NCBI RefSeq assembly: GCF_003260205.1
Contig: NZ_QERF01000008.1
Location: 124,001-188,000, forward strand
From: Winogradskyella tangerina
GTDB lineage: Bacteria; Bacteroidota; Bacteroidia; Flavobacteriales; Flavobacteriaceae
Length of the DNA: 64,000 nt
Reading direction: 5' to 3'
Part shown: positions 1-64,000 of the stretch, one piece after another
How the letters are laid out: every line of letters begins with the position of its first letter
How positions within the stretch are numbered: position 1 is the stretch's first letter
Translations under genes and position numbers: made by a program
The notes under the pieces: generated by a model
The model's database searches: none
What the model was told of the DNA's origin: nothing
Seen by the model: the letters and a program-made list of their open reading frames with translations, nothing else

Positions 1-507
1 AAATCCGTTAAAAAGGTTGGTGTTTTCGTTAATGAAACACCAGACAAGGTTTTGGAAAAAGTCAATGCATATCAACTAGATTTGATACAATTACACGGAG
101 AAGAAACACCAGAATACATCAATGATCTAAGAAGATTATTTGTTGATTCAGGAATCATATTTCCTCAGATCATCAAAGTTTTTTCTATAAAAGATGAATT
201 TGATTTTAGTGTATTAAAGCCTTTCGAATCTATAGTAGATTATTTCCTTTTTGACACTAAAGGAAAACACCCTGGCGGTAACGGCTACACCTTCAATTGG
301 AATGTATTGCAAGCATACCCATCTACTAAACCCTATTTTTTAAGCGGTGGAATTGGACTGAACGAATTAAAAAGTGTTCAATCTTTCCTCAGTAAACAAG
401 AGTCAGAATATTGCTATGCCATCGATGTCAATAGTAAATTTGAAATCGAACCAGGCTTAAAACATATTAATGAATTAGAAAAATTTAAAAATGAGTTACA
501 ACATTAA
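1..507 (+). CDS. trpF: Phosphoribosylanthranilate isomerase (5' partial)
   Basis: The reading frame is open from base 1, so the gene begins upstream of the window; a TTG at 52 is internal. The first visible residues (KKVGVFVNE) are the strand-3 region of the TrpF TIM barrel, followed by IQLHGEE, a conserved TrpF motif. DTKGKHPGGNG and LSGGIG near the C-terminus form the phosphate-binding loops. TrpF converts N-(5'-phosphoribosyl)anthranilate to CdRP in tryptophan synthesis in the cytoplasm. The stop overlaps the start of trpB by 17 bases, which suggests translational coupling. Identification is strong despite the missing N-terminus. Confidence 0.93.
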   Translation, partial: KSVKKVGVFVNETPDKVLEKVNAYQLDLIQLHGEETPEYINDLRRLFVDSGIIFPQIIKVFSIKDEFDFSVLKPFESIVDYFLFDTKGKHPGGNGYTFNWNVLQAYPSTKPYFLSGGIGLNELKSVQSFLSKQESEYCYAIDVNSKFEIEPGLKHINELEKFKNELQH

Positions 508-1672
508 CGAAAAAGGATACTACGGCGAGTTCGGCGGGGCGTTCATTCCTGAAATGCTCTATCCTAATGTAGAAGAACTACGACAGAATTATTTGAAGAT
601 TATGGCAGAACCTTCTTTTCAGGAGGAGTTTAATCAACTTCTGAAAGATTACGTGGGCAGACCTTCACCACTATATTATGCCAAGCGACTTTCAGAAAAA
701 TACAATACCAAGGTTTACCTTAAACGCGAAGATCTAAATCATACTGGTGCGCACAAAGTAAATAATACGATCGGACAAATATTAATGGCAAAGCGTCTTG
801 GTAAAAACCGAATCATTGCTGAAACAGGCGCAGGACAACACGGTGTGGCTACGGCTACTGTGTGCGCGTTAATGGGAATTGATTGTGTAGTTTATATGGG
901 TGAAATTGATATTGCGCGTCAGGCGCCAAATGTAGCGCGCATGAAAATGCTCGGCGCTGAAGTTCGTCCGGCGCTATCGGGTAGCCGAACACTTAAAGAT
1001 GCAACCAATGAAGCCATCAGAGATTGGATCAATAATCCGGTAGACACCCATTATATTATTGGTTCTGCCATTGGGCCACATCCTTATCCGGATATGGTGA
1101 CTCGTTTTCAGTCTATAATTTCCGAAGAAATCAAATGGCAACTCCTAGAAAAAGAAGGCCGCGAAGCACCAGATTATGTTGTGGCATGTATTGGAGGAGG
1201 AAGTAATGCTGCTGGGACCTATTACCATTTCCTGGATAATGAAGATGTAGGTATTATCGCTGTAGAAGCTGCTGGTAAGGGCATTCACTCAGGTGAAAGC
1301 GCTGCTACGTCTGTGCTAGGTAAAGAAGGTATTATTCACGGTTGTAAAACCTTATTGATGCAAACCAACGACGGACAAATAACAGAGCCGTATTCTATTT
1401 CGGCCGGATTAGATTATCCGGGTGTTGGTCCTCTTCATTCCCATTTGTATAAATCGGGGCGTGGAGAATTTTACTCGGCTACAGATGACGAGGCCATGAC
1501 TGCTGGTTTAGAATTAGCACAGCTTGAAGGTATCATTCCTGCTATTGAAACGAGTCATGCTCTAGCAATTTTCGAGTATAAAACATTTAAACCTGAAGAT
1601 ATTGTTGTGATCAGTCTATCTGGTCGAGGCGATAAAGATCTTCAGAATTATATTGATTATTTCAAACTGTAA
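491..1672 (+). CDS. trpB: Tryptophan synthase beta chain
   Basis: A full-length 393-residue TrpB. It condenses indole with L-serine to tryptophan using PLP. The PLP lysine is Lys89 in NHTGAHKVN, and the phosphate-binding loop GGGSNA is present, as is the typical N-terminus (GYYGEFGGAFIPE). The C-terminal segment LSGRGDKD is also a family hallmark. The ATG at 491 lies inside the end of trpF. The next gene, a lipoprotein, starts on the base directly after the trpB stop, so trpB is not followed immediately by trpA as is common; two unrelated genes lie between them. Confidence 0.97.
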   Translation: MSYNINEKGYYGEFGGAFIPEMLYPNVEELRQNYLKIMAEPSFQEEFNQLLKDYVGRPSPLYYAKRLSEKYNTKVYLKREDLNHTGAHKVNNTIGQILMAKRLGKNRIIAETGAGQHGVATATVCALMGIDCVVYMGEIDIARQAPNVARMKMLGAEVRPALSGSRTLKDATNEAIRDWINNPVDTHYIIGSAIGPHPYPDMVTRFQSIISEEIKWQLLEKEGREAPDYVVACIGGGSNAAGTYYHFLDNEDVGIIAVEAAGKGIHSGESAATSVLGKEGIIHGCKTLLMQTNDGQITEPYSISAGLDYPGVGPLHSHLYKSGRGEFYSATDDEAMTAGLELAQLEGIIPAIETSHALAIFEYKTFKPEDIVVISLSGRGDKDLQNYIDYFKL

Positions 1673-2764
1673 ATGAAATATTGGATCTATATTTTTAGTT
1701 TCATGGTTTGTGTTTCGTGCCAAACATCCCAGTCAGAAGTTATAGAAATAGCGCTGAGTGATGACATTGTTATACCTAAACATTACATTGTCACTAAAAC
1801 AACAGATTCAATAATAATTGATGGGAAAGCGAGTGAGCCTAGCTGGACAAAAGCTGAATTCACTGATAAATTTATTGATATTGAAGGCGAAAAAATCCCA
1901 AAATACGATACACAAGTAAAAATGCTTTGGGACGATAACTACCTCTACATTTATGCGCAATTAGAAGAACCTCATATATGGGGAACATTGACAGAACGCG
2001 ATGCCATTATATATTACAACAACGATTTTGAAGTATTTATTGATCCTTCTGGAACGGGTTATGGTTATGGCGAAATTGAGATCAATGCACTCAATACAGT
2101 GTGGGATCTTTATTTAAATAAACCCTACAGAGTTGGTGGAAATGCTAATTTTGAATGGAATTTAAATGACCTCAAAACTGAGGTGTATTGTTTTGGCACT
2201 TTGAATAATCCCAACGATACGGATTTCTCATGGACGGTTGAAATGGCCATTCCGTTAAAACCATTTATTGCACTCAAAAACCGACCTAAAACTATTCCGA
2301 AGGAAGGAGAACAGTGGCGTGTTAATTTTTCTAGAGTGCAATGGGACCATGATATTATCGATGGTAAATATTATCGTAAAAAAGAGGACGGCAAATACCT
2401 TCGAGAGTATAACTGGGTTTGGAGCAATCAAAAGGTGATTAATATGCACGAACCTGAGAAGTGGGGATTTCTTCAATTCACGGAATCAAATAACGTTGAA
2501 GACGTTTCATTTATAAATGACGAAGATCTTGAAGTAAAACAAGTAGCATTTGCCTTATTCCGAAAGACAAGATATGGCGACTTAAAGTACTTGCTAGATA
2601 TTCCTCAAGGAAATGCCCGAAATGTCACTGCTAAGTTTACCGAAACAGAAACTCTTGAAGCAACATTTTTTAAGACCAATTTCGGATTTGAATACGAACT
2701 TAGATCACCAAAAACTGAAAAGGTTTATTATATTAATCAGGAAGGAAAACTAAAAGAATTATGA
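1673..2764 (+). CDS. Carbohydrate-binding family 9-like lipoprotein
   Basis: A 363-residue predicted lipoprotein. The N-terminus is a short hydrophobic segment ending in VCVSC, with Cys16 as the likely lipidated residue. Residues of about 45-245 resemble the CBM9-like fold found in secreted bacterial proteins (IIIDGKASEPSWTKA, then MLWDDNYLYIYAQLEEP, then DFEVFIDPSG). Such domains bind sugars or occur alone in 'carbohydrate-binding family 9-like' proteins; no catalytic site is evident. It starts immediately after the trpB stop and overlaps the next lipoprotein gene by ATGA, so it appears to be part of the trp transcript. Substrate unknown. The function assignment rests on the domain only. Confidence 0.8.
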   Translation: MKYWIYIFSFMVCVSCQTSQSEVIEIALSDDIVIPKHYIVTKTTDSIIIDGKASEPSWTKAEFTDKFIDIEGEKIPKYDTQVKMLWDDNYLYIYAQLEEPHIWGTLTERDAIIYYNNDFEVFIDPSGTGYGYGEIEINALNTVWDLYLNKPYRVGGNANFEWNLNDLKTEVYCFGTLNNPNDTDFSWTVEMAIPLKPFIALKNRPKTIPKEGEQWRVNFSRVQWDHDIIDGKYYRKKEDGKYLREYNWVWSNQKVINMHEPEKWGFLQFTESNNVEDVSFINDEDLEVKQVAFALFRKTRYGDLKYLLDIPQGNARNVTAKFTETETLEATFFKTNFGFEYELRSPKTEKVYYINQEGKLKEL

Positions 2765-3852
2765 AATATGTCATCATCATTTTAGGATTAGTCTTTTTCA
2801 CTTCCTGTAATAATAAACAACAGGAAGAATTAGAACCTGCAGTATCTCAGCGTTTCACTTTTGCCACATGGACAAATCCTGGCGGCGAATTTGATAGTGA
2901 AAAATGGGAACGCAAATTAAACACATACGACTCCCTAGGGATTTCAGAAATCTTGGTTGGTGGTTCTCCTGAATTTTATCGTGAATTGATTCCGCTCGCA
3001 AATTCAAAAAATATAAAAGTTCATGCTTGGATGTGGACCTTAAACCGACCTGGTGATACTATTGCCAACAAACATCCTGAATGGTATGCCGTAAATAGAA
3101 AAGGCAAAAATTCCTTGGAATATAGAGCTTATGTTGATTATTACCAGTGGTTAAGTCCATTTCACCCTGAAGCAAGAGCACATATAAAAAATAATGTTCG
3201 AAAGCTAGCAGAAGTAGAAGGATTGGCCTCAATACATTTGGATTACGTTCGCTATGTAGACGTTATTCTTGGCGCTGATCTACAACCGAAATACGGTTTG
3301 GTTCAAACTACAGAATTGCCACAATTTGATTATGGCTACCATCCCATTGCAAGAGAAGGATTCAAAGAAATTTTCGGCAAGGACCCCATAGATTTTGAAC
3401 ACCCTGAATTAAGTACCGAATGGCGCCAATACCGATTGAACGCTGTGTCGTCATTGGTTAACGAATTGGTAGAAATAGCACATGCAAAAAATCACAAAAT
3501 GACTGCCGCAGTATTTCCATTTCCTGAAATGTCAAGGCAAATGGTAAGGCAACCCTGGGACGATTTTAATTTGGATGCAGCCTACCCTATGGTTTACAAT
3601 AATTTTTATCGTGAAAATGTGAACTGGATTGGCTTTGCCATTGAGCAAGGTGTCAATAAAGTTGATTTCCCAATTTATGCAGGTTTATATAGCCCTGCCT
3701 TGCAAAAACCTGAAGATTTAGAAAAAGCCATACGATTATCAAAAGTGAAAGGTGCCAAAGGCATTTCAATATTTACAGCAGACAATCTGAATGATGAACA
3801 AAAAGCGATTTTTGTTAAGATGAAAAAAGAATTTGAAAATGAACAGAATTAA
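2761..3852 (+). CDS. Putative GHL10-type glycoside hydrolase lipoprotein
   Basis: A 363-residue predicted lipoprotein (lipobox FFTSC, Cys16). The body resembles the GH10-like 'GHL10' TIM-barrel family: KVHAWMWTLNRPG, then a Trp-rich YQWLSPFHPEAR segment, then the strand motif IHLDYVRY, and late PIYAGLYSPALQ. In this superfamily acidic residues at the ends of barrel strands act as catalysts, but I cannot assign them with confidence. It overlaps the CBM9-like gene by 4 bases, and trpA starts inside its 3' end. The pair could bind and cleave a glycan at the cell surface or in the periplasm; the substrate cannot be read from the sequence. Confidence 0.75.
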   Translation: MKYVIIILGLVFFTSCNNKQQEELEPAVSQRFTFATWTNPGGEFDSEKWERKLNTYDSLGISEILVGGSPEFYRELIPLANSKNIKVHAWMWTLNRPGDTIANKHPEWYAVNRKGKNSLEYRAYVDYYQWLSPFHPEARAHIKNNVRKLAEVEGLASIHLDYVRYVDVILGADLQPKYGLVQTTELPQFDYGYHPIAREGFKEIFGKDPIDFEHPELSTEWRQYRLNAVSSLVNELVEIAHAKNHKMTAAVFPFPEMSRQMVRQPWDDFNLDAAYPMVYNNFYRENVNWIGFAIEQGVNKVDFPIYAGLYSPALQKPEDLEKAIRLSKVKGAKGISIFTADNLNDEQKAIFVKMKKEFENEQN

Positions 3853-4603
3853 TAAGAAACTAAACGAAGACAAAAAACTCTTATCTATATATTTTACAGC
3901 CGGTTACCCAAGCATCGATGATACGGTAGGTATTATACAAGACCTTGAAAAAAGCGGTGTCGACATGATTGAAATTGGTCTGCCTTTTAGTGATCCTCTT
4001 GCTGATGGGCCAACCATTCAGGAGAGTTCTACGGCTGCGCTCAAAAACGGAATGACTACTGAAAAACTTTTTGATCAGATCAAAGACATTAGAGATACAG
4101 TATCAATTCCTTTAATCATAATGGGTTACTTTAACCCAGTATTACAATACGGTGTAGAAGCTTTTTGTAAGAAATGTGAAGACATCGGAATCGATGGGCT
4201 TATCCTTCCTGATCTTCCGGCTGATGTATATGATGAGCATTACAAAGCCATCTTTGAAAAACACGGTCTTATCAATGTGTTCTTGATAACGCCTCAAACT
4301 TCAGACGAACGTATTCAGTATATAGATTCTATTTCCAACGGATTCATTTATATGGTGAGTTCAGCCAGTACTACTGGTGCTAAAAGTGGTTTTGGAGACG
4401 AACAAGCTAATTATTTTAAACGCATTGATGCCATGAAACTTAAAAATCCGCAAATCGTTGGTTTTGGCATTTCAAACAATGAAACCTTTACTCAGGCAAC
4501 AACTCATGCAAAAGGTGCAATTATTGGAAGTGCCTTTATAAAGCATGTTACTAATAACGGTACGGATAAGATTGATGATTTTATAAAAACCATATTAAAC
4601 TAA
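3839..4603 (+). CDS. trpA: Tryptophan synthase alpha chain
   Basis: TrpA cleaves indole-3-glycerol phosphate to indole and glyceraldehyde-3-phosphate and partners with TrpB. The family signature EIGLPFSDPLADGPTIQ is intact; by comparison with other TrpA proteins, Glu45 and Asp56 are the catalytic pair. I prefer ATG 3839 (MNRINKKLNEDKK, 254 residues) because homologues start this way; an in-frame TTG lies two codons upstream at 3833. The start overlaps the preceding lipoprotein gene by 14 bases. After trpA there is a 21-base gap before the methylase gene. Confidence 0.96.
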   Translation: MNRINKKLNEDKKLLSIYFTAGYPSIDDTVGIIQDLEKSGVDMIEIGLPFSDPLADGPTIQESSTAALKNGMTTEKLFDQIKDIRDTVSIPLIIMGYFNPVLQYGVEAFCKKCEDIGIDGLILPDLPADVYDEHYKAIFEKHGLINVFLITPQTSDERIQYIDSISNGFIYMVSSASTTGAKSGFGDEQANYFKRIDAMKLKNPQIVGFGISNNETFTQATTHAKGAIIGSAFIKHVTNNGTDKIDDFIKTILN

Positions 4604-4624
4604 GATTAATTTCATTTTCTAAGT

Positions 4625-5077
4625 ATGGCACTGAACATTGTTCTTATAGAACCCGAAATCCCAAATAATACCGGAAATATCGGTCGGTTGGCCTTAGCTA
4701 CAGGTTCTCGATTGCACTTAGTAAAGCCCTTCGGATTTGAAATAGATGATAAACGACTAAAGCGTGCCGGATTAGACTATTGGCAACACTTAGAAGTGAT
4801 TTATTACGAGTCTACGGAAGAATTTTTTTCAAAAAATGCGAATGCTGAAATGGTCTTTTTATCGAGTCATGGCACCCAATCGCATTGGGATATCACTTAT
4901 AAAGATAATATGTTTTTAGTCTTCGGAAAGGAGTCGGTTGGATTGACCAAACCACTTATCAAAAAACATGAAGACAAACTCTTCAAAATTCCTATGTATA
5001 GTGAACATATTAGAAGTCTCAACCTAGCAAATGCGGTAAGTATTATTGTGTATGAAGGTTTGAGACAACTAAAATAG
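4625..5077 (+). CDS. trmL: tRNA (cytidine(34)-2'-O)-methyltransferase, TrmL type
   Basis: A 150-residue SPOUT (SpoU) methyltransferase with no extra domain, the size of TrmL. The start LNIVLIEPEIPNNTGNIGR is the family hallmark, followed by FGKESVGL and the knot region MYSEHIRSLNLANAVSI. TrmL methylates the 2'-OH of the wobble nucleotide of some tRNA-Leu species using SAM. It sits 21 bases after trpA and may be read through from the trp operon. A 69-base gap separates it from the EF-hand gene. Confidence 0.9.
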   Translation: MALNIVLIEPEIPNNTGNIGRLALATGSRLHLVKPFGFEIDDKRLKRAGLDYWQHLEVIYYESTEEFFSKNANAEMVFLSSHGTQSHWDITYKDNMFLVFGKESVGLTKPLIKKHEDKLFKIPMYSEHIRSLNLANAVSIIVYEGLRQLK

Positions 5078-5146
5078 AACTTGAATTAAACCTTTTTCAA
5101 ACCTTGAAGTCCTAGTAGTGTTCATTAATTAAAAACACGATATATT

Positions 5147-5578
5147 ATGATTTCAAAAACATTAAAAATGAGTTTATGCCTTGTGGCATTATGTGCTATT
5201 AGCTTTACGAATGCACAAGATCGCGGTGGCAAGAAAAGAGGAAACCCTGAGAAGATTTTTCAAAAACTAGATGCTAATGGTGATGGCGAACTTTCATCTG
5301 AAGAGTTTAAAGATCAACGCCAGCGCGAAGATCTAAAACAAGAAGTTATGGACGAACGCTTTAAGGCTTTAGATTCTGATGCTAATGGAACTGTATCTTT
5401 AGAAGAATTTACGACACGAAAAGAAGTTTCAAAAGAAGAACGCATTCAAAAACGATTTGATGTGATGGATGCTGATGGCAACGGAACTATTGATATTGCA
5501 GAATATACTGCTTTTGTTGAAAGTTATGAAGGTCGACGAATGAAACACAAGCGTCGTAAATCTCACAAAGACGACTAA
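5147..5578 (+). CDS. Secreted EF-hand protein
   Basis: A 143-residue protein with a signal peptide (about residues 1-23, ending TNAQ) and three canonical calcium-binding EF loops: DANGDGELSSEE (42-53), DSDANGTVSLEE (76-87) and DADGNGTIDIAE (108-119). Each has Asp/Asn at positions 1, 3 and 5, Gly at 6 and Glu at 12, so calcium binding is likely intact. The C-terminus is rich in Lys/Arg/His. It is expected in the periplasm or outside. A strong hairpin terminator follows 7 bases after the stop, so it ends its transcript. Specific role unknown. Confidence 0.85.
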   Translation: MISKTLKMSLCLVALCAISFTNAQDRGGKKRGNPEKIFQKLDANGDGELSSEEFKDQRQREDLKQEVMDERFKALDSDANGTVSLEEFTTRKEVSKEERIQKRFDVMDADGNGTIDIAEYTAFVESYEGRRMKHKRRKSHKDD

Positions 5579-5585
5579 TATTAAT

Positions 5586-5616
5586 AATCCTCTGATGTTC
5601 TCAGAGGATTTTTTTT
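5586..5616 (+). terminator. Rho-independent terminator after EF-hand gene
   Basis: A perfect 10-bp stem AATCCTCTGA / TCAGAGGATT with a 5-base loop TGTTC runs directly into an unbroken T run. It lies just after the EF-hand gene stop on the + strand. Confidence 0.88.
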
Positions 5617-5673
5617 GCTTGAGTTACATTATACGATTTTGGTTTTGTATCTTTTTGGAAACAAAACCAACAC

Positions 5674-6591
5674 TTGAAAAGTTCGAAAACCTTCAAACAG
5701 ATTTCAGAATACGGCCAATTATTATTAGGTATTGTTCTGGCTAGTATAGGCTTAAAAGCCTTCTTATTACCCAATGGATTTTTAGACGGCGGTGTCACCG
5801 GAATTGCTCTACTGGTGCGTACTCAGGTTGATATCAACATATCTTATTTACTCATTATATTTAGTATTCCGTTTTTAATTTTAGGTTACTACACAGTATC
5901 TAAACGGATTGTAATTAAGTCTATAATAAGTATTCTAGGTCTAGCATTATTCATCTATTTTGAAAACTTTGAGACCATTACCGATGATAAATTATTGATC
6001 TCTATTTTTGGTGGGCTCTTTCTAGGTTCTGGTATCGGTATTTCCATTAGGAATGGTTCTGTACTCGATGGCTCCGAAATATTGGGTGTGTACCTCAACG
6101 ATAAATTTGGGATAAGTATTGGTCAGATCATCTTGGTCTTCAATATAATATTGTTCAGTATTACCGCTTTGGTTCTCTCCGTTGAAGTCGCCCTCTACTC
6201 TATTCTTACTTACATCGTTACTGCAAAAGTAACCGACCTCATTATTGAAGGATTTGAAGATTTTATTGGAGTTACTATAGTGTCAAAAAAATATGAGGCT
6301 ATAGAATTGGCTATTATGGAAGAACTCGGTACAGGCATGACACTTTACAAAGGTACTCGTGGCGTAGGAAGTTCTGGTAAACAGGAAGATTTTGATATCA
6401 TTCATACCATCATCAACCGTATTGATATTAAGAAAATGTATCGCATTGTTAACCGAATTGACGAAAAAGCCTTTATCGTAGAGTTTGACGTGAATACTGT
6501 AAAAGGTGGCGTATTAAGACATTACTTAGATAAGAAAAAGAATAAGGTAATTCCAAAAGTCACAAATACTCGCGATACTGCATCACCCTAA
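5674..6591 (+). CDS. YitT family membrane protein
   Basis: A 305-residue integral membrane protein of the YitT/DUF161 family. The N-terminal part (about 1-200) holds five or six hydrophobic segments with the family pattern LLPNGFLDGGVTGIALL and GSGIGISIRNGSVLDGSEIL. The C-terminal third is the soluble DUF2179 domain (TRGVGSSGKQEDFDII). The role of the family is not established; transport has been suggested. The only start near the conserved N-terminus is TTG at 5674. Its last 32 bases overlap the 3' end of the convergent UDG-like gene. Confidence 0.88.
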   Translation: MKSSKTFKQISEYGQLLLGIVLASIGLKAFLLPNGFLDGGVTGIALLVRTQVDINISYLLIIFSIPFLILGYYTVSKRIVIKSIISILGLALFIYFENFETITDDKLLISIFGGLFLGSGIGISIRNGSVLDGSEILGVYLNDKFGISIGQIILVFNIILFSITALVLSVEVALYSILTYIVTAKVTDLIIEGFEDFIGVTIVSKKYEAIELAIMEELGTGMTLYKGTRGVGSSGKQEDFDIIHTIINRIDIKKMYRIVNRIDEKAFIVEFDVNTVKGGVLRHYLDKKKNKVIPKVTNTRDTASP

Positions 6592-7213
6592 AATCGAAGG
6601 TATTAAAGTCGGGATTTTTAGCTTTCATTTGCTTGTATAAAGGCAGCCTGCTTATTGAAATATTAGCTGCTCCAGATCCTGAAGTTAACGACACTGTTTT
6701 TATGATTCGTTCATTCAAAAGAAACTGGTGAATTCTCGGAACTTCGTTATTGATTACTTCCAATTTCAAATTGTATTCCTTCAAATGCCTTCTGAAAAAA
6801 TATTCTGGTCCGTTTTTGCTATTTCCACCAGTGAATAATATCGTTTCAATATTTTGATACTGTTTTAAATAACCAATCACGTCTCTAAGTTGAATATTTT
6901 TCATCCCGAGATCGGATGCATCAATCTTTTCGCGCTCAGCACTTTGTACAATATCGCAAACCCCAATTTTATGTTCAATCAAAAACTGTTTACGCTGTTC
7001 AACTGCTTCTTGAGAATTATCGAATCGCAATTTAAGATTGTGGATTTTATCTATAAACAACCACAGTGAATTGTAATAGCTGCCATAGCAGAAATCAACA
7101 TCCTTTTCTAACAAATCTCCTGTTGAAAATCGCGGAGGTGGCAAAGTACCAACGATTAGTTTTTTGGTATCTGCCTGAATAAATGGTTCATAAGGATGCT
7201 TGTGAAAGAACAT
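6560..7213 (-). CDS. Uracil-DNA glycosylase superfamily protein
   Basis: A 217-residue cytoplasmic protein that looks like a member of the UDG/MUG fold: LIVGTLPPPRF near residue 20 in the place of the water-activating loop, a GSYYNSLW motif, the IGVCDIV strand and a late TSGSGAANIS segment in the position of the minor-groove loop. Classical Asp/His catalytic residues are not clearly present, so activity and lesion specificity are uncertain. The ATG shares one base with the stop of the upstream TPR gene (TAATG), indicating coupling. It overlaps yitT tail-to-tail. Confidence 0.72.
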   Translation of the reverse strand: MFFHKHPYEPFIQADTKKLIVGTLPPPRFSTGDLLEKDVDFCYGSYYNSLWLFIDKIHNLKLRFDNSQEAVEQRKQFLIEHKIGVCDIVQSAEREKIDASDLGMKNIQLRDVIGYLKQYQNIETILFTGGNSKNGPEYFFRRHLKEYNLKLEVINNEVPRIHQFLLNERIIKTVSLTSGSGAANISISRLPLYKQMKAKNPDFNTFDFRVMQYREYL

Positions 7214-7938
7214 TACAAGGACTTCAGAATACGCTCAACTTCGATAATGGTAGACCTATAAATTCGTCTGTTAGGTTTTGTCATATGGGCTGCTTCCGAA
7301 GAAATTTCTTCCAGTAGTTCTTTGCCTTCGGAAGTTCTATTATTTTCAATGTAAAACTTAGCTAATTCTAAACGCTCATGATAATTTGAATACGGCCTAT
7401 CTATCTGTTTTAATTGAATTTCGGCATCATCGATTCGACCTAATTCTTTTAAGGCCAATCCGTAGCAAAATTGTTGCTTCGATCCTTTGAACTCAGAGGT
7501 ATTCACAATTTTTTCAGCTTGCTCTAAAACGCCCTGATAATCTTCAATTTGAAAATAACATAAGACCATTTGCTGCCTGGCATAAAGTTCATTTTGATCC
7601 GTATCTTGAAGCGTATGTTTGTAGTTCACTATGGCGTTTGGCATATCACCATTTTCAACATGAGCATCGGCTAAAGCAATTCTGTTAGTATAAGAATCTG
7701 AAAATTCTAAAGCCTTTTCGAGGTCCCGTATTTTCTTCGTTGGATTAATAATTGCCGTAATTTCACCTTGAATTTTTTCCGCATCGCGCTTATTATAAAT
7801 ATTGGTGATGAAATAGATAATTGGACCAACGACTGGAATGAAGAATACCAGAAAATACCAATAATAGGGTTTTCGATTTTTATAAATATGATACAGGCAA
7901 TACCCTTGGAGGGCAATAATCAAGTAATATCGAATCAT
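7213..7938 (-). CDS. Membrane-anchored TPR protein
   Basis: A 241-residue protein. Residues 1-47 hold two hydrophobic stretches joined by a YKNRKPYYWYF turn, ending FIPVVGPIIYFI, similar to the short PLDc_N-type membrane hairpin. From about residue 75 to 235 there are TPR-like helical repeats (NRIALADAHVENGDMPNAIVNY; ARQQMVLCYFQIEDYQGVL), likely for protein-protein contacts. It is coupled to the UDG-like gene by a one-base overlap and lies 31 bases downstream of yaaA. No specific function can be assigned. Confidence 0.75.
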   Translation of the reverse strand: MIRYYLIIALQGYCLYHIYKNRKPYYWYFLVFFIPVVGPIIYFITNIYNKRDAEKIQGEITAIINPTKKIRDLEKALEFSDSYTNRIALADAHVENGDMPNAIVNYKHTLQDTDQNELYARQQMVLCYFQIEDYQGVLEQAEKIVNTSEFKGSKQQFCYGLALKELGRIDDAEIQLKQIDRPYSNYHERLELAKFYIENNRTSEGKELLEEISSEAAHMTKPNRRIYRSTIIEVERILKSL

Positions 7939-7969
7939 GAAAGATTTGTTAACTTTTTAAAGATAACAA

Positions 7970-8728
7970 CTATCTCACAAATACCAATTCTTTTTCAGTA
8001 GATAACTCGTCGCTAAAGCCGTAACCTTCGTAATCAAAGCCTTTAATATCTTCAATGGTTTGGGCATTAGTTTCTATAATATAACGCGTCATTAAACCGC
8101 GTGCATACTTTGCGAAGAAACCGATCATTTTATACTCACCATTTTTGAATTCTTTAAAGCTGGCAGTGATTACTGGCACCTTCAAGACTTTTTTGTCTAT
8201 GGCTTTAAAATATTCGTTACTGGCTAAATTCAAAAATAACTCACCGTCCTCCAACTCCTCGTTTAAGGATTGAGTCACCTTCTTTTTCCAGAAATCATAG
8301 AGGTTTTTGTTACGACCTACGGCCATTCTAGTACCCATTTCTAATCGGTAAGGTTGAATGAGATCTAAAGGTTTCAATACACCATATAATCCTGATAGTA
8401 TTCTTACGGTATCTTGTACTTGTTCTAGCTTCTCAGTATCTATAGTGTAGGCATCTAGTCCACGGTAAACATCACCGTTGAATGCGTATAATGCTTGTCG
8501 GGCATTGTCGGCAGTAAATGGTAATTCCCAAGACTGATTACGCTCGTAATTCAATTGACCAAGATCTGCAGAGATATTCATCAGCTTAGATAAACTTCGA
8601 GCTGACTTCTTTTTTAACAACTTATTTAAACGCTGAGCTTCGGTTAAAAAACAACCTTCAGTGGTTTTGGTCGTTGGCACTTCGCTTTCAAAATTTAAAG
8701 ATTTCGCTGGTGATAATACGAGTTTCAT
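7970..8728 (-). CDS. yaaA: Peroxide stress protein YaaA
   Basis: A full-length 252-residue YaaA (DUF328/UPF0246). Hallmarks are the start MKLVLSPAKSLNFE, LYGVLKPLDLIQPYRLEMG, LNLASNEYFKAI and the C-terminal FFAKYARGLMTRYI. E. coli YaaA limits intracellular free iron and DNA damage under peroxide stress; this role is assumed by family. A well-formed flavobacterial promoter lies just upstream. The TPR and UDG-like genes follow it and could be cotranscribed, which would place a stress gene with a possible DNA-repair gene. Confidence 0.92.
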   Translation of the reverse strand: MKLVLSPAKSLNFESEVPTTKTTEGCFLTEAQRLNKLLKKKSARSLSKLMNISADLGQLNYERNQSWELPFTADNARQALYAFNGDVYRGLDAYTIDTEKLEQVQDTVRILSGLYGVLKPLDLIQPYRLEMGTRMAVGRNKNLYDFWKKKVTQSLNEELEDGELFLNLASNEYFKAIDKKVLKVPVITASFKEFKNGEYKMIGFFAKYARGLMTRYIIETNAQTIEDIKGFDYEGYGFSDELSTEKELVFVR

Positions 8729-8750
8729 AATCAGTTTTTTTATTCTCTTT

Positions 8751-8781
8751 CAAAGGTACAAACAAGTAGTTAGTTGTTCAA
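8751..8781 (-). promoter_or_regulatory. Flavobacterial promoter of yaaA
   Basis: On the minus strand a TTG (8779-8781) is followed after 20 bases by TACCTTTG (8751-8758), matching the Bacteroidota -33/-7 consensus TTG and TAnnTTTG with its usual spacing. The yaaA ATG is 22 bases downstream. Confidence 0.7.
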
Positions 8782-8812
8782 CCACCTTTAACAAATAAAA
8801 CTAATAGTACTA

Positions 8813-9844
8813 TTAATTATCTTGATGCTTGGCGTAACCGCGCCACTTCTCAATGCATTGCTCCATGTCTTCTGGAAGCTCTGTAGAAAAACTCAGCCAT
8901 TTTCCAGTGGAAGGGTGTTCAAAACCTAGCGTCTTTGCATGAAGTGCTTGTCTGGGTAAAATTTTGAAACAGTTCTCGACAAACTGTTTGTATTTGGTGA
9001 AGGTAGTTCCCTTCAATATCTTTTCGCCTCCGTAGCGCTCATCATTGAATAATGTATGTCCTATATGCTTCATGTGCACGCGAATCTGATGGGTACGCCC
9101 GGTTTCGAGTTTACAACTTACCAGCGTAACATATCCAAATCGCTCAATAACCTTATAATGCGTAACAGCCGGTTTTCCTTTATAGGCTTCATCGCCTTCA
9201 TAAACTGTATTCTGCAACCTATTTTTTGGATGACGCCCTATATGTCCTTCGACGGTACCTTCGTCTTCATCTACATTCCCCCAAACCAAGGCTAAATACT
9301 CACGTTCACTGGTCTTTTCAGCAAATTGGTTTGATAAATGTGCCATAGCATTTTCGGTCTTGGCAACTACTAATAATCCACTTGTATCCTTGTCGATACG
9401 GTGAACTAGACCTGGCCGATCACTTGAGTTATTCGGGAGGTTTTCAAAATGAAAAATTAGTCCGTTAATCAAAGTCCCTGAGTAGTTTCCATGACCTGGA
9501 TGTACTACCATGCCTGCGGGCTTATTCACCACAAGTAGCTCGTCATCTTCGTACACGATATCAATAGGAATATCTTCGGCAACCAATAAATATTCATGTG
9601 GTGGATGTTCAAACTTTACGGTGATGTGATCGTTTGGTTTTACCTTGTAGTTCGACTTTACAGTCTTTCCGTTAACAAATATGCTCCCATCTTTTGCTGC
9701 TTGCTGAATCTTATTGCGCGTAGCATTTTCAACAAAGCTCATTAGATATTTATCAATACGCAAGGGCTGCTGACCTTTCTCTACTTTGAAGGCATAATGT
9801 TCGTAGAGTTCATCCTCTTCAGAAATATCACGAATATCAGTCAT
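8813..9844 (-). CDS. RluA family pseudouridine synthase (RluD-like)
   Basis: A 343-residue enzyme. An N-terminal S4 RNA-binding domain (about 27-85: LRIDKYLMSF, GSIFVNGKTVKSNYKV) precedes the RluA catalytic domain with motif HRIDKDTSGLLVV, in which Asp151 is the expected nucleophile. RTHQIRVHMKHIGH and the late QALHAKTLGFEHP motif are also typical. It isomerises uridine to pseudouridine in 23S rRNA; S4 plus length points to RluC/RluD. It is 4 bases downstream of the PASTA protein gene, an arrangement common in Flavobacteriaceae. Confidence 0.92.
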   Translation of the reverse strand: MTDIRDISEEDELYEHYAFKVEKGQQPLRIDKYLMSFVENATRNKIQQAAKDGSIFVNGKTVKSNYKVKPNDHITVKFEHPPHEYLLVAEDIPIDIVYEDDELLVVNKPAGMVVHPGHGNYSGTLINGLIFHFENLPNNSSDRPGLVHRIDKDTSGLLVVAKTENAMAHLSNQFAEKTSEREYLALVWGNVDEDEGTVEGHIGRHPKNRLQNTVYEGDEAYKGKPAVTHYKVIERFGYVTLVSCKLETGRTHQIRVHMKHIGHTLFNDERYGGEKILKGTTFTKYKQFVENCFKILPRQALHAKTLGFEHPSTGKWLSFSTELPEDMEQCIEKWRGYAKHQDN

Positions 9845-9848
9845 TGTT

Positions 9849-10400
9849 CTAGCGCTTTCCGTTCCCTAAGACTAGATCTATTGTAGACGTTAGCGGTAAT
9901 AAAGTTCCCGGCTCTAAAGTTTCGCCTTTATGCTTCATACCCAAAACCACATCTTTACCAATATTATCAACATAAGTAATATTGCCTATTTTGAATTCTA
10001 GAGCTTGAAGTTGTGGTTTAGCCTGACGGAAGGTTCGTTTTAAGATGTTAGGCACCTCAACCTTACGGTAGCCAGATGGATTTAGAATTAAGTAGATCTT
10101 ACGGTTTTCCTTAACCTGAGCTCCTGCGGCCGGATTTTGCTCAATCACAGAATACTTGGGATATTTGGGATTGAAATTAGCAGAATCCTGAATTTTCATT
10201 TCAAGATTATTGTCATCTAATTCGATCTTAACAGTCTCTAATGACTTCCCTTTCAGATCAGGAACTGTAACAAATTCGCCATGGTTTGTAGTTACATCTA
10301 ACCACTTCAAAATAAAAAAGCTAAGTACAACAACCGCAACTACGGCCAAAGCTACTTGCTTGAAAAACACTTTACTGGTTAAAAACTTAACTAAACTCAT
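9849..10400 (-). CDS. PASTA-domain membrane protein
   Basis: A 183-residue protein starting MSLVKFLTSK; the frame stays open upstream to 10487, but the upstream residues are not TM-like or family-like. There is one TM helix (about 15-33), then two PASTA repeats: FVTVPDLKGKSLETVK through LILNPSG, and EVPNILKRTFRQAKPQL onward. PASTA domains bind peptidoglycan or muropeptides, usually on Ser/Thr kinases or PBPs; here there is no kinase domain. The gene diverges from ddl, so both neighbours relate to the cell wall, while its own operon partner is a ribosomal RNA modification gene. Confidence 0.86.
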   Translation of the reverse strand: MSLVKFLTSKVFFKQVALAVVAVVVLSFFILKWLDVTTNHGEFVTVPDLKGKSLETVKIELDDNNLEMKIQDSANFNPKYPKYSVIEQNPAAGAQVKENRKIYLILNPSGYRKVEVPNILKRTFRQAKPQLQALEFKIGNITYVDNIGKDVVLGMKHKGETLEPGTLLPLTSTIDLVLGNGKR

Positions 10401-10461
10401 AGGCTGTTTTCTTGTGGACAAATCTAATAAATAATCTAACGCGATAAAATTAATATACGTA

Positions 10462-10487
10462 TTGAACAGTAGATTTAGATTGTTCAA
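10462..10487. repeat. Inverted repeat in the PASTA/ddl divergent region
   Basis: TTGAACA (10462-10468) and TGTTCAA (10481-10487) form a perfect 7-bp inverted repeat with a 12-base spacer between the divergent PASTA and ddl genes. It could be an operator; nothing else supports this. Confidence 0.3.
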
Positions 10488-10527
10488 AATAAATGATACT
10501 TTTACATAAAAGGATTAGACCTTAGGT

Positions 10528-11505
10528 ATGAAGAAAAACATAGCTATTATTATGGGAGGCTACTCGAGTGAATATGAAATTTCACTTAAGAGTGGTAAAG
10601 TGGTATATGAAACATTGAATAAAGATAAATACAATGCTTACCGTGTTCATATTTTCAAAGAGAAATGGGTTTATGTAGATGATGACAATAATGAGTATCC
10701 GATCGACAAAAATGACTTTTCGGTTCTATTATCTGATGAAAGCATTAAATTCGATTGTGTTTTTAATGCTATTCATGGTTCTCCGGGCGAGGATGGTTTT
10801 ATGCAAGCGTATTTTGAAATGCTCAATATCCCGCATACCAGTTGTAGTATGTATCAGGCAGCACTAACTTTTAATAAACGAGATTTGCTTGCTACTTTAA
10901 AACCATATGGTATAAAAACTGCAGAGAGCTTTTATTTAAATCTAGGAGACACCATCAATGAAGATGCCATTATCAGCAAGGTAGGACTACCATGTTTTGT
11001 TAAGGCGAATCGCTCTGGAAGTAGTTTTGGTATTTCTAAGGTTTATAAAAAGGAAGACCTACAAACGGCCATAGATCATTCATTTAAAGAGGACAACGAG
11101 ATCATCATTGAACAGTTTTTAGATGGTGTAGAAGTATCGGTTGGTGTGATATCTTATAAAGGTGAAATAACGGTTTTACCTATTACGGAGATTGTTTCTG
11201 AAAACGACTTCTTTGATTACGCGGCAAAATATGAAGGCAAATCTCAGGAAATTACTCCTGCCCGAATTTCAAAAGATTATGAAGAAAAGACCAGAAAAGT
11301 TGCCAAACAGATTTATAGCATACTCGGAATGACAGGCTTTTCACGTAGCGAATTTATCTTCAAGGATGACGAACCCTATCTTTTGGAAATGAACACCGTT
11401 CCTGGGTTAACAAAAGAGAGTATATTACCTCAACAAGCCGCAGAGGCAGGTATAAGTATGGCGGATCTTTTTGACAATGCGATCTCTGAAGCATTAAATA
11501 ATTAA
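10528..11505 (+). CDS. ddl: D-alanine--D-alanine ligase
   Basis: A 325-residue ATP-grasp ligase that makes the D-Ala-D-Ala dipeptide for peptidoglycan. Visible marks are the N-terminal IIMGGYSSEYEISLKSG, the NAIHGSPGEDG loop, LPCFVKANRSGSSFG (ATP-binding), the EQFLDGVEVSVGV strand and the metal-binding LLEMNTVPGLT. Length is normal for Ddl. It is transcribed divergently from the PASTA protein gene and is followed 56 bases later by coaD, which has its own promoter-like element. Confidence 0.95.
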   Translation: MKKNIAIIMGGYSSEYEISLKSGKVVYETLNKDKYNAYRVHIFKEKWVYVDDDNNEYPIDKNDFSVLLSDESIKFDCVFNAIHGSPGEDGFMQAYFEMLNIPHTSCSMYQAALTFNKRDLLATLKPYGIKTAESFYLNLGDTINEDAIISKVGLPCFVKANRSGSSFGISKVYKKEDLQTAIDHSFKEDNEIIIEQFLDGVEVSVGVISYKGEITVLPITEIVSENDFFDYAAKYEGKSQEITPARISKDYEEKTRKVAKQIYSILGMTGFSRSEFIFKDDEPYLLEMNTVPGLTKESILPQQAAEAGISMADLFDNAISEALNN

Positions 11506-11520
11506 CGATTTTAGAATTAC

Positions 11521-11528
11521 TATCTTTG
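11521..11528 (+). promoter_or_regulatory. -7 element upstream of coaD
   Basis: TATCTTTG matches the flavobacterial TAnnTTTG box exactly and lies 33 bases before the coaD ATG. No clear TTG is seen at -33. Confidence 0.55.
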
Positions 11529-11561
11529 ATATAATAAACCGTTCATTCGGAAATACAACAG

Positions 11562-12023
11562 ATGAAACGAGCTATATTTCCCGGATCCTTTGATCCTATA
11601 ACTTTAGGACACTACGATATTATTAAGCGAGGTGTAAAACTATTTGATGAAGTCATTGTTGCCATTGGCATTAATGCCGACAAAAAATATATGTTCACTC
11701 TTGAAGAACGTAAAAAATTCATTGAAGACGCGTTTAAGCATCAACCAAAAGTAAAGGTTACCACCTATAGCGGACTCACCGTAGACTATTGTAAAGAAGT
11801 CGATGCAAAATTTATTTTACGCGGACTGAGAAATCCAGCAGATTTTGAATTTGAAAAGGCCATTGCTCATACAAATCGCAAGCTCTCTAAAATTGAAACA
11901 GTCTTCTTATTAACGGCATCTAAAACATCTTTTATTTCCTCGTCGATTGTGCGAGATGTTATAAGAAATAATGGCGATTACTCCGTGCTAGTACCAGATA
12001 GTGTGAAAATTTCGGAAGATTAA
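11562..12023 (+). CDS. coaD: Pantetheine-phosphate adenylyltransferase
   Basis: A 153-residue nucleotidyltransferase of coenzyme A synthesis that joins ATP and 4'-phosphopantetheine to dephospho-CoA. The (T/H)xGH motif is TLGH (14-17) within FPGSFDPITLGHYDI; RGLRNPADFEFE and the C-terminal ISSSIVRDV (ISSTxxR-type) are intact. Size is standard. The TAnnTTTG box upstream suggests independent transcription from ddl. The gene converges on a membrane protein gene with two possible hairpins between. Confidence 0.95.
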   Translation: MKRAIFPGSFDPITLGHYDIIKRGVKLFDEVIVAIGINADKKYMFTLEERKKFIEDAFKHQPKVKVTTYSGLTVDYCKEVDAKFILRGLRNPADFEFEKAIAHTNRKLSKIETVFLLTASKTSFISSSIVRDVIRNNGDYSVLVPDSVKISED

Positions 12024-12043
12024 ATCTGAATCTTAGGCATAAA

Positions 12044-12087
12044 AAAACATCACCTGTCTCTTGAAATAAGTCAACAAATGATGTTTT
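12044..12087. repeat. Inverted repeat in coaD 3' region
   Basis: AAAACATCA (12044-12052) and TGATGTTTT (12079-12087) are perfect 9-bp arms around a 26-base loop. It is flanked by A and T runs, so a weak bidirectional terminator between the convergent genes is possible. Confidence 0.35.
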
Positions 12088-12135
12088 AAAATTGATTAAT
12101 AGCACATTAATTTAAAACTATTGTAAGTTTATTTC

Positions 12136-12161
12136 CGATTTTTTCGATAAATCGTTTTTTT
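12136..12161 (+). terminator. Possible AT-rich terminator after coaD
   Basis: A 6-bp stem CGATTT / AAATCG with a 7-base loop is followed by seven T. The stem is AT-rich and therefore weak. Confidence 0.38.
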
Positions 12162-12231
12162 AAAAGGTGAAACGCCGAATGGAGTAGTCACTTTCTTAAA
12201 TTGAAAAATTCGAATTCAAAAAAATAATCGA

Positions 12232-12942
12232 CTATTCTGTAAAAAGTAATATTTGTTTGCGCAATTCAGATTTTGGAGTCTTACCGTCATAGGACTTCTC
12301 TACAAAATACTCTAATATTTCGCTATTTTCTCTAATACCTACTAATATGAAATCTACGATACCTCTCATCAAAATGAGTAACATTGCTGCTGCTATTGAA
12401 CCACTAGATATAATAATAAAGAATCCTGCAAGTATTACTGTAAATTGCTGGATTACGATTCTTAAGTAGGGTTTAAACATGATTTCTTTAACCTCATATT
12501 TTAAATATTTCTTTGGTAGAAGGAAATCAAAAATATATTTTACAAGTTGAGTAACTGTTAGAAAGGTCAATATCAGAGGCATCCCTTCTAGTTGAAATAC
12601 CGCCTTAAAATTTGTGATGAGATGGAAGGGCTCCTTAACAAAACCATCATTATCAAAACTGAAGAATGCGAACACAAAAACAGATTGCACCGCAATAAAG
12701 AAACCATAATGAACTATAAAAAATAAAATGTACTTCATTACAGATTCACCTTTACCATTATGCTTATGGCAGGTATACATTTTGAAGCAATTAAATACGC
12801 CAATCACAATAGTCTCTAAAAAATAACCAAATAACACGGCGTAAGCTTCAATTTTGCCTAGAGCTACTAAAAGCATTAAGAATAGTACATTGCCCCACGC
12901 AAAAGCATTGGTTTTATTTGGAATGAAAACACTTTTTAGCAT
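12232..12942 (-). CDS. DUF6498-like integral membrane protein
   Basis: A 236-residue protein with about six hydrophobic segments. The N-terminal AWGNVLFLMLLVALGKIEAYAVLFGYFLETIVIGVFN pattern, followed by a charged loop (CHKHNGKGES) and YILFFIVHYGFFIAVQSVFVF, resembles the DUF6498 family. No catalytic motif is visible. It is a single gene converging on coaD and separated by about 50 bases from the GSCFA gene upstream. Function unknown. Confidence 0.68.
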   Translation of the reverse strand: MLKSVFIPNKTNAFAWGNVLFLMLLVALGKIEAYAVLFGYFLETIVIGVFNCFKMYTCHKHNGKGESVMKYILFFIVHYGFFIAVQSVFVFAFFSFDNDGFVKEPFHLITNFKAVFQLEGMPLILTFLTVTQLVKYIFDFLLPKKYLKYEVKEIMFKPYLRIVIQQFTVILAGFFIIISSGSIAAAMLLILMRGIVDFILVGIRENSEILEYFVEKSYDGKTPKSELRKQILLFTE

Positions 12943-12992
12943 ACTTTAATTAGAACTTTTATGATTAAAGTTGCGATGAAGATACTAAATGT

Positions 12993-13943
12993 TCAAAATT
13001 TAATAAATGGAAACGCTCCTTGTAACTGATTAATTCTGGTTTCAAGTGATTTCAAAAATTGCTGATGCGCCTCAGAATTTGGATTAAAAGGTTTGTGATT
13101 TAAACCCTTTTGAATACTTTCAACTTCATCCATCATGGCATGAGCACCTTCAGCTACCCAGACCATTTTGAACTTGTTCCAGATGTAATCTATGGCAATT
13201 CCATTGGGATGAATCATATCCGACTTATAAAAGCGATAATCTCTTAACTCATCCATCATAAGCTCGTACGACGGGAAATAATACTGATGCAATCTATGAT
13301 CGATCATGTTATGCACAGCAGAAATAAGATGTGCTTTACTCTGTGTATTTTCAACAAATCCATCTTTCAAATGTCTCACCGGCGAAACTGTAAATATTAC
13401 ATTTACCTTCGGGTTCACACTTCGAACTAAACTAATGATCGCATCGAGCGATTGTGAAATAGTGTCAACTGATAATAATTCCTTCAAAAAATGTTTCTGC
13501 GGAATTTTATGACAGTTGGAGACAATGCGATCCGTTTCGATATGTCGATAGACCCAGCTAGTACCAAGGGTGATGATGACATGAGTAGCATTGGTGAGTT
13601 TTTGCAACGAATCGTCTAAATTTGAATTCAGCTTACTTAATAACCCATCTTTACTAGAGCTATTTAATTTTGAATGGGCATCTAAACACAACCATTGCTC
13701 ATTATTGAAAAGTAATTCATCTTCAGAATAATAGTCTGAATTTATTGCCCGCGTAATGAAGCGTTCGATAGCTAAGGGATTAAATAATATTCCGAATGGA
13801 TTTATACGGGTTCGAAACTTAAAATAGGAGAATTTAGCGCCTATATTTTCTGAAAAACACGATCCTAATAAAACAACTTCAGAATTATAATCGATCTGAT
13901 CATATTTCTGAGGTTGTAATGGTATTTGTGTTTGAAGATCCAA
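12993..13943 (-). CDS. GSCFA domain protein
   Basis: A 316-residue protein with the eponymous motif LLGSCFSENIG near residue 30 and RTRINPFGILFNP after it; VIITLGTSWVYRH and IFTVSPVRHLKDG are also family-typical. GSCFA proteins have an SGNH-hydrolase-like fold (a Ser in GSC, a late DMIHPN Asp/His motif is present here), but the reaction is unknown. It starts with TTG at 13943, directly after the alaS stop with no gap, which makes translation coupled to alaS likely. Confidence 0.88.
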   Translation of the reverse strand: MDLQTQIPLQPQKYDQIDYNSEVVLLGSCFSENIGAKFSYFKFRTRINPFGILFNPLAIERFITRAINSDYYSEDELLFNNEQWLCLDAHSKLNSSSKDGLLSKLNSNLDDSLQKLTNATHVIITLGTSWVYRHIETDRIVSNCHKIPQKHFLKELLSVDTISQSLDAIISLVRSVNPKVNVIFTVSPVRHLKDGFVENTQSKAHLISAVHNMIDHRLHQYYFPSYELMMDELRDYRFYKSDMIHPNGIAIDYIWNKFKMVWVAEGAHAMMDEVESIQKGLNHKPFNPNSEAHQQFLKSLETRINQLQGAFPFIKF

Positions 13944-16559
13944 TTAAATATAAGCTTTGGCCTGATCGAGTGCCTCATCTATCCCATCTGGATTTTTTCC
14001 AGATGCCATAGCATATGTTGCATGCCCACCTCCATTACCACCAATTAAACTACTTAATTCCTTTATAATTTTACCAGCATTTAAATTATTGTTTTCTACA
14101 ATATATTTTGATACGAAACAGGCAATTTGAACCTTACCATTATTTTGATTCGCTACCACTACGAAAGTGTTTGAAGACACTTCACCTAAGCGGTAGGCTA
14201 TATCCTTTAATTTCAACATATTATATGTTGAGCTGATCTTTTGCGCTAAAAACATAACACCATCAATATGTTCGAACCTATTTGAATAAAAATTCACGCA
14301 ATGTCTCAATAACTCATTTTCCATTCTAGAAAGTTGACTTTTGAGAGTTAAATTTTCATCCTTTAATTTTTCTATTGCCTTTAGAGGATCTTTAGTTTTT
14401 AGTAAATCTCTTATTTCAAAATAAGCTCTGTTATTTTCAAAATAAAAGTCCTTTACGGCATCATAGGTAATAGCTTCAATTCGACGTATACCAGCAGCAA
14501 CAGCACCTTCAGATACAATTTTAAAATGCCAAATATCACCTGTATTATTTACATGAGTTCCACCGCAAAGTTCTATAGACTGACCAAAACGGATCGTTCT
14601 TACCGTATCACCATATTTTTCACCAAAAAGTGATATAGCGCCATCTGCAATAGCCTGATCTTTAGGTACGCTGCGTTTCTCTTCCAAAGGTAATTTTCCG
14701 TCAATTCGTGCATTGACAAAATCCTCAACGTCTCGCAGTTCTTCCGTCGTCAATTTTGAAAAATGCGAAAAATCGAATCGCAAATGTTTAGAGTGCACAG
14801 CAGAACCTTTTTGTTCTACATGGGTTCCTAAAACTTCTCTCAACGCCTGGTGTAATAAATGTGTTGCTGTGTGGTTACATTCAGTTCTAAAACGTTGTTT
14901 CTCATCAACTACCGCCTGAAATCTGTCTTCTAAATTCTCAGGAAGGTTTTTTGTGAAATGTATAATGACATTATTCTCTTTTTTAGTGTCTAAAATATAA
15001 ACAACATCACCGTTGACGTCTTGTAAATATCCCTTATCTCCAACTTGTCCACCACCTTCAGCATAGAATGGTGTTAAATTGAATACCAATTGATACATCT
15101 CGCCGTCCTTCTTTGTAGTCACCTTTCGGTAACGCACAATTTTAACTTCAGCCTCTAATGAATCGTAACCAATAAATTCTTGCTCTTCATCTTCGATCAG
15201 CACCGTCCAGTCATCAGAAATTAATTCGGAAGCCTCGCGTCCTCGGCCTTGTTGTTCTTTTAATTTTTGATCAAATTGGGCTTTATTGTAGGTGTAACCT
15301 TGTTCTCTTAAAATCAATTCTGTTAGGTCTTCAGGAAAACCATAGGTGTCTTTAAGTTCAAATACTTTGGCACCTGAAATCTCCTTTGAAGAGGCGTTTT
15401 CTATAATTCTATTTAAGAGGATTAAACCTTGATCTAATTTTCTTAGGAAAGACTGTTCTTCCTCCTTAATAACATTCTCAATGAGTTGTTTTTGCGTTTT
15501 AAGTTCAGGGAAGGCCTTACCCATTTTCTTAGTTAAAATATCGACTAGGCGATAAATAAATGGGTCTTTTTTATCCAAAAAGGTAAAACCATAACGCACC
15601 GCACGTCGTAAAATCCGTCTAATAACATAGCCTCGTGTTGTGCTACTTGGTAATTGACCATCAGCAATAGAGAAAGCCACTGCTCTAACATGATCTGCAA
15701 TAACCCTAATTGCAACATCTACCTTCTCATCATTGCCATAATCTTTATTAGTGATAGCTTCGATCTCTCTGATCAAAGGTGTAAATACATCCGTATCGTA
15801 ATTAGACTTTACCCCTTGAAGCACCATACATAAACGCTCAAAGCCCATACCAGTATCGATATGTTTATTTGGCAGGTTTTCTAAGGATTTATCAGCCTTG
15901 CGATTGTACTGCATGAAAACTAAATTCCAGATCTCAACCACTTGAGGGTGATCCATATTTACAAGGTCCTTACCATCTACTTTAGCCTTTTCTTCTTCAG
16001 AACGAATATCTACATGAATTTCACTACATGGACCGCATGGACCTTGATCGCCCATTTCCCAGAAGTTGTCGTTCTTATTCCCCATAAGGATTCGATCCTC
16101 AGGAATGATCGCTTTCCAAAGATCGTAAGCTTCTTGATCCATCGGAAGATTATCTGCATCATCGCTGCCTTCAAATACTGTGACGTATAAAATATCCTTG
16201 TCAATTCCGTAAACTTCAGTAAGCAACTCCCAAGCCCAAGCAATAGCCTCCTTTTTAAAGTAATCGCCAAAACTCCAGTTACCTAGCATCTCAAACAACG
16301 TATGATGATAAGTATCATACCCGACTTCTTCAAGATCATTGTGTTTCCCAGAGACTCTTAGGCATTTTTGTGTATCAGCAATTCGATTACTTTTAGGCTC
16401 ACTATTGCCCAAGAAATATTCTTTAAATGGTGCCATCCCTGAGTTTACAAACATCAAGGTAGGATCATCTTTAGTTACCATCGGAGCCGAAGGAACAATA
16501 AGGTGCGATTTAGATTTAAAAAACTCTAAAAACTTAGTACGAATTTCTTGAGACGTCAT
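13944..16559 (-). CDS. alaS: Alanyl-tRNA synthetase
   Basis: A full-length 871-residue AlaRS. The N-terminal class II core begins with [15 protein letters not shown] and contains [11 protein letters not shown] and the TDTQKCLR-type region ([20 protein letters not shown]). The editing domain holds the zinc/editing motifs HTATHLLH and CGGTH. The C-terminal DHHA1 domain ends with [15 protein letters not shown]. It charges tRNA-Ala and hydrolyses mischarged Ser/Gly. It is the first gene of an alaS-GSCFA unit and is divergent from the M23 peptidase. Confidence 0.97.
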
Positions 16560-16613
16560 ATACTTATATTATAGCCAGTATCGTTATTATTACCACATTT
16601 GCAAAACAATCTT

Positions 16614-16621
16614 TATATTTG
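16614..16621 (+). promoter_or_regulatory. -7-like element upstream of the M23 peptidase gene
   Basis: TATATTTG matches TAnnTTTG on the + strand, 67 bases before the peptidase ATG. The nearest TTG upstream is too close for a -33 box, so this is tentative. Confidence 0.35.
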
Positions 16622-16688
16622 AAGGTTAAGCAATTTTTGCGGAACACAATTAGTGCATATTTCCTGCAAAAATAGTATAAATTAGAAC

Positions 16689-17660
16689 ATGGCTAAGGTA
16701 AAATATTATTATGATGCTGATACGCTTTCTTACCGCAAAATAGAGCGTAAAAAAGCAACTACAATTAAATACGCTGCAGTTTTTCTGACGGCAGCAGGTT
16801 TATTTGGCTTCTTATCTTTTGCTATTATTAGTAGTTATGTTCAATCACCTAAAGAGCGACAGTTAGCAAGAGAGCTCCAAAATATGGAACTTCAGTATGA
16901 ATTACTTAATAAGCGTATGGACGACGCTATTGCTGCTTTAGAAAATGTTGAAGAACGCGATAATGCTATCTATAGACTTTATTTTGAGGCTAATCCGATT
17001 CCAGCCGAACAAAGAAGAGCCGGTTTTGGTGGTATCAATCGCTACAAAAAGTTTGAAGGTTTTGACAACTCCCAACTCATTGCGGAAAGCAACAAGCGAC
17101 TAGATATTCTTGAAAAAGCAATAGTTGTACAATCAAGATCATTAGATGAGATCGCTAAGCTCGCTGAGGATAAAGAGAAGTTTTTACAAGCCATACCAGC
17201 TATTCAACCTGTGAATAATGAAAGCTTAACTCGAATGGCATCGGGTTACGGATATAGAACTGATCCATTTACCAAAGCCCGTAAATTTCACTTCGGAATG
17301 GATTTTACAGCGCCTCGTGGTACGCCAGTTTATGCTACCGGTGATGGTATCGTAAAACGAGCCGATAATAGTTCGTCGGGTTATGGAAAGCACATACGTA
17401 TAGATCATGGCTATGGCTATGTTTCACTATATGCGCATTTATATAAATATAATGTTCGGGTTAACCAACGTGTAAAACGTGGTGACCTTATTGGATATGT
17501 TGGAAGCACCGGTAGATCAGAAGCACCACACCTTCATTACGAAGTATTTAAAGACGGTGAACGTATTAATCCAATAAACTTCTACTATGGTAATCTTTCT
17601 GCTAAGGAGTTTAATGAGTTATTAAGAAAGGCATCATTAGAAAACCAATCTCTCGATTAA
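16689..17660 (+). CDS. M23 family metallopeptidase
   Basis: A 323-residue bitopic protein: TM helix about 29-50, a coiled-coil stretch about 55-95 (LARELQNMELQYELLNKRMDDAI-type heptads), then a LytM/M23 domain about 180-300. Zinc ligands are His201 and Asp205 (HFGMD) and His283 (HLH); His250 (YAHL) and His281 complete the active site. The domain is therefore predicted active and would cut peptidoglycan peptide cross-links in the periplasm. The architecture matches envelope division or shape endopeptidases. A MerR gene follows 3 bases later. Confidence 0.92.
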   Translation: MAKVKYYYDADTLSYRKIERKKATTIKYAAVFLTAAGLFGFLSFAIISSYVQSPKERQLARELQNMELQYELLNKRMDDAIAALENVEERDNAIYRLYFEANPIPAEQRRAGFGGINRYKKFEGFDNSQLIAESNKRLDILEKAIVVQSRSLDEIAKLAEDKEKFLQAIPAIQPVNNESLTRMASGYGYRTDPFTKARKFHFGMDFTAPRGTPVYATGDGIVKRADNSSSGYGKHIRIDHGYGYVSLYAHLYKYNVRVNQRVKRGDLIGYVGSTGRSEAPHLHYEVFKDGERINPINFYYGNLSAKEFNELLRKASLENQSLD

Positions 17661-17663
17661 AAT

Positions 17664-17993
17664 ATGCATATAGAATTACCAGAAAAACGCTATTACGGCA
17701 TTGGTGAAGTGGCCAAAGCATTCAATGTTAATGCCTCATTAATTCGTTTTTGGGAAAAGGAATTCGATATCATCAAACCAAAGAAAAATGCTAAAGGCAA
17801 TCGCAAGTTTACGCCTGAGGATATCAAAAATTTAAAGTTTATCTACCACCTCGTTAAAGAAAGAGGATTTACACTTGAAGGCGCTAAAATTCATTTAAAA
17901 GAGGAAAAGAAAAAATCGCTTGAGAAGTTTGAGATTATCGAAAAGCTTGAAAGTATTAAAGCACAATTAATCAAAATAAAAACACAACTTTAA
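17664..17993 (+). CDS. MerR family transcriptional regulator
   Basis: A 109-residue protein with an N-terminal MerR winged helix-turn-helix (RYYGIGEVAKAFNVNASLIRFWEKEF) and the second wing region (NRKFTPEDIKNLKFI). The C-terminus is a short Lys/Glu-rich coiled coil without an effector domain or clustered cysteines, so no metal sensing is evident. It sits between the M23 peptidase and lemA and is probably cotranscribed with both; targets unknown. Confidence 0.9.
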   Translation: MHIELPEKRYYGIGEVAKAFNVNASLIRFWEKEFDIIKPKKNAKGNRKFTPEDIKNLKFIYHLVKERGFTLEGAKIHLKEEKKKSLEKFEIIEKLESIKAQLIKIKTQL

Positions 17994-18011
17994 ACTAAAA
18001 CTCAATCAATT

Positions 18012-18611
18012 ATGAAAAAATGGTTAATCCCTTTAGTCGTTCTTGCGATTGTAGGATTTGGAATCTATCAATGGGCGGTTGGTATAAATAATACTTCAGT
18101 AGAATTAGAAGCTAATGCTAAAACGGCGTGGTCTAATGTAGAAAGCACCTACCAAAGACGAAGCGATTTATATAGCACAGTAGTTAAAACTGTTCAAGGT
18201 GCTGCAGATTTTGAAAGAAACGTCTTAAACGAGGTAATTGAAGCGCGCTCTAAAGCCACCTCAATTAATGTTGATGTTAGTGATCTCACTCCAGAAAATT
18301 TAGAGAAATTCCAACAAGCTCAAAGTCAATTAAAAGGCTCTTTCAGTCGACTAATAGCAACATTTGAGCGTTATCCAGATTTGAAGGCGACACAACAATT
18401 TAGAGATTTTCAGGCACAACAAGAAGGTACCGAAAACCGAATAAATATCGCAAGAGATCGTTATAACGAAGCCGTTAATAAATACGATATCTATACCACT
18501 AAATTCCCAAATAAGATATTAGCTGGAATCTTTGGATTCAAGGAAATGGCAAGATTTAAAGCCGACCCTGGTGCAGACAAAGTACCCGATATTCAATTCA
18601 AGAACGATTAA
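18012..18611 (+). CDS. lemA: LemA family protein
   Basis: A 199-residue LemA protein: a single N-terminal TM helix (about 4-23) followed by a long helical domain with the family sequences NNTSVELEANAKTAWSNVE, YQRRSDLYSTVVKTVQG and NRINIARDRYNEAVNKYD. LemA proteins are membrane-anchored helical bundles of unclear function that commonly neighbour TPM-domain genes, as here. The next gene starts 9 bases downstream. Confidence 0.93.
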   Translation: MKKWLIPLVVLAIVGFGIYQWAVGINNTSVELEANAKTAWSNVESTYQRRSDLYSTVVKTVQGAADFERNVLNEVIEARSKATSINVDVSDLTPENLEKFQQAQSQLKGSFSRLIATFERYPDLKATQQFRDFQAQQEGTENRINIARDRYNEAVNKYDIYTTKFPNKILAGIFGFKEMARFKADPGADKVPDIQFKND

Positions 18612-18620
18612 TTATTAAAC

Positions 18621-19058
18621 ATGCCCTACATTGAAGATTTCCTTAGCGCACAAGAAGAACAGGAGATCATTGAAGCTATTCGTGTAGCAGAGCGCGAAAC
18701 TTCTGGTGAGATCCGAGTTCATATTGAACAAGGGTGCGACGCTGATGTTTATGAACGTGCGTTAGATGTTTTTCACCTTTTGAAAATGGACAATACCATT
18801 CAAAGAAATGGTGTGCTTATTTATGTGGCCGTCGACAACAAAGCATTTGTCATTTTTGGCGATGAAGGAATTAATAAAAATGTAGACTCAAATTTCTGGA
18901 ATTCTACTCGAGATAAAATTGCAACATATTTCAAATCAGGAAACTTTAAGCAAGGTCTCATTGAGGGAATATCTGAAGCCGGAAAAGTACTATCAGCTCA
19001 TTTCCCTTGGGAACACGGTGATAGAAACGAATTAGATAATACCATATCTAAAGGCTAA
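18621..19058 (+). CDS. TPM domain protein (no signal peptide)
   Basis: A 145-residue soluble TPM-fold protein (EIIEAIRVAERETSGEIRVH; NGVLIYVAVDNKAFVIFGDEGI). There is no signal peptide or TM helix, so it is expected in the cytoplasm, unlike the two TPM proteins after it. The stop overlaps the next start by one base. It forms a LemA-TPM-TPM-TPM run. TPM-domain proteins are linked to envelope assembly and photosystem repair in other organisms; the role here is unknown. Confidence 0.86.
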   Translation: MPYIEDFLSAQEEQEIIEAIRVAERETSGEIRVHIEQGCDADVYERALDVFHLLKMDNTIQRNGVLIYVAVDNKAFVIFGDEGINKNVDSNFWNSTRDKIATYFKSGNFKQGLIEGISEAGKVLSAHFPWEHGDRNELDNTISKG

Positions 19059-19906
19059 TGAAGAAGCTTAAACACATAGTATTTTCAATATGTCATGGTA
19101 TTTTCATGCTGAGTTCATTGCAGGGTTTTGCGCAATATGAAATTCCTCCTCTACCAACCGATCCAGAAGAAATAAAAGAAAATTTTATTGTCTATGATGA
19201 GATCAATTTGCTCAGTCCTAATGAAAAAGAAAATCTTCGTCAAAAATTAATTCGATATGCCGATACCACATCAACAGAGATTGTAATTGCTATTATTAGT
19301 TCTACTGAAGGTGAGTACATAAATTATCTGGGCGCCCAATGGGGTGAAAAATGGGGTATTGGTCGGGAAAAGGAAGACAATGGCATCTTAATTCTCCTGG
19401 CAAAAGATGATCGGAAGATTGGCATTAATACAGGGAAAGGCACAGAGCATTTACTTACCGATGCAATGAGCAGGCGGATAATAGATCGGGAGATCATTCC
19501 GCATTTCAAACGTAATGATTACTATGGTGGTCTCGAAAGGGCTACAGACGTTATTTTTGAAGTGATGAGCGGTGAATATCAATTGAATTCTCAAAATAAT
19601 AATAGCGACTTTCCATTTGTAGTTTTCTTTGTTCTGTTCATATTTTTTATCATTTTTATTATTGCCATCTCAAAACGGCGTGGCGGAGGTCGAGGAGGTA
19701 ATGGAGGCAATAGAGATAATGATAGCAGAAGTATTCTCGAAGCCATAATACTAAGTAACATGGGACGCGGCAGTTACCGAAAAGGTTCATCTGGTGGCAT
19801 TGGTGGTTTTGGTGGAGGCTCTAGCGGAGGTAGTTTTGGTGGAGGTTTTAGCGGCGGCTTCGGCGGTGGTAGTTTTGGTGGCGGCGGTGCGTCGGGTGGA
19901 TGGTAA
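19058..19906 (+). CDS. TPM domain protein with Gly-rich tail (YgcG-like)
   Basis: A 282-residue exported protein: signal peptide (about 1-25), TPM domain (about 45-170: YDEINLLSPNEKENLRQKL, then GREKEDNGILILLAKDDRKIGINTG), a TM helix (about 187-205), a basic RRGGGRGG stretch and a Gly/Ser-rich tail ending GGGASGGW. This is the classic YgcG-type layout, with the TPM domain in the periplasm and the Gly-rich tail predicted on the cytoplasmic side. Overlaps the upstream TPM gene by one base. Confidence 0.9.
   Translation: MKKLKHIVFSICHGIFMLSSLQGFAQYEIPPLPTDPEEIKENFIVYDEINLLSPNEKENLRQKLIRYADTTSTEIVIAIISSTEGEYINYLGAQWGEKWGIGREKEDNGILILLAKDDRKIGINTGKGTEHLLTDAMSRRIIDREIIPHFKRNDYYGGLERATDVIFEVMSGEYQLNSQNNNSDFPFVVFFVLFIFFIIFIIAISKRRGGGRGGNGGNRDNDSRSILEAIILSNMGRGSYRKGSSGGIGGFGGGSSGGSFGGGFSGGFGGGSFGGGGASGGW
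19784..19903 (+). repeat. Gly-coding low-complexity tract
   Basis: Short imperfect GGT/GGC-rich repeats encode the Gly/Ser/Phe tail of the YgcG-like protein. The GC content is visibly higher than that of the surrounding DNA because of the Gly codons. Confidence 0.75.
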
Positions 19907-19915
19907 AATAATCTT

Positions 19916-20425
19916 ATGCGAAACAAATCTTTTATTGTCTTCATAGTTACTGCATTTCTTTTTTTAGGCTGCAAGGATGAGCCTGCTTCAACTGATATCA
20001 ATAAATCTTACATTCCTGAAAATCCTAATCAAAAAGTCGTATTCGATTCCTCAGATCTGTTTACCACGGTAGAAGAACAAATCCTCAGTGAAAAGATCAT
20101 TCGATATGAACAAACCTCAACGAATCAGGCTGCCGTATTATCTATTGATTCGATACCTTCAAAAATGGAAATTCAACAATTTGGTAAAGCTGTTGCCAAT
20201 GCTTGGGGAATAGGCTTAAAAGATAAAGACAATGGCCTGCTAATAACGATTTCAAAATTTGAAAAGAAAATAGCTATTTCTACAGGTTTAGGAACTGAAC
20301 AATTAATTTCAGATGACGATTGTCAACGAATTATTGATAATCTGATGATACCACAATTTAAGAGAAATAACTACTTTGAAGGTGTAGAAAGAGCACTCGA
20401 TTCGCTGTTTATACTCTGGGATTAG
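19916..20425 (+). CDS. TPM domain lipoprotein
   Basis: A 169-residue predicted lipoprotein (lipobox LFLGC, Cys19-20 region) with a TPM domain filling the rest (VFDSSDLFTTVEEQILSEKI; LKDKDNGLLITISKFEKKIAIST). It parallels the TPM domain of the preceding gene (KEDNGILILLAKDDRKIGINTG) and is evidently a duplicate, without TM helix or Gly tail. It starts 9 bases after the YgcG-like gene. It is the last gene of the M23/MerR/LemA/TPM run and converges on the large T9SS protein gene. Confidence 0.83.
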   Translation: MRNKSFIVFIVTAFLFLGCKDEPASTDINKSYIPENPNQKVVFDSSDLFTTVEEQILSEKIIRYEQTSTNQAAVLSIDSIPSKMEIQQFGKAVANAWGIGLKDKDNGLLITISKFEKKIAISTGLGTEQLISDDDCQRIIDNLMIPQFKRNNYFEGVERALDSLFILWD

Positions 20426-20441
20426 ACCCTGAAATAAAAGA

Positions 20442-22877
20442 TTATCGCTTCAAGCTGAAATGGCCTCTGAAAGTTCTTCCATCAACTAACTCAGCTAAAA
20501 ACCAATAGTCATCATTAGGTTGTAAATGACCATTATAAACGCCATCCCAACTCGGATTTTGTTCATTTAAAACAGTTAATAGTTTACCATATCTATCAAA
20601 TATTTTAACTGAAGCTGTATTAGGAAAACGAGAAGAAAAGCCTTTGATTTGCCAAGTGTCATTAACCGTATCGCCATTGGGTGTGAAGTACTTCGGAAAT
20701 CCTAAAACCGAAACCTCTTCTGACACAATACCGCAATTGGCTTTAATGTCTTTCACATAGATATTATGAATGCCGGCGGGGACATTTTCAAAGACATTTG
20801 ATTCTTGATAAACACCATTTTCGTCGTTAAGCGCGTAGATATATTCTCCATCTCCTGTCACTAAAACAGTAATGGTATTATTGTCTGAAACATCACTAAC
20901 CTCTATGGTTTCGATTGTTGCGGTACTCGAAGGCAAAACACGTATACTTCGGCGATTTGTACATCCTGCTGGTCGGGTTACAAAGACATCGTAAACTCCG
21001 ATTTGATTAATTTCAATATTAATTGTGGTTTCACCAGTAGACCATTCGTAGGCATAATTATTTGGAATATCGTCTAAAATTCCACCGCTTAATGTAATAG
21101 TTTCGGGGAAGGTATTCAAACAATAATAAACTTCCTCATACTGATTAACATTTGGTAATTCTTTCACCCTTAGATGAACTTCGTTAATAGCATAACAAAC
21201 GTCGTCAATATCTACTCTGGCATAAACGGTATGTTCAAAAGCGACCTCGTTAAAATACGGTTCGGCGATCTCATTGATCTTCAATAAGGCTTCGTTATAG
21301 GTAGCATAATACCCAAGAGAGGCGTTAACTGGAGAACTTGCTAGTATTTGACTGTCTGCTTCTGTAAGATCGAAAAATGCAAAGCCATCGACAATGAAAT
21401 CATCACAAACTTCGAGATTAGCCGTAATACCGTTTGAAGAATTAACCTGCAATGTCACTTCTGAACTGCTGAAACAACCTGATGATTCATCTAATACTTT
21501 TGCGTAGATGACTTGATTATTGAAGCTGTTCATGTAATTATTACCATCAATAGGTATGGTTAGCATTTCATTCTCATAAAAACTAATATCCCAAATGGGC
21601 ACTACCTGACCGAATTCGTTTCGGACGATATCATCGGTATAGGTATTCAAATTAAAACTTGAAATGCCATCGTCCACTTCATCATCACATTGAATTATGG
21701 TGATATCATTTGCAATGGGCAGCATATAAGCATTTACCGTGATCGGAATTCTATTTCCTTCTGTGCACCCTTCAAAAAGTGGCAAAATATAATACGTCGT
21801 ATTGCTATCTATATACTCCTGATAATTTAACCCGGTGTGGAACACTTCAGTTGATGTTTCTGTTTCGAACCATAAAACCTCATCGACATTGGTCGTAAGA
21901 TTGATCTGAGCAAATCCTTCATCACACACATCGACTGTATTAATAGTAGTCTGCGGCATAACAATCCGTGTGCTACCAGATACATTTATATTATCAGGAT
22001 CACCTTCCATGCCCCCAAATTCTATAATATAACCTTGTGGATGGTAGGGACTGTCGGGATCTTCAGAACCGGTATTTGGCAGATCATTCCAAGAACCCAA
22101 AATACCAATATCTGGGTCTGTGATATGCGCATAATCTTCATCACCTAAATTGTTGGGTTCACCGAGATTCCAATATGAAAAAACGCCATCGGGTGCACTT
22201 CCGCTCACGGCACCATTCCAAAATACTTGTCCGGCTTCAGGACCAGTTTCCCAGCGCCAGGTACCTTCCACACCACTATCTGTACCACCAATCCATCCCG
22301 TTCCTAGTGTTTGCTCACCTGTTAATTGTACTTCTTCAGGTGTAGTAATGGTCGCTAAATAGCCTTGTAAACCAAAATAAGTCTGACTCGCCGCAGTATC
22401 TCTCGCATCTGACCAGGTGATTCCTATATCGGGTACATAAAGATAGTAATGACCTGTGGCAGGAAGAAAATTGGCTTCACCTAAGTTCACCGAGAAAATT
22501 TTGTCTTCAGTAAAGTTGCCTTCCGAAGTTTGAAATCTCACATCGAGGATGGCATTTTCAAATTCGGTATAACTTGCCGGCCCATTTAATGTAAGTCGTC
22601 CCGTTTCAATAGACCAAGTCGATGTAATATTTGGGTGATTACCTGTTAAAGTTAGTACATCTGCACCAATGGTATAACCAGTTACAATTTGCACATAAAT
22701 AAACTCGAGATCTCCAGAACCATCAGAGATACTTACTTCAGTAGCAATAGGCATAGGCGACTCACCACAGTAGATTTGTTCACCAACAACATCGACCTGC
22801 GGAGGTGCTTGTCCGCTACATGGTAAAAAAGCAACGAAATAGAATAGAAAGATTAAGTATGGCCCTAACTTCAACAT
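20442..22877 (-). CDS. T9SS type B sorting protein with C-type lectin-like domain
   Basis: An 811-residue secreted protein. After a signal peptide (about 1-22) and a beta-rich segment, residues of about 135-290 form a C-type lectin-like domain: YLATITTPEEVQ, GWIGGTDS, then the EPN sugar-binding-type motif in YWNLGEPNN and late ...GYIIEFGG. The middle part carries repeated beta-sandwich segments, each with a Cys-containing VCDD-like motif. The last ~85 residues are the type B (gliding-motility-associated) sorting domain: PKYFTPNGDTVNDTW, VKIFDRYGKLL, DGVYNG. It should be exported by T9SS and held at the cell surface. It lies 15 bases after der. Confidence 0.9.
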   Translation of the reverse strand: MLKLGPYLIFLFYFVAFLPCSGQAPPQVDVVGEQIYCGESPMPIATEVSISDGSGDLEFIYVQIVTGYTIGADVLTLTGNHPNITSTWSIETGRLTLNGPASYTEFENAILDVRFQTSEGNFTEDKIFSVNLGEANFLPATGHYYLYVPDIGITWSDARDTAASQTYFGLQGYLATITTPEEVQLTGEQTLGTGWIGGTDSGVEGTWRWETGPEAGQVFWNGAVSGSAPDGVFSYWNLGEPNNLGDEDYAHITDPDIGILGSWNDLPNTGSEDPDSPYHPQGYIIEFGGMEGDPDNINVSGSTRIVMPQTTINTVDVCDEGFAQINLTTNVDEVLWFETETSTEVFHTGLNYQEYIDSNTTYYILPLFEGCTEGNRIPITVNAYMLPIANDITIIQCDDEVDDGISSFNLNTYTDDIVRNEFGQVVPIWDISFYENEMLTIPIDGNNYMNSFNNQVIYAKVLDESSGCFSSSEVTLQVNSSNGITANLEVCDDFIVDGFAFFDLTEADSQILASSPVNASLGYYATYNEALLKINEIAEPYFNEVAFEHTVYARVDIDDVCYAINEVHLRVKELPNVNQYEEVYYCLNTFPETITLSGGILDDIPNNYAYEWSTGETTINIEINQIGVYDVFVTRPAGCTNRRSIRVLPSSTATIETIEVSDVSDNNTITVLVTGDGEYIYALNDENGVYQESNVFENVPAGIHNIYVKDIKANCGIVSEEVSVLGFPKYFTPNGDTVNDTWQIKGFSSRFPNTASVKIFDRYGKLLTVLNEQNPSWDGVYNGHLQPNDDYWFLAELVDGRTFRGHFSLKR

Positions 22878-22892
22878 AGCAAAGCTAAGATA

Positions 22893-24197
22893 CTATTTTT
22901 TGCGCATGTACACACTAACAGGAACGCCATGAAAATCAAAATGATCTCTAAGCTGATTTTCTAAAAATCGTTTGTAGGGATCTTTTACGTATTGCGGTAA
23001 ATTACAGAAGAATGCAAATTGCGGTTGAGGTGTTGGTAATTGCATGATATATTTGATCTTCACGTACTTACCTTTATAAGCTGGTGGCGGATTATGCTCA
23101 ATAATAGGTAATAAAACTTCATTTAAAACACTTGTCTTAATACGTTTTGTTCTGTTCTTATAAACTTCAACAGCCGTTTCAATAGCTTTAAAAATTCGTT
23201 GCTTATTAAGCACTGAAATAAATACGATTGGAACATCCGTAAAAGGTGCAATTTCCTTTCGAATGTATTTTTCAAACTCCTTTGCCGTTTTATTGTCCTT
23301 TTCAACAAGGTCCCATTTATTAACCAAGATCACAATGCCTTTTCTATTGCGCTCTGCTAACCAAAATATATTTTGAACCTGCCCATCAAACCCACGCGTC
23401 GCATCTAAGACTAATAAACAAACATCACAGTGTTCGATGGCTCTGATACTTCGCATTACCGAGTAAAATTCAAGATCTTCTTTAACCTTGGATTTTCTTC
23501 TTATGCCGGCTGTATCTACAAGATTGAATTCAAATCCAAATCTATTGTATTTCGTGTCGATGGCATCTCTTGTGGTTCCAGCGATATCAGTTACGATATA
23601 ACGCTCCTCGCCGATTAATGCATTAATGAAAGACGATTTACCAGCATTTGGGCGTCCGACTACCGCAAATCGTGGTAGTTGCTCCTCCTCTACATCTTCC
23701 TTTTCGGGTAAGGCTTCTACAACAGCATCTAATAAATCACCTGTACCACTTCCATTTATACTTGCAATGGTAAAATAATCTCCTAAACCGAGCGAATAAA
23801 ACTCCACAGCGTCTTCGGCACGTTTATTATTGTCAACCTTATTAACCACTAAAAACACAGGCTTTTCAACTTTTCTTAAAAGGTTGGCAACATCTTCATC
23901 CATTCCGGTAACACCAGACTCAACATCTACCATAAATATGATCGCATCGGCTTCATCAATAGCAAGTTCTACCTGTTTATCGATTTCGGCTTCAAAGATA
24001 TCATCACTTCCAACGACATAACCGCCTGTATCAATTAAAGAAAACTCCTTACCATTCCAATCGGTTTTACCATAATGGCGGTCTCTGGTTACACCACTAA
24101 CAGCATCAACAATGGCCTCACGTCTTTGTATGAGTCGATTGAAAAAAGTTGATTTGCCCACATTTGGTCTTCCTACTATAGCTACTATGTTTCCCAT
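22893..24197 (-). CDS. der: GTPase Der
   Basis: A 434-residue protein with two tandem GTPase domains and a C-terminal KH-like domain, the unique Der arrangement. The P-loops are GRPNVGKST and GRPNAGKSS; the NKVD and NKWD specificity motifs are present; switch II regions are DTGGY and DTAGI. Der acts in assembly of the 50S ribosomal subunit. A -7 box lies just upstream. The T9SS protein gene follows closely and may be read through from der. Confidence 0.97.
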
Positions 24198-24213
24198 AAT
24201 TAAATTATTGCCG

Positions 24214-24221
24214 CAAAGGTA
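24214..24221 (-). promoter_or_regulatory. -7 element upstream of der
   Basis: On the minus strand the sequence is TACCTTTG, an exact TAnnTTTG match, 16 bases from the der ATG. It is identical to the boxes of era and yaaA. No TTG is seen at the expected -33 spacing. Confidence 0.55.
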
Positions 24222-24282
24222 GCATATAATCTTAGAAACCGATTAATAGAAAATATGTAAATTGAAGACAATTAAATTAACT

Positions 24283-24804
24283 ATGGAACTTTCGAACGAA
24301 GTTATCTTAAGGCCACGATTTAAATTCAATGTTGATCGCAAACATGAAAGTTTATTGTCGCTCTTTGAATCTGAAGGCAAAAAACAATCCGACTTCATTG
24401 TAACACGGGTTGACGACCATGTGTTTATTAAGATTCCGAAAGCAAAACAACACTTCTGGTCGCCACAGTTACATCTCGAGATCAACGAAGACTATGATGA
24501 TAAAAACATTAGTACTATTTATGGACTCTTTGGGCCAAACCCAACGGTCTGGACCATGTTTATGTTCTTACACTTTGTTGTTGCCGGTTTTTTTATTGGC
24601 TTTGCTATATGGACCTATGTGAATTGGTCGTTAGACGAAAGCTATGCCATACAGTTATTTGTAACCTTTTTAATGGTCGTTCTGTGGTTTGCTTTATATT
24701 TTAGTGGTAGACTCGGAAAAAGTGCAGGTAACGATCAAATGCACGAACTGCACCATTTTATGCGAGATACCTTGCGCAGTCAAGATATTCACGCCATGAA
24801 TTAA
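24283..24804 (+). CDS. Conserved membrane protein of unknown function
   Basis: A 173-residue protein from ATG 24283 (MELSNEVILRPRF); a TTG at 24262 would add seven residues. The N-terminal ~85 residues are soluble and beta-like (FIVTRVDDHVFIKI); two TM helices follow (about 95-115 and 125-145), then a His-rich tail (MHELHHFMRDTL). It lies between der and era, both on the other strand, and its stop abuts the era stop with no gap. I do not recognise a family. Confidence 0.7.
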   Translation: MELSNEVILRPRFKFNVDRKHESLLSLFESEGKKQSDFIVTRVDDHVFIKIPKAKQHFWSPQLHLEINEDYDDKNISTIYGLFGPNPTVWTMFMFLHFVVAGFFIGFAIWTYVNWSLDESYAIQLFVTFLMVVLWFALYFSGRLGKSAGNDQMHELHHFMRDTLRSQDIHAMN

Positions 24805-25686
24805 TTACTTCTGATTATAACCAAACCGCCTCAACTGGTTCTGATTACTTCGCCAGTTTTTATTCACTTTTACGTATAATTCAAGATGAATTTGCTTGTC
24901 GAAAAATCGTTCTAGATCTTTTCTAGCTTCAACACCAACGCGTTTTAAGGCTAAACCTTTATGACCTATTATGATGCCTTTTTGCGTATCTCGTTCAACC
25001 ATAATTACTGAACGAATTCTAATGATCTTTTCATCCTCATGAAACTCTTCAGTATCAACTTCAACAGCATATGGAATTTCTTTTTTGTAATGCATCAAGA
25101 TCTTTTCGCGAATAGCTTCATTTACAAAAAAGCGTTCTGGTTTATCAGTAAGTTGATCCTTCGGATAGAAAGGTGGCGACTCTGGTAATAACTCAATAAT
25201 TCTTTGAAATACATTCTGAACATTGAATCCATTTAATGCAGAAATTGGATAAAACTCTGCATTAGGCACCTTTTTTTGCCATAATTCTGCTTGTTCTTCA
25301 AGTTGCTCTTGATTAGAATTATCAATTTTATTAAGCAATAAAATCACAGGGATTTTTGAATTGGTTATCTTTTTGAAAAAGGCTTCATCTTTAAGTTCCT
25401 TCTCACCTATCTCCACCATGTAAATCAAAACATCAGCATCCTCAAAAGCAGATTTTACAAAATCCATCATGGACTCTTGAAGCTCATAGGCAGGCTTAAT
25501 GATTCCTGGAGTATCACTTAGAATCACTTGGAAATCTTCACCATTAACAATGCCCAGAATACGATGCCTCGTAGTCTGCGCTTTAGAAGTAATGATCGAT
25601 AACTTTTCACCCACAAATGCATTCATTAATGTGGATTTACCAACGTTGGGATTTCCAATAATATTTACAAAACCTGCTTTATGCAT
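24805..25686 (-). CDS. era: GTPase Era
   Basis: A 293-residue Era. The GTPase domain carries P-loop GNPNVGKST, switch II DTPG and NKID; the C-terminal KH domain has the GHKGLALKRVG motif, which binds the 3' end of 16S rRNA. Era assists maturation of the 30S subunit. I choose ATG 25686 (MHKAGFVN, the usual start) over an in-frame TTG at 25692. The TACCTTTG box lies 16 bases upstream. Confidence 0.97.
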   Translation of the reverse strand: MHKAGFVNIIGNPNVGKSTLMNAFVGEKLSIITSKAQTTRHRILGIVNGEDFQVILSDTPGIIKPAYELQESMMDFVKSAFEDADVLIYMVEIGEKELKDEAFFKKITNSKIPVILLLNKIDNSNQEQLEEQAELWQKKVPNAEFYPISALNGFNVQNVFQRIIELLPESPPFYPKDQLTDKPERFFVNEAIREKILMHYKKEIPYAVEVDTEEFHEDEKIIRIRSVIMVERDTQKGIIIGHKGLALKRVGVEARKDLERFFDKQIHLELYVKVNKNWRSNQNQLRRFGYNQK

Positions 25687-25702
25687 TCTCAAAAATTTAT
25701 TG

Positions 25703-25710
25703 CAAAGGTA
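25703..25710 (-). promoter_or_regulatory. -7 element upstream of era
   Basis: TACCTTTG on the minus strand, an exact TAnnTTTG match. Possible TTG boxes lie 15 and 23 bases further upstream, neither at the ideal spacing. It lies within the N-terminal extension that the divergent gene would have if it started at 25719. Confidence 0.55.
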
Positions 25711-25775
25711 GTATTAATATGATGACAATTTTTCAAAATGACGATAAGAAGAAAACGAATCAAATAATTTATAAA

Positions 25776-27389
25776 ATGAAAAAACTAGCCATTCCCATAG
25801 GAATTTGTATTGTCGGACTTATTCTAACTGCAGTTAGCTTTTTAGGATCGAAAAGTGGTAGTGCAGAAGACATTGATATAAGTATCGAAAAATCGGCATT
25901 CATAATGCCAGCTGCTCACAGGGTGTATTCTAACCCTGATGCTTTAGATGGAAAATACTATTTGTTCAAAGCTAAAATCACCAATAATTCTTCAAAAACT
26001 CTCGAGGACGTCACCGTTAAATATCGCGTCCCTGATTATATTGACTGGACCGAATTAACGGTTTCTGGTGAAATGTTTCCTGGTCAGACTTTAGTAGTAC
26101 CATGTTATCCTAAGTTTGAAAATGATATTACTGAAAAAACTACCGAATCTGTAGAAAAGGCAGAAATTGAGATCTCATGGGATGATGCTGAAGAAGACGA
26201 TATCATTGAAGAGGACTTCACATTTAAACTAACCAACAGAAATGAATATGTCTACACAGGAATTAAATCTGAAGAGATCAGCTCTTGGGCAGATATGTAC
26301 GATAACGATGCACTTATTGCTTGCTTTGTTACTCCAAACGATCCTGTGGTAAAATACTACACACAAAATCTACAGGAGAAATTATTAAAGGGTGAAGCTG
26401 CTTCGGTGACTCGTAAACCCGAAGATGCCGTTCGTTTTTTAGGTGGTATTTACGAAGCAACTCGTAAATCGCACATGGTATATAGCGGTACCAAAGGAAT
26501 TCCGAAATCAACTGAAGACGTACAGAGTATTGTACAGCAGGTGCGATTGCCTCGTGAAGTCATCACCGGAAATACTGGTCTTTGTATAGAACTTAGTGTT
26601 CTTTACGCCAGCGTGCTTTCTGCTGCCGGTATAGACCCGATCATTTACATGGTTCCTGGACATGCTTACCCTGGATTTAGAATGAATGGTCAATACTATG
26701 CCATTGAAGCTACTGGAATTGGCGGCGAAGGATTAGGAAATATTATGAGTGCAGAAGAAGCTTTTCAACAGGGGCAGAAACAGTTACAAGAATTTATTGA
26801 GCGATCTCAAGCAGGAGACCCAAGATATACTATTGTAGATATTCATAATGTGAATTCTCAAGGTGTAACTTCAATGGACCTGAAAGACAATGATTTTATG
26901 CGAAAGAAAGTAGATGATATTGTTGCGTCATGGTCTGGTGGACGCCAAGTATCACCTAACCAAGGCGGTGGAAATAACATTAGAATTCCTGAAAATAACC
27001 TTCGTACTGGAAATCCATTATCATTCACTATCCCTTCCGGATGGTCAACGATGATGAGTCCGGTTCCTCAAATGCCAATAGTAACTGCACAGGTTATAGC
27101 GCCAGATCAAATGACTACGGTAACTATTTATGATATTCCTGTATCTAATGCCGAACAAGGAATGGCAACCATCAATCAATACTTTTCTGGTTTCGGAATG
27201 CAAATGCAATATCAAGTTAATGGCAACGCTGTAGCAGGACAAACCTATTCTGCTAATGGTACTTTCAACTGGATTGGCAAAGCCATCAGGCGTCAGGGCG
27301 AAATACGAATAGTTGCGGTCGGCGCACCAGATTATTTGTACAATCAGAATTCAGGAATAATAAATCAAGTCTATAACAGTATCAGATAA
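25776..27389 (+). CDS. Transglutaminase-like domain protein, membrane-anchored
   Basis: A 537-residue protein if started at ATG 25776 (MKKLAIPIGIC), which places a TM or signal helix at the N-terminus; an in-frame ATG at 25719 would add 19 charged residues. After a beta-rich region, a transglutaminase-like core shows the Cys in GNTGLCIELSVLYA, the His in VPGHAYPGF and an acidic partner in QYYAIEATG, so a Cys-His-Glu/Asp site may be intact. The C-terminal ~120 residues form another beta domain. It is probably periplasmic; a protease or cross-linking role is possible. The next gene starts 10 bases later. Confidence 0.83.
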   Translation: MKKLAIPIGICIVGLILTAVSFLGSKSGSAEDIDISIEKSAFIMPAAHRVYSNPDALDGKYYLFKAKITNNSSKTLEDVTVKYRVPDYIDWTELTVSGEMFPGQTLVVPCYPKFENDITEKTTESVEKAEIEISWDDAEEDDIIEEDFTFKLTNRNEYVYTGIKSEEISSWADMYDNDALIACFVTPNDPVVKYYTQNLQEKLLKGEAASVTRKPEDAVRFLGGIYEATRKSHMVYSGTKGIPKSTEDVQSIVQQVRLPREVITGNTGLCIELSVLYASVLSAAGIDPIIYMVPGHAYPGFRMNGQYYAIEATGIGGEGLGNIMSAEEAFQQGQKQLQEFIERSQAGDPRYTIVDIHNVNSQGVTSMDLKDNDFMRKKVDDIVASWSGGRQVSPNQGGGNNIRIPENNLRTGNPLSFTIPSGWSTMMSPVPQMPIVTAQVIAPDQMTTVTIYDIPVSNAEQGMATINQYFSGFGMQMQYQVNGNAVAGQTYSANGTFNWIGKAIRRQGEIRIVAVGAPDYLYNQNSGIINQVYNSIR

Positions 27390-27399
27390 AATTAAAAAA

Positions 27400-28014
27400 A
27401 TGAAAACTATAAAAACACTCATAGCCGCATGCGCACTTATGTTATGCTTTAATATCGGTGCTCAATCCCAACAAAAAATAGAAATGCGAATAGATTCTAT
27501 TGGCAATGCAAAACTTACGGTATCCATGAACATGAACGCCCAACAATGGCAAGTATGGAATAGTAACTACGGAAATAATCCTTCGGCATTGAAACGTGAT
27601 ATCGAACGTTCCATGCCGGCTTATTTCCTGGATGATTTCAAACTAGAAAAAGATGATATGAATCGCTCTTTCAATTTAAGCCTTAACGCTTATGGTGTAT
27701 GTGAGATCAATAAGCGTGGAAAGTGGATCGTTGACACTGACCAGAAAAATGCACAATTAACAGAATTAACAGATCATAAATACATGCTTGTCAGCAGTCC
27801 GCCAGAATACGGCGGAAACTTACAACAGACCTTTATTATTGAATTACCGAAGGATGCTAAAGGAATTAAAATAGATAAAGATGCTTATGGCAAATCTGTT
27901 TTTGAATTTGATATGGACGCGCCTTCTTCAGGATTTAATTTCATGCGATGGGCCGGTATTTTCCTTATCGTTATTGGCGGTGGATTGGCAGGAAAAGACT
28001 TATTAAAAAAGTAA
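27400..28014 (+). CDS. Exported protein with C-terminal TM helix, unknown function
   Basis: A 204-residue protein with a signal peptide (about 1-21, ending NIGAQS) and a C-terminal TM helix (about 183-200, WAGIFLIVIGGGLAG) ending in two lysines, so the ~160-residue middle domain is predicted periplasmic and anchored. The middle has SIGNAKLTVSMNMNAQQW. No family is recognised. It sits 10 bases after the transglutaminase-like gene and may work with it. Confidence 0.7.
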   Translation: MKTIKTLIAACALMLCFNIGAQSQQKIEMRIDSIGNAKLTVSMNMNAQQWQVWNSNYGNNPSALKRDIERSMPAYFLDDFKLEKDDMNRSFNLSLNAYGVCEINKRGKWIVDTDQKNAQLTELTDHKYMLVSSPPEYGGNLQQTFIIELPKDAKGIKIDKDAYGKSVFEFDMDAPSSGFNFMRWAGIFLIVIGGGLAGKDLLKK

Positions 28015-28060
28015 TCATTGCAACCTTTGAACGTAAAATTCAAATTATAAAATGTAAGAA

Positions 28061-28091
28061 TTGGTAGTCATTTGAATTAATTGTATCTTTC
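28061..28091 (+). promoter_or_regulatory. Promoter of the sigma/CHAT operon
   Basis: TTG at 28061-28063 is followed after 20 bases by TATCTTTC (28084-28091), one mismatch from TAnnTTTG. The sigma gene ATG is 18 bases downstream. The match suggests basal transcription by the housekeeping sigma. Confidence 0.55.
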
Positions 28092-28109
28092 TGATGTTTA
28101 GCTATTAAC

Positions 28110-28688
28110 ATGAGGGAAGTATACAAAGTTGATCACAGACTACAGATTGTTGGTGCCATCAAGCGAAATGATTCTGCCACGCTTCAACGGATATATTCTG
28201 GTAATTATCCAAAGGTAGAGGCGCTCATTCTCAAAAATAGTGGCACCAAAGATCATGCAAAAGATATTTTCCAAGAAGCCTTTCTAGCCGTTTGGCAAAA
28301 TGTAAAACAAGATAAGTTTATTCCGCAGAGCGAATCCTCAATAAATGGTTATCTGTACACTATTGCAAAAAATAAGTGGATGGATGTGTTGCGCTCACAG
28401 GGCTTTAAAAAAACCATCACTGCTACCCAATTAGCTCATTTTGAAATAAAAGATGAAGAAAATAATGGTATTGATGATGACATTTTAAAAGATGAACGAT
28501 TAGAAGATGTAATGCTAGCCTTTAAGAATCTGGGCGACGCATGCCAACGCTTACTGCGTATGTTTTATTTTGAAAAGATGTCGATGAATCTCATTGCTGA
28601 GGAATTAAATTTAGATTCGGCTTCAACTCGAAACAAAAAATACAGATGTATGCAAAAGTTAAGACAATTAGCCCTTAAAAAAAATTAA
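28110..28688 (+). CDS. ECF-type RNA polymerase sigma factor
   Basis: A 192-residue sigma-70 family protein with region 2 (about 20-95: AKDIFQEAFLAVWQNV, then GYLYTIAKNKWMDVLRSQG) and region 4 (about 130-188: ACQRLLRMFYFEKMSMNLIAEELNL, ending QKLRQLAL). It lacks regions 1 and 3, as in ECF sigmas. The next gene starts 5 bases downstream and encodes a membrane protein with an N-terminal anti-sigma-like segment, followed by an exported CHAT protein. It probably switches on an envelope response including this operon, but its target promoters are not known. Confidence 0.9.
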   Translation: MREVYKVDHRLQIVGAIKRNDSATLQRIYSGNYPKVEALILKNSGTKDHAKDIFQEAFLAVWQNVKQDKFIPQSESSINGYLYTIAKNKWMDVLRSQGFKKTITATQLAHFEIKDEENNGIDDDILKDERLEDVMLAFKNLGDACQRLLRMFYFEKMSMNLIAEELNLDSASTRNKKYRCMQKLRQLALKKN

Positions 28689-28693
28689 TAGCA

Positions 28694-29431
28694 ATGGACG
28701 ACTTACATCACATATCACAAGAAGAATTCGAGAGGATCGAGGCTTATCTCAATGGATCACTATCGGAAGAAGACCTTTCTTCATTTGAAGTCCAACTTAA
28801 AAACGAAGAAGGTTTTGCTTCAAAAGTTGAAGACATTAAAACTGTTCTCATCGGAATTGAAACACAGTCGCTGAAAGCGCAGTTAGATCGCTTTCATGAC
28901 GAGGCGATAAACAATTCAACCAATGCGTCCAACTCAGAAACCAAAGTAAGGTCACTGAATTTAAGAAGAATTGCCGTTGCAGCTGCCTTAATTATTGCTG
29001 CGGGTAGTTTTTGGTTTTTAACTGGTAATTCAAACGAGCGACTGTATGCAAAATACTATTCACCAGATCCAGGATTACCAACAACGATGGGTGATACCGA
29101 CAACTATGAGTTTTATGAAGCAATGGTTTCTTACAAACAAGGTAATTATAAGGACGCACTTAAAACTTGGAAAGATCAGCTCAATACAAAAACTAAAAAC
29201 GATACCTTAAATTACTTTGTTGGGTCTGCTTTATTGGCCTCAAAACAAGAGAAAGAGGCACTGTCATACTTGTTAGAAGTTACTAAACAAGACCATTCAA
29301 CATTTAAAAACGAAGCACTTTACTATCTCGGGCTGGCGTATTTAAAGTCAGATAATAAAGAAAAGGCTATCGAATACCTTAAAAAATCTAATGCTACCCA
29401 GGCAAAAGACCTACTCAACAAACTAGATTAA
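28694..29431 (+). CDS. Anti-sigma-like membrane protein with periplasmic TPRs
   Basis: A 245-residue bitopic protein. The N-terminal ~90 residues are cytoplasmic; they contain a helical EEFERIEAYLNGSLSEEDL segment resembling the zinc-less anti-sigma domains of Bacteroidota. One TM helix follows (about 92-110), then periplasmic TPR-like repeats (about 137-235: YEFYEAMVSYKQGNYKDAL; NEALYYLGLAYLKSDNKEKAI). The layout fits a membrane receptor that holds the upstream sigma factor and senses through its TPR domain. Lies 5 bases after the sigma gene and 2 bases before the CHAT gene. Confidence 0.8.
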   Translation: MDDLHHISQEEFERIEAYLNGSLSEEDLSSFEVQLKNEEGFASKVEDIKTVLIGIETQSLKAQLDRFHDEAINNSTNASNSETKVRSLNLRRIAVAAALIIAAGSFWFLTGNSNERLYAKYYSPDPGLPTTMGDTDNYEFYEAMVSYKQGNYKDALKTWKDQLNTKTKNDTLNYFVGSALLASKQEKEALSYLLEVTKQDHSTFKNEALYYLGLAYLKSDNKEKAIEYLKKSNATQAKDLLNKLD

Positions 29432-29433
29432 CC

Positions 29434-32400
29434 ATGCAAACGTCTAGAATTATAGCACTTTTACTCTTAGTATTAGTGAGTACAACTAATGTTTTGTTTT
29501 CTCAAAACACCAATGAGGCAAATCTCAAAACATTAGATGGTTACCTCAAGGATAAAAATTATACTAAAGCTCAGCAATTTGCCAAAGCGCAAATAGATTC
29601 GCTTATAGCAATAGAAAAATACTATGAGGTGACCGATTATGTTTATTATCTCGGCCAAATCGAATCAAAAGTTAACAACACGAGTTCAGCAATAAATGTC
29701 ATCCAAGCTTTCGAAAAAAAGTTTGAATCGCTTACTACAAATAAAAAAGCGCTTAGGCAATTAGCCTTAGAAACAGGATCATTTTATGAGTCTATCGGCG
29801 ATTCTGAAACGGCAAAAAACTATAACCTGAAAGCTTTAGAAATTACGAAGCAAATGCCTGAAGCTACGGGGAAAGACCGAGCCCTAATTGAAAGTAATCT
29901 CGGTGTATTCTATTCGCGCTTAGGTGATATAACTACCGCAATAAAATATCATAAACAAGGACTTAAATCCTTGCAGAGTGATACAACCTCAACTGCAGAT
30001 AGTTATTATATTTCTTATAATTCTTTAGGCGGAATGATGTGGTATTCGTCGAAGTTCGACAGTGCTATTTATTATTACAAGAAAGCTGATAAAACGCTAA
30101 AATCGCTTGAACAAACACCTTGGAATAAATTCTATAGATGTGCATCCTTAAACAATAATATTGCGGGTATTTATAGTATTCAAGGCGATGTTGATGCCTC
30201 AATAGACGCCATGCAAACGACGGTTAAAAACCTTAATGCCTTTTTAAAAGAAGATATTAGTGATGTTAGGCGCACCTATGCTCAGGAATTTTTGTTTCAG
30301 GCTATAGAAAATTATGCCGGACTCTATAAAGACATCGGTGATTATAAAAAAGCAAAACAATTGCTGAGCTATGCCTTCCAACTAAAAAATAAGAATCTAG
30401 CACCTGAAAGTCCGGAAATTGCAAAAGGAAAGGTTTTACTTGGTCAAATTGAAGTTTCTCTGAGAAATTACGCACTGGCCGATAGTCTTTTGAATGAAGG
30501 CATTAAAGACTTTGAAAATAAAAATGGTGATTATGGTTATTGGCTGGCAGACGCCTATTACAATAAAGCCTTAGTGCATTCCGATTTAGGCAATCTCGAT
30601 TTAGCCAAATCTAACTATGCAAAGGCCGAGGCCTACTATAAAGCGTCGCTTGGCAACTATTATGATGAGCTGTATCTAGACTTCACAGTTAACGCCTCAA
30701 ACTTTTATTCTGAAACTGGTGATAAAGACAAGGCGCTTTCAATGGCAAATGATGCCTTAAATTATATAAAAGCAAACCAAGGTGAAAAGACCCTTCTTGA
30801 ATACTATCAGGAATTGAATTTAGCGGACATTTATTATCAGAATGGAGACTACCAAAACGCCCTGAAATACTGTGACAGAGCTATAGAATTGATTAATTCA
30901 AACGAATTTATTGAGAAGAGTCAATTAAATTCACTTCGTGTTGAAAGTAATAAAGTAAGTGCTATACTTCTGAAAGTAAAAACAAATCTGAAACTGACTA
31001 CCACCAGAAATGAGGCATTCTTAAAAGCGCAACTTAAAGAACTTGACGATGCGATTAAGTTACTTGAAAATCAGAAATCTGTTATTGCAAATGATAATTC
31101 AACTGCGATAATAATTCAGGATAACATTGGTGTTTTCAAGGTTGCAAAAGAATTAAACCTAGAGCTATTCAAACTTACAAATAAAGAAGACTTTCTTAGC
31201 GATTTACTCGGTTATCATGAGTCGATGATCTATCATAAAATTCGTAGTCGACTTAATTCAAAATCTTCTGAATTAACTGCCAATTTACCTCAGGAGATTT
31301 TAGATAGAGAAAAGGCGCTAAAAGATCAACTTAATGCTTACCTCGAGGAAGATTCGAATTTTGAAATTTACATTGAAAATGAAAAAAAATGGTTAGACTT
31401 TCTTGAAGAATTAAAACGAAACCATCCCAACTATTACGAGCTCCGATATGCTTCAATATCGCAATCGTTAAAAGATCTAAAGCGTAAAATACCAGCTTCT
31501 TCAACTTTGGTTAGATACTTGTACATTAACGAGGCGCTGCATGCTTTCGTTATAGATGCTAAATCCATCAAAATGGTTGAGATCAACACCGAGAATCTTG
31601 CCACTAGAATTGCCGAACTCAACAATAAAACAGAGCTTATTACACCTACATTTAAGCTTCAATCCGACATTTATAATCAACTTTGGAAACCCATAGAAGC
31701 GCTCATAACCAATGAACACCTTATAATTATACCAGACAAGGAACTATTCAATCTTAGTTTTGAATTACTAACGGATAAAGTCTGTAGCGATTTTAAAGAA
31801 ATGGGTAGCAATAGTCTTCTATCGAAGTATAATATTTCCTATAATTATAGCTTATTCCTAATTGATAAAAATAGCCAGCCAATAGGCTACGACTCTAACT
31901 TCATTGGATTTGCTCCTGAATTTAGTGATGAAATGAAAACCAGCTACAAAATCGCAATAAAAGATTCTGTAGATATGGATTACACTTATTTGAAATTATT
32001 ACCACAGCCCTTTGCCAAACAATTGACGCAGAGTTATTCGAAGTTGTTTAACGGTAATTCATTCCTTAATGAAAATGCTTCCAAAAGTGTGTTTACTCAA
32101 AATGCCAAGGAGCACAAAATTATTCACATCGGTACCCATGCTGAATCTGATAATATCACACCAGAGTTTTCAAGATTGATTTTCGCTAAAAGCGCAGAAG
32201 ATGAGAATAATTCGCTTTATACTTACGAGATTTACAATCAGAATTTAGCCTCTAATTTGGCCATACTAACTGCATGCGAAACAGGCAAACCAAGCTATCA
32301 ACCAGGTGAAGGTATGATCTCATTGGCGCATGCTTTTAATTATGCAGGAAGCGAAAGCATCTTAACTAGTCTTTGGAAGATCGATGAGCAGTCTAGCGCA

Positions 32401-32652
32401 AAAATTTTGGAGCATTTTTACGATAATATTTCTAAAGGATTAAATAAAGATAAGGCACTTAAAGCTGCTAAACTGAAGTATTTATCTGAAGCCGAAGGGC
32501 GAACTGCTTCACCACAATATTGGGCCGGTTTAGTATTAATTGGTGATACGGCTCCAATAGCTATAAATTCGGGTAAAAACGTGTGGTTGTGGTTACTGTT
32601 AGGTATAATTGCAGTAGCAGCCGTGATGCTAGTAATTAGAAAGCGTAAATAG
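29434..32652 (+). CDS. Exported TPR-CHAT protein
   Basis: A 1072-residue protein: signal peptide (about 1-23), a long array of TPR repeats (about 30-560), a helical linker, a C-terminal CHAT domain (about 700-1035), one TM helix (1050-1068) and a basic RKRK end. CHAT is a caspase-like (separase-like) cysteine protease fold. Both catalytic positions are filled: His902 in IHIGTHAESD and Cys948 in LTACETG. The signal peptide and terminal stop-transfer predict that the protease and TPRs are periplasmic and held in the inner membrane, unlike the cytoplasmic CHAT proteases of known defence systems. It is the third gene of the sigma operon. Confidence 0.9.
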   Translation: MQTSRIIALLLLVLVSTTNVLFSQNTNEANLKTLDGYLKDKNYTKAQQFAKAQIDSLIAIEKYYEVTDYVYYLGQIESKVNNTSSAINVIQAFEKKFESLTTNKKALRQLALETGSFYESIGDSETAKNYNLKALEITKQMPEATGKDRALIESNLGVFYSRLGDITTAIKYHKQGLKSLQSDTTSTADSYYISYNSLGGMMWYSSKFDSAIYYYKKADKTLKSLEQTPWNKFYRCASLNNNIAGIYSIQGDVDASIDAMQTTVKNLNAFLKEDISDVRRTYAQEFLFQAIENYAGLYKDIGDYKKAKQLLSYAFQLKNKNLAPESPEIAKGKVLLGQIEVSLRNYALADSLLNEGIKDFENKNGDYGYWLADAYYNKALVHSDLGNLDLAKSNYAKAEAYYKASLGNYYDELYLDFTVNASNFYSETGDKDKALSMANDALNYIKANQGEKTLLEYYQELNLADIYYQNGDYQNALKYCDRAIELINSNEFIEKSQLNSLRVESNKVSAILLKVKTNLKLTTTRNEAFLKAQLKELDDAIKLLENQKSVIANDNSTAIIIQDNIGVFKVAKELNLELFKLTNKEDFLSDLLGYHESMIYHKIRSRLNSKSSELTANLPQEILDREKALKDQLNAYLEEDSNFEIYIENEKKWLDFLEELKRNHPNYYELRYASISQSLKDLKRKIPASSTLVRYLYINEALHAFVIDAKSIKMVEINTENLATRIAELNNKTELITPTFKLQSDIYNQLWKPIEALITNEHLIIIPDKELFNLSFELLTDKVCSDFKEMGSNSLLSKYNISYNYSLFLIDKNSQPIGYDSNFIGFAPEFSDEMKTSYKIAIKDSVDMDYTYLKLLPQPFAKQLTQSYSKLFNGNSFLNENASKSVFTQNAKEHKIIHIGTHAESDNITPEFSRLIFAKSAEDENNSLYTYEIYNQNLASNLAILTACETGKPSYQPGEGMISLAHAFNYAGSESILTSLWKIDEQSSAKILEHFYDNISKGLNKDKALKAAKLKYLSEAEGRTASPQYWAGLVLIGDTAPIAINSGKNVWLWLLLGIIAVAAVMLVIRKRK

Positions 32653-32653
32653 A

Positions 32654-33112
32654 TTAAACACGAGGTTTATTAATACCTCGATCGTACATTACGATACTGC
32701 CTGCGACAGACACATTAAGGCTTAGTTGCGATTTAAATTTTACCAAGAAATGACTTTTTTCTATGGCTTGTTTTGACAATCCGTGATCTTCTGCTCCCAA
32801 TAAATACACGCAACGTCTAGGATGATGAAAAGTCTCGAGATCTTCTGCTTCATCAGTAAGTTCAACACCGACTATCCTTGCCCCTTTAGGAAGATTATTG
32901 AAGAATTCATCAAAGGTATCGTAATGAAAATAAGGCATTGCTTTAACCGCATTATGAGTATCTGAGGCCTGCTTAGCATAGCGATTACCAATGGTAAAAA
33001 TAAAACTAGCACCTAGGTTTTGCGCCGAGCGCCATAGTACTCCTAGATTTTCTGGTGTTTTTCCGTTCTGAATACCAATTCCGAAGAATTCGTTCGTGAA
33101 ATTATCATTCAT
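32654..33112 (-). CDS. SpoU (TrmH) family RNA methyltransferase
   Basis: A 152-residue SPOUT methyltransferase: FGIGIQNGKTPENLGVLWRSA, then the SAM-knot motifs LLGAEDHGLSKQAIE and FKSQLSLNVSVAGSIVMYD. It would methylate a 2'-OH in tRNA or rRNA; the exact target is unclear. I start it at ATG 33112 (MNDNFTNEF), where the family similarity begins. The frame stays open to an ATG at 33187, but the extra residues are encoded by a terminator hairpin. The 3' end is one base from that of the convergent CHAT gene. Confidence 0.88.
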   Translation of the reverse strand: MNDNFTNEFFGIGIQNGKTPENLGVLWRSAQNLGASFIFTIGNRYAKQASDTHNAVKAMPYFHYDTFDEFFNNLPKGARIVGVELTDEAEDLETFHHPRRCVYLLGAEDHGLSKQAIEKSHFLVKFKSQLSLNVSVAGSIVMYDRGINKPRV

Positions 33113-33124
33113 ATATTCAAAAAT

Positions 33125-33148
33125 AAAAAACCTCCCGAAATCAGGAGG
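33125..33148 (-). terminator. Hairpin with T run just upstream of the SpoU methylase start
   Basis: On the minus strand CCTCC, 8-base loop, GGAGG, then six T and a T-rich stretch. It lies 12-36 bases upstream of the methylase ATG, so it either ends an upstream minus-strand transcript or acts as an attenuator of the methylase. Confidence 0.68.
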
Positions 33149-33213
33149 CTCTAGATTGCTATTGCTTTGAAATTTATTAGTTTTCAAAGTTTCAGCTATA
33201 GACTGAAATATAG

Positions 33214-33242
33214 AAAAAAGGCTACTTAATTGTAGCCTTTTT
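33214..33242. terminator. Bidirectional terminator
   Basis: A perfect 6-bp stem GGCTAC / GTAGCC with loop TTAATT, flanked by six A on one side and five T on the other, works on either strand. On the minus strand it follows the 34-residue peptide gene after 10 bases. Confidence 0.78.
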
Positions 33243-33252
33243 AATCGAATTA

Positions 33253-33357
33253 CTAGCTAAAAAAGTAATTCATCAAAAACCCAAAAATTATGATTGGTAC
33301 GATAACAATTAGAAGCCAAGCTATAGTATAGATCAAATTTTGCTTACTATTTCTCAT
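33253..33357 (-). CDS. Small single-TM membrane peptide (34 residues)
   Basis: An ORF of 34 codons on the minus strand: MRNSKQNLIYT, then a hydrophobic helix IAWLLIVIVPIIIFGF (about 12-28) and LMNYFFS. The basic N-terminus suggests N-in topology. A good terminator follows 10 bases after the stop and the upstream gene ends 24 bases away, so the ORF fills its own slot. No homologue is known to me. It resembles the very short inner-membrane peptides that modulate larger complexes. Coding is likely but not proven. Confidence 0.55.
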   Translation of the reverse strand: MRNSKQNLIYTIAWLLIVIVPIIIFGFLMNYFFS

Positions 33358-33381
33358 AATCTAATATTACGTTTCTTATGA

Positions 33382-34581
33382 TTAGCGCTTCAGAATCTTT
33401 TCAGATAGGACAACATTTGTTCCGTCTGAAATTGTGAGCATATATAGTCCATTTCGAAGCGAAACAAGATCAATAGAATTGATTAATCCTCCATTAATGA
33501 CTTGAGAAATCACTTTTCGTCCTGAAAGATCGTAAATGTCTAAATCTAATTCTGAAATCGATTCATCTTGAATATTGATGTTCAATTCTGTATTTACCGG
33601 ATTTGGATAAATATTCACGCTCGACTCGAAGAAATCATCAATACCTAAGGTTGAATTCCAGAAAGCAGATCCGAAATCGGTAGCGGTTCCAGCGAATGTA
33701 TAAGGCGAATCCCCCGAGACAAAACTATTCACATTATCCCATCGACCTGCAGTTACTGCTTGTCCAACTCTAGGTTGATTACCAGCACCCCATTGTATAT
33801 AATCGATTAATATATCAGGATCTGATGAACCAAAACTATTTGTTGTAAACAAACTAAAGCCGTCGGCTACAGGATCTACATTATAAGCTACTGAAACATC
33901 CTCACCAGGAGCAAGATTTGTTGAGCCTACAGCTGCATTACTTACTTGCACATAACTACCTGGGCCAAGACATAACCAGTAAGATCCTATATCTACGGTT
34001 GTGGTTCCAAAATTTGAAAGTACAATTTCATCCGTTCCTGTATTTACAGATAAAATTCTAATAATATCTTGGGTAGAGGCCCAAAAAGCCGAACCAAAAT
34101 CGGTAGCTGTACCTGTGAAGGTATAAGGAGATTCACCCGAAACAAAATTACTTGCACTATCCCATCGACCAGCAGTTACTGCTTGTCCGACTCTAGGTTG
34201 ATTGCCTGCACCCCATTGCACATAATCGATTAAGATATTTGGATCGGAAGAACTAAAACTATTAGTTGTAAATAAGCTAAAGCCATCGGCAACAGGATCT
34301 ACATTATAGGCTACGGAAACATTCTCACCAGGAGCAAGATTGGTCGAACCTACAGCTGCATTGCTTACCTGCACATAACTTCCCGGACCGAGGCAAAGCC
34401 AATAAGAGCCTATATCTAGTGTAGCATCGCCCAGATTAATTAACGAAATTTCGTCAGTAGCTGTATTTACGCTTTCAACTCTAATAACTGCTTGTGCGTT
34501 CGCAGCAATGCCGATCATTGTACTAAAGACAATTCCTAGTACCGTTTTCAATCCTCGATTTAAAGTAATTTTACATTTCAT
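33382..34581 (-). CDS. T9SS type A sorting protein with two 140-residue repeats
   Basis: A 399-residue secreted protein: signal peptide (about 1-30, ending ANAQ), two near-identical repeats (residues 32-171 and 172-311), and a T9SS type A sorting domain (about 320-399: IYPNPVNTELNI, YDLSGRKVIS, ending SEKILKR). Each repeat has the pattern VESVNTATDEISLINLGD ... SYWLCLGPGSY ... DPNILIDYVQWGAGNQ ... AGRWD. The NLGD/NFGT-then-YWLC layout is reminiscent of lamin-tail-like beta sandwiches, which I offer only as a possibility. The next minus-strand gene upstream encodes a lipoprotein with the same repeats. Confidence 0.85.
   Translation of the reverse strand: MKCKITLNRGLKTVLGIVFSTMIGIAANAQAVIRVESVNTATDEISLINLGDATLDIGSYWLCLGPGSYVQVSNAAVGSTNLAPGENVSVAYNVDPVADGFSLFTTNSFSSSDPNILIDYVQWGAGNQPRVGQAVTAGRWDSASNFVSGESPYTFTGTATDFGSAFWASTQDIIRILSVNTGTDEIVLSNFGTTTVDIGSYWLCLGPGSYVQVSNAAVGSTNLAPGEDVSVAYNVDPVADGFSLFTTNSFGSSDPDILIDYIQWGAGNQPRVGQAVTAGRWDNVNSFVSGDSPYTFAGTATDFGSAFWNSTLGIDDFFESSVNIYPNPVNTELNINIQDESISELDLDIYDLSGRKVISQVINGGLINSIDLVSLRNGLYMLTISDGTNVVLSEKILKR
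33649..34068 (-). repeat. Tandem 420-bp coding repeat, copy 2
   Basis: Encodes residues 172-311 of the type A sorting protein. It is nearly identical in protein and very similar in DNA to the adjoining copy 1, implying a recent internal duplication or gene conversion. Confidence 0.8.
34069..34488 (-). repeat. Tandem 420-bp coding repeat, copy 1
   Basis: Encodes residues 32-171 of the type A sorting protein. Directly adjoins copy 2 in the same frame, with exact 420-base periodicity. Confidence 0.8.
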
Positions 34582-34619
34582 TGTTTTATGTATTATGGTT
34601 AATTTATATTGGTTAAGTA

Positions 34620-34645
34620 CTGCCCGACACTAGCATGTCGGGCAG
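34620..34645. repeat. Strong GC-rich hairpin (REP-like)
   Basis: A perfect 10-bp stem CTGCCCGACA / TGTCGGGCAG with a 6-base loop CTAGCA, much richer in GC than its surroundings and without a T run. It lies between the two repeat-protein genes. It may be a dispersed palindromic repeat or an mRNA 3'-end stabiliser. Confidence 0.55.
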
Positions 34646-34777
34646 ACTCTAGCTAACTAATCCCCTAAATGATTAGCTAAGATTTATTTCTAAATCATTT
34701 ACATTGAATAAGTAGGTTGTTTATTGCAGATTTGAGAAAAGGGGCTCCATTTCTAAGCAATAGTTTTTCACAGCAAT

Positions 34778-35719
34778 TTATTCCCAAAATGTCACCCCTA
34801 TATCTGCAGCATTTCCATTAAAGCGGTAAGGCGATGCGCCTTGCACAAAGTTAGTTTCACTATCCCAGCGCCCCGCTTGTACAGCCTGATTTACTCTATC
34901 CTGATTTGCTCCTCCGTATTGCATATAGTCTAGTAAAACCTCAGGATCTGTAGAACCGAAAGTATTTGTTGCGAATATTCCAACGCCTTCAGCCGTACCT
35001 AAATTATAGGTAATACTCACCGTCTGATTTGGCGCAAGATCTGTAGTACCGCTAGCAATATTTGATATTTGCTCATAATTACCCGGACCAAGACATAACC
35101 AGTAGTTTCCAACATTTACACTCACATTTCCGAAGTTAGACAATTCAATTTCATTGGTCGTTGTATTAACTTCAGTAATGCGCACTACTCTCGATTCGAT
35201 AAATGTAGATTCCCAAAAACCCGATCCAAACTGATCGGCTGTACCTGTAAAGGTGTAGGGCGAACCTCCATCTATAAAGTTAGCTTCATTGTCCCAACGA
35301 CCAGCAATTACTGCATTTTCAACACGCACCTGATTTGGCGCACCATATTGAATATAATCTAATAAAACCTCAGGATCTGTTGATGTAAAGGTATTAGTGG
35401 TAAAAAGTAAAATTCCTTCGGCCGCTTCATTTAATTCATAATTTAAAATGACGCGTTGATTTGGTGCTAAATTAGTTGAACCCACAGCAATATCACCTAC
35501 ACGAGGATATCTACCAGGTCCGAGGCATAAATAATAGTCCGCAACATTAACTGTTGAATTACCAAGGTTTAATAATTCAATCTGATTAGTAATAGCATTA
35601 ACACTTAATAATCGAACCACACTCGATTCTGGAGTTGGATCATTATTGTAAGAATCATCATCTGTACTACAGCTGAAAAATCCTAAGCTAATTAGAAGTA
35701 ATAAAAAAATCTTTTTCAT
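34778..35719 (-). CDS. Lipoprotein with two repeats, paralogue of the downstream T9SS protein
   Basis: A 313-residue lipoprotein (lipobox GFFSC, Cys17) followed by an Asp-rich spacer and two ~140-residue repeats of the same kind as in the downstream protein (VVRLLSVNAITNQIELLNLGN ... YYLCLGPGRY ... DPEVLLDYIQYGAPNQ ... AGRWD). It ends right after the second repeat (DIGVTFWE) and has no T9SS sorting domain, so it reaches the membrane by the Lol/SPII route instead. The repeats within it differ more than those in the T9SS protein. Function unknown; likely surface binding. Confidence 0.8.
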   Translation of the reverse strand: MKKIFLLLLISLGFFSCSTDDDSYNNDPTPESSVVRLLSVNAITNQIELLNLGNSTVNVADYYLCLGPGRYPRVGDIAVGSTNLAPNQRVILNYELNEAAEGILLFTTNTFTSTDPEVLLDYIQYGAPNQVRVENAVIAGRWDNEANFIDGGSPYTFTGTADQFGSGFWESTFIESRVVRITEVNTTTNEIELSNFGNVSVNVGNYWLCLGPGNYEQISNIASGTTDLAPNQTVSITYNLGTAEGVGIFATNTFGSTDPEVLLDYMQYGGANQDRVNQAVQAGRWDSETNFVQGASPYRFNGNAADIGVTFWE

Positions 35720-35908
35720 GGTTTTATTTGTTTAAATTTTGATAATGCAAATAAAGGGTGCAAATGGACCTTCTAACAACTAAATTGAAGTGAAGCGGAA
35801 AAAACGGCTTTAAAAAGGAATTGCAGTAAGCCCTTTAAAATTGTAGGTTTGAAAAGCTTTAACCAAGAATTACTAATAATTTCATAGGAAATGGATCTTC
35901 AGTATTAA

Positions 35909-36796
35909 TTATAGCTGAAGAAAGAAGGTTGCATGAAATCCGAAGTAGAAATTACCATCTCTAAAGTTGAAATTATTTCGAGTTTTAGTGATAAACGTAT
36001 CTTCTACAAATGCACCATTATTAGTCATTTTAAATTGAAGCATGAGATCACTTAATTCCCAATTTACCCCAAGTGAAAATGGTCCGTTAGTATTTGGGTT
36101 ATCTACAGGATTTATCACATAATAATATTCTGAAACTACTGAGACATGACGCCCAACTTTATACCTTCCACCGATGCCCAGTGCATATTGGTCGCGGTCA
36201 CCTTGAAAAATAGACGTATTACGATGCACATAAGTAGGTGCGATCTGTAATGAAAAGTTTCTTGAAAATTTTCTAGCGATCAGCACTTGTGTAGTAAAGG
36301 CAAGTTTATCACCAAAATTTAAAGAACCCGAACCATCGTTATAGATATTGCTTGAAGCCACATCAATATCGCGATGCGTAGCAGTTTGCAATAAAGTTAT
36401 ACTGGCGAAATTACCTTTGTTTTGTTGTCTTAACAATCTGTATTTTAAGAAACCGTCCCAAACATTACCTTGTGTACTCCAGCCGAGTCCAAAAGTCAAT
36501 CGATCTGATATGCCATAATCTAATCCAAATCGTGCCGACATTTTATCAGCAACAAATGAATTACTTGTTTCCGCAGATGTGTTCCAATAGCGCGTCATTG
36601 CCGAAATTTCCAATACATTTTTCTTTCGGGTTTCTACGGAATGGCCAATTGAAATTCGAGTAGCTTTAAAGGTTGCAGCAACCTCAAAAACCGAATCTGT
36701 TTCTACACGATTCAATTGGTCAAGAAGATTCTGGCTGTGTATCTGAGATATGCAACCTAATGTGAATGCTAAAAGATAAAAGACTTTAGTTTTCAT
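35909..36796 (-). CDS. DUF5777 family beta-barrel protein (cassette 1)
   Basis: A 295-residue outer-membrane barrel of the DUF5777 type, started at ATG 36796 (MKTKVFYLLAF), which gives a proper signal peptide ending IHSQ; the frame extends upstream to 36841. Alternating strands follow throughout (ISDRLTFGLGWS, TTQVLIARKFSRNFSLQIAPTY, GIGGRYKVGRHVSVVSEYYYV), and the last residue pattern FHATFFLQL ends in an aromatic/hydrophobic beta signal. It overlaps the upstream YceI gene by 11 bases. A clear paralogue is at 54110-54955 in a second cassette. Confidence 0.82.
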   Translation of the reverse strand: MKTKVFYLLAFTLGCISQIHSQNLLDQLNRVETDSVFEVAATFKATRISIGHSVETRKKNVLEISAMTRYWNTSAETSNSFVADKMSARFGLDYGISDRLTFGLGWSTQGNVWDGFLKYRLLRQQNKGNFASITLLQTATHRDIDVASSNIYNDGSGSLNFGDKLAFTTQVLIARKFSRNFSLQIAPTYVHRNTSIFQGDRDQYALGIGGRYKVGRHVSVVSEYYYVINPVDNPNTNGPFSLGVNWELSDLMLQFKMTNNGAFVEDTFITKTRNNFNFRDGNFYFGFHATFFLQL

Positions 36797-37328
36797 AGGG
36801 TTCATATTGAAAGTTAAACGATACATTAATAGTTTCTGCAATATTGGGAGATAATAAGCCCGGCACTTTTATATTGTGGTCTTTAATAGATACATTAAAA
36901 TCGCCTTCAATAGTATAGCCGGTCTCGGATTTGGTAATTTTCACTTTGATCTCGCGTTCCATTGTTACATCCTTTAAAGTAAAATCACCTTTAACAATGC
37001 GCGTTTGCTCGCCTTCAAAACTAGGATCAAAATCAATGATAGATCCTTCAAAAGTGGCCTTTGGATAGAGGTCTGATTCAATATAACTTTCATTAAAGTG
37101 CTCTTGCATCAGAGACTTTTCAAAAACGAATGCTCGCATCAAAATACTTACAGCAATAGCAGAATCATTTGGTTTGAATAAACTCAAAACCTGATTATTG
37201 GTCGCTTGAATATTTTCAACATTGGTATACGAAAAAAAGGTCACCGTACCCTGACGAGTAATATATTCCTCAGGTGCTGTAAACGATAACAAAAGAAAAG
37301 CGAAACCGAAGAGTAGCTGTTTAACCAT
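36786..37328 (-). CDS. YceI family protein (cassette 1)
   Basis: A 180-residue exported YceI-like lipocalin-fold protein: signal peptide (about 1-18), then RQGTVTFFSYTNVENIQ, the central EHFNESYIESDLYPKATF motif and the final FNVSIKDHNIKVPGLL. YceI proteins bind isoprenoid or other amphiphilic ligands in the periplasm. The paralogue at 55358-55927 has a nearly identical core (EHFNENYIESETYPKATF). It overlaps the OB-fold gene by 8 bases upstream and the DUF5777 gene by 11 bases downstream, a tightly coupled operon. Confidence 0.88.
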   Translation of the reverse strand: MVKQLLFGFAFLLLSFTAPEEYITRQGTVTFFSYTNVENIQATNNQVLSLFKPNDSAIAVSILMRAFVFEKSLMQEHFNESYIESDLYPKATFEGSIIDFDPSFEGEQTRIVKGDFTLKDVTMEREIKVKITKSETGYTIEGDFNVSIKDHNIKVPGLLSPNIAETINVSFNFQYEPYEN

Positions 37329-37749
37329 TGTTATTTTTTTCGATTAATATGCAATTTAAAAGAATAGCATCTAACAATACACCTTTGAATACACCCTTGA
37401 TATTCACAACGTCGCCTTTAGATAATTGATCCATGTATTTATTTTGGTTGGTTTGCATTTCGCAAATCACTAATTTACTCGCATGTCCGCCATGTAAGAG
37501 TATAGTAGTTTTGTTGTCTTTGGTTGTAATGTCCTTGATTGGCCCTGTAACTTCAATGGCTTTTTCAATATAGTCATTTAATAGTAAACTGTCGCTGTTG
37601 GTTGTTCTATCCAATAATTCGTTTGTAGAAAGTTTAGCCTTTGTTTTAATACGACTGGTATCCTTAACACCAAACATACCAATGCCAAGAACTCCTAAAA
37701 GAAGACCTCCTAAAACAATTCCTATAATTACTATTTTTCTGTTCGTCAT
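37321..37749 (-). CDS. tRNA_anti-like OB-fold membrane protein (cassette 1)
   Basis: A 142-residue protein from ATG 37749 (MTNRKIVIIG): one N-terminal TM helix (about 5-25), then an OB-fold domain of the tRNA_anti-like type (AIEVTGPIKDITT, TILLHGG, KGDVVNIKGVFKGVLLDAILLNCILIE). The -7 box at 37779-37786 favours this start over the ATG at 37767. The family is exported, so nucleic-acid binding is doubtful; ligand unknown. First gene of the OB-YceI-DUF5777 operon; the paralogue is at 54957-55361. Confidence 0.78.
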   Translation of the reverse strand: MTNRKIVIIGIVLGGLLLGVLGIGMFGVKDTSRIKTKAKLSTNELLDRTTNSDSLLLNDYIEKAIEVTGPIKDITTKDNKTTILLHGGHASKLVICEMQTNQNKYMDQLSKGDVVNIKGVFKGVLLDAILLNCILIEKNNNG

Positions 37750-37778
37750 TATTATCCTCTGATGCATTTCAACTTGAA

Positions 37779-37786
37779 CAAAATTA
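37779..37786 (-). promoter_or_regulatory. -7 element of cassette 1
   Basis: TAATTTTG on the minus strand is an exact TAnnTTTG match, 29 bases from the preferred OB-fold gene start. No TTG at -33. Confidence 0.45.
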
Positions 37787-37870
37787 GTTATTAAACTTAA
37801 AATTGATAGCTAAAACATCTGTATTCTGCTTGAAAGTGAATTTTTAGATTTAAAACGGAATACTTCAATA

Positions 37871-37885
37871 TTAAGCGTCGCTTAA
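37871..37885. promoter_or_regulatory. Palindrome between cassette 1 and the LytTR gene
   Basis: TTAAGCG-T-CGCTTAA is a perfect 7-bp palindrome around one base. It lies 16 bases upstream of the LytTR gene's TATTTTTG box, in place of the -33 box, and between divergent genes, a good position for an operator. Confidence 0.4.
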
Positions 37886-37901
37886 ATCTAAGACAATGTC
37901 G

Positions 37902-37909
37902 TATTTTTG
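37902..37909 (+). promoter_or_regulatory. -7 element of the LytTR gene
   Basis: TATTTTTG matches TAnnTTTG exactly, 19 bases before ATG 37929. It supports that ATG and argues against the GTG at 37911. Confidence 0.5.
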
Positions 37910-37928
37910 AGTGATTCAAATTCAATTT

Positions 37929-39011
37929 ATGAAGACCAACCGATTTTATCTCTATGGCGGATTAGCTTGTGTTGTTGTATTTATGGCCTTCACATTAATC
38001 GCTTCACCATTAATTATTAAAGCGATGGCATTACCACTTATTGAAAGTGAAATTTCGGCCTTAAAACAGAATGTTGATCAGGTAGCCGCATTAGCCAGCA
38101 TCAATAGCGACGATGATAATTCGAAGAGAAAAATGCAAACTATCATTCAGAACTGGACGGCCAACAGCCATACCGATATGCACTTTTTATCGGTGATAGA
38201 TTGGTCTGGGAAAATCATCAGTTATCCAGAAGCTATAAAGATCAATAATACCATGGAAGGTACCCAGAATGCGTCTTCCGTAAAGAACGCCCAATCTGCC
38301 GAAGCCATCTATGAATATTCGGCTGACTACGCCGGACTCACAAATCAAATTGCCTATATGGCGCCTGTTCCAAAGACAGACTGGATCGTTGTTGGACATT
38401 TTAATACAGAAAAACTAAACGCACTTACTGCTCAATGGCAGCGTAATCTATATTTATTTTTTACCCTCCTTGGACTCAGTATTTTATTGTTCGTTTTTAT
38501 CATTATTCGCCGAATCAGTAATTTCTACGACGGACAATTATCTAACAAACTGTTCGATCTTAAGGATGAGGTGGTTAGTTTGTCTAAGTTGAATGAATCC
38601 TTATCGCAGTACCAGCAAAATCTTAGTACAGATACGACTTCAAATCAAACTGTAGACCTAAACAAAGAAACCTCCAAAAAGCGAATTCTTACCTATGTTA
38701 GAAATGAGCTGTTACCTGTTTTCACGGATGATATCGCATATATTTATGTCGATCATACCATTACATATATAGTTCGTAAAGACGGCAAGCGATCTACTTC
38801 TAATGAAAGTTTAGATCTTATTTATTCCTACCTAGATGAACGTTCCTTTTTTAGAGTAAATCGTCAAGTGATCGTAGCTATATCGGCTATTAAAACCATA
38901 ACTAAATTTGGTAATAGTAAACTAAATATTGAAGTAACTCCGCCTTCAGAAATTGACATTATTATCGGTAAGAATAAGGCTGCAGCTTTTAAACAGTGGT
39001 TAGATTCTTAG
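37929..39011 (+). CDS. Membrane-bound LytTR transcription factor
   Basis: A 360-residue one-component regulator: TM helix (about 8-30), a periplasmic sensor domain (about 31-170) resembling a Cache domain (FLSVIDWSGKIISYPEA; YMAPVPKTDWIVVGHF), a second TM helix (about 175-196), a linker coiled coil, and a C-terminal LytTR DNA-binding domain (about 265-360: DDIAYIYVDHTITYIV, LDERSFFRVNRQVIVAISAI). It lacks receiver and kinase domains, so the signal passes directly through the membrane. It is divergent from the OB-YceI-DUF5777 cassette, its most likely target. Confidence 0.86.
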   Translation: MKTNRFYLYGGLACVVVFMAFTLIASPLIIKAMALPLIESEISALKQNVDQVAALASINSDDDNSKRKMQTIIQNWTANSHTDMHFLSVIDWSGKIISYPEAIKINNTMEGTQNASSVKNAQSAEAIYEYSADYAGLTNQIAYMAPVPKTDWIVVGHFNTEKLNALTAQWQRNLYLFFTLLGLSILLFVFIIIRRISNFYDGQLSNKLFDLKDEVVSLSKLNESLSQYQQNLSTDTTSNQTVDLNKETSKKRILTYVRNELLPVFTDDIAYIYVDHTITYIVRKDGKRSTSNESLDLIYSYLDERSFFRVNRQVIVAISAIKTITKFGNSKLNIEVTPPSEIDIIIGKNKAAAFKQWLDS

Positions 39012-39138
39012 TTATAAATAAAGGTCTACCATTATTCAAAATATAGCCCAGTATGTTCGAATAATATGTATCTTTAAGAATGAAATCGGTTATGATTTCT
39101 AATGCAACTTGTTCAAACTATTTCTACAGCTATTAAAA

Positions 39139-39699
39139 ATGAGACCAATCCTAATAGTATTATTTAGCCTATTTACTGTTACAAATTCCTTCGCACAATT
39201 AAAAGAAGGTCAAAACTTTTGCGATCCGACCGAAGATGGCAGCTACTTTCCTCTAGTGATCAAAAAAAAGAAATTCTTTTGGGCCGATACGCGGTATGTA
39301 GAAACCAAAAAAGGCACCAAAGAACTTAATGGAAAAACCTATGTTGAATTTTCACAAGAATGGTTAGGCGGCACCACAGCAACTTTATACTTGCGTGAAC
39401 AAGACGGTGTGATTTATCAATACGAAGAATGCTGCGAAACTGAGACCATTCGTTATGATGAAAATTTTGAAGAAGGACATACTTGGAAAACGGCAAGCGG
39501 CGAAGGCGAATACAAGATCGTTACCTATGAGGGCACCTTAAAAACGCCTTTTTGTGAATATGAAGATCTAATGGTAATTGAAGCCGTCTTAAAAAACGGA
39601 ACATTCAAATTTTATTACTTCAAGGGTCATGGTTATGTAGGCGCTACGGTTGATGATCAACTAATTTCGTGTGTGACACCAACCTTCGATCTGGATTAA
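39139..39699 (+). CDS. Secreted protein of unknown function
   Basis: A 186-residue exported protein from ATG 39139 (MRPILIVLFSLFTV), with a signal peptide ending SFAQ; a TTG at 39109 is an alternative start. The mature part has repeated aromatic/acidic beta segments and five cysteines, two adjacent (ECCETET), which could form disulfides in the periplasm. No family recognised. It is 38 bases before the desulfhydrase gene. Confidence 0.7.
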   Translation: MRPILIVLFSLFTVTNSFAQLKEGQNFCDPTEDGSYFPLVIKKKKFFWADTRYVETKKGTKELNGKTYVEFSQEWLGGTTATLYLREQDGVIYQYEECCETETIRYDENFEEGHTWKTASGEGEYKIVTYEGTLKTPFCEYEDLMVIEAVLKNGTFKFYYFKGHGYVGATVDDQLISCVTPTFDLD

Positions 39700-39736
39700 C
39701 TGATTCTGTGATACTACGATCAATCAATATTTCAGA

Positions 39737-40747
39737 ATGCATTCTTCAATGATCAATAACAAATTTAGCCTTGGATTTTTTCCAACGCCTTTAACAGAAT
39801 TGAAAAACCTGTCGGCCAAATTTCCTGATTATAAGATCTATATTAAAAGAGATGACCAAACCGGATTGGCCACTGGCGGTAACAAAACCAGAAAACTTGA
39901 ATATTTAATTCAACAAGCCATTGATTCAGGATGTGATACTGTTATTACAGCTGGTGCTCAACAATCTAATCATTGCCGGCAAACTGCGGCTGCCTGTGCT
40001 ATTGCAGGTTTAGAATGTCATTTACTTTTAGGTGGTGACCAACCCAAAAATTATCAAGGCAACCTTTTACTCTCTTCGATCTTAGGAGCCAAAATTCATT
40101 TTACAGGAGCGCACAGAAAAGGAGAAGATACACCAATACTTACTACCCAACTTGAAGCCAAGGGTAAAAAATGTTATGTCATTCCTTATGGTGGCTCTAA
40201 CCTCATCGGTGCTCTTGGATTTGTAAATGCTGTGAATGAGCTAAAAACACAAATACTACAAAACGACATCACCCTCGATTATATATTTTTTGCTTCGAGC
40301 TCTGGTGGTATGCAAGCCGGACTCACACTAGGCCAATTGATCTATGACTTACCGTTTGAATTAATTCCGATCAATATTGATAAAGATGAAACAAATGGTA
40401 TAGCCCTAGAAGAGGTAGTGCTCAATATCGTTAACCAAGGCTTAAAGACATTACAAATCAACAAGACCATTACATTATCCGACATTAAACTTAATAGAAA
40501 CTACGACCATGACGGTTATGGGAATGTCACAAAAAATGAGGTAAAAGCCATTAAGGAACTTGCCTCGTCTGAAGGGATTTTGTTAGATCCGGTTTATACT
40601 GGTAGAGCCTTTTATGGCATGTTAGATATGTTAGAAAAAAAGAAGATTCCTTTACGATCTAATGTAATGTTTTGGCATACTGGTGGGTTTCCGGCGATTT
40701 TCAAATATGGCAATGAGATGATGAAAAATTTTGATGAGATAAAATGA
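39737..40747 (+). CDS. D-cysteine desulfhydrase-like PLP enzyme
   Basis: A 336-residue fold-type II PLP enzyme of the ACC deaminase/D-cysteine desulfhydrase family. The PLP lysine is Lys50 in GGNKTRKLEYL; AGAQQSNHCRQTAAACA and the ASSSGGMQAGL phosphate loop are typical, as is the late HTGGFPAIF. It would break D-cysteine to pyruvate, ammonia and sulfide, or act on a similar amino acid; ACC deaminase and L-cysteate sulfo-lyase cannot be excluded. An alternative ATG is at 39749. Overlaps the next gene by 4 bases. Confidence 0.85.
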   Translation: MHSSMINNKFSLGFFPTPLTELKNLSAKFPDYKIYIKRDDQTGLATGGNKTRKLEYLIQQAIDSGCDTVITAGAQQSNHCRQTAAACAIAGLECHLLLGGDQPKNYQGNLLLSSILGAKIHFTGAHRKGEDTPILTTQLEAKGKKCYVIPYGGSNLIGALGFVNAVNELKTQILQNDITLDYIFFASSSGGMQAGLTLGQLIYDLPFELIPINIDKDETNGIALEEVVLNIVNQGLKTLQINKTITLSDIKLNRNYDHDGYGNVTKNEVKAIKELASSEGILLDPVYTGRAFYGMLDMLEKKKIPLRSNVMFWHTGGFPAIFKYGNEMMKNFDEIK

Positions 40748-41202
40748 ATTTCTACGAAAAAATATTTCTTAGCACCTACTCCACATACGCTAGAACAAAC
40801 AAGCTCAATCCCGTTTGGTCTGCTGTCTCTGCACTGTCATTGTTACATGTGCTAAATATTATTTCAATTATCACGATTAGCAGTGACAGAATAGATGCTA
40901 TGGGCGAGGAACAATTCCTAATCGTTTTTGTGGGATTAACATGTATATTATTTTGGGTACACTATATATGCTTCATTAAAGGAAAATCGATGCCCGAAAG
41001 AGCTAAGCTATTGCATTCAAGAGCAAGTTTCTGGTCGGCATTTACGGCTGTAATTTATGCTATTGGAACATTTTTTATGTTGTTTTGGTCTATGGATATT
41101 TTATGGGGTCCATTTATCTTTGTAAGCATTGTTATAATAGGAATGGCATTATATTCATATGCACTGCGACCAAAAAGTAATTCTGACCGAATTCAAAAGT
41201 AA
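40744..41202 (+). CDS. Small integral membrane protein, unknown function
   Basis: A 152-residue protein with four predicted TM helices (about 25-50, 60-80, 98-118, 122-145) and a soluble N-terminal ~20 residues. There are no recognisable motifs. It overlaps the end of the desulfhydrase gene by ATGA, so it is likely cotranslated, and might concern transport or sensing of its substrate or product. Confidence 0.7.
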   Translation: MNFYEKIFLSTYSTYARTNKLNPVWSAVSALSLLHVLNIISIITISSDRIDAMGEEQFLIVFVGLTCILFWVHYICFIKGKSMPERAKLLHSRASFWSAFTAVIYAIGTFFMLFWSMDILWGPFIFVSIVIIGMALYSYALRPKSNSDRIQK

Positions 41203-41309
41203 AAGATCAATTCTGAACATAATTTCACGACGATTAATGACTTTAAAAAAAGTGGAATCATTTTTGTGCTTATCACAGCATATTCATTTTTTTAGCATTA
41301 ACCCGTTCT

Positions 41310-42644
41310 ATGAAAAATTCACTTTTAACCCTAGCACTTATCTTATCGACCTTTATGGGCTTGGCACAATCTAATTTAATTTATTTTGAATCTGATAGCC
41401 ACAACTTATCATCCGCAGCAAAGCAAAAATTGGATGTGCTGACTGCAAAAATTAAACACAGTAAATCTGTTAATGAAATTGGTATTATTGGGCATACCGA
41501 CTCTGATGCCTCATTTGACTACAATAAAGCGTTATCCCGCGAACGCGCAATTGCCGTAAAAGAATATTTAAGTTCGAAGGGACTAAAAAACAGGTTTCAC
41601 ATTATTTCTAAAAGTGAAAGTGAATTAGTAAATAAAAGCCTCACAGAAATAGAAAAATCAAAGAATCGAAGGGTTGAGATCATATTAAACCTCACCTCTG
41701 AGAACATGGTTTATGATGCCTTAAAAAGTAATTATCAAATTTATAAGATTCCGTCAAATAAAGACACTTTAATTACTTGTAAACAAGGCACAATTCTAGA
41801 TTTTAAAGACGATCTTTTCAAACTTAAAAACAATGAATCAGAGCTCACCATTAAAGTCAAAGAGTTTTACAAAAAGTCTGATTTTGTTGCTTCTAATTTA
41901 AGTACATTAACGCTCGACGGCGAATTACTTGAGTCGCGTGGAATGATCGATCTTAAGGTATTTCAGGATGATACCGAATTAAAATTGAAGGACGATAAAA
42001 CCCTAGATATCGTTTTCAAAGACCGAAAACTTAGAGACGAAACTAGCCTATTTATTGGCACAAGAACTAATGACGAAATGGTTTGGACACCTTCCATAAG
42101 AGAGGAATCATTTTTAGTTAGTGAATCTGGTTGGTCGGTAACCTATATTGCAACAGACACCATCAGTAGGTCGAAATGGTGGTACGAAGATATTGACGGT
42201 GAAACTTTCAAAATTGAGTATTCTGAAGAAAATGGTGTTGAACGCTATGACACCTTATCGGTAAGGAGTGAACGATTAATGAAAGATCTGGTATTATCTA
42301 CACCCAAATTAGGTTGGATCAACTGTGATCGGTTTTATCGTAGTAATCAACCCATAATGAATTTGATCGTTGAATACGATGGTGATTTTTCGCCAGATGC
42401 TTCACTTGTTTTTACTGAGATCAACTCAGTACTCCCCTACAGTTACAGGGAAGACAATAAGTTAGTTTTTCGCAATGTGCCAGTTGGCATGAAAGTATCT
42501 GTTATTGGTCTGTTTAAAGGAGCAAATCAAGACGACATATACTTCGCACGAACAAATTTTACAACAAATGCTAAGGCGAAAGAAAAGCTTTCGTTTAAAT
42601 TAGTCCCTGAAAAAGAATTGAAAGAAAAAATTAGTCTGTTGTGA
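41310..42644 (+). CDS. OmpA-domain protein with long C-terminal region
   Basis: A 444-residue exported protein: signal peptide (about 1-19, ending LAQS), then an OmpA C-terminal-like peptidoglycan-binding domain placed at the N-terminus (about 20-125: IYFESDSHNLS, IGHTDSDASFDYNKALSRERA, KSKNRRVEII). The remaining ~310 residues are beta-rich with no family I recognise. Most OmpA domains are C-terminal after a barrel or TPR; here the order is inverted and no barrel is seen, so it may be a periplasmic or surface-exposed cell-wall-bound protein. Confidence 0.83.
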   Translation: MKNSLLTLALILSTFMGLAQSNLIYFESDSHNLSSAAKQKLDVLTAKIKHSKSVNEIGIIGHTDSDASFDYNKALSRERAIAVKEYLSSKGLKNRFHIISKSESELVNKSLTEIEKSKNRRVEIILNLTSENMVYDALKSNYQIYKIPSNKDTLITCKQGTILDFKDDLFKLKNNESELTIKVKEFYKKSDFVASNLSTLTLDGELLESRGMIDLKVFQDDTELKLKDDKTLDIVFKDRKLRDETSLFIGTRTNDEMVWTPSIREESFLVSESGWSVTYIATDTISRSKWWYEDIDGETFKIEYSEENGVERYDTLSVRSERLMKDLVLSTPKLGWINCDRFYRSNQPIMNLIVEYDGDFSPDASLVFTEINSVLPYSYREDNKLVFRNVPVGMKVSVIGLFKGANQDDIYFARTNFTTNAKAKEKLSFKLVPEKELKEKISLL

Positions 42645-42799
42645 CCAATACCTCCTTTAGAATTTTTAAATATTTGACGAAAATTATCGACAATGCGACA
42701 TAGAATTTCTTTTAAACTGTTACCGTCACATGTCACAGATTAGCGCTAGCATGTGTTTTTAAATATCTGAAATATTCAAATCTTTCAATTATCGGAAGT

Positions 42800-42827
42800 A
42801 AAAAACCACAGCAAAATACTGTGGTTT
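42800..42827 (-). terminator. Terminator of the sortilin/S9/DLH operon
   Basis: On the minus strand a 9-bp stem AAACCACAG / CTGTGGTTT with a 7-base loop, followed by a T run. Located about 55 bases after the DLH stop. Confidence 0.75.
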
Positions 42828-42843
42828 AATCTTATTATTCTTT

Positions 42844-42867
42844 ACCACCACGCTTTAGCGTGGCGGT
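42844..42867. repeat. GC-rich palindromic hairpin (REP-like)
   Basis: CCACGC-TTTA-GCGTGG with three further pairs across one mismatch (ACC / GGT). It stands out in AT-rich DNA, lies between the DLH stop and its terminator, and resembles dispersed palindromes found at bacterial operon ends. Confidence 0.55.
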
Positions 42868-42880
42868 AGTGAGGGGGCGT

Positions 42881-43714
42881 CTAAAACACCTCATCCAATA
42901 ATACCTGAAGACTGTTCCATGATTTTTCATCCGCTTCTGCATCGTAAGCCAATGGTAAATTAAATTTCTCGCCATTGGCATCTGCCGCCTTAGATGTAAA
43001 ACTGTGTTTCACATCTGGATAAGAAATATACTCGTATTTCGCTCCAATAGAATCCATAGCCTTAGTATAAGAAGTCACCGACTCAGGATTAATAAATGGG
43101 TCCGCTGCACCATTACAAACCAAAACACGAGCCTTCAGCTGATCGTTAGGCATTACAGGTAGTGCTACGCCGCTATGAAATGCCGCAACAGCATCGAGAT
43201 CTGCACCACTATTTGCCATGGTTAAAACCACACTACCTCCAAAACAATAACCTATCGCCGCCATTTTATCTGCATCTACACTCTCATGGGCTTCCAACAA
43301 ACTTACCGCTGCGTTAAATCGTGCTTTGGCTTCAGGTAGGTTTGTAAAAACACTCATGGCGAACTTTCCGGCATCATCAGGGTGATCTGCTTGTTTACCG
43401 TCGCCATACATATCAACAGCCATAGCTGTATATCCTAAATTGGCCAGCATGTCGGCACGCTCTCTTACATAATCGTTATGTCCCCACCATTCATGAACGA
43501 TCAATATGGCCGGACGTTTTCCTTTCTGATTCTCATCATAGGCGATATAACCTTTCAAACTTGTAGAATCCGTTGCGTAGGTTACTTCGATTCCTTTAAC
43601 CTTTACGGGTAATGGTTCATTTTCAGTTTCAGAAGTTTGGTCCTTATTCTCTTTGCAAGACACACTAAGAATAAGAATAATAGTTGCTAAAATATAGGTG
43701 ATCTGTTTCATCAT
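42881..43714 (-). CDS. Dienelactone hydrolase family lipoprotein
   Basis: A 277-residue alpha/beta hydrolase from ATG 43714 (MMKQITYILA); the frame stays open to 43771. The N-terminus has a lipobox-like SVSCKEN. The catalytic triad is Cys (in IGYCFGGSVV), Asp (in NGAADPFI) and His (in DVKHSFTS), the classic DLH set. The EWWGHNDYVRERADMLA segment is family-typical. Export makes catechol-pathway lactone hydrolysis unlikely, and a broader esterase role is more plausible. It is the last gene of a minus-strand unit after the S9 peptidase (28-base gap). Confidence 0.87.
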   Translation of the reverse strand: MMKQITYILATIILILSVSCKENKDQTSETENEPLPVKVKGIEVTYATDSTSLKGYIAYDENQKGKRPAILIVHEWWGHNDYVRERADMLANLGYTAMAVDMYGDGKQADHPDDAGKFAMSVFTNLPEAKARFNAAVSLLEAHESVDADKMAAIGYCFGGSVVLTMANSGADLDAVAAFHSGVALPVMPNDQLKARVLVCNGAADPFINPESVTSYTKAMDSIGAKYEYISYPDVKHSFTSKAADANGEKFNLPLAYDAEADEKSWNSLQVLLDEVF

Positions 43715-43742
43715 TAATTTGGTTTTATTCAATTTGAAATAG

Positions 43743-46553
43743 TTAGTCTTTGTCACTTTCAGTGTATTCATAACCTTGGATGATTCCTTTTTCTAAGGCC
43801 GGAACACCACGTTCCATCCACATGGGTTTTGGAGCGCCTTTCAAGTAATGATCAAAAAATTGCGACATCCTAATATTGAAGTCTATTCGATTTTGCCATT
43901 TCAAAGGCCAATGTGGTTCGTCGTTGTAATTTAAGAACCATGACGGTTTTCCTAAACGTCTCAGACTCACAAAAAACTCGATGCCTTGATACCATGGCAC
44001 ATGGCCATCAGCATCGTTGTGCATAATTAGCAATGGTGTATTAATTTTATCAATATTGAAAATTGGCGAGTTTTCAATATAGCGCTGCGGATATTCCCAT
44101 GGTGTTCCACCAATTCTACTTTGCGTATGTTCATACTGAAATTGACGGCTTAAGCCTGTCCACCATCTAATTCCACCATATGCACTGATCATATTCGGAA
44201 CTGGTGCACCCGATTCTGCCGCTTTGAAAATATCAGTTTTAGTCACCAAATATGCAATTTGATAACCTCCCCAACTATGGCCCTGAACACCAATATTATC
44301 TTTATCAATAAAGCCTTTATCAATTAACATGGTAACACCAGGAATAACACAATTAAATGCGCTTTCACCCGGATAACCATCGCGATAATGAACATCTGGA
44401 TTAAAAATTACATAGCCTCTACTGGCATAGAACGGATAATTGATCGTACTTCTGCCGTATGATGGCGCACGATGGCGATACAATCCGTTTGAGCTCTTCT
44501 CATAAAAATTAACGATCATTGGATACTTCTTATTTGGATCGAAATCTTCAGGTTTAATAAGCATTCCCTTCAAAGGTTTACCATCGAGCGATACCCATTC
44601 TACCATTTCGGCAGTACCCCAATTGTAGTCACTCTGTTGTGGATTGGCATCTGTAATTTGCTTCGGTGTTTTGAAACTGGTATTTGTAGACCATATATTT
44701 GGGTAATCTGTAAAGGACTCTCTAGAAAAAAGCATGCGATTACTTTTATCGTTTTGGGCCATCGTAAATCGACCATAGGTATAAGGCCCTTCTACTAGTT
44801 GTTTTAATGCTTTTCGTTTTGGATCATAACTCGCAGTACCTCCATATTTATTGTCTTCATTGAAAGTACTTAACATCCACTTTTTGTTATTCGGAATAGA
44901 GCGCTCTTCATTATCTAATCGAACATAGCGATACCTCTTTTTTGAGTTTCTTCCGTTTGTCAAGTTTTCTGAAGTACCTGTTTCAGGGTCGAAAGCCCAT
45001 ATATCAAAACGATCATAAATTAAAAATTTCGAGTCGTCCTCTGTCCATCCTGCTGAGCCATAACTATAAGGATCATCCGGATAGTCATGCAACTCGTTAT
45101 AAAACTGTCGCCCTTTGGTTAGCGCTTTATATTTAAGAGTTTTGAGATTGTAGGTAAACCAAGTGCTATCCTTCCTGCTGTAACCATAAAGGTATTTACC
45201 CTTCGGGCTAATTGATGAACCGCCGTAGACTTTACTTGCTAAGTTTGTACGTTCACCTGTATTGAGATCAACACGTTGCAAATCTCTCGGAAGTTGAGCC
45301 GTCCACTGACTTTGAAGTTGGTACGGTGTTCCATTCCCTACTACGGCATAGGCGCAATTACCCTCATCGCCATATCGGGCAAGATCATAATTTGGATCGG
45401 CAATTTGAACCATTTGATTTCTCTTAAAATCATAGAGACTTAAGTAGGCCTTCTTCTTATCATCCTTTACATCTAACTCCTGAACGGTGTATAATCTAGG
45501 CTCATCGTAGGTCCAAACCTCAACATTAACGATCTCCTCGTCGAGAAGGGTTGTATCTTGTACAATTGGTGTTGTTCGCAATCCAAAAAATAAACGTTCT
45601 TCGTTTTTTGAAAAACGCAAAGCTTGATCAGCCGAAACTAATAAGTTTGAAGGATTATCATCAGAATTGACGATTATACTTGCCATAGCCTCTCCTTGAT
45701 TCCAAGCATATAGTTTTGGCTTCTTAATTAAGCTCTTTGTTGAATCTGCATCTACAACAAAACCTATTCTATTTCCAGATTCTGAAATTCCAAGTTGCGG
45801 ATATTTGGTCTTCGCATGACTTTGAAACAACAACGTACTTGTTCCCTTTGTTACATCATATCTGTAAACACCTGCCTCTGATTTATCATCTTCGCCTGTG
45901 GTTGTATAGGTTAGAAATCGCCCTTCTTTAGCCATCTTGTAACTAAGAACAAATTTTAAGGTATCCTCCTCACCACTCTTCAATTGTCTAATCACTAAAT
46001 GAAAACCATTGTCTTTTGATACCTTCTTAGGCTTCTTCATCTTAACTTTTGAAGTATCCTTTACTTTGGATTTTGCAGTATCCTTTTTAGCTGGCTTCGG
46101 TGCTTCGAGCATGTAAGCTACGATTCCAGACCACTTTTCGGGCATGCTATAAGATTTTACATTGGGGATTTTCTGAAGTGATTTCGATTCAATATTGTAG
46201 ATCATTAGAGTATCTTTCGGAAGATCCTTTTTCTTCACTTTTCTACGCTTCATTTCTCGTATACTGTCCTTCCAGGCATTAACAGCAAATACAGCATATT
46301 CAGAATTATAAGAAAATCGTCCTCCCTCACTTCGCTCGTAAGACATTATAGATTCTCCTTCAATATTTAATAGTTGAATCGACTGATCTTTTTCGCCCTT
46401 CTCTAAAGCATAAAGTACGTAATCACCAGAGTTAGAAATATTCACATTTCGAATACTGTTCCACAGTGCTTTATCATCATTTTGCATCACTTTTTTCTGT
46501 GCAAAACCTGAAGAAATTATTGTAAAGAAAAATAGAATTATTAAGGTTCTCAT
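43743..46553 (-). CDS. S9 family prolyl-oligopeptidase-like peptidase
   Basis: A 936-residue exported serine peptidase from ATG 46553 (MRTLIILFFF), with signal peptide ending SGFAQ; the frame is open to 46610, inside the upstream gene. The N-terminal two-thirds is a beta-propeller; the C-terminal alpha/beta hydrolase has Ser in GVQGHSWGGYQIAYL, Asp in NDADGHVPW and His in NDEPHWPL. The propeller contains an unusual Lys-rich insert (APKPAKKDTAKSK onward). Probably periplasmic peptide degradation. It follows the sortilin-like gene after 13 bases. Confidence 0.9.
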   Translation of the reverse strand: MRTLIILFFFTIISSGFAQKKVMQNDDKALWNSIRNVNISNSGDYVLYALEKGEKDQSIQLLNIEGESIMSYERSEGGRFSYNSEYAVFAVNAWKDSIREMKRRKVKKKDLPKDTLMIYNIESKSLQKIPNVKSYSMPEKWSGIVAYMLEAPKPAKKDTAKSKVKDTSKVKMKKPKKVSKDNGFHLVIRQLKSGEEDTLKFVLSYKMAKEGRFLTYTTTGEDDKSEAGVYRYDVTKGTSTLLFQSHAKTKYPQLGISESGNRIGFVVDADSTKSLIKKPKLYAWNQGEAMASIIVNSDDNPSNLLVSADQALRFSKNEERLFFGLRTTPIVQDTTLLDEEIVNVEVWTYDEPRLYTVQELDVKDDKKKAYLSLYDFKRNQMVQIADPNYDLARYGDEGNCAYAVVGNGTPYQLQSQWTAQLPRDLQRVDLNTGERTNLASKVYGGSSISPKGKYLYGYSRKDSTWFTYNLKTLKYKALTKGRQFYNELHDYPDDPYSYGSAGWTEDDSKFLIYDRFDIWAFDPETGTSENLTNGRNSKKRYRYVRLDNEERSIPNNKKWMLSTFNEDNKYGGTASYDPKRKALKQLVEGPYTYGRFTMAQNDKSNRMLFSRESFTDYPNIWSTNTSFKTPKQITDANPQQSDYNWGTAEMVEWVSLDGKPLKGMLIKPEDFDPNKKYPMIVNFYEKSSNGLYRHRAPSYGRSTINYPFYASRGYVIFNPDVHYRDGYPGESAFNCVIPGVTMLIDKGFIDKDNIGVQGHSWGGYQIAYLVTKTDIFKAAESGAPVPNMISAYGGIRWWTGLSRQFQYEHTQSRIGGTPWEYPQRYIENSPIFNIDKINTPLLIMHNDADGHVPWYQGIEFFVSLRRLGKPSWFLNYNDEPHWPLKWQNRIDFNIRMSQFFDHYLKGAPKPMWMERGVPALEKGIIQGYEYTESDKD

Positions 46554-46566
46554 AGTGTCAATTTTT

Positions 46567-49500
46567 TTAATTTTTATTGTCATAACCTCGCCCGGGTGTA
46601 TAAGGTGCACCTTTCGCGATTAACAATTGTTCTAATGCTTTTAAATCTGAATTAAAGATCACCTCCATCTTAGATTTTATAGCTGATATTTCAGCTTTTG
46701 CAATCGCATAGCTATCGCGATGTGTTTGCGTTGGTGTGGCGGTGGAATATTTTTGTTCATATCCAATAGATCCTAATCGACTTGCAGGCGATAAAGGTTG
46801 ATCTATATCTAATCGACGTTTAACCGGGTCGCCAAATAAAGCCAACTGAACTGCATCGAGTTGATCTTCGATAGCCTTAATTTTAGTAGATAAATCGGCC
46901 ATTGGTTGCTGCGCGCGTTTAACTGCAGCCTTCATGTATTTCAGCTTATCTCTAGACTCAGATATTAATTTTTGAGTGATGCCCATATCCGCTTGAAGTT
47001 GCGCCAATTCTCTTTGGAAAGCTACTTTCTCAGCTCTATTTTCAGCTGGCATTTCAACATTATCTAAGGCTTTGACTTCAAATGCCACCGGACTTGAAAC
47101 TGACTTTAAATTACCATCCTTCATTACGGCCATTTCAACCGTGTAAGTCCCCGGTGCTACTAGGGTTCCTTCATCTCTACCACCAAATGGATTATAAAAT
47201 TTTGGTTTGCTGAGATTAATTGGGTTTTGAAGGGTGTATCTTAAATTCCAGTGAAAGCGCTGAACGCCCTTCTTCGCTGGTCTGAATTCTTTCTTTACGA
47301 CCTGACCATCGGAATCTTTGATGGTAAACACCAATTCTTCTTTAGACTCTTCAGATTCAGCTTTTAAAGCATCGTAACTTGGGTACGGTGTATCTTTATT
47401 CGCTTTAATTAATTCTTTCTCCTCTTTTTGTCGTTTATCCTTTAGCGATTTAAAATCAGAATTGTAGTAATACGTTATAACGGCTTCAGGTCCTAAATTC
47501 TCCGCAGTGTAAAAATTATCTCCCTGAAAGGATTTGCCTGGCAAACCTAAAGGGCTACTAAATTCCCACATCAAAGCTGTTCTTACAGGATAAATTTTTG
47601 CTTCATCCTTTGGTTCAGAATTTTCTATGTCTCTTAAAACTGAATAATCATCCATCACATAGAACCCTCGCCCAAATGTACCTAGTACAAGATCATTTTC
47701 TCGCTCTTGTATAGCAATATCTCTCACCGCAATTGTAGGTAAACCATTTTTAAGTTGTTTCCAGTTTTTACCTTGATTTGGCGAAAAGAAAGCACCGAAC
47801 TCTGTTCCTACAAAGATGAGATTATCATCTACATGATCTTCTTCTATGGCGTAAACACTTCCTCTTTCTGGAAGATTTGATTGAATTGGAGTCCAACTCG
47901 CACCCTTATCAGATGATTTAAAAATATAAGGTTTGAAATCACCGTATTTATGGTGATTAAATGCTACATATATTACATTTTCGTTGTGTTTAGACAGATG
48001 TACGCTGTTGACATAAGATTGCTTAGGAGCGCCGTCAATATTCGAAATTTTCTGCCATGTTTGTCCACCGTCTTCAGAGATATGCACTAAACCGTCATCG
48101 GTACCTGCCGCTAATAAATCTCTGTTTAGTGGTGATTCAGAAAATGCGACAATACTTCCGTACAGTGATGTTGACCCATTTTTCATAACGGCATCTATAC
48201 TTACAATTCGGTCGTAGACCTTTAGACTATTTCTATCAATTTGTTGTGAAAGATCCTCACTTATAACATTCCAACTATTACCATAATCATCTGACCTGAA
48301 TACTTTATTTGCCGAAAAGTAGAGTCGCCCAGGTACATGTCTACTCACTACAAGCGGTGCGTCCCAATTAAAGCGGTATGCATTTTCACCTTTTCTTGCT
48401 TTTGGTTTAATCCCAACAGTTTCACCACTCTTTTTGTCGAATCGTACCAACCCTCCATATTGTGATTGAGCATAAACTATGTTCGGATTATTAGGATCGA
48501 TCTGGGATTCAAAACCATCACCACCATTGGTAATAAACCATTCTGAATTTCGAATGCCATGATTGGTTAATACTCTCGAAGGACCGCCTAAACTAAAGTT
48601 GTCTTGCGTTCCTCCGTAAATATTATAAAATGGATAATCATTATCTACAGCTACCTTATAAAATTGTGTTACTGGAAGATTCTTTTTAAAATCCCATGTT
48701 TTGGCAGCGTCAAAGGTTTCGTAAATTCCACCGTCACAACCTACAACCCAATGTTTATTATTATGAGGATTGATCCACATACAGTGATTATCTACATGCT
48801 TAGTATCTTCTCCAACCTTGTTAAAAGTCTTTCCACCGTCGTGTGTAACAGACATCCAGGTATCCATAGAATACACGGTGTTTTCATCAACTGGGTCTGC
48901 AATAATCTCCTGATAATAATTTCCGCTGGTCACATGCGAACTGCGCTTTCGCCAACTTGCGCCTCTATTTGTAGAAGCATAGAACCCACCTTTTCGATCG
49001 GCAGCCTCAACGATTGCATATATAATTTCTGGATTGGCAGGCGAAATAGCTAAACCGATTCTACCTAATTCTACGTTGGGTAACCCTTTATTGATTTTCG
49101 TCCAGGTTTTTCCTCCATCAACACTTTTGTGCATAGCCGATCCTGGACCACCACCTACATAAGTATATACATGGCGTCGTCGTTGAAGCGTTGAAGCATA
49201 AAGTACTTCAGGATCTCTAGGATCCATAACAACATCATTGACGCCAGTATGCTCATCTACTTCAATGATCGAATTCCAGGTTTTTCCGCCATCTTCGGTT
49301 TTGTATAAACCTCTATCACCACCTTTGCTCCACAGCGGTCCGATGGCAGCGACATAAACAACATCAGAGTTATCGGGATGCACAATGATCTTACCAATGT
49401 GTTCCGAATTTTTAAGACCCATATGTTCCCAAGATTTACTGCCATCTATTGATTTATAAATACCATCTCCGTAGGCAACTGAGCGTTGATTGTTATTCTC

Positions 49501-49857
49501 GCCAGTACCAACCCAAATAACATTAGGGTTATTAGGATCCATAGTTACACAGCCAATGGAGTACGAACCCTGGCTATCGAAAATAGGCTCATAGGTAACG
49601 CCAGAATTAACTGTTTTCCAAACCCCACCTGATGATGTAGCAACATAATATTCGAATGGATTATTAGGATTGAATGCAAAATCTGAAATTCTTCCTGATG
49701 TTAGTGCAGGTCCGACATTTCTCCATTTTAATCCTGAAATATTTATGGATTCTAAAGGTGTTTTGTCGTCGGTGTCTTTTTTTGATTTTTTTTGGGCTAT
49801 ACCTGTGGTGCTGAAACTGAGTAACAAACCCAGAACAACTAATGCAAAGTTTTTCAT
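46567..49857 (-). CDS. Sortilin/BNR-repeat (VPS10-like) exported protein
   Basis: A 1096-residue protein: signal peptide (about 1-21), then an extended beta-propeller region with many BNR/Asp-box motifs (SSGGVWKTVNSG, GDGIYKSIDGSKSW, DRGLYKTEDGGKTW, MHKSVDGGKTW) over about residues 50-750, then a beta sandwich and helical C-terminus (LAQLQADMGITQKLI). Such 'glycosyl hydrolase' or WD40/YVTN/BNR proteins of Bacteroidota commonly precede S9 peptidases, as here, suggesting a shared substrate. No catalytic residues can be assigned. Likely periplasmic or surface. Confidence 0.85.
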   Translation of the reverse strand: MKNFALVVLGLLLSFSTTGIAQKKSKKDTDDKTPLESINISGLKWRNVGPALTSGRISDFAFNPNNPFEYYVATSSGGVWKTVNSGVTYEPIFDSQGSYSIGCVTMDPNNPNVIWVGTGENNNQRSVAYGDGIYKSIDGSKSWEHMGLKNSEHIGKIIVHPDNSDVVYVAAIGPLWSKGGDRGLYKTEDGGKTWNSIIEVDEHTGVNDVVMDPRDPEVLYASTLQRRRHVYTYVGGGPGSAMHKSVDGGKTWTKINKGLPNVELGRIGLAISPANPEIIYAIVEAADRKGGFYASTNRGASWRKRSSHVTSGNYYQEIIADPVDENTVYSMDTWMSVTHDGGKTFNKVGEDTKHVDNHCMWINPHNNKHWVVGCDGGIYETFDAAKTWDFKKNLPVTQFYKVAVDNDYPFYNIYGGTQDNFSLGGPSRVLTNHGIRNSEWFITNGGDGFESQIDPNNPNIVYAQSQYGGLVRFDKKSGETVGIKPKARKGENAYRFNWDAPLVVSRHVPGRLYFSANKVFRSDDYGNSWNVISEDLSQQIDRNSLKVYDRIVSIDAVMKNGSTSLYGSIVAFSESPLNRDLLAAGTDDGLVHISEDGGQTWQKISNIDGAPKQSYVNSVHLSKHNENVIYVAFNHHKYGDFKPYIFKSSDKGASWTPIQSNLPERGSVYAIEEDHVDDNLIFVGTEFGAFFSPNQGKNWKQLKNGLPTIAVRDIAIQERENDLVLGTFGRGFYVMDDYSVLRDIENSEPKDEAKIYPVRTALMWEFSSPLGLPGKSFQGDNFYTAENLGPEAVITYYYNSDFKSLKDKRQKEEKELIKANKDTPYPSYDALKAESEESKEELVFTIKDSDGQVVKKEFRPAKKGVQRFHWNLRYTLQNPINLSKPKFYNPFGGRDEGTLVAPGTYTVEMAVMKDGNLKSVSSPVAFEVKALDNVEMPAENRAEKVAFQRELAQLQADMGITQKLISESRDKLKYMKAAVKRAQQPMADLSTKIKAIEDQLDAVQLALFGDPVKRRLDIDQPLSPASRLGSIGYEQKYSTATPTQTHRDSYAIAKAEISAIKSKMEVIFNSDLKALEQLLIAKGAPYTPGRGYDNKN

Positions 49858-50172
49858 AAGTGAAATCTGATGGTTGGTTTTATTCTTTTTAATTTAAATA
49901 GTTAGTTTTTCCCATTAAATTCATCACATAAATGATGCTTGTAGGAAAGGCTCTAAATTGAGATGTTGAGAGTTTCTAAAGATAGCTTTTTTGTAAACAA
50001 ATTAATATTAAGAGAACGATAAAAATTTATAATTTCCATGTGATCTTTCCATTTCATTCGATTTCTGAAGCCTTTAAGGATGTTAGTTATAATTATGCGT
50101 ATTTTTATGAAAGCTGAAATCTGTTGAAGGGATAATGTCTAGTTTCAACTGATCAAAAACCTAATTAATTCT
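49858..50172. other. Intergenic region between divergent genes
   Basis: About 315 bases with no ORF of note. A TATCTTTA-like box on the minus strand (49977-49984) is a possible -7 element for the sortilin gene, and TATTTTTA near 50100 a possible one for the + strand gene. Nothing else seen. Confidence 0.3.
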
Positions 50173-50889
50173 ATGTTTTTCAAAAAGAAAAAAATCGATA
50201 TCTCATTATTAATAAACGAAGGAAATTTTTCAAAAGCAAGCGCAGAAATTGAATCTCAACTTAAAAAACAAAACACCGTTTATATCTGCCAGCAGGCTTG
50301 GCATAAGATCAATTTGGATTCAGATTTTAGTGAAGAAGAAATCAGATTAGATGAAAATTTACTACCTGAGGAGTTCTTTGAAACTATCAGGATTTATTAC
50401 TTCTTAGTAGATTCTGACTGGCCCAAAGACAAAAAAGAGAAGTACCTCAAAATTTCTAAACATATCATTCTTAAAATAAGTACGTTCATTCGAAACAATC
50501 TATTTGGTGAAATAAGATTCGATCCCAATCTTAGAGAAAGCTTACAAGACTTTATTCAATTTGTAAAAGAACAAGATCTGAATAATGACCAAGCCGATCT
50601 CAGTGCAATTAAAGCACAACTGAGCGGAAGCTTACTTCAGTTAGGTTGGATTGAAAAAAAAGACTTCGGAATAGATATGCTTCAATACGCGGAGAGCTAT
50701 GAAAATGTTGGTCTAACGGATCAATCTATGAATATTTACAAGGCCATTATTAACGATTTCAAATCTCAATCAAGAGAACTTTCAAGTGGCTTATTCCCCG
50801 AAATTCAACATGTAGACGACCCTACAGATGAAGAGTTAGAAATTATTACTAAGGCGAAAGATGCTTTAGATAGACTATCAAAAAACTAA
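50173..50889 (+). CDS. Cytoplasmic helical protein of unknown function
   Basis: A 238-residue protein with no signal peptide or TM segment. It begins with a Lys-rich MFFKKKKIDI and is almost entirely helical and charged, with TPR-like pairs near the ends (INEGNFSKASAEIESQLK; LQYAESYENVGLTDQSMNIYKAI). Lone monocistronic gene, 87 bases ahead of the epimerase gene. No family recognised. Confidence 0.68.
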   Translation: MFFKKKKIDISLLINEGNFSKASAEIESQLKKQNTVYICQQAWHKINLDSDFSEEEIRLDENLLPEEFFETIRIYYFLVDSDWPKDKKEKYLKISKHIILKISTFIRNNLFGEIRFDPNLRESLQDFIQFVKEQDLNNDQADLSAIKAQLSGSLLQLGWIEKKDFGIDMLQYAESYENVGLTDQSMNIYKAIINDFKSQSRELSSGLFPEIQHVDDPTDEELEIITKAKDALDRLSKN

Positions 50890-50976
50890 TCGAACGTAAA
50901 TGTTTCAATCTGAATAGTTTGCATATAAAATAGTAACTTAGAGTCGGTATGAAGTCTAATTTAAAATCGCAGAGAC

Positions 50977-52119
50977 ATGAGAAAAAGTAGACGGAAATTT
51001 TTGAAAAACAGTATGGCATTGGGACTTACCTCATTAATAGACCCCTTCAGTTTAGAGGCATCAAGTGGATTAATTCAGCAGGACAAAAAATTAAAAATTC
51101 TGATTTTGGGAGGTACCAGTTTTTTAGGTCCGCATCAAATTTCATATGCATTGAACAGAGGTCACGAGGTAACGACTTTTACACGAGGTAAGACTGTACC
51201 TAAGATTCATGCTGATCTTTTTTCAAAAGTAGAACAACTTATTGGCGATAGAGAGAATAACCTTGAAGCCCTAAAGAATCGAAAATGGGATGTAGTTATT
51301 GATAATTCGGGGCGTAAAACTAAATGGACGGAAGATACCGCCAAATTATTAGTTGATAATGTTGGTTATTATATGTACACCTCCTCGATTAGCGTTTATT
51401 ACCCTTTTACAGGTGAAGATTTCTCAGAAAAACGCAGCTTGGTGACGGAAATTCCTGATGATATTGACGAAGGTGAAAGAGGCACATATGCTTACGGTGT
51501 CATGAAAGCAACTTCAGAAACCGCCACTATCAAAAGCTTTGGAGCAGATAGATCAATAATTGTGAGACCCACTTTAATTGTTGGTCCGGGTGACAGAACA
51601 GACCGTTTTCCTTATTGGTTAGCACGATTAGAAAAAGGCGGCGATATTATAATTCCGGGAAGTCGCACTGAGGTAGTGCAGTATATCGATGTAAGAGATT
51701 TGGCCGAATGGATGATTCGTCTATGCGAAACTAAAGCGGCTGGAATTTATAACGGATCTGGTCCTGGATTTGATATGACGACCAATGCCTTCGTGCATGG
51801 TATTCATGCCAATTATACTTCTGCTGTAAATTATATTCAAATTGACGACAATAAATTTTTAGAGGAAAATGGTTTAATTGGAATTCAACCTTGGGTCATT
51901 CAATTACCGCAGTACGCTGGTATGTCTAAAAGTGATAACAGCAAAGCGATAGCTGCAGGGCTTACCTTCAGGTCGCTCTCTGAAACTGTTCAAGCCACTA
52001 AAAAATGGTGGTACTCTGAAGCAGTTTCGCAAGAAAGACGCGATAATATTCTCACTAATGAAAGGTCGTTGATGCGAAGAGAAAAAGATATTCTAGCCAA
52101 GTGGAAACAAAGAACGTAG
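50977..52119 (+). CDS. NAD-dependent epimerase/dehydratase with Tat signal
   Basis: A 380-residue SDR-type protein. The N-terminus has the twin-arginine pattern SRRKFLK followed by a hydrophobic stretch, so it is probably exported folded by Tat. A Rossmann fold follows, with ILGGTSFLGPH in the nucleotide-binding position and the catalytic YxxxK in YAYGVMKATSE; the preceding Ser is in TSSISVYYP. Exported NAD(P)-dependent oxidoreductases are uncommon and need the cofactor bound before export. The next gene starts 11 bases downstream. Confidence 0.86.
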   Translation: MRKSRRKFLKNSMALGLTSLIDPFSLEASSGLIQQDKKLKILILGGTSFLGPHQISYALNRGHEVTTFTRGKTVPKIHADLFSKVEQLIGDRENNLEALKNRKWDVVIDNSGRKTKWTEDTAKLLVDNVGYYMYTSSISVYYPFTGEDFSEKRSLVTEIPDDIDEGERGTYAYGVMKATSETATIKSFGADRSIIVRPTLIVGPGDRTDRFPYWLARLEKGGDIIIPGSRTEVVQYIDVRDLAEWMIRLCETKAAGIYNGSGPGFDMTTNAFVHGIHANYTSAVNYIQIDDNKFLEENGLIGIQPWVIQLPQYAGMSKSDNSKAIAAGLTFRSLSETVQATKKWWYSEAVSQERRDNILTNERSLMRREKDILAKWKQRT

Positions 52120-52130
52120 AACGTTAAATT

Positions 52131-52760
52131 ATGAAGCACTTTCTAGTACTAATCATTGTGGTGTTTACCTTATCGTGTAAAGGGCAAGTTACCAATGAAG
52201 AAGAACGCAAAGTTGGAGGGCCTTGCGAAGATTGTGTGGCATTAATGGATTATCAGAAGTTAAACATTCAGCCGCTAGCCGTTGATACTTTACCAAGGTT
52301 TAATGAGCATGAACCTAAAATTAAAATATCCGGAACGGTATATAAAAGGGATGGTAGCACCCCTGCTGAAAATACCATTTTATACATATATCATGTAGAT
52401 CGTAACGGACTATACCAACCAAGTGACGACCCCGTTGGCTGGGAAAAACGGCACGGTCAGTACCGCGCTTGGTTAAAAACTGGTAAGGATGGTAAATTTA
52501 CATTTTATACCTTTAGACCTGCCTCCTACCCAGGAACTTCAGAGCCTCAACACATCCACATTTATGTAAAAGAACCTCATACAATACCTTATTATCTGGA
52601 TAGTTATTTGTTTGAAAGTGATCCTTTGCTCACAGAAAGTGAAAAGTCTTCTCAAAAAGATCGAGGCGGATCGGGGATTATAAAACTTGAAATGAGGGAC
52701 GGCATTTATACAGCAAATAGAGATCTAATTTTAGGTTTGAATATCCCGGAATATGAATAA
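52131..52760 (+). CDS. Intradiol ring-cleavage dioxygenase-like lipoprotein
   Basis: A 209-residue predicted lipoprotein (TLSC lipobox, Cys16) with a domain like protocatechuate 3,4-dioxygenase: KISGTVYKRDGSTPAENTIL, GQYRAWLKTGKDGKF and PQHIHIYVKEPH. The iron ligands of this family are two Tyr and two His; candidates are visible (Tyr in HGQYRAW, His in QHIHIYV), but I cannot confirm all four. Exported dioxygenase-like proteins of this kind may cleave catechol-type compounds. In a unit with the Tat epimerase and the hydrolase-like gene. Confidence 0.8.
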   Translation: MKHFLVLIIVVFTLSCKGQVTNEEERKVGGPCEDCVALMDYQKLNIQPLAVDTLPRFNEHEPKIKISGTVYKRDGSTPAENTILYIYHVDRNGLYQPSDDPVGWEKRHGQYRAWLKTGKDGKFTFYTFRPASYPGTSEPQHIHIYVKEPHTIPYYLDSYLFESDPLLTESEKSSQKDRGGSGIIKLEMRDGIYTANRDLILGLNIPEYE

Positions 52761-52799
52761 TCACGCAGCGAACTTTTTGACACCTTCTAACAAACCATC

Positions 52800-53780
52800 A
52801 TGACATCATCATTTAAGATTTTACTTTTTTTTGTTATAAGCCTATTTGCTCAGTCGGTTTATTCACAAACCATAGTCGAAGACTACCAACCAATTAAAAA
52901 CGACAGTTTAAGAATTGGCCCTGGAGATAAAGACTTTTTACCATACATACAAAGTGGTTATACGCTAATGCTTCCTGAAAGTAATACCGCTAAAGGCGTT
53001 CTGATTTTCCTTGAAGATTCAGGGATTGACAAAAAGAATAGAAACGCCAAGCTACTCTATGAACTGGCTTCTGATAAAGACTTTGCTGTGCTATCTGTTT
53101 CCACGGAAATACCACTCGATTTTTTCTTTACTGAGGCCTCCATGCAGTCGGTGCATCAAACCATTAAAAGTGCCTTTAAAACCCACGCGTTACCAAATGA
53201 GAATATTTTCTTTCTTGGTCCGAGTTTAGTGGGTCATAGAGCACTTCGATATATTAAATACGTGAATGAAGGGGATTTCGATTTTCAATTAAATATCAAA
53301 GGTATTGTGCCCTGTAATTTTACGATGGACTGGACAAGAAAATGGTATCAACACCAGCGCGATATTAAACTAAACCGGATAGACTTATGGGAACCTAAGT
53401 TTATGAATTACATGTTGGAAACCTATTTAGACGGAACACCAGAAACCGCACCTGAGCGCTATCATGATTTCTCATCATACAGTTATTTTGATGCCATTAA
53501 CGACAATATTGATCATTTTAAGAACTTCGCTGTAAGAGCTTATGTAGAACCAGCCATTAATTACCGACTTAAAACTTACTACAGAACGCTTTATGATAAT
53601 AATGCACCGGATATGGTTGGGTTTATTGCCGAATTAAATCTGAGAGGAAATGACAATACAGAACTGATCGTTATACAGCCTGAAGACAAACCTTCAAAAG
53701 CGAAAACAGCACAGTCTACATGGAACGGCATTAATAAAGTTGAGCTTATGGATTGGATTCAAAAACAAACAGAAAAATAG
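52800..53780 (+). CDS. Exported alpha/beta-hydrolase-like protein
   Basis: A 326-residue protein with a signal peptide (about 1-22, ending VYSQ). It has alpha/beta hydrolase features: GVLIFLEDSG, then FFLGPSLVGHRALRY in the position of the nucleophile elbow, with a non-canonical GxSxxG spacing. The C-terminus has a strand followed by ELIVIQPEDKPSKA, but the acidic and histidine partners are not evident, so it may be inactive or non-classical. It begins 39 bases after the dioxygenase-like gene. Confidence 0.6.
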   Translation: MTSSFKILLFFVISLFAQSVYSQTIVEDYQPIKNDSLRIGPGDKDFLPYIQSGYTLMLPESNTAKGVLIFLEDSGIDKKNRNAKLLYELASDKDFAVLSVSTEIPLDFFFTEASMQSVHQTIKSAFKTHALPNENIFFLGPSLVGHRALRYIKYVNEGDFDFQLNIKGIVPCNFTMDWTRKWYQHQRDIKLNRIDLWEPKFMNYMLETYLDGTPETAPERYHDFSSYSYFDAINDNIDHFKNFAVRAYVEPAINYRLKTYYRTLYDNNAPDMVGFIAELNLRGNDNTELIVIQPEDKPSKAKTAQSTWNGINKVELMDWIQKQTEK

Positions 53781-53832
53781 ACGATACACATTACGCGTAT
53801 CGCCTATCCCCAACCTCAAAACTAATCCCAAA

Positions 53833-54108
53833 CTAGCATTTGCAAATCCCTATGTCATTATAATCATACAACGCTTCGCCTCGCTCGGGATAACCTAAAA
53901 ACGAAAGTTTATTGAGTAATGTTGAAAGATCCTGTGCCTTATAAAAATTAAAGGTGATCATGAGATCTCTAGGATACAACCTTAGGTTTTTAATACCATC
54001 TAAGCTTTCTAATTCTTGCCTTATTACTTTTGAACACGTTTCACAAAAACTTCGTTCAATTTCTATTCTAGCCATTGAAACAGGTGCAGCTACTCGATAC
54101 TGTTCCAT
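53833..54108 (-). CDS. HMA-like CxxC protein
   Basis: A 91-residue protein from ATG 54108 (MEQYRVAAPV), with a beta-alpha-beta pattern like heavy-metal-associated domains: IEIERSFCETCSKVIRQ gives Cys22-x-x-Cys25, then ESLDGIKNLRLYP, then LLNKLSFLGYPE. The C-terminus ends GICKC, adding Cys89 and Cys91. Copper-type metal binding is plausible. It lies one base after the DUF5777 stop (TAA-T-ATG), so it is coupled to cassette 2. No signal peptide, hence cytoplasmic. Confidence 0.7.
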   Translation of the reverse strand: MEQYRVAAPVSMARIEIERSFCETCSKVIRQELESLDGIKNLRLYPRDLMITFNFYKAQDLSTLLNKLSFLGYPERGEALYDYNDIGICKC

Positions 54109-54109
54109 A

Positions 54110-54955
54110 TTAAAAAACTCTCGACAAATTAAATCCAAAGAAAATATTACCGTCACTCCAATCACCTGTAGCCTGACCAAGAAATCCGTTAGTATTCATG
54201 GGTTGTGCATTCGTAAAATGTAATTGAAATACATGCCCACCTGTTTCAAGGTCAAATCCTATTGAAAGCGGATTGTTAAATGGCGAATTATCCGCTCGGT
54301 TAAGATGCAATCCATAGTCGAAATTTATAGACCAACGCTTCGTTAATTTGTGTCGACCGCCAAAACCAATTACATATTGCGAATTGTGCTGTGAGTCGAA
54401 ATCCACATAGTTATCGTGAAAAAACGTAGGCATAAGTTGTAGTGAAAGATTCTCATTAAATTTCTTTGAAATCAATAACTGAGTTGTGTAACCCAGTCGA
54501 TTCTTGAATTCAAGCCCTGGTAAAATCTGTTCATCCAAAGAGGTATTGATTAAAATGTTACTAGAGCTTACAATAGTAAATGGAAAGCCGCCTCTACGCT
54601 CACGAACAAGCCTGAGTTTTAGTGATGATTCATACATTTTTCGAAATGAACTCCTAGAAACACCAATATTGATGCCGTCAGAAATACCATAAATAACATT
54701 GAGCCGTGTTACCGCTTGGTCCAATCCAAAGAAGTCCTGAATCCCTGTTTCTAGAGATCCAAATCTGTGCGAAACCACAAAATAAAGTTCCTTTTTAGAT
54801 ACCATTTTAGTCGATTCAAAATTGACTATTTTAAGTCCTTTGAATGCTGCACTTTTATAATCTTCCTGAGGATCGACATCAATTTCTGACAGCAAGTCGT
54901 CCTGACCAAAAACGACCACAGGAAAAATTAGAAGGATAAAGAATAAAGTTTTCAT
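54110..54955 (-). CDS. DUF5777 family beta-barrel protein (cassette 2)
   Basis: A 281-residue exported barrel-like protein (signal peptide ending VVFGQ). It aligns in pattern with the cassette 1 copy: GISDGINIGVSRSS against ISDRLTFGLGWS, TTQLLISKKFNENLSLQLMPTF against TTQVLIARKFSRNFSLQIAPTY, then GFGGRHKLTKRWSINFDYGLH. It ends GFNLSRVF, with a terminal Phe typical of outer-membrane barrels. One base precedes the OB-fold stop and one base separates it from the CxxC gene. Confidence 0.82.
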   Translation of the reverse strand: MKTLFFILLIFPVVVFGQDDLLSEIDVDPQEDYKSAAFKGLKIVNFESTKMVSKKELYFVVSHRFGSLETGIQDFFGLDQAVTRLNVIYGISDGINIGVSRSSFRKMYESSLKLRLVRERRGGFPFTIVSSSNILINTSLDEQILPGLEFKNRLGYTTQLLISKKFNENLSLQLMPTFFHDNYVDFDSQHNSQYVIGFGGRHKLTKRWSINFDYGLHLNRADNSPFNNPLSIGFDLETGGHVFQLHFTNAQPMNTNGFLGQATGDWSDGNIFFGFNLSRVF

Positions 54956-54956
54956 A

Positions 54957-55361
54957 TTAATTGATGTTAGTTATTACTGAGGCTTGATCGATTTTAACCA
55001 TCTCGAGGAGCTCATCGTAGCCCACACAACGGCCTTTCACTGTAACGGTGTTTTTTAGTTTTACATCTGGCATGGTACCTTCAATAAAGCTTACCTGAAT
55101 GATATCATTCAAACTCAGTGCGGAAGTTTCAACAAGCGATATTTCTCCAGTGATCGCCACTACCTTATCTAGATATTTAGAGGTTGCAATAGTTTCATCA
55201 GCCTGAAATTCTGCGAATATTTCCTCGGCAGCAATTTGTATGCTTACTTCCTCTTCGGCAATATTTCTGTGTTCACCATTAAAAACATAATTGTATACAA
55301 ATGCAGCTGAAATAAGCGCAACGATAAGGATTGCGAGAATAATTAGCTTTTTCCTTTTCAT
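54957..55361 (-). CDS. tRNA_anti-like OB-fold membrane protein (cassette 2)
   Basis: A 134-residue protein with one N-terminal TM helix (about 5-24) and an OB-fold-like domain (KVVAITGEISLVE, LNDIIQVSFIEG, KNTVTVKGRCVGYDELLEMV). It resembles the cassette 1 copy in size, topology and late KG(V/R)-type strand. It overlaps the YceI gene by ATGA upstream. Function unknown; co-occurrence with YceI and DUF5777 in both cassettes suggests a shared complex. Confidence 0.76.
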   Translation of the reverse strand: MKRKKLIILAILIVALISAAFVYNYVFNGEHRNIAEEEVSIQIAAEEIFAEFQADETIATSKYLDKVVAITGEISLVETSALSLNDIIQVSFIEGTMPDVKLKNTVTVKGRCVGYDELLEMVKIDQASVITNIN

Positions 55362-55927
55362 CGCTTAGTGAGTTTAAAATCTAGACTTACAATAATCTCC
55401 TTTGCGATCTTATTTCTTACCACACTTGGTATTTCGATATCAAAATCTTCGGGTTTGACAAAAAAGGCTCCTTTAATGACAATGGCGTCATCATCAGATA
55501 TTTTCATCTTCAGTGTTGTGTTAATTTGTTTTTCTTTTCCACGCAATTCAATTTTCCCATCCACTTCAATGTCTTGTTCTTCGGTAGTTAATTCAGAAAG
55601 ATCAAAGTCTAATAACTTCCCTTTGAAGGTCGCTTTTGGGTAAGTTTCAGACTCGATGTAATTTTCGTTAAAGTGTTCTTCCATTAAGGAATTTTTGAAT
55701 CTAAAGCTCTTCATTAAAGCTAAAGATGCAATCTCGGCTGTCTCAGTATTCAGAATGACTGTAACCGATTCGTTCTTCGCCTTTACAGGTTCAAAAAGTT
55801 CTTCTGAAGCTTCAAAAGCAATTTTTCCGGTCTTATCGATGTACTTCCCTTGTGCTAGCACTGTATGACCAACATTGAAAGAAAGTAAGATCAACAAGAC
55901 AAATAGTGTGCTATTTACCTTTTTCAT
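55358..55927 (-). CDS. YceI family protein (cassette 2)
   Basis: A 189-residue exported YceI-like protein (signal peptide ending TVLAQ). The core EEHFNENYIESETYPKATFKG almost repeats that of cassette 1 (EHFNESYIESDLYPKATFEG), and the end has DFDIEIPSVVRNKIAKEI. In the periplasm it may bind an isoprenoid or other amphiphile. It overlaps the OB-fold gene by 4 bases and follows the cytochrome gene by 25. Confidence 0.87.
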   Translation of the reverse strand: MKKVNSTLFVLLILLSFNVGHTVLAQGKYIDKTGKIAFEASEELFEPVKAKNESVTVILNTETAEIASLALMKSFRFKNSLMEEHFNENYIESETYPKATFKGKLLDFDLSELTTEEQDIEVDGKIELRGKEKQINTTLKMKISDDDAIVIKGAFFVKPEDFDIEIPSVVRNKIAKEIIVSLDFKLTKR

Positions 55928-55952
55928 TTTTATTGTATTTGAATTAATTGAT

Positions 55953-56354
55953 TTAGTTCTGTGGTTTTCCGTTATCGATCCACTCAGCGATCAAATCGAT
56001 TGTCGCTTGTGGTAATCGCCCTGAAGGTGGCATTGCACCGGGTGCGCCATTTTGAAGGCTCATTCTGTTTAAAACACCTTCAGCTCTTTGACTTACCTGA
56101 TTGTAATTAACTAAAGCAAAAGGCGCTCCATTAACTGGCGGGCTCCCATGGCAACTCACACAACTGCTTTGCATAATCGGGGCAATATCATCGTTGTAGG
56201 TGACCTCACCATCTGGGTCTGGATCGTCATTGGGATCATCTGAAATGATACCGGTATCATCAGATGAAATGTCTATTAAATCATCTTCACTGTCGTAGCT
56301 ACAAGCTAGCAGACTTAACACGAAGAAAACGGATACTAATTTTCTAATTTTCAT
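55953..56354 (-). CDS. c-type cytochrome lipoprotein
   Basis: A 133-residue predicted lipoprotein (LLAC lipobox, Cys18) with an Asp-rich spacer and a single heme c motif CVSCH (Cys65, Cys68, His69); the distal Met is probably in PGAMPPSG. The layout is that of small mono-heme electron carriers attached to a membrane. It heads cassette 2, next to a YceI protein. It adds an electron-transfer component absent from cassette 1. Confidence 0.85.
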   Translation of the reverse strand: MKIRKLVSVFFVLSLLACSYDSEDDLIDISSDDTGIISDDPNDDPDPDGEVTYNDDIAPIMQSSCVSCHGSPPVNGAPFALVNYNQVSQRAEGVLNRMSLQNGAPGAMPPSGRLPQATIDLIAEWIDNGKPQN

Positions 56355-56745
56355 AAGATCAATTTTTGATTAGATTTAGATTCATTGAATCTGATATTGA
56401 TTAGCTCTAGGGAATTACATGAGCCGTTGTGTTTCAAATTCAAAAGCAATATTAGAGGGTAGCTGTTGTATCAAAAAAAGAAGTTGACTCAAGAGGAAAA
56501 ATTAGCCTTAGAAAGGAAAAAAAGCCATTTGAAATTTTCGAGATTTACGGGTTTTAGACCCATTCGATGCCGTAATTAAGGCAGTGCAGACCGAATAGTC
56601 AATGTTCAAAAAAGAGGTTGAGTAATTGTTAGTAAAACAATTTCATAATGCTATCAAGAACGTTTAAAAATGCATTATCTAATTTTATTAACTTTAAAAA
56701 TCCTATTGCAGAAAACTATGTCGTTTCGTAATTAAAAGCCTTCAT
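56355..56745. other. Intergenic region between divergent genes
   Basis: About 390 bases without ORF of note. It contains a perfect AGATTCA-T-TGAATCT palindrome (56378-56392), close to the cytochrome start, and TAACTTTA (56689-56696), a near TAnnTTTG box for the oxidase gene. Nothing else seen. Confidence 0.3.
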
Positions 56746-57696
56746 GTGAAATCAAAAATCAAAATAATTGGCTGTGGTGTTTCCGGACTTTCCGTCGGAA
56801 TTATCTTGTCGGAAAACAACTATGATGTTGAGATCATTACGGATCAACTGCCTGAACATACAACCTCAGCAGTGGCTGCTGCAATTTGGTTTCCTTATGA
56901 AGTTAAACCAAAAGCTTTGGCGAATATTTGGAGTAAAGCTTCTTATATTGAATTTTTAAAACTGAGTCGTATTGCAAATTCAGGGGTTTCCATGACCACT
57001 TTAACTGTTTTGGTTAAGCGCGAAGAAGATGCTTGGTGGATCGATGCGCTTCCAGAAAATGAAATACGAAAGGCTAGCGCAGAAGAACTTCCAGACGACT
57101 TTCCGATTGGTTATAAAATGAACGTGCCCTTAGCTGAAACCCAGATTTACTTGGACTTTTTGCTCAATAAGTTTAAAACACTTAACGGAAAAGTCACGAT
57201 CAGGAAGGTTGAAAGTCTAGACGAGTTCAACAATAGTGATGCACTACTAGTGAATTGCACTGGCTTAGGGTCTAGAGAATTAATAAATGATAAAGCACTT
57301 TATCCAATTCATGGACAAATTGTAAAGGCCAAACCACAATCTGAAGTTGATTGTATAGTGGCAGATTTTACGTTTGAAAAGTCCGATGATCGTTTGGCCT
57401 ACGTAGTGCCCCGAGGTGATTGCTTGGTGTTAGGTGGTACTGCCATTAAGGATAAGGAAGATACCCAACCTAATCCTGAACTTACAAAAGAAATTGTTGA
57501 ACGCTGTACCCGTATTGAACCCAAATTAGAACAAGTGGAAATTAAGTCTGTTCATGTAGGTTTACGACCTGGACGGCCAGAAATTCGTGTGGAAAGAGAA
57601 GGACGCATCATTCATAATTACGGCCATGGAGGTGCTGGATTTACAGTTTCTTGGGGTTGTGCCCAAGAAGTTAAAAGGTTGATTGAAGACCATTAA
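56746..57696 (+). CDS. D-amino-acid oxidase-like FAD enzyme
   Basis: A 316-residue FAD-dependent oxidoreductase of the DAO/DAAO family. It starts with GTG at 56746; an out-of-frame ATG lies two bases earlier. The dinucleotide loop is IGCGVSGLSVG. The C-terminal HVGLRPGRPEIRVE and NYGHGGAGFTVSWG match the D-amino-acid oxidase signature. It would convert D-amino acids to imino acids with formation of hydrogen peroxide. A Gly/sarcosine-type or other substrate cannot be excluded. No near neighbours on its strand. Confidence 0.85.
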   Translation: MKSKIKIIGCGVSGLSVGIILSENNYDVEIITDQLPEHTTSAVAAAIWFPYEVKPKALANIWSKASYIEFLKLSRIANSGVSMTTLTVLVKREEDAWWIDALPENEIRKASAEELPDDFPIGYKMNVPLAETQIYLDFLLNKFKTLNGKVTIRKVESLDEFNNSDALLVNCTGLGSRELINDKALYPIHGQIVKAKPQSEVDCIVADFTFEKSDDRLAYVVPRGDCLVLGGTAIKDKEDTQPNPELTKEIVERCTRIEPKLEQVEIKSVHVGLRPGRPEIRVEREGRIIHNYGHGGAGFTVSWGCAQEVKRLIEDH

Positions 57697-57744
57697 GTGA
57701 CAAAATAATTAGCCTTATTAACTATTAAGTTTTAATGTTTATAC

Positions 57745-58236
57745 TTAAAGCGTTGACTGTTGTATGTTATTGTTATTTAAAAAATCTTGAGATTTGAAAT
57801 AATCCAGAATTGAAAAAACACTTTTTAATAAGGTTGGTTTTACACGTTGATTACTTCTGATATCCTTATCAAATTGAATAATTCCATCTTTATTTTCAGT
57901 TAATGCACTGAGAATATTATCAAAATCATAGTCATAATCTGTTAGTACGTTAGCATCTAAAAACCCTATATGTTTTAGATCAAAATCGTTAAACATGGAC
58001 CGAGCTCCTGCGCGTTTAGCCACCTCTTGAGAAACTTTCTTTTTTATTTCAACTATCGACACCTTATCGAAACAAGCCTCTTTAACCTCCGATAATTTTT
58101 CTAATGTATTGTCTCTACTTTCGTTATCAACAAAGCACATTACAATTTGCTCTGAAGCCTTGATAATTTTGACTAATCGCTTCGAATTGATTTCCTCAGC
58201 GTTATTGTGAAATATGATTATTACACCTACTTTCAT
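57745..58236 (-). CDS. Degenerate glycosyltransferase-like protein
   Basis: A 163-residue protein from ATG 58236 (MKVGVIIIFHNN); a GTG at 58242 is an alternative. It aligns with the first half of the GT2 domain of its upstream neighbour: CFVDNESRDNTLE against CFVNDGSKDKTLE, and HIGFLDANVLTDYDYDFDNIL against YIGFLDADLSTDLSDFDDL. The DxD metal-binding triad is DAN instead of DAD and the second half of the GT domain is missing, so catalysis is doubtful. It follows the fusion gene after 15 bases. Could be a regulatory partner or a decaying duplicate. Confidence 0.72.
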   Translation of the reverse strand: MKVGVIIIFHNNAEEINSKRLVKIIKASEQIVMCFVDNESRDNTLEKLSEVKEACFDKVSIVEIKKKVSQEVAKRAGARSMFNDFDLKHIGFLDANVLTDYDYDFDNILSALTENKDGIIQFDKDIRSNQRVKPTLLKSVFSILDYFKSQDFLNNNNIQQSTL

Positions 58237-58251
58237 TGACACTAAATCTAA

Positions 58252-59439
58252 TTATATGATTTCTAGTTCATTATTTAGTTCAAAGTTTAGCTGACCTTTT
58301 CTTTTTCTGTAAACCCAAGCAATTTGGGCTAATTGCATTACAATTTTTACAGAGTCTTTCATGGATAATTTTGAACCATCAGCGTGTATCCATCGCTTCA
58401 GAGGTTGCTCACAAAGCATAGATTTTGCTTGGTTTAAGCCAAAATGAATAGTCATTCGTTTGAAAATTTCAACATCAAAAATCCATTGGGTCACAAACTT
58501 CTTTTTAAAGGCAATATCAATAACATCTTTATGAAAAATCTTAGCACCACATTGTGTGTCTTTAAAATCCATTGAAAGAATTTTTCGAATAATAAAATTG
58601 ATGGTTAAGCTTATGATTTTTCGAGCAGATTCCTTAGTAATATTGGCACCCATTCTTGATATACGAGACCCACTTACTATTTTAAAATTAGACCCTTCCA
58701 TCGTCTTAACCAAGTCATCAAAATCTGATAGATCAGTCGACAAATCTGCATCTAAAAAGCCTATATAATCCAGATCTGTTTTCTCTGCCATATGTAACAT
58801 TCCAAGTCTCACAGCTTCCGCTTTACCTCCATTTTTTTCGCAATCATAAACTGTGATAAAATCTTCTCTACCTTTCTGGAGATTGTGTAATACTTCGAGT
58901 GTTTTGTCCTTACTTCCGTCATTGACAAAACATAAGTGGTATCCTGAATTTTGATTTACAAAGCTTAAAAACTCATCACTTAGTAATCGCTCCTCTTCAT
59001 TATAACATGGAATCACAACACCTACGCATCGTTTTTGAATCATTATAGTATCCTCGTCTTCCTTTGAAGATTCTGTCTGTGGTACTCCTATCAATCGTTT
59101 TACCCTAGCACAGATCTCATTCAGGCTTAATGGTTTTTTCATGTAATCATTAACACCTAAATCAAAAGCTTTGGTAATATTATTATCTAAGGTATTTCCA
59201 GATAAGATCATTATCGGTGTTTCAGACGCCCTAGTAATTCTAATATGATTTATAATATCGAACCCAGAAATATTTGGCATATTAATATCTACAATTACCA
59301 AGTCTGGTTGAAAAGTGTCAAATGCGTTTAACCCTTTATTAGCATCAGTTTCAATCTGAACTGTATACCCTAAATTGGTTAATCGTTTTTCTAATGGTAA
59401 CAAAACTAACTGTTGGTCATCTATGGCTAAAACTTTCAT
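58252..59439 (-). CDS. Response-regulator receiver / family 2 glycosyltransferase fusion
   Basis: A 395-residue fusion. Residues 1-~120 form a complete receiver domain: acidic pair Asp7-Asp8, phospho-acceptor Asp51 (VIVDINMP), Ser in ILSGN and Lys in MKKPL. Residues from ~140 form a GT-A domain of the dolichyl-phosphate mannose/glucose synthase type (VVIPCYNEEERL, NDGSKDKTLE, the DxD-type FLDADLSTD, GSRISRMG, DTQCGAKIF). The GT lacks C-terminal TM helices. A phosphorylation-controlled lipid-linked sugar synthesis is inferred. Confidence 0.88.
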   Translation of the reverse strand: MKVLAIDDQQLVLLPLEKRLTNLGYTVQIETDANKGLNAFDTFQPDLVIVDINMPNISGFDIINHIRITRASETPIMILSGNTLDNNITKAFDLGVNDYMKKPLSLNEICARVKRLIGVPQTESSKEDEDTIMIQKRCVGVVIPCYNEEERLLSDEFLSFVNQNSGYHLCFVNDGSKDKTLEVLHNLQKGREDFITVYDCEKNGGKAEAVRLGMLHMAEKTDLDYIGFLDADLSTDLSDFDDLVKTMEGSNFKIVSGSRISRMGANITKESARKIISLTINFIIRKILSMDFKDTQCGAKIFHKDVIDIAFKKKFVTQWIFDVEIFKRMTIHFGLNQAKSMLCEQPLKRWIHADGSKLSMKDSVKIVMQLAQIAWVYRKRKGQLNFELNNELEII

Positions 59440-59622
59440 AATAATTGGTTTTTCAATTTATTTACAGTCCAAAAGTACTCGAGAAGGCGTCCTAAAATTT
59501 TTAATTTAGATGAACTGAACTGTTAGTGTAGACGAATGGTAATTTCCTGTAGTTGATTAAAATCAGTACCAGAAGTTAAATTATATATCTTTACGGTATT
59601 GATTACATTATCAATGAATTAA

Positions 59623-62600
59623 ATGAAAAATGCCTCAAATAAATATTTAATCGCTGCCCTTTTAATAGGATTAGCATTTCATGGTACATCTATTTTCTTC
59701 ACCTTAGAAACTACCTATGATGCACTTATTCATTTGTTTTTTGCAGACCATTATGCCAATAGCTGGTTTGAACCTTGGAACTATAAATGGTATACAGGGT
59801 TTACAGTGATGAGTTACCCGCCATTAGTACACCAATCTATTGCAGCACTGTCTTTTATTGGTGGACTAAAATTCGGATTGTTTTCCGTTGCACTAATTGG
59901 TATTATCCTCTTTATAACAGGCGTTTACAGGTTTTCACTTTTGATAACCTCCAACAGAACTGTAGCAGGCTACGCCGCTATACTAGCCGTATTTTCATCA
60001 TCTTTTGTTGAAACCTTACATATTTTCGGACAGCTCCCAAGCATCATAGGAATTTCAGTTTTAATGCATGCCCTACCCGAGATCTATAATTGGTTGAAAA
60101 CAGGCAGATGGCGCTATCTCGCAACCTCACTTTCTTTGATAGCTGTAACAGTAACTTCACACCACGTAACACCTATTTTTGGTATGGTGTTTTTCATATT
60201 TCCATTGATAGGAATGGTAATCATGGACCACGCTAAGGAGCAAGTTTCGTCCTTGAAGGCTGTTACCATAAAAGTATTCATTTCGAGTTTTTTCAAACTT
60301 CTTAAACGCATTGTAGGTTTTGGGTTTTCATCGTTATTTATCATTATAGTCTGTATACTTCCTTATTGGATAAATTCGAAGAATAACCCAATTACGCAAG
60401 TTCCTATTCCTCATGGATCAAGAGATAATTTTCTTGAAATTACCTCATCCGGATTGGTGTTCTTTCTAATTCCCTGGGGAATTTTATTGATACTGTTACC
60501 TTATATATTCTATAGATTTTACAGCAAGCGTTATTTATTCTTTGGCCTATCAATTACCATCCTATTTATTTTAGGAACTGGTGGTACAACGCCAATTCCG
60601 AGAATGGTTCTTGGTGAAACGGCATTTAATATTCTCACCTTAGATCGATTTACATTATGGGCATCTATAATGTCTCTGCCCTTATTTGGTGAGTTCACCT
60701 ATCGATTTGCAGAGGGTGATTTAAAGACACTTATTCAATCTAAACTGGGTGCCGTTTATCATCGTATTGCTGGTGGAGTTTTGGCGGGTTTGTTTCTTTT
60801 TATGACCATTTTCACTATGAGTCTAGGATATTTCAAACCATCTCAGCCACAAAAAATTAAAATGTTGCCAATCATCAATTTCCTAAATCAAGATCAACAC
60901 GATCAATGGCGCTATATGACTTTAGGTTTTGGCGATCAAATGGCTTGGCTTGCTGCTCAAACCAATGCATTATCGGTTGATGGAAATTATCATTCTGCGC
61001 GGCGTTTACCAGAATTAACCACAAGACCAATTGAGCGTTTAGAAAATTCAAAGTTTAAAGGTGTAGAAGGTATTGGGTCTCTGCAGCAATTTTTAACGAC
61101 ACCCGAAAAATATAATTTGAAATACATTTTCTCCAACGATAAGTTTTATGACCCCATTCTTTATTTCTGTGGTTGGCAACGTTTACGACAATTGGAAAAT
61201 GGCATCATGGTTTGGGAAAAATTGAACGTTCCTCCTTTATCGTCTATTTTACCAAAAGAAGACGTCAGTAGGTGGCAAAAATTACTTTGGGGAATCGTGC
61301 CTTTTTTAACGGTTCTCATCGCATTTTTACTAAATGTACAATCCGTGCTGGTCAGTAGTTTGAAAACTAAAGTTACGTCGCTGCCCGAGTATTTCAATTT
61401 TAAAAATGATTATAGCAAATTTTCGAGAGGACTTTTAAGAATAAGTCATGTTTGGTCAGTTATAATGGCAATCATTATTCTTATTGGTATTTATCAATTC
61501 TACATTAAAAATGAGTCGCATCATTCACCTAAAAATGCCATTCTGGCCTACTACGATGCTTTAGATTTTAAAGAATTTGAAAAGGCCTTTAGCCTTATTA
61601 ATCCTGAAAGCGATATGAGTATTGCGCAATATATGCTTCAAGTTTCAGTGACCGACGGCTTACTGAGTTCTTATGCGAAACTCGATGCAATATCTACAGA
61701 AATCATTAGTGAAACTGAAGACCTAGCTAGCGTAAAAGTAACTACAGATTGGATCACACCACTTGAAAAAATAAACAAAATCTACTATAGAACACTGGTA
61801 AAGGTTGATGGTAAATGGTATCTCCAACCTGAAGAAATCACGGCCGACCTACCTCCTGATCAGCTTTATGCCAGCAATAAAACCGCATATTTTAATCAAG
61901 GCCGAAGACGCATTACTACAGAACAAACCTATCACGAAGACGTTCTTAAACAGCCTGTTTTAGAAATTCTAAGTGCTAAATTGGTAAAGGCCGATCAGAG
62001 TTATGCGATAGTTGGTGAGATTCAAAATATTGATAATGTTCCTGCAGATGTTGTTTTGAAGGGTACATTATATAATGATGCTGATAAAATGTTGGCTACC
62101 TACAACGCAAAATATCATGTTAAGCACAAATTAATGCCAAAGGAAGTAAGTGCATTCAGAATAAATTTTGAAGGTATCGCCTGGTCTAAGACTAAAGATT
62201 CTATTCCAAAAACATTTAATCCAGACGAGTTTACACCGATAGAACTGGACGAACAGCCGACGAAGTTTAACCTTCAAGCAGCAGGTAATGTTTCTGGCTC
62301 TGATCTATTCAAAAATACAACAGTTTCAATTTCTGATTTAAACAATGAGACTATCTCGGGTTATCTATTTAATAGTGGTACCGAAGAGGTCACTATTCCA
62401 CAATTATTGGTTTCCTATTATGACGAAAACAAAGAACTTATGTGGGTTGACCATATGTTTGTAAAAGATGGCATTCGTCAGCAAAGAACACAAGCCTTCA
62501 AATACCAATTGCAAACTAATTCTGTTCTAACTATTAATGACGATATGAGTAACTGCTATGTCAATGGTTTGCCAAATACGTCTATTTCAGATAAAATTGT

Positions 62601-62709
62601 TTCAGACAGAATCACGGATCATTCAAAAGAAACCTTGCAATCCATAGAGCATCCTAACTTTAAATATTTAAAACTCGAAGTCAATTCCTATATTGGTAAT
62701 CCTAACTAA
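59623..62709 (+). CDS. Large GT-C-like membrane protein
   Basis: A 1028-residue protein. The first ~570 residues hold about 11-12 TM helices; the first external loop has Asp33, His37, Asp42 and His43 (TYDALIHLFFADH) followed by WFEPWNYKWYTGF and SYPPL, resembling GT-C-fold transferases such as the COG5617/PF10131-like group. A further TM helix follows near 625, then an extracytoplasmic NTF2-like region (about 640-740) and a beta domain to the end. It would transfer a sugar from a lipid carrier; donor and acceptor are unknown. Coupled to the next gene by a one-base overlap. Confidence 0.72.
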   Translation: MKNASNKYLIAALLIGLAFHGTSIFFTLETTYDALIHLFFADHYANSWFEPWNYKWYTGFTVMSYPPLVHQSIAALSFIGGLKFGLFSVALIGIILFITGVYRFSLLITSNRTVAGYAAILAVFSSSFVETLHIFGQLPSIIGISVLMHALPEIYNWLKTGRWRYLATSLSLIAVTVTSHHVTPIFGMVFFIFPLIGMVIMDHAKEQVSSLKAVTIKVFISSFFKLLKRIVGFGFSSLFIIIVCILPYWINSKNNPITQVPIPHGSRDNFLEITSSGLVFFLIPWGILLILLPYIFYRFYSKRYLFFGLSITILFILGTGGTTPIPRMVLGETAFNILTLDRFTLWASIMSLPLFGEFTYRFAEGDLKTLIQSKLGAVYHRIAGGVLAGLFLFMTIFTMSLGYFKPSQPQKIKMLPIINFLNQDQHDQWRYMTLGFGDQMAWLAAQTNALSVDGNYHSARRLPELTTRPIERLENSKFKGVEGIGSLQQFLTTPEKYNLKYIFSNDKFYDPILYFCGWQRLRQLENGIMVWEKLNVPPLSSILPKEDVSRWQKLLWGIVPFLTVLIAFLLNVQSVLVSSLKTKVTSLPEYFNFKNDYSKFSRGLLRISHVWSVIMAIIILIGIYQFYIKNESHHSPKNAILAYYDALDFKEFEKAFSLINPESDMSIAQYMLQVSVTDGLLSSYAKLDAISTEIISETEDLASVKVTTDWITPLEKINKIYYRTLVKVDGKWYLQPEEITADLPPDQLYASNKTAYFNQGRRRITTEQTYHEDVLKQPVLEILSAKLVKADQSYAIVGEIQNIDNVPADVVLKGTLYNDADKMLATYNAKYHVKHKLMPKEVSAFRINFEGIAWSKTKDSIPKTFNPDEFTPIELDEQPTKFNLQAAGNVSGSDLFKNTTVSISDLNNETISGYLFNSGTEEVTIPQLLVSYYDENKELMWVDHMFVKDGIRQQRTQAFKYQLQTNSVLTINDDMSNCYVNGLPNTSISDKIVSDRITDHSKETLQSIEHPNFKYLKLEVNSYIGNPN

Positions 62710-63923
62710 TGTCTTATAAGTCCATTTACATATCGATCATTCTTGCAGTACTGCTTGTATCTGGATTCAGTATGAAACAGGACACAAAAAATTCTAGTTA
62801 TACACTAATTTCTACTACTTCAACTTATACGGCAGGCGACATGGTTTCGTTAGATTTCAATTTTGAAGGAAGCGCAGATGTTTTTATGTATTGCTCTAAT
62901 AGTTACGGTTCTGTTATCATTCAACCAACTGTTGGTAACACCCTTAAATTTGAAATACCCAAATCAATAACTGATAAATCTGGCACAATCAACTGGGAAT
63001 TGCATGCAACTTCGAAACTAAGTTCTGGGCAAATTTTAATTCAACCTAAATCAGAAATAAATAAGCTCGAGACGTATATAGGTCCACCGAGTATCGAAGC
63101 TGGAGGAACCGATTATACCATGTTGGTAGCTATTCCTACAGATGAGTTAGACAATCCGCTTGTTGATAGCACAAAGGTGGTGGTGAAACATCAATTTTTG
63201 GATGATCACAAAGACGATGATATCTATACAAAACACGGCTTCACCTATAAGAATTTGTTTTCTTATGAGCAAACTGGGCGTATGCTCATTAACTCTGAAA
63301 GCTTAGATCTCAATTCTAAAGAGTTTGATGTAAATGTAGTGCCTGCTATACCTACAAATTTTACAATTTCGGCAGATCGAATCCACAACTATGCGGATGG
63401 TAATCAAATCACCACATTTAGGACTTCAGTGATTAAAGACCGATACAATAACACAGTCAGTGACGGCACATTTGTTTCATTCATTATCATCAATAGTGAT
63501 GGTAATATTGAAGAGACTTCGGGTGCTACCATTGATGGAATTGCAACTGCAAAACTTTTGCATCCCGATCATGAAGAGCAATGGGCGATTAAGGCCTATA
63601 TTGAAGGAATGGCAAATAGTGAAACTATTAATATAAAATTTGAACAAGCTGTTACAGATTTTGAAGTTTCCTTCTCTGACTCTAACAGAATGATCACGGT
63701 CGGTCCACTACAAAGCTTTATGGATCAGTATATACCTGATGGACTTCGCGTTGTATTGACGATTACTAAGGATGGTGCGATTGAAAATCAGATTATAGAG
63801 CAAAGTGTTGACGGGTATGTTAAGTTCATTTTGAATAAAGACCGCTACACTAAAGGTCAGTACGACTTAAAAATTGAAGCTGCGGGTATCACAAAATCAT
63901 TCGAAAATACAAGCTATGAGTAA
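62709..63923 (+). CDS. Exported Ig-like domain protein
   Basis: A 404-residue protein with a signal peptide (about 1-22) and a body of beta-sandwich repeats. TFVSFIIINSDGNIEETSGATIDGIATAKL matches the bacterial Ig-like/invasin type, preceded by DRYNNTVSDG; a similar motif is LDNPLVDSTKVVVKH near residue 150. No catalytic site. Cotranslated with the GT-C-like protein (one-base overlap) and overlapping the next gene by 8 bases. It could display or anchor the glycan. Confidence 0.72.
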   Translation: MSYKSIYISIILAVLLVSGFSMKQDTKNSSYTLISTTSTYTAGDMVSLDFNFEGSADVFMYCSNSYGSVIIQPTVGNTLKFEIPKSITDKSGTINWELHATSKLSSGQILIQPKSEINKLETYIGPPSIEAGGTDYTMLVAIPTDELDNPLVDSTKVVVKHQFLDDHKDDDIYTKHGFTYKNLFSYEQTGRMLINSESLDLNSKEFDVNVVPAIPTNFTISADRIHNYADGNQITTFRTSVIKDRYNNTVSDGTFVSFIIINSDGNIEETSGATIDGIATAKLLHPDHEEQWAIKAYIEGMANSETINIKFEQAVTDFEVSFSDSNRMITVGPLQSFMDQYIPDGLRVVLTITKDGAIENQIIEQSVDGYVKFILNKDRYTKGQYDLKIEAAGITKSFENTSYE

Positions 63924-64000
63924 TTCGAATAAAAACATATTACGTGGTGTTATTTTATTTAGCTATGTACTTGTGATAGCCTTGGTGATATATGGTGTTG
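63916..64000 (+). CDS. Membrane protein, 3' partial
   Basis: Starts at ATG 63916 inside the end of the Ig-like gene, in a different frame, and runs to the window edge: MSNSNKNILRG, then a hydrophobic helix (VILFSYVLVIALVIYGV). Only 28 residues are visible, enough to predict a TM or signal helix but not a family. Its overlap suggests membership of the same operon. Confidence 0.55.
   Translation, partial: MSNSNKNILRGVILFSYVLVIALVIYGV

Follow-up and report, generated by a model that had tools for sequence, protein, structure and literature searches.

Anti-sigma proteins are often released through proteolytic cutting. DegS, of the DegS/RseA/RseP system, is a PDZ serine protease, and Csx29, of type III-E CRISPR (Craspase), is a cytoplasmic enzyme. 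According to PMC10028731, Csx29 is a TPR-CHAT protease whose substrate, Csx30, inhibits an ECF sigma factor, and one locus encodes both together with the sigma gene (CASP-sigma). Csx29 becomes active when Cas7-11 binds its target RNA, and in the authors' proposal the cutting of Csx30 relieves sigma inhibition. Because Csx29 cuts a sigma inhibitor, the idea of a TPR-CHAT protease that frees a sigma factor has a CRISPR precedent, and the first-pass annotation of the locus described here was too narrow in listing Csx29 only as a defence protease. A second comparison is Myxococcus xanthus DdvA, the anti-sigma factor of the ECF sigma factor DdvS (PMC4374960, which gives the signal that inactivates DdvA as unknown). 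DdvS controls an antiphage island (PMC12288465), and the solved "transmembrane anti-sigma factor DdvA" (8rot, 8rw5) contains a CHAT domain. Our full-text literature search found no paper on a trio of exported CHAT protein, sigma factor and anti-sigma protein.

We describe such a trio in a 64,000-nucleotide stretch of the Winogradskyella tangerina genome (the window, to which all coordinates refer). Three open reading frames on the forward (+) strand, spaced by 5 and 2 bases as first annotated, encode an ECF-type sigma factor (gene 1, 28110-28688, 192 aa), a single-pass membrane anti-sigma protein with predicted periplasmic TPRs (gene 2, 28694-29431, 245 aa), and a TPR-CHAT protease predicted to be exported and anchored in the membrane by its C-terminus (gene 3, 29434-32652, 1072 aa). 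Gene 1 exceeds the cut-offs of both Sigma70_r2 (39.4 bits, cut-off 24) and TIGR02937, the model for the ECF superfamily (74.1 bits against 42.9), which places it among the ECF sigma factors, with region 4 below its cut-off (17.7 against 24.1 bits). It differs from CASP-sigma, scoring 37.7 bits against a cut-off of 100 with the III-E sigma model NF041236. In 5 of 12 close homologues (window counted) the upstream genes at 25719-28014 lie beside the trio, and we do not take them as parts of it. A stretch 5' of the sigma gene is common to part of the clade; a regulon search with the upstream pattern gave 7 genome matches against 5 for the reversed control, and no regulon was found. Among ten accessory proteins scanned from four related loci, two carry type IX secretion tails (one of them with LRRs), another contains PKD domains, a further one is of the VKOR-thioredoxin type and the remainder are unrelated; no function was read from these neighbours. 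We also considered a defence system; the PADLOC models matched solely a TPR model, on gene 3.

Gene 2 begins with a predicted cytoplasmic anti-sigma domain (residues 1-88, 28694-28957) of helices 9-19, 25-37 and 39-79. A single transmembrane helix follows (residues 90-110, 28961-29023), seen both as a hydrophobic stretch and as a helix in the structure model (mean pLDDT 90), and then a short stalk and a TPR domain (residues 138-245, 29105-29428; modelled helices 138-244) whose repeats exceed Pfam cut-offs. One transmembrane helix followed by TPRs is what the first-pass annotation had read; the compartment assignments are predictions. Its anti-sigma-like N-terminus is weak in the window protein, which matches the anti-sigma model NF052375 at E = 0.004, under the cut-off, and better across the family, where 18 of 33 members reach E <= 0.05 and the best of them 1.1e-6. 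No Pfam anti-sigma family was among the matches listed for gene 2, and the Foldseek fold match did not recognise the N-terminal domain as a known anti-sigma fold: the best 50 hits were almost all TPR or designed helical proteins, none of them named an anti-sigma factor. A sigma gene lies directly upstream in 139 of 149 family members whose loci were fetched; this position, the N-terminal domain and the one membrane helix are as expected of a membrane anti-sigma protein. In this it differs from Csx30, and in being an open reading frame separate from the CHAT protein it differs from DdvA, where both parts share one chain.

Sequence, profiles and structure model bear out the architecture first read for gene 3. 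A predicted signal peptide spans about residues 1-23 (29434-29502; hydrophobic stretch 6-24, end judged by eye), a TPR array matched by Pfam and seen in the model runs from residue 83 to about 550 (29680-31083), and the CHAT domain (PF12770, 141.1 bits, cut-off 24) covers residues 745-1038 (31666-32547). The catalytic pair, His902 (32137-32139) and Cys948 (32275-32277), is intact here, in 56/56 CHATs of the homologue set and in 45/45 of a phylum set whose loci were picked via the anti-sigma protein and not via the CHAT motif. The protein ends in a transmembrane helix (residues 1049-1071, 32578-32646) with basic residues at its end; by the cut-off applied, this helix is absent in 16 of 132 linked CHATs. 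The CHAT domain is thus predicted to lie outside the cytoplasm, just beyond the inner membrane, and signal peptide and anchor argue against a cytoplasmic protease of the Csx29 kind. The top structural match of the model is Csx29 (7y9x_B, Z 28.4, rmsd 7.1 A over 583 residues, with several Csx29 chains tied), and its protease domain resembles the fold of separase (5fc2, Z 25.8, rmsd 2.9 A over 297 residues).

Every member of the genus that has a close CHAT homologue keeps the operon order (12 of 12, the window included). Since this operon is so retained, and the catalytic pair with it in all 56 homologues, the trio is more than chance. Absence of the trio elsewhere had been set beforehand as grounds for rejecting the proposal; the trio and rearranged forms of it proved widespread, with related gene sets across Bacteroidota. 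The two families also co-occur, as proposed: CHAT (E <= 1e-20) and anti-sigma (about 1e-7 or better) occupy the same 28 of 60 genomes, neither occurring alone, while 11 further genomes match the anti-sigma query with its TPR part only (E 7e-6 to 1e-3). In the set of 79 named loci, a sigma plus anti-sigma pair is missing within 9 kb of 45 of the 86 full-length CHATs, so some CHATs may have other substrates; all 15 searchable genomes of such CHATs hold anti-sigma matches, one of them weak.

The strongest tie between the two proteins is a single pair of positions. Anti-sigma column 132 and CHAT column 864 rank first among 92,322 inter-protein column pairs (z 31), which points to the protease-substrate relation suggested at first pass, and the pair still ranks first of 87,668 without the window's clade. 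The top six pairs all link column 132 to CHAT columns (864, 985, 858, 946, 900 and 953), three of which lie within five residues of His902 or Cys948. Residue 132 is a conserved Arg in most relatives and Met in the window's clade (29087-29089); its column has the lowest entropy among stalk columns 112-149 (1.25 bits; R 115, M 21 and K 4 of 149), Gly or Ser follows directly in 116/144, and the stalk around it is modelled as coil. Arg132 occurs with Glu864, and Met132 with Leu, Ile or Ala864. Counting as agreement Arg with Glu or not-Arg with not-Glu, by which the Lys pairs of loci L198 and L203 and the gap of L212 agree, 126 of 129 pairs agree (106 of 109 without the window's clade), and 0 of 10,000 partner shuffles reach either value. 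Exceptions to the pairing rule are Lys with Glu (L161), Ser with Glu (L171), Lys with Met or Val (L198 and L203), Arg with Ser (L280, and L201 as the aligner places it) and Met with Glu (L285, again as placed by the aligner); the second Met lineage that stands out most clearly, L172, also carries R-S five residues before its Met. The second covarying CHAT residue, 985 (32386-32388), is Asp in 111/111 partners of Arg-type anti-sigmas and Glu in the window. It may not be the exact counterpart of separase D2151, which has been equated with K670 of the CRISPR TPR-CHAT (PMC9729208): as we read the alignment, column 985 falls four residues earlier in the same loop.

In the gene 3 model, Leu864 (32023-32025; Glu in Arg-type relatives) sits on helix 859-871, placed between strands as alpha1 of the caspase fold. 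In caspase, gingipain and MALT1 this helix is the one that recognises P1, and it carries caspase-3 Arg64, gingipain Asp163 and MALT1 Asp365 (PMC4626109). The same paper proposes P1 Arg with acidic S1 residues for separase, as in the Arg-type relatives here; separase differs as a eukaryotic cell-cycle protease with another substrate, and the window CHAT has Leu at 864. Taken together, the top-ranked covariation and the modelled position of residue 864 suggest that the CHAT domain probably cuts the anti-sigma protein after residue 132 (LPTTMGD, between M and G), starting sigma release. We consider a site-1-protease switch built on the CHAT fold the best explanation overall, at a probability of roughly 0.7.

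Covariation suggests contact, not cutting, and the stalk could instead act as a securin-like pseudosubstrate that keeps the CHAT off until signals reaching the anti-sigma protein free the protease for other envelope proteins. Separase, which the CHAT model closely resembles, is held by securin (PMC9729208), and CHATs without a nearby anti-sigma gene exist. We nevertheless regard this arrangement as unlikely: the site keeps Arg or Met, mostly followed by Gly or Ser, on a segment that the model shows as coil, a CHAT is what cuts Csx30 (PMC10028731), and cutting is a common route of anti-sigma release. It is more doubtful still that the sigma/anti-sigma pair merely controls expression of the CHAT gene, with the CHAT hitting unrelated envelope targets and another protease cutting the stalk. 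The variable gene order would suit a separately transcribed target, the CHAT gene lying on the opposite strand in 85 of 129 anti-sigma loci with a CHAT within 9 kb, but residue 132 would then have no reason to track CHAT 864 above every other column. Least probable is that the covariation only reflects common ancestry and the alignment, the genes being neighbours with no protease-substrate relation: a tree-aware sign test, which needs at least 6 differing pairs, found 4 usable independent pairs on well-supported branches, none against the rule, and was not significant because independent switches are too few, and R[GSNADT] arises in a mean of 57.5 of 129 shuffled linkers, but first rank holds without the window's clade, a motif search free of site alignment gives 101 R/E and 22 M/not-E of 129, and R[GSNADT] is present in 102 of 129 real linkers, while the highest count over 1000 shuffles is 75.

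We return to the CHAT-based site-1-protease switch. The gene 1 sigma factor would be held by the cytoplasmic N-terminal domain of gene 2, which, judging from sequence and model, crosses the membrane once and presents its stalk and TPR domain to the periplasm. The caspase-like domain of gene 3, exported and anchored through its last helix, would sit immediately beyond the inner membrane. Once the TPR domains sense a signal, the CHAT domain would cut the stalk after Met132 or, in most relatives, after the Arg found at that position. By analogy, breakdown of the anti-sigma protein would then be completed by a membrane-embedded M50 protease and by cytoplasmic proteases, which would release the sigma factor; the genome holds one PF02163 match (E 1.3e-51), which does not discriminate, as all 14 control genomes have one too. 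A single-pass anti-sigma protein and a periplasmic first cut, both predicted here, and an available M50 protease recall DegS/RseA/RseP, whereas the enzyme predicted to make the first cut here is a cysteine protease with a caspase fold. Where several such systems share a cell, as do the window's Met type and the Arg type of locus L050 on another contig, the joint change of CHAT S1 pocket and stalk residue would keep them insulated.

More broadly, we think it fairly likely that site-1 proteases with a caspase fold, located in the periplasm and anchored in the membrane, form a widespread class in Bacteroidota, each of them matched to a TPR anti-sigma protein of its own, and that the stalk P1 residue and the protease S1 pocket switch together (Arg-Glu to Met-Leu/Ile/Ala) as a specificity code separating several pathways per cell. 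If true, the logic of a TPR-CHAT protease that cuts an anti-sigma protein would extend from one CRISPR subtype to widespread envelope signalling, with the scissile bond and the specificity residues named. It would hint at the role of many exported Bacteroidota CHAT proteins that still lack an assigned function and give context to the CHAT domain of DdvA, whose sigma factor controls an antiphage island. Events outside the inner membrane could then change gene expression via an exported caspase-like enzyme.

Three adjacent genes on the forward strand of the window encode, by domain search, an ECF sigma factor (28110-28688), a TPR protein that we treat as its anti-sigma (28694-29431) and a TPR-CHAT protein (29434-32652). 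The open reading frames, the intergenic gaps of 5 and 2 bases, and the catalytic His902 and Cys948 of the CHAT protein are all as the first-pass annotation had them. Basic residues precede the transmembrane helix of the anti-sigma and follow that of the CHAT protein, which, judged from sequence, would fit N-terminus-in and periplasm-out topology for the two proteins. The C-terminal helix of the CHAT protein begins ~11 residues past the CHAT domain and residue 132 of the anti-sigma lies ~22 residues past its own transmembrane helix, so that the two would sit close to the membrane.

The first-pass annotation treated the three genes as one signalling unit, and the trio is indeed conserved elsewhere. 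Of 60 genomes drawn from the genus and the order, with that of the window included, 28 hold a CHAT match at E <= 1e-20 and 12 of these a close homologue (38-100% identity); sigma, anti-sigma and CHAT follow in the same order on one strand in 12/12, with the CHAT of one locus (L046) broken by unread bases and a second, tandem CHAT in two (L040, L041). The remaining CHAT rows are paralogues. Most are close to their own sigma/anti-sigma pair, although frequently in convergent or divergent orientation or separated from it by a few genes. Among full-length CHATs at the loci fetched for this set, 50/54 have both partners at <=9 kb, and a script using part of the sigma rows placed one <=12 kb from the CHAT row in 51/56. 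The 28 genomes with an anti-sigma are precisely those with a CHAT. Because all of these counts come from relatives, a p-value on them is no measure of independent events. Upstream of the trio, a 556-aa protein (25719-27389) matches NCBIfam's 'anti-phage protein ProA' model over its initial portion (E 9.5e-20, 69.7 bits against a cut-off of 1500), and its homologue adjoins the trio in 5 of the 12 close homologues, window counted. Downstream, two adjacent minus-strand proteins (33382-35719) appear by eye to be made of closely similar internal repeats, the first ending in an apparent type IX secretion tail.

Scanning named genomes with the CHAT alignment yielded 79 loci. Bacteroidota, broadly defined, account for almost all of them (Flavobacteriaceae, Saprospiraceae, Bacteroidales, Cyclobacteriaceae, Balneolaceae and further groups), and one comes from a MAG labelled Bacillota; the scan pattern includes the catalytic Cys, and its conservation in this set is therefore uninformative. 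A locus of a Winogradskyella MAG (L151) and one from a genome in the genus of the window (L053) share the same CHAT domain, which makes Winogradskyella the probable source of the window. Both partners lie <=9 kb from 41 of the 86 full-length CHATs in this named set, whereas the other 45 do not have both within that distance. When the 15 genomes of 16 loci of the latter kind were searched, all 15 gave anti-sigma matches, 14 at 1e-32 or better. An even draw of the phylum gave anti-sigma matches at E <= 1e-10 in 45/198 genomes, some covering the TPR part only, and 42 of the 60 anti-sigma rows at the 60 loci fetched from it had a CHAT in the same stretch.

Alignment of the anti-sigma family identifies a single conserved residue, 132, within an otherwise variable periplasmic stalk. 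It is Arg in 68, Met in 20, Lys in one and Ser in one of 90 anti-sigmas, with Met in the window's clade; with the phylum set added (115 R, 21 M and 4 K of 149) it has the lowest entropy among columns 112-149. The residue directly after it is Gly or Ser in 116/144. A structure model of the anti-sigma (mean pLDDT 90, pTM 0.62) places residue 132 in coil between a short post-membrane helix and the first TPR helix. Among the 60 phylum rows, the position is other than R, M or K in 1/42 anti-sigmas that have a neighbouring CHAT (this one being a gap) versus 8/18 that have none (Fisher p 1e-4, uncorrected for kinship).

Residue 132 covaries with CHAT residue 864. With each CHAT paired to its nearest anti-sigma, 864 is Glu in 70/70 partners of Arg-type anti-sigmas and Leu or Ile in 22/22 partners of Met-type, and it is the sole CHAT column with full separation of the two; in two additional pairs, Glu at 864 accompanies Lys and Ser at 132. 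Of CHATs with no partner at their locus, 49/51 have Glu. In the phylum set, Glu occurs in 37/38 Arg-type partners and Ala in the one Met-type, two Lys-types are paired with Met and Val, and one anti-sigma with a gap at the site is paired with Ala. A weighted, background-corrected scan of all column pairs ranks (132, 864) first of 92,322 (z 31), followed at ranks 2-6 by 132 with 985, 858, 946, 900 and 953, and the pair remains first of 87,668 without the window's clade. A motif search of the linker that left the site itself unaligned sorted 129 cases into 101 R/E, 22 M/not-E and 6 outside both classes. A tree of 139 CHAT domains, made with column 864 left out, has 5 changes at 864 and 7 of P1 class; the four independent pairs on branches with good support never show the two moving in opposite directions, four being too few for significance.

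The genome of L101, a partnerless Leu864 locus, has a Met-type anti-sigma (L282), as expected from kinship too; that of L143 (Ala864) has one (L276) besides other anti-sigmas, and L284 adds a new agreement, Met with Leu. An exception to the covariation in L143's genome is an R-type anti-sigma adjoining a Ser864 CHAT (L280), and L285 is another, by the aligner. In the Lys-type clade of L198 and L203, where 864 is Met or Val, a Glu directly precedes that position, which may reflect another S1 arrangement. At each of L040, L041, L108 and L290, the tandem CHAT copies have one anti-sigma gene in common, retain the catalytic pair throughout and are identical at 864. Further CHAT proteins on contig C11 of the window's genome (L048, L049) have no C-terminal transmembrane helix and retain His, Cys and Glu at column 864; no sigma or anti-sigma of the trio kind was found in their stretches.

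Backward from the catalytic His, we read strand 894-899 of the CHAT model as beta3, helix 884-890 as alpha2, strand 875-878 as beta2, helix 859-871 as alpha1 and strand 821-827 as beta1 of a caspase fold. Residue 864 stands sixth in helix 859-871. In caspase-3 and gingipain, the P1 side chain is bound by a residue at the beginning of alpha1 (Arg64 and Asp163, respectively), and in MALT1 by one slightly further along that helix, Asp365 (PMC4626109); the S1 regions are described as alpha1 (or L1), L4 and L5 (PMC4357240).

Csx29 chains lead the structural matches to the CHAT model (Z up to 28.4), with separase 5fc2 also among the top (Z 25.8; 297 residues at 2.9 A). Csx29 cuts Csx30, from which its authors conclude that inhibition of CASP-sigma is relieved, drawing a parallel to DegS/RseA (PMC10028731). 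The top Foldseek row is DdvA (Z 20.3 in structural comparison), a transmembrane anti-sigma factor that itself carries a CHAT domain; its sigma in Myxococcus, DdvS, has an antiphage island under its control (PMC12288465). CHAT domains have thus already been linked to ECF sigma control in two forms. Among the papers searched, we found no published case of a stand-alone CHAT, exported and anchored in the membrane, alongside a separate TPR anti-sigma whose predicted cut site covaries with it.

The gene content and order, their conservation, the catalytic pair, the conserved stalk residue and its covariation are observed. Beyond these, we propose a mechanism in which the CHAT would be exported, with both membrane proteins oriented as predicted. 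The sigma factor would be bound by the anti-sigma; signals may enter via the TPRs, upon which the anti-sigma would be cut after residue 132 and further proteolysed by the genome's M50 protease. Met-type and Arg-type modules are both present in ten genomes of the genus, including that of the window, and each CHAT is matched to its neighbour, which suggests insulation of parallel pathways within one genome.
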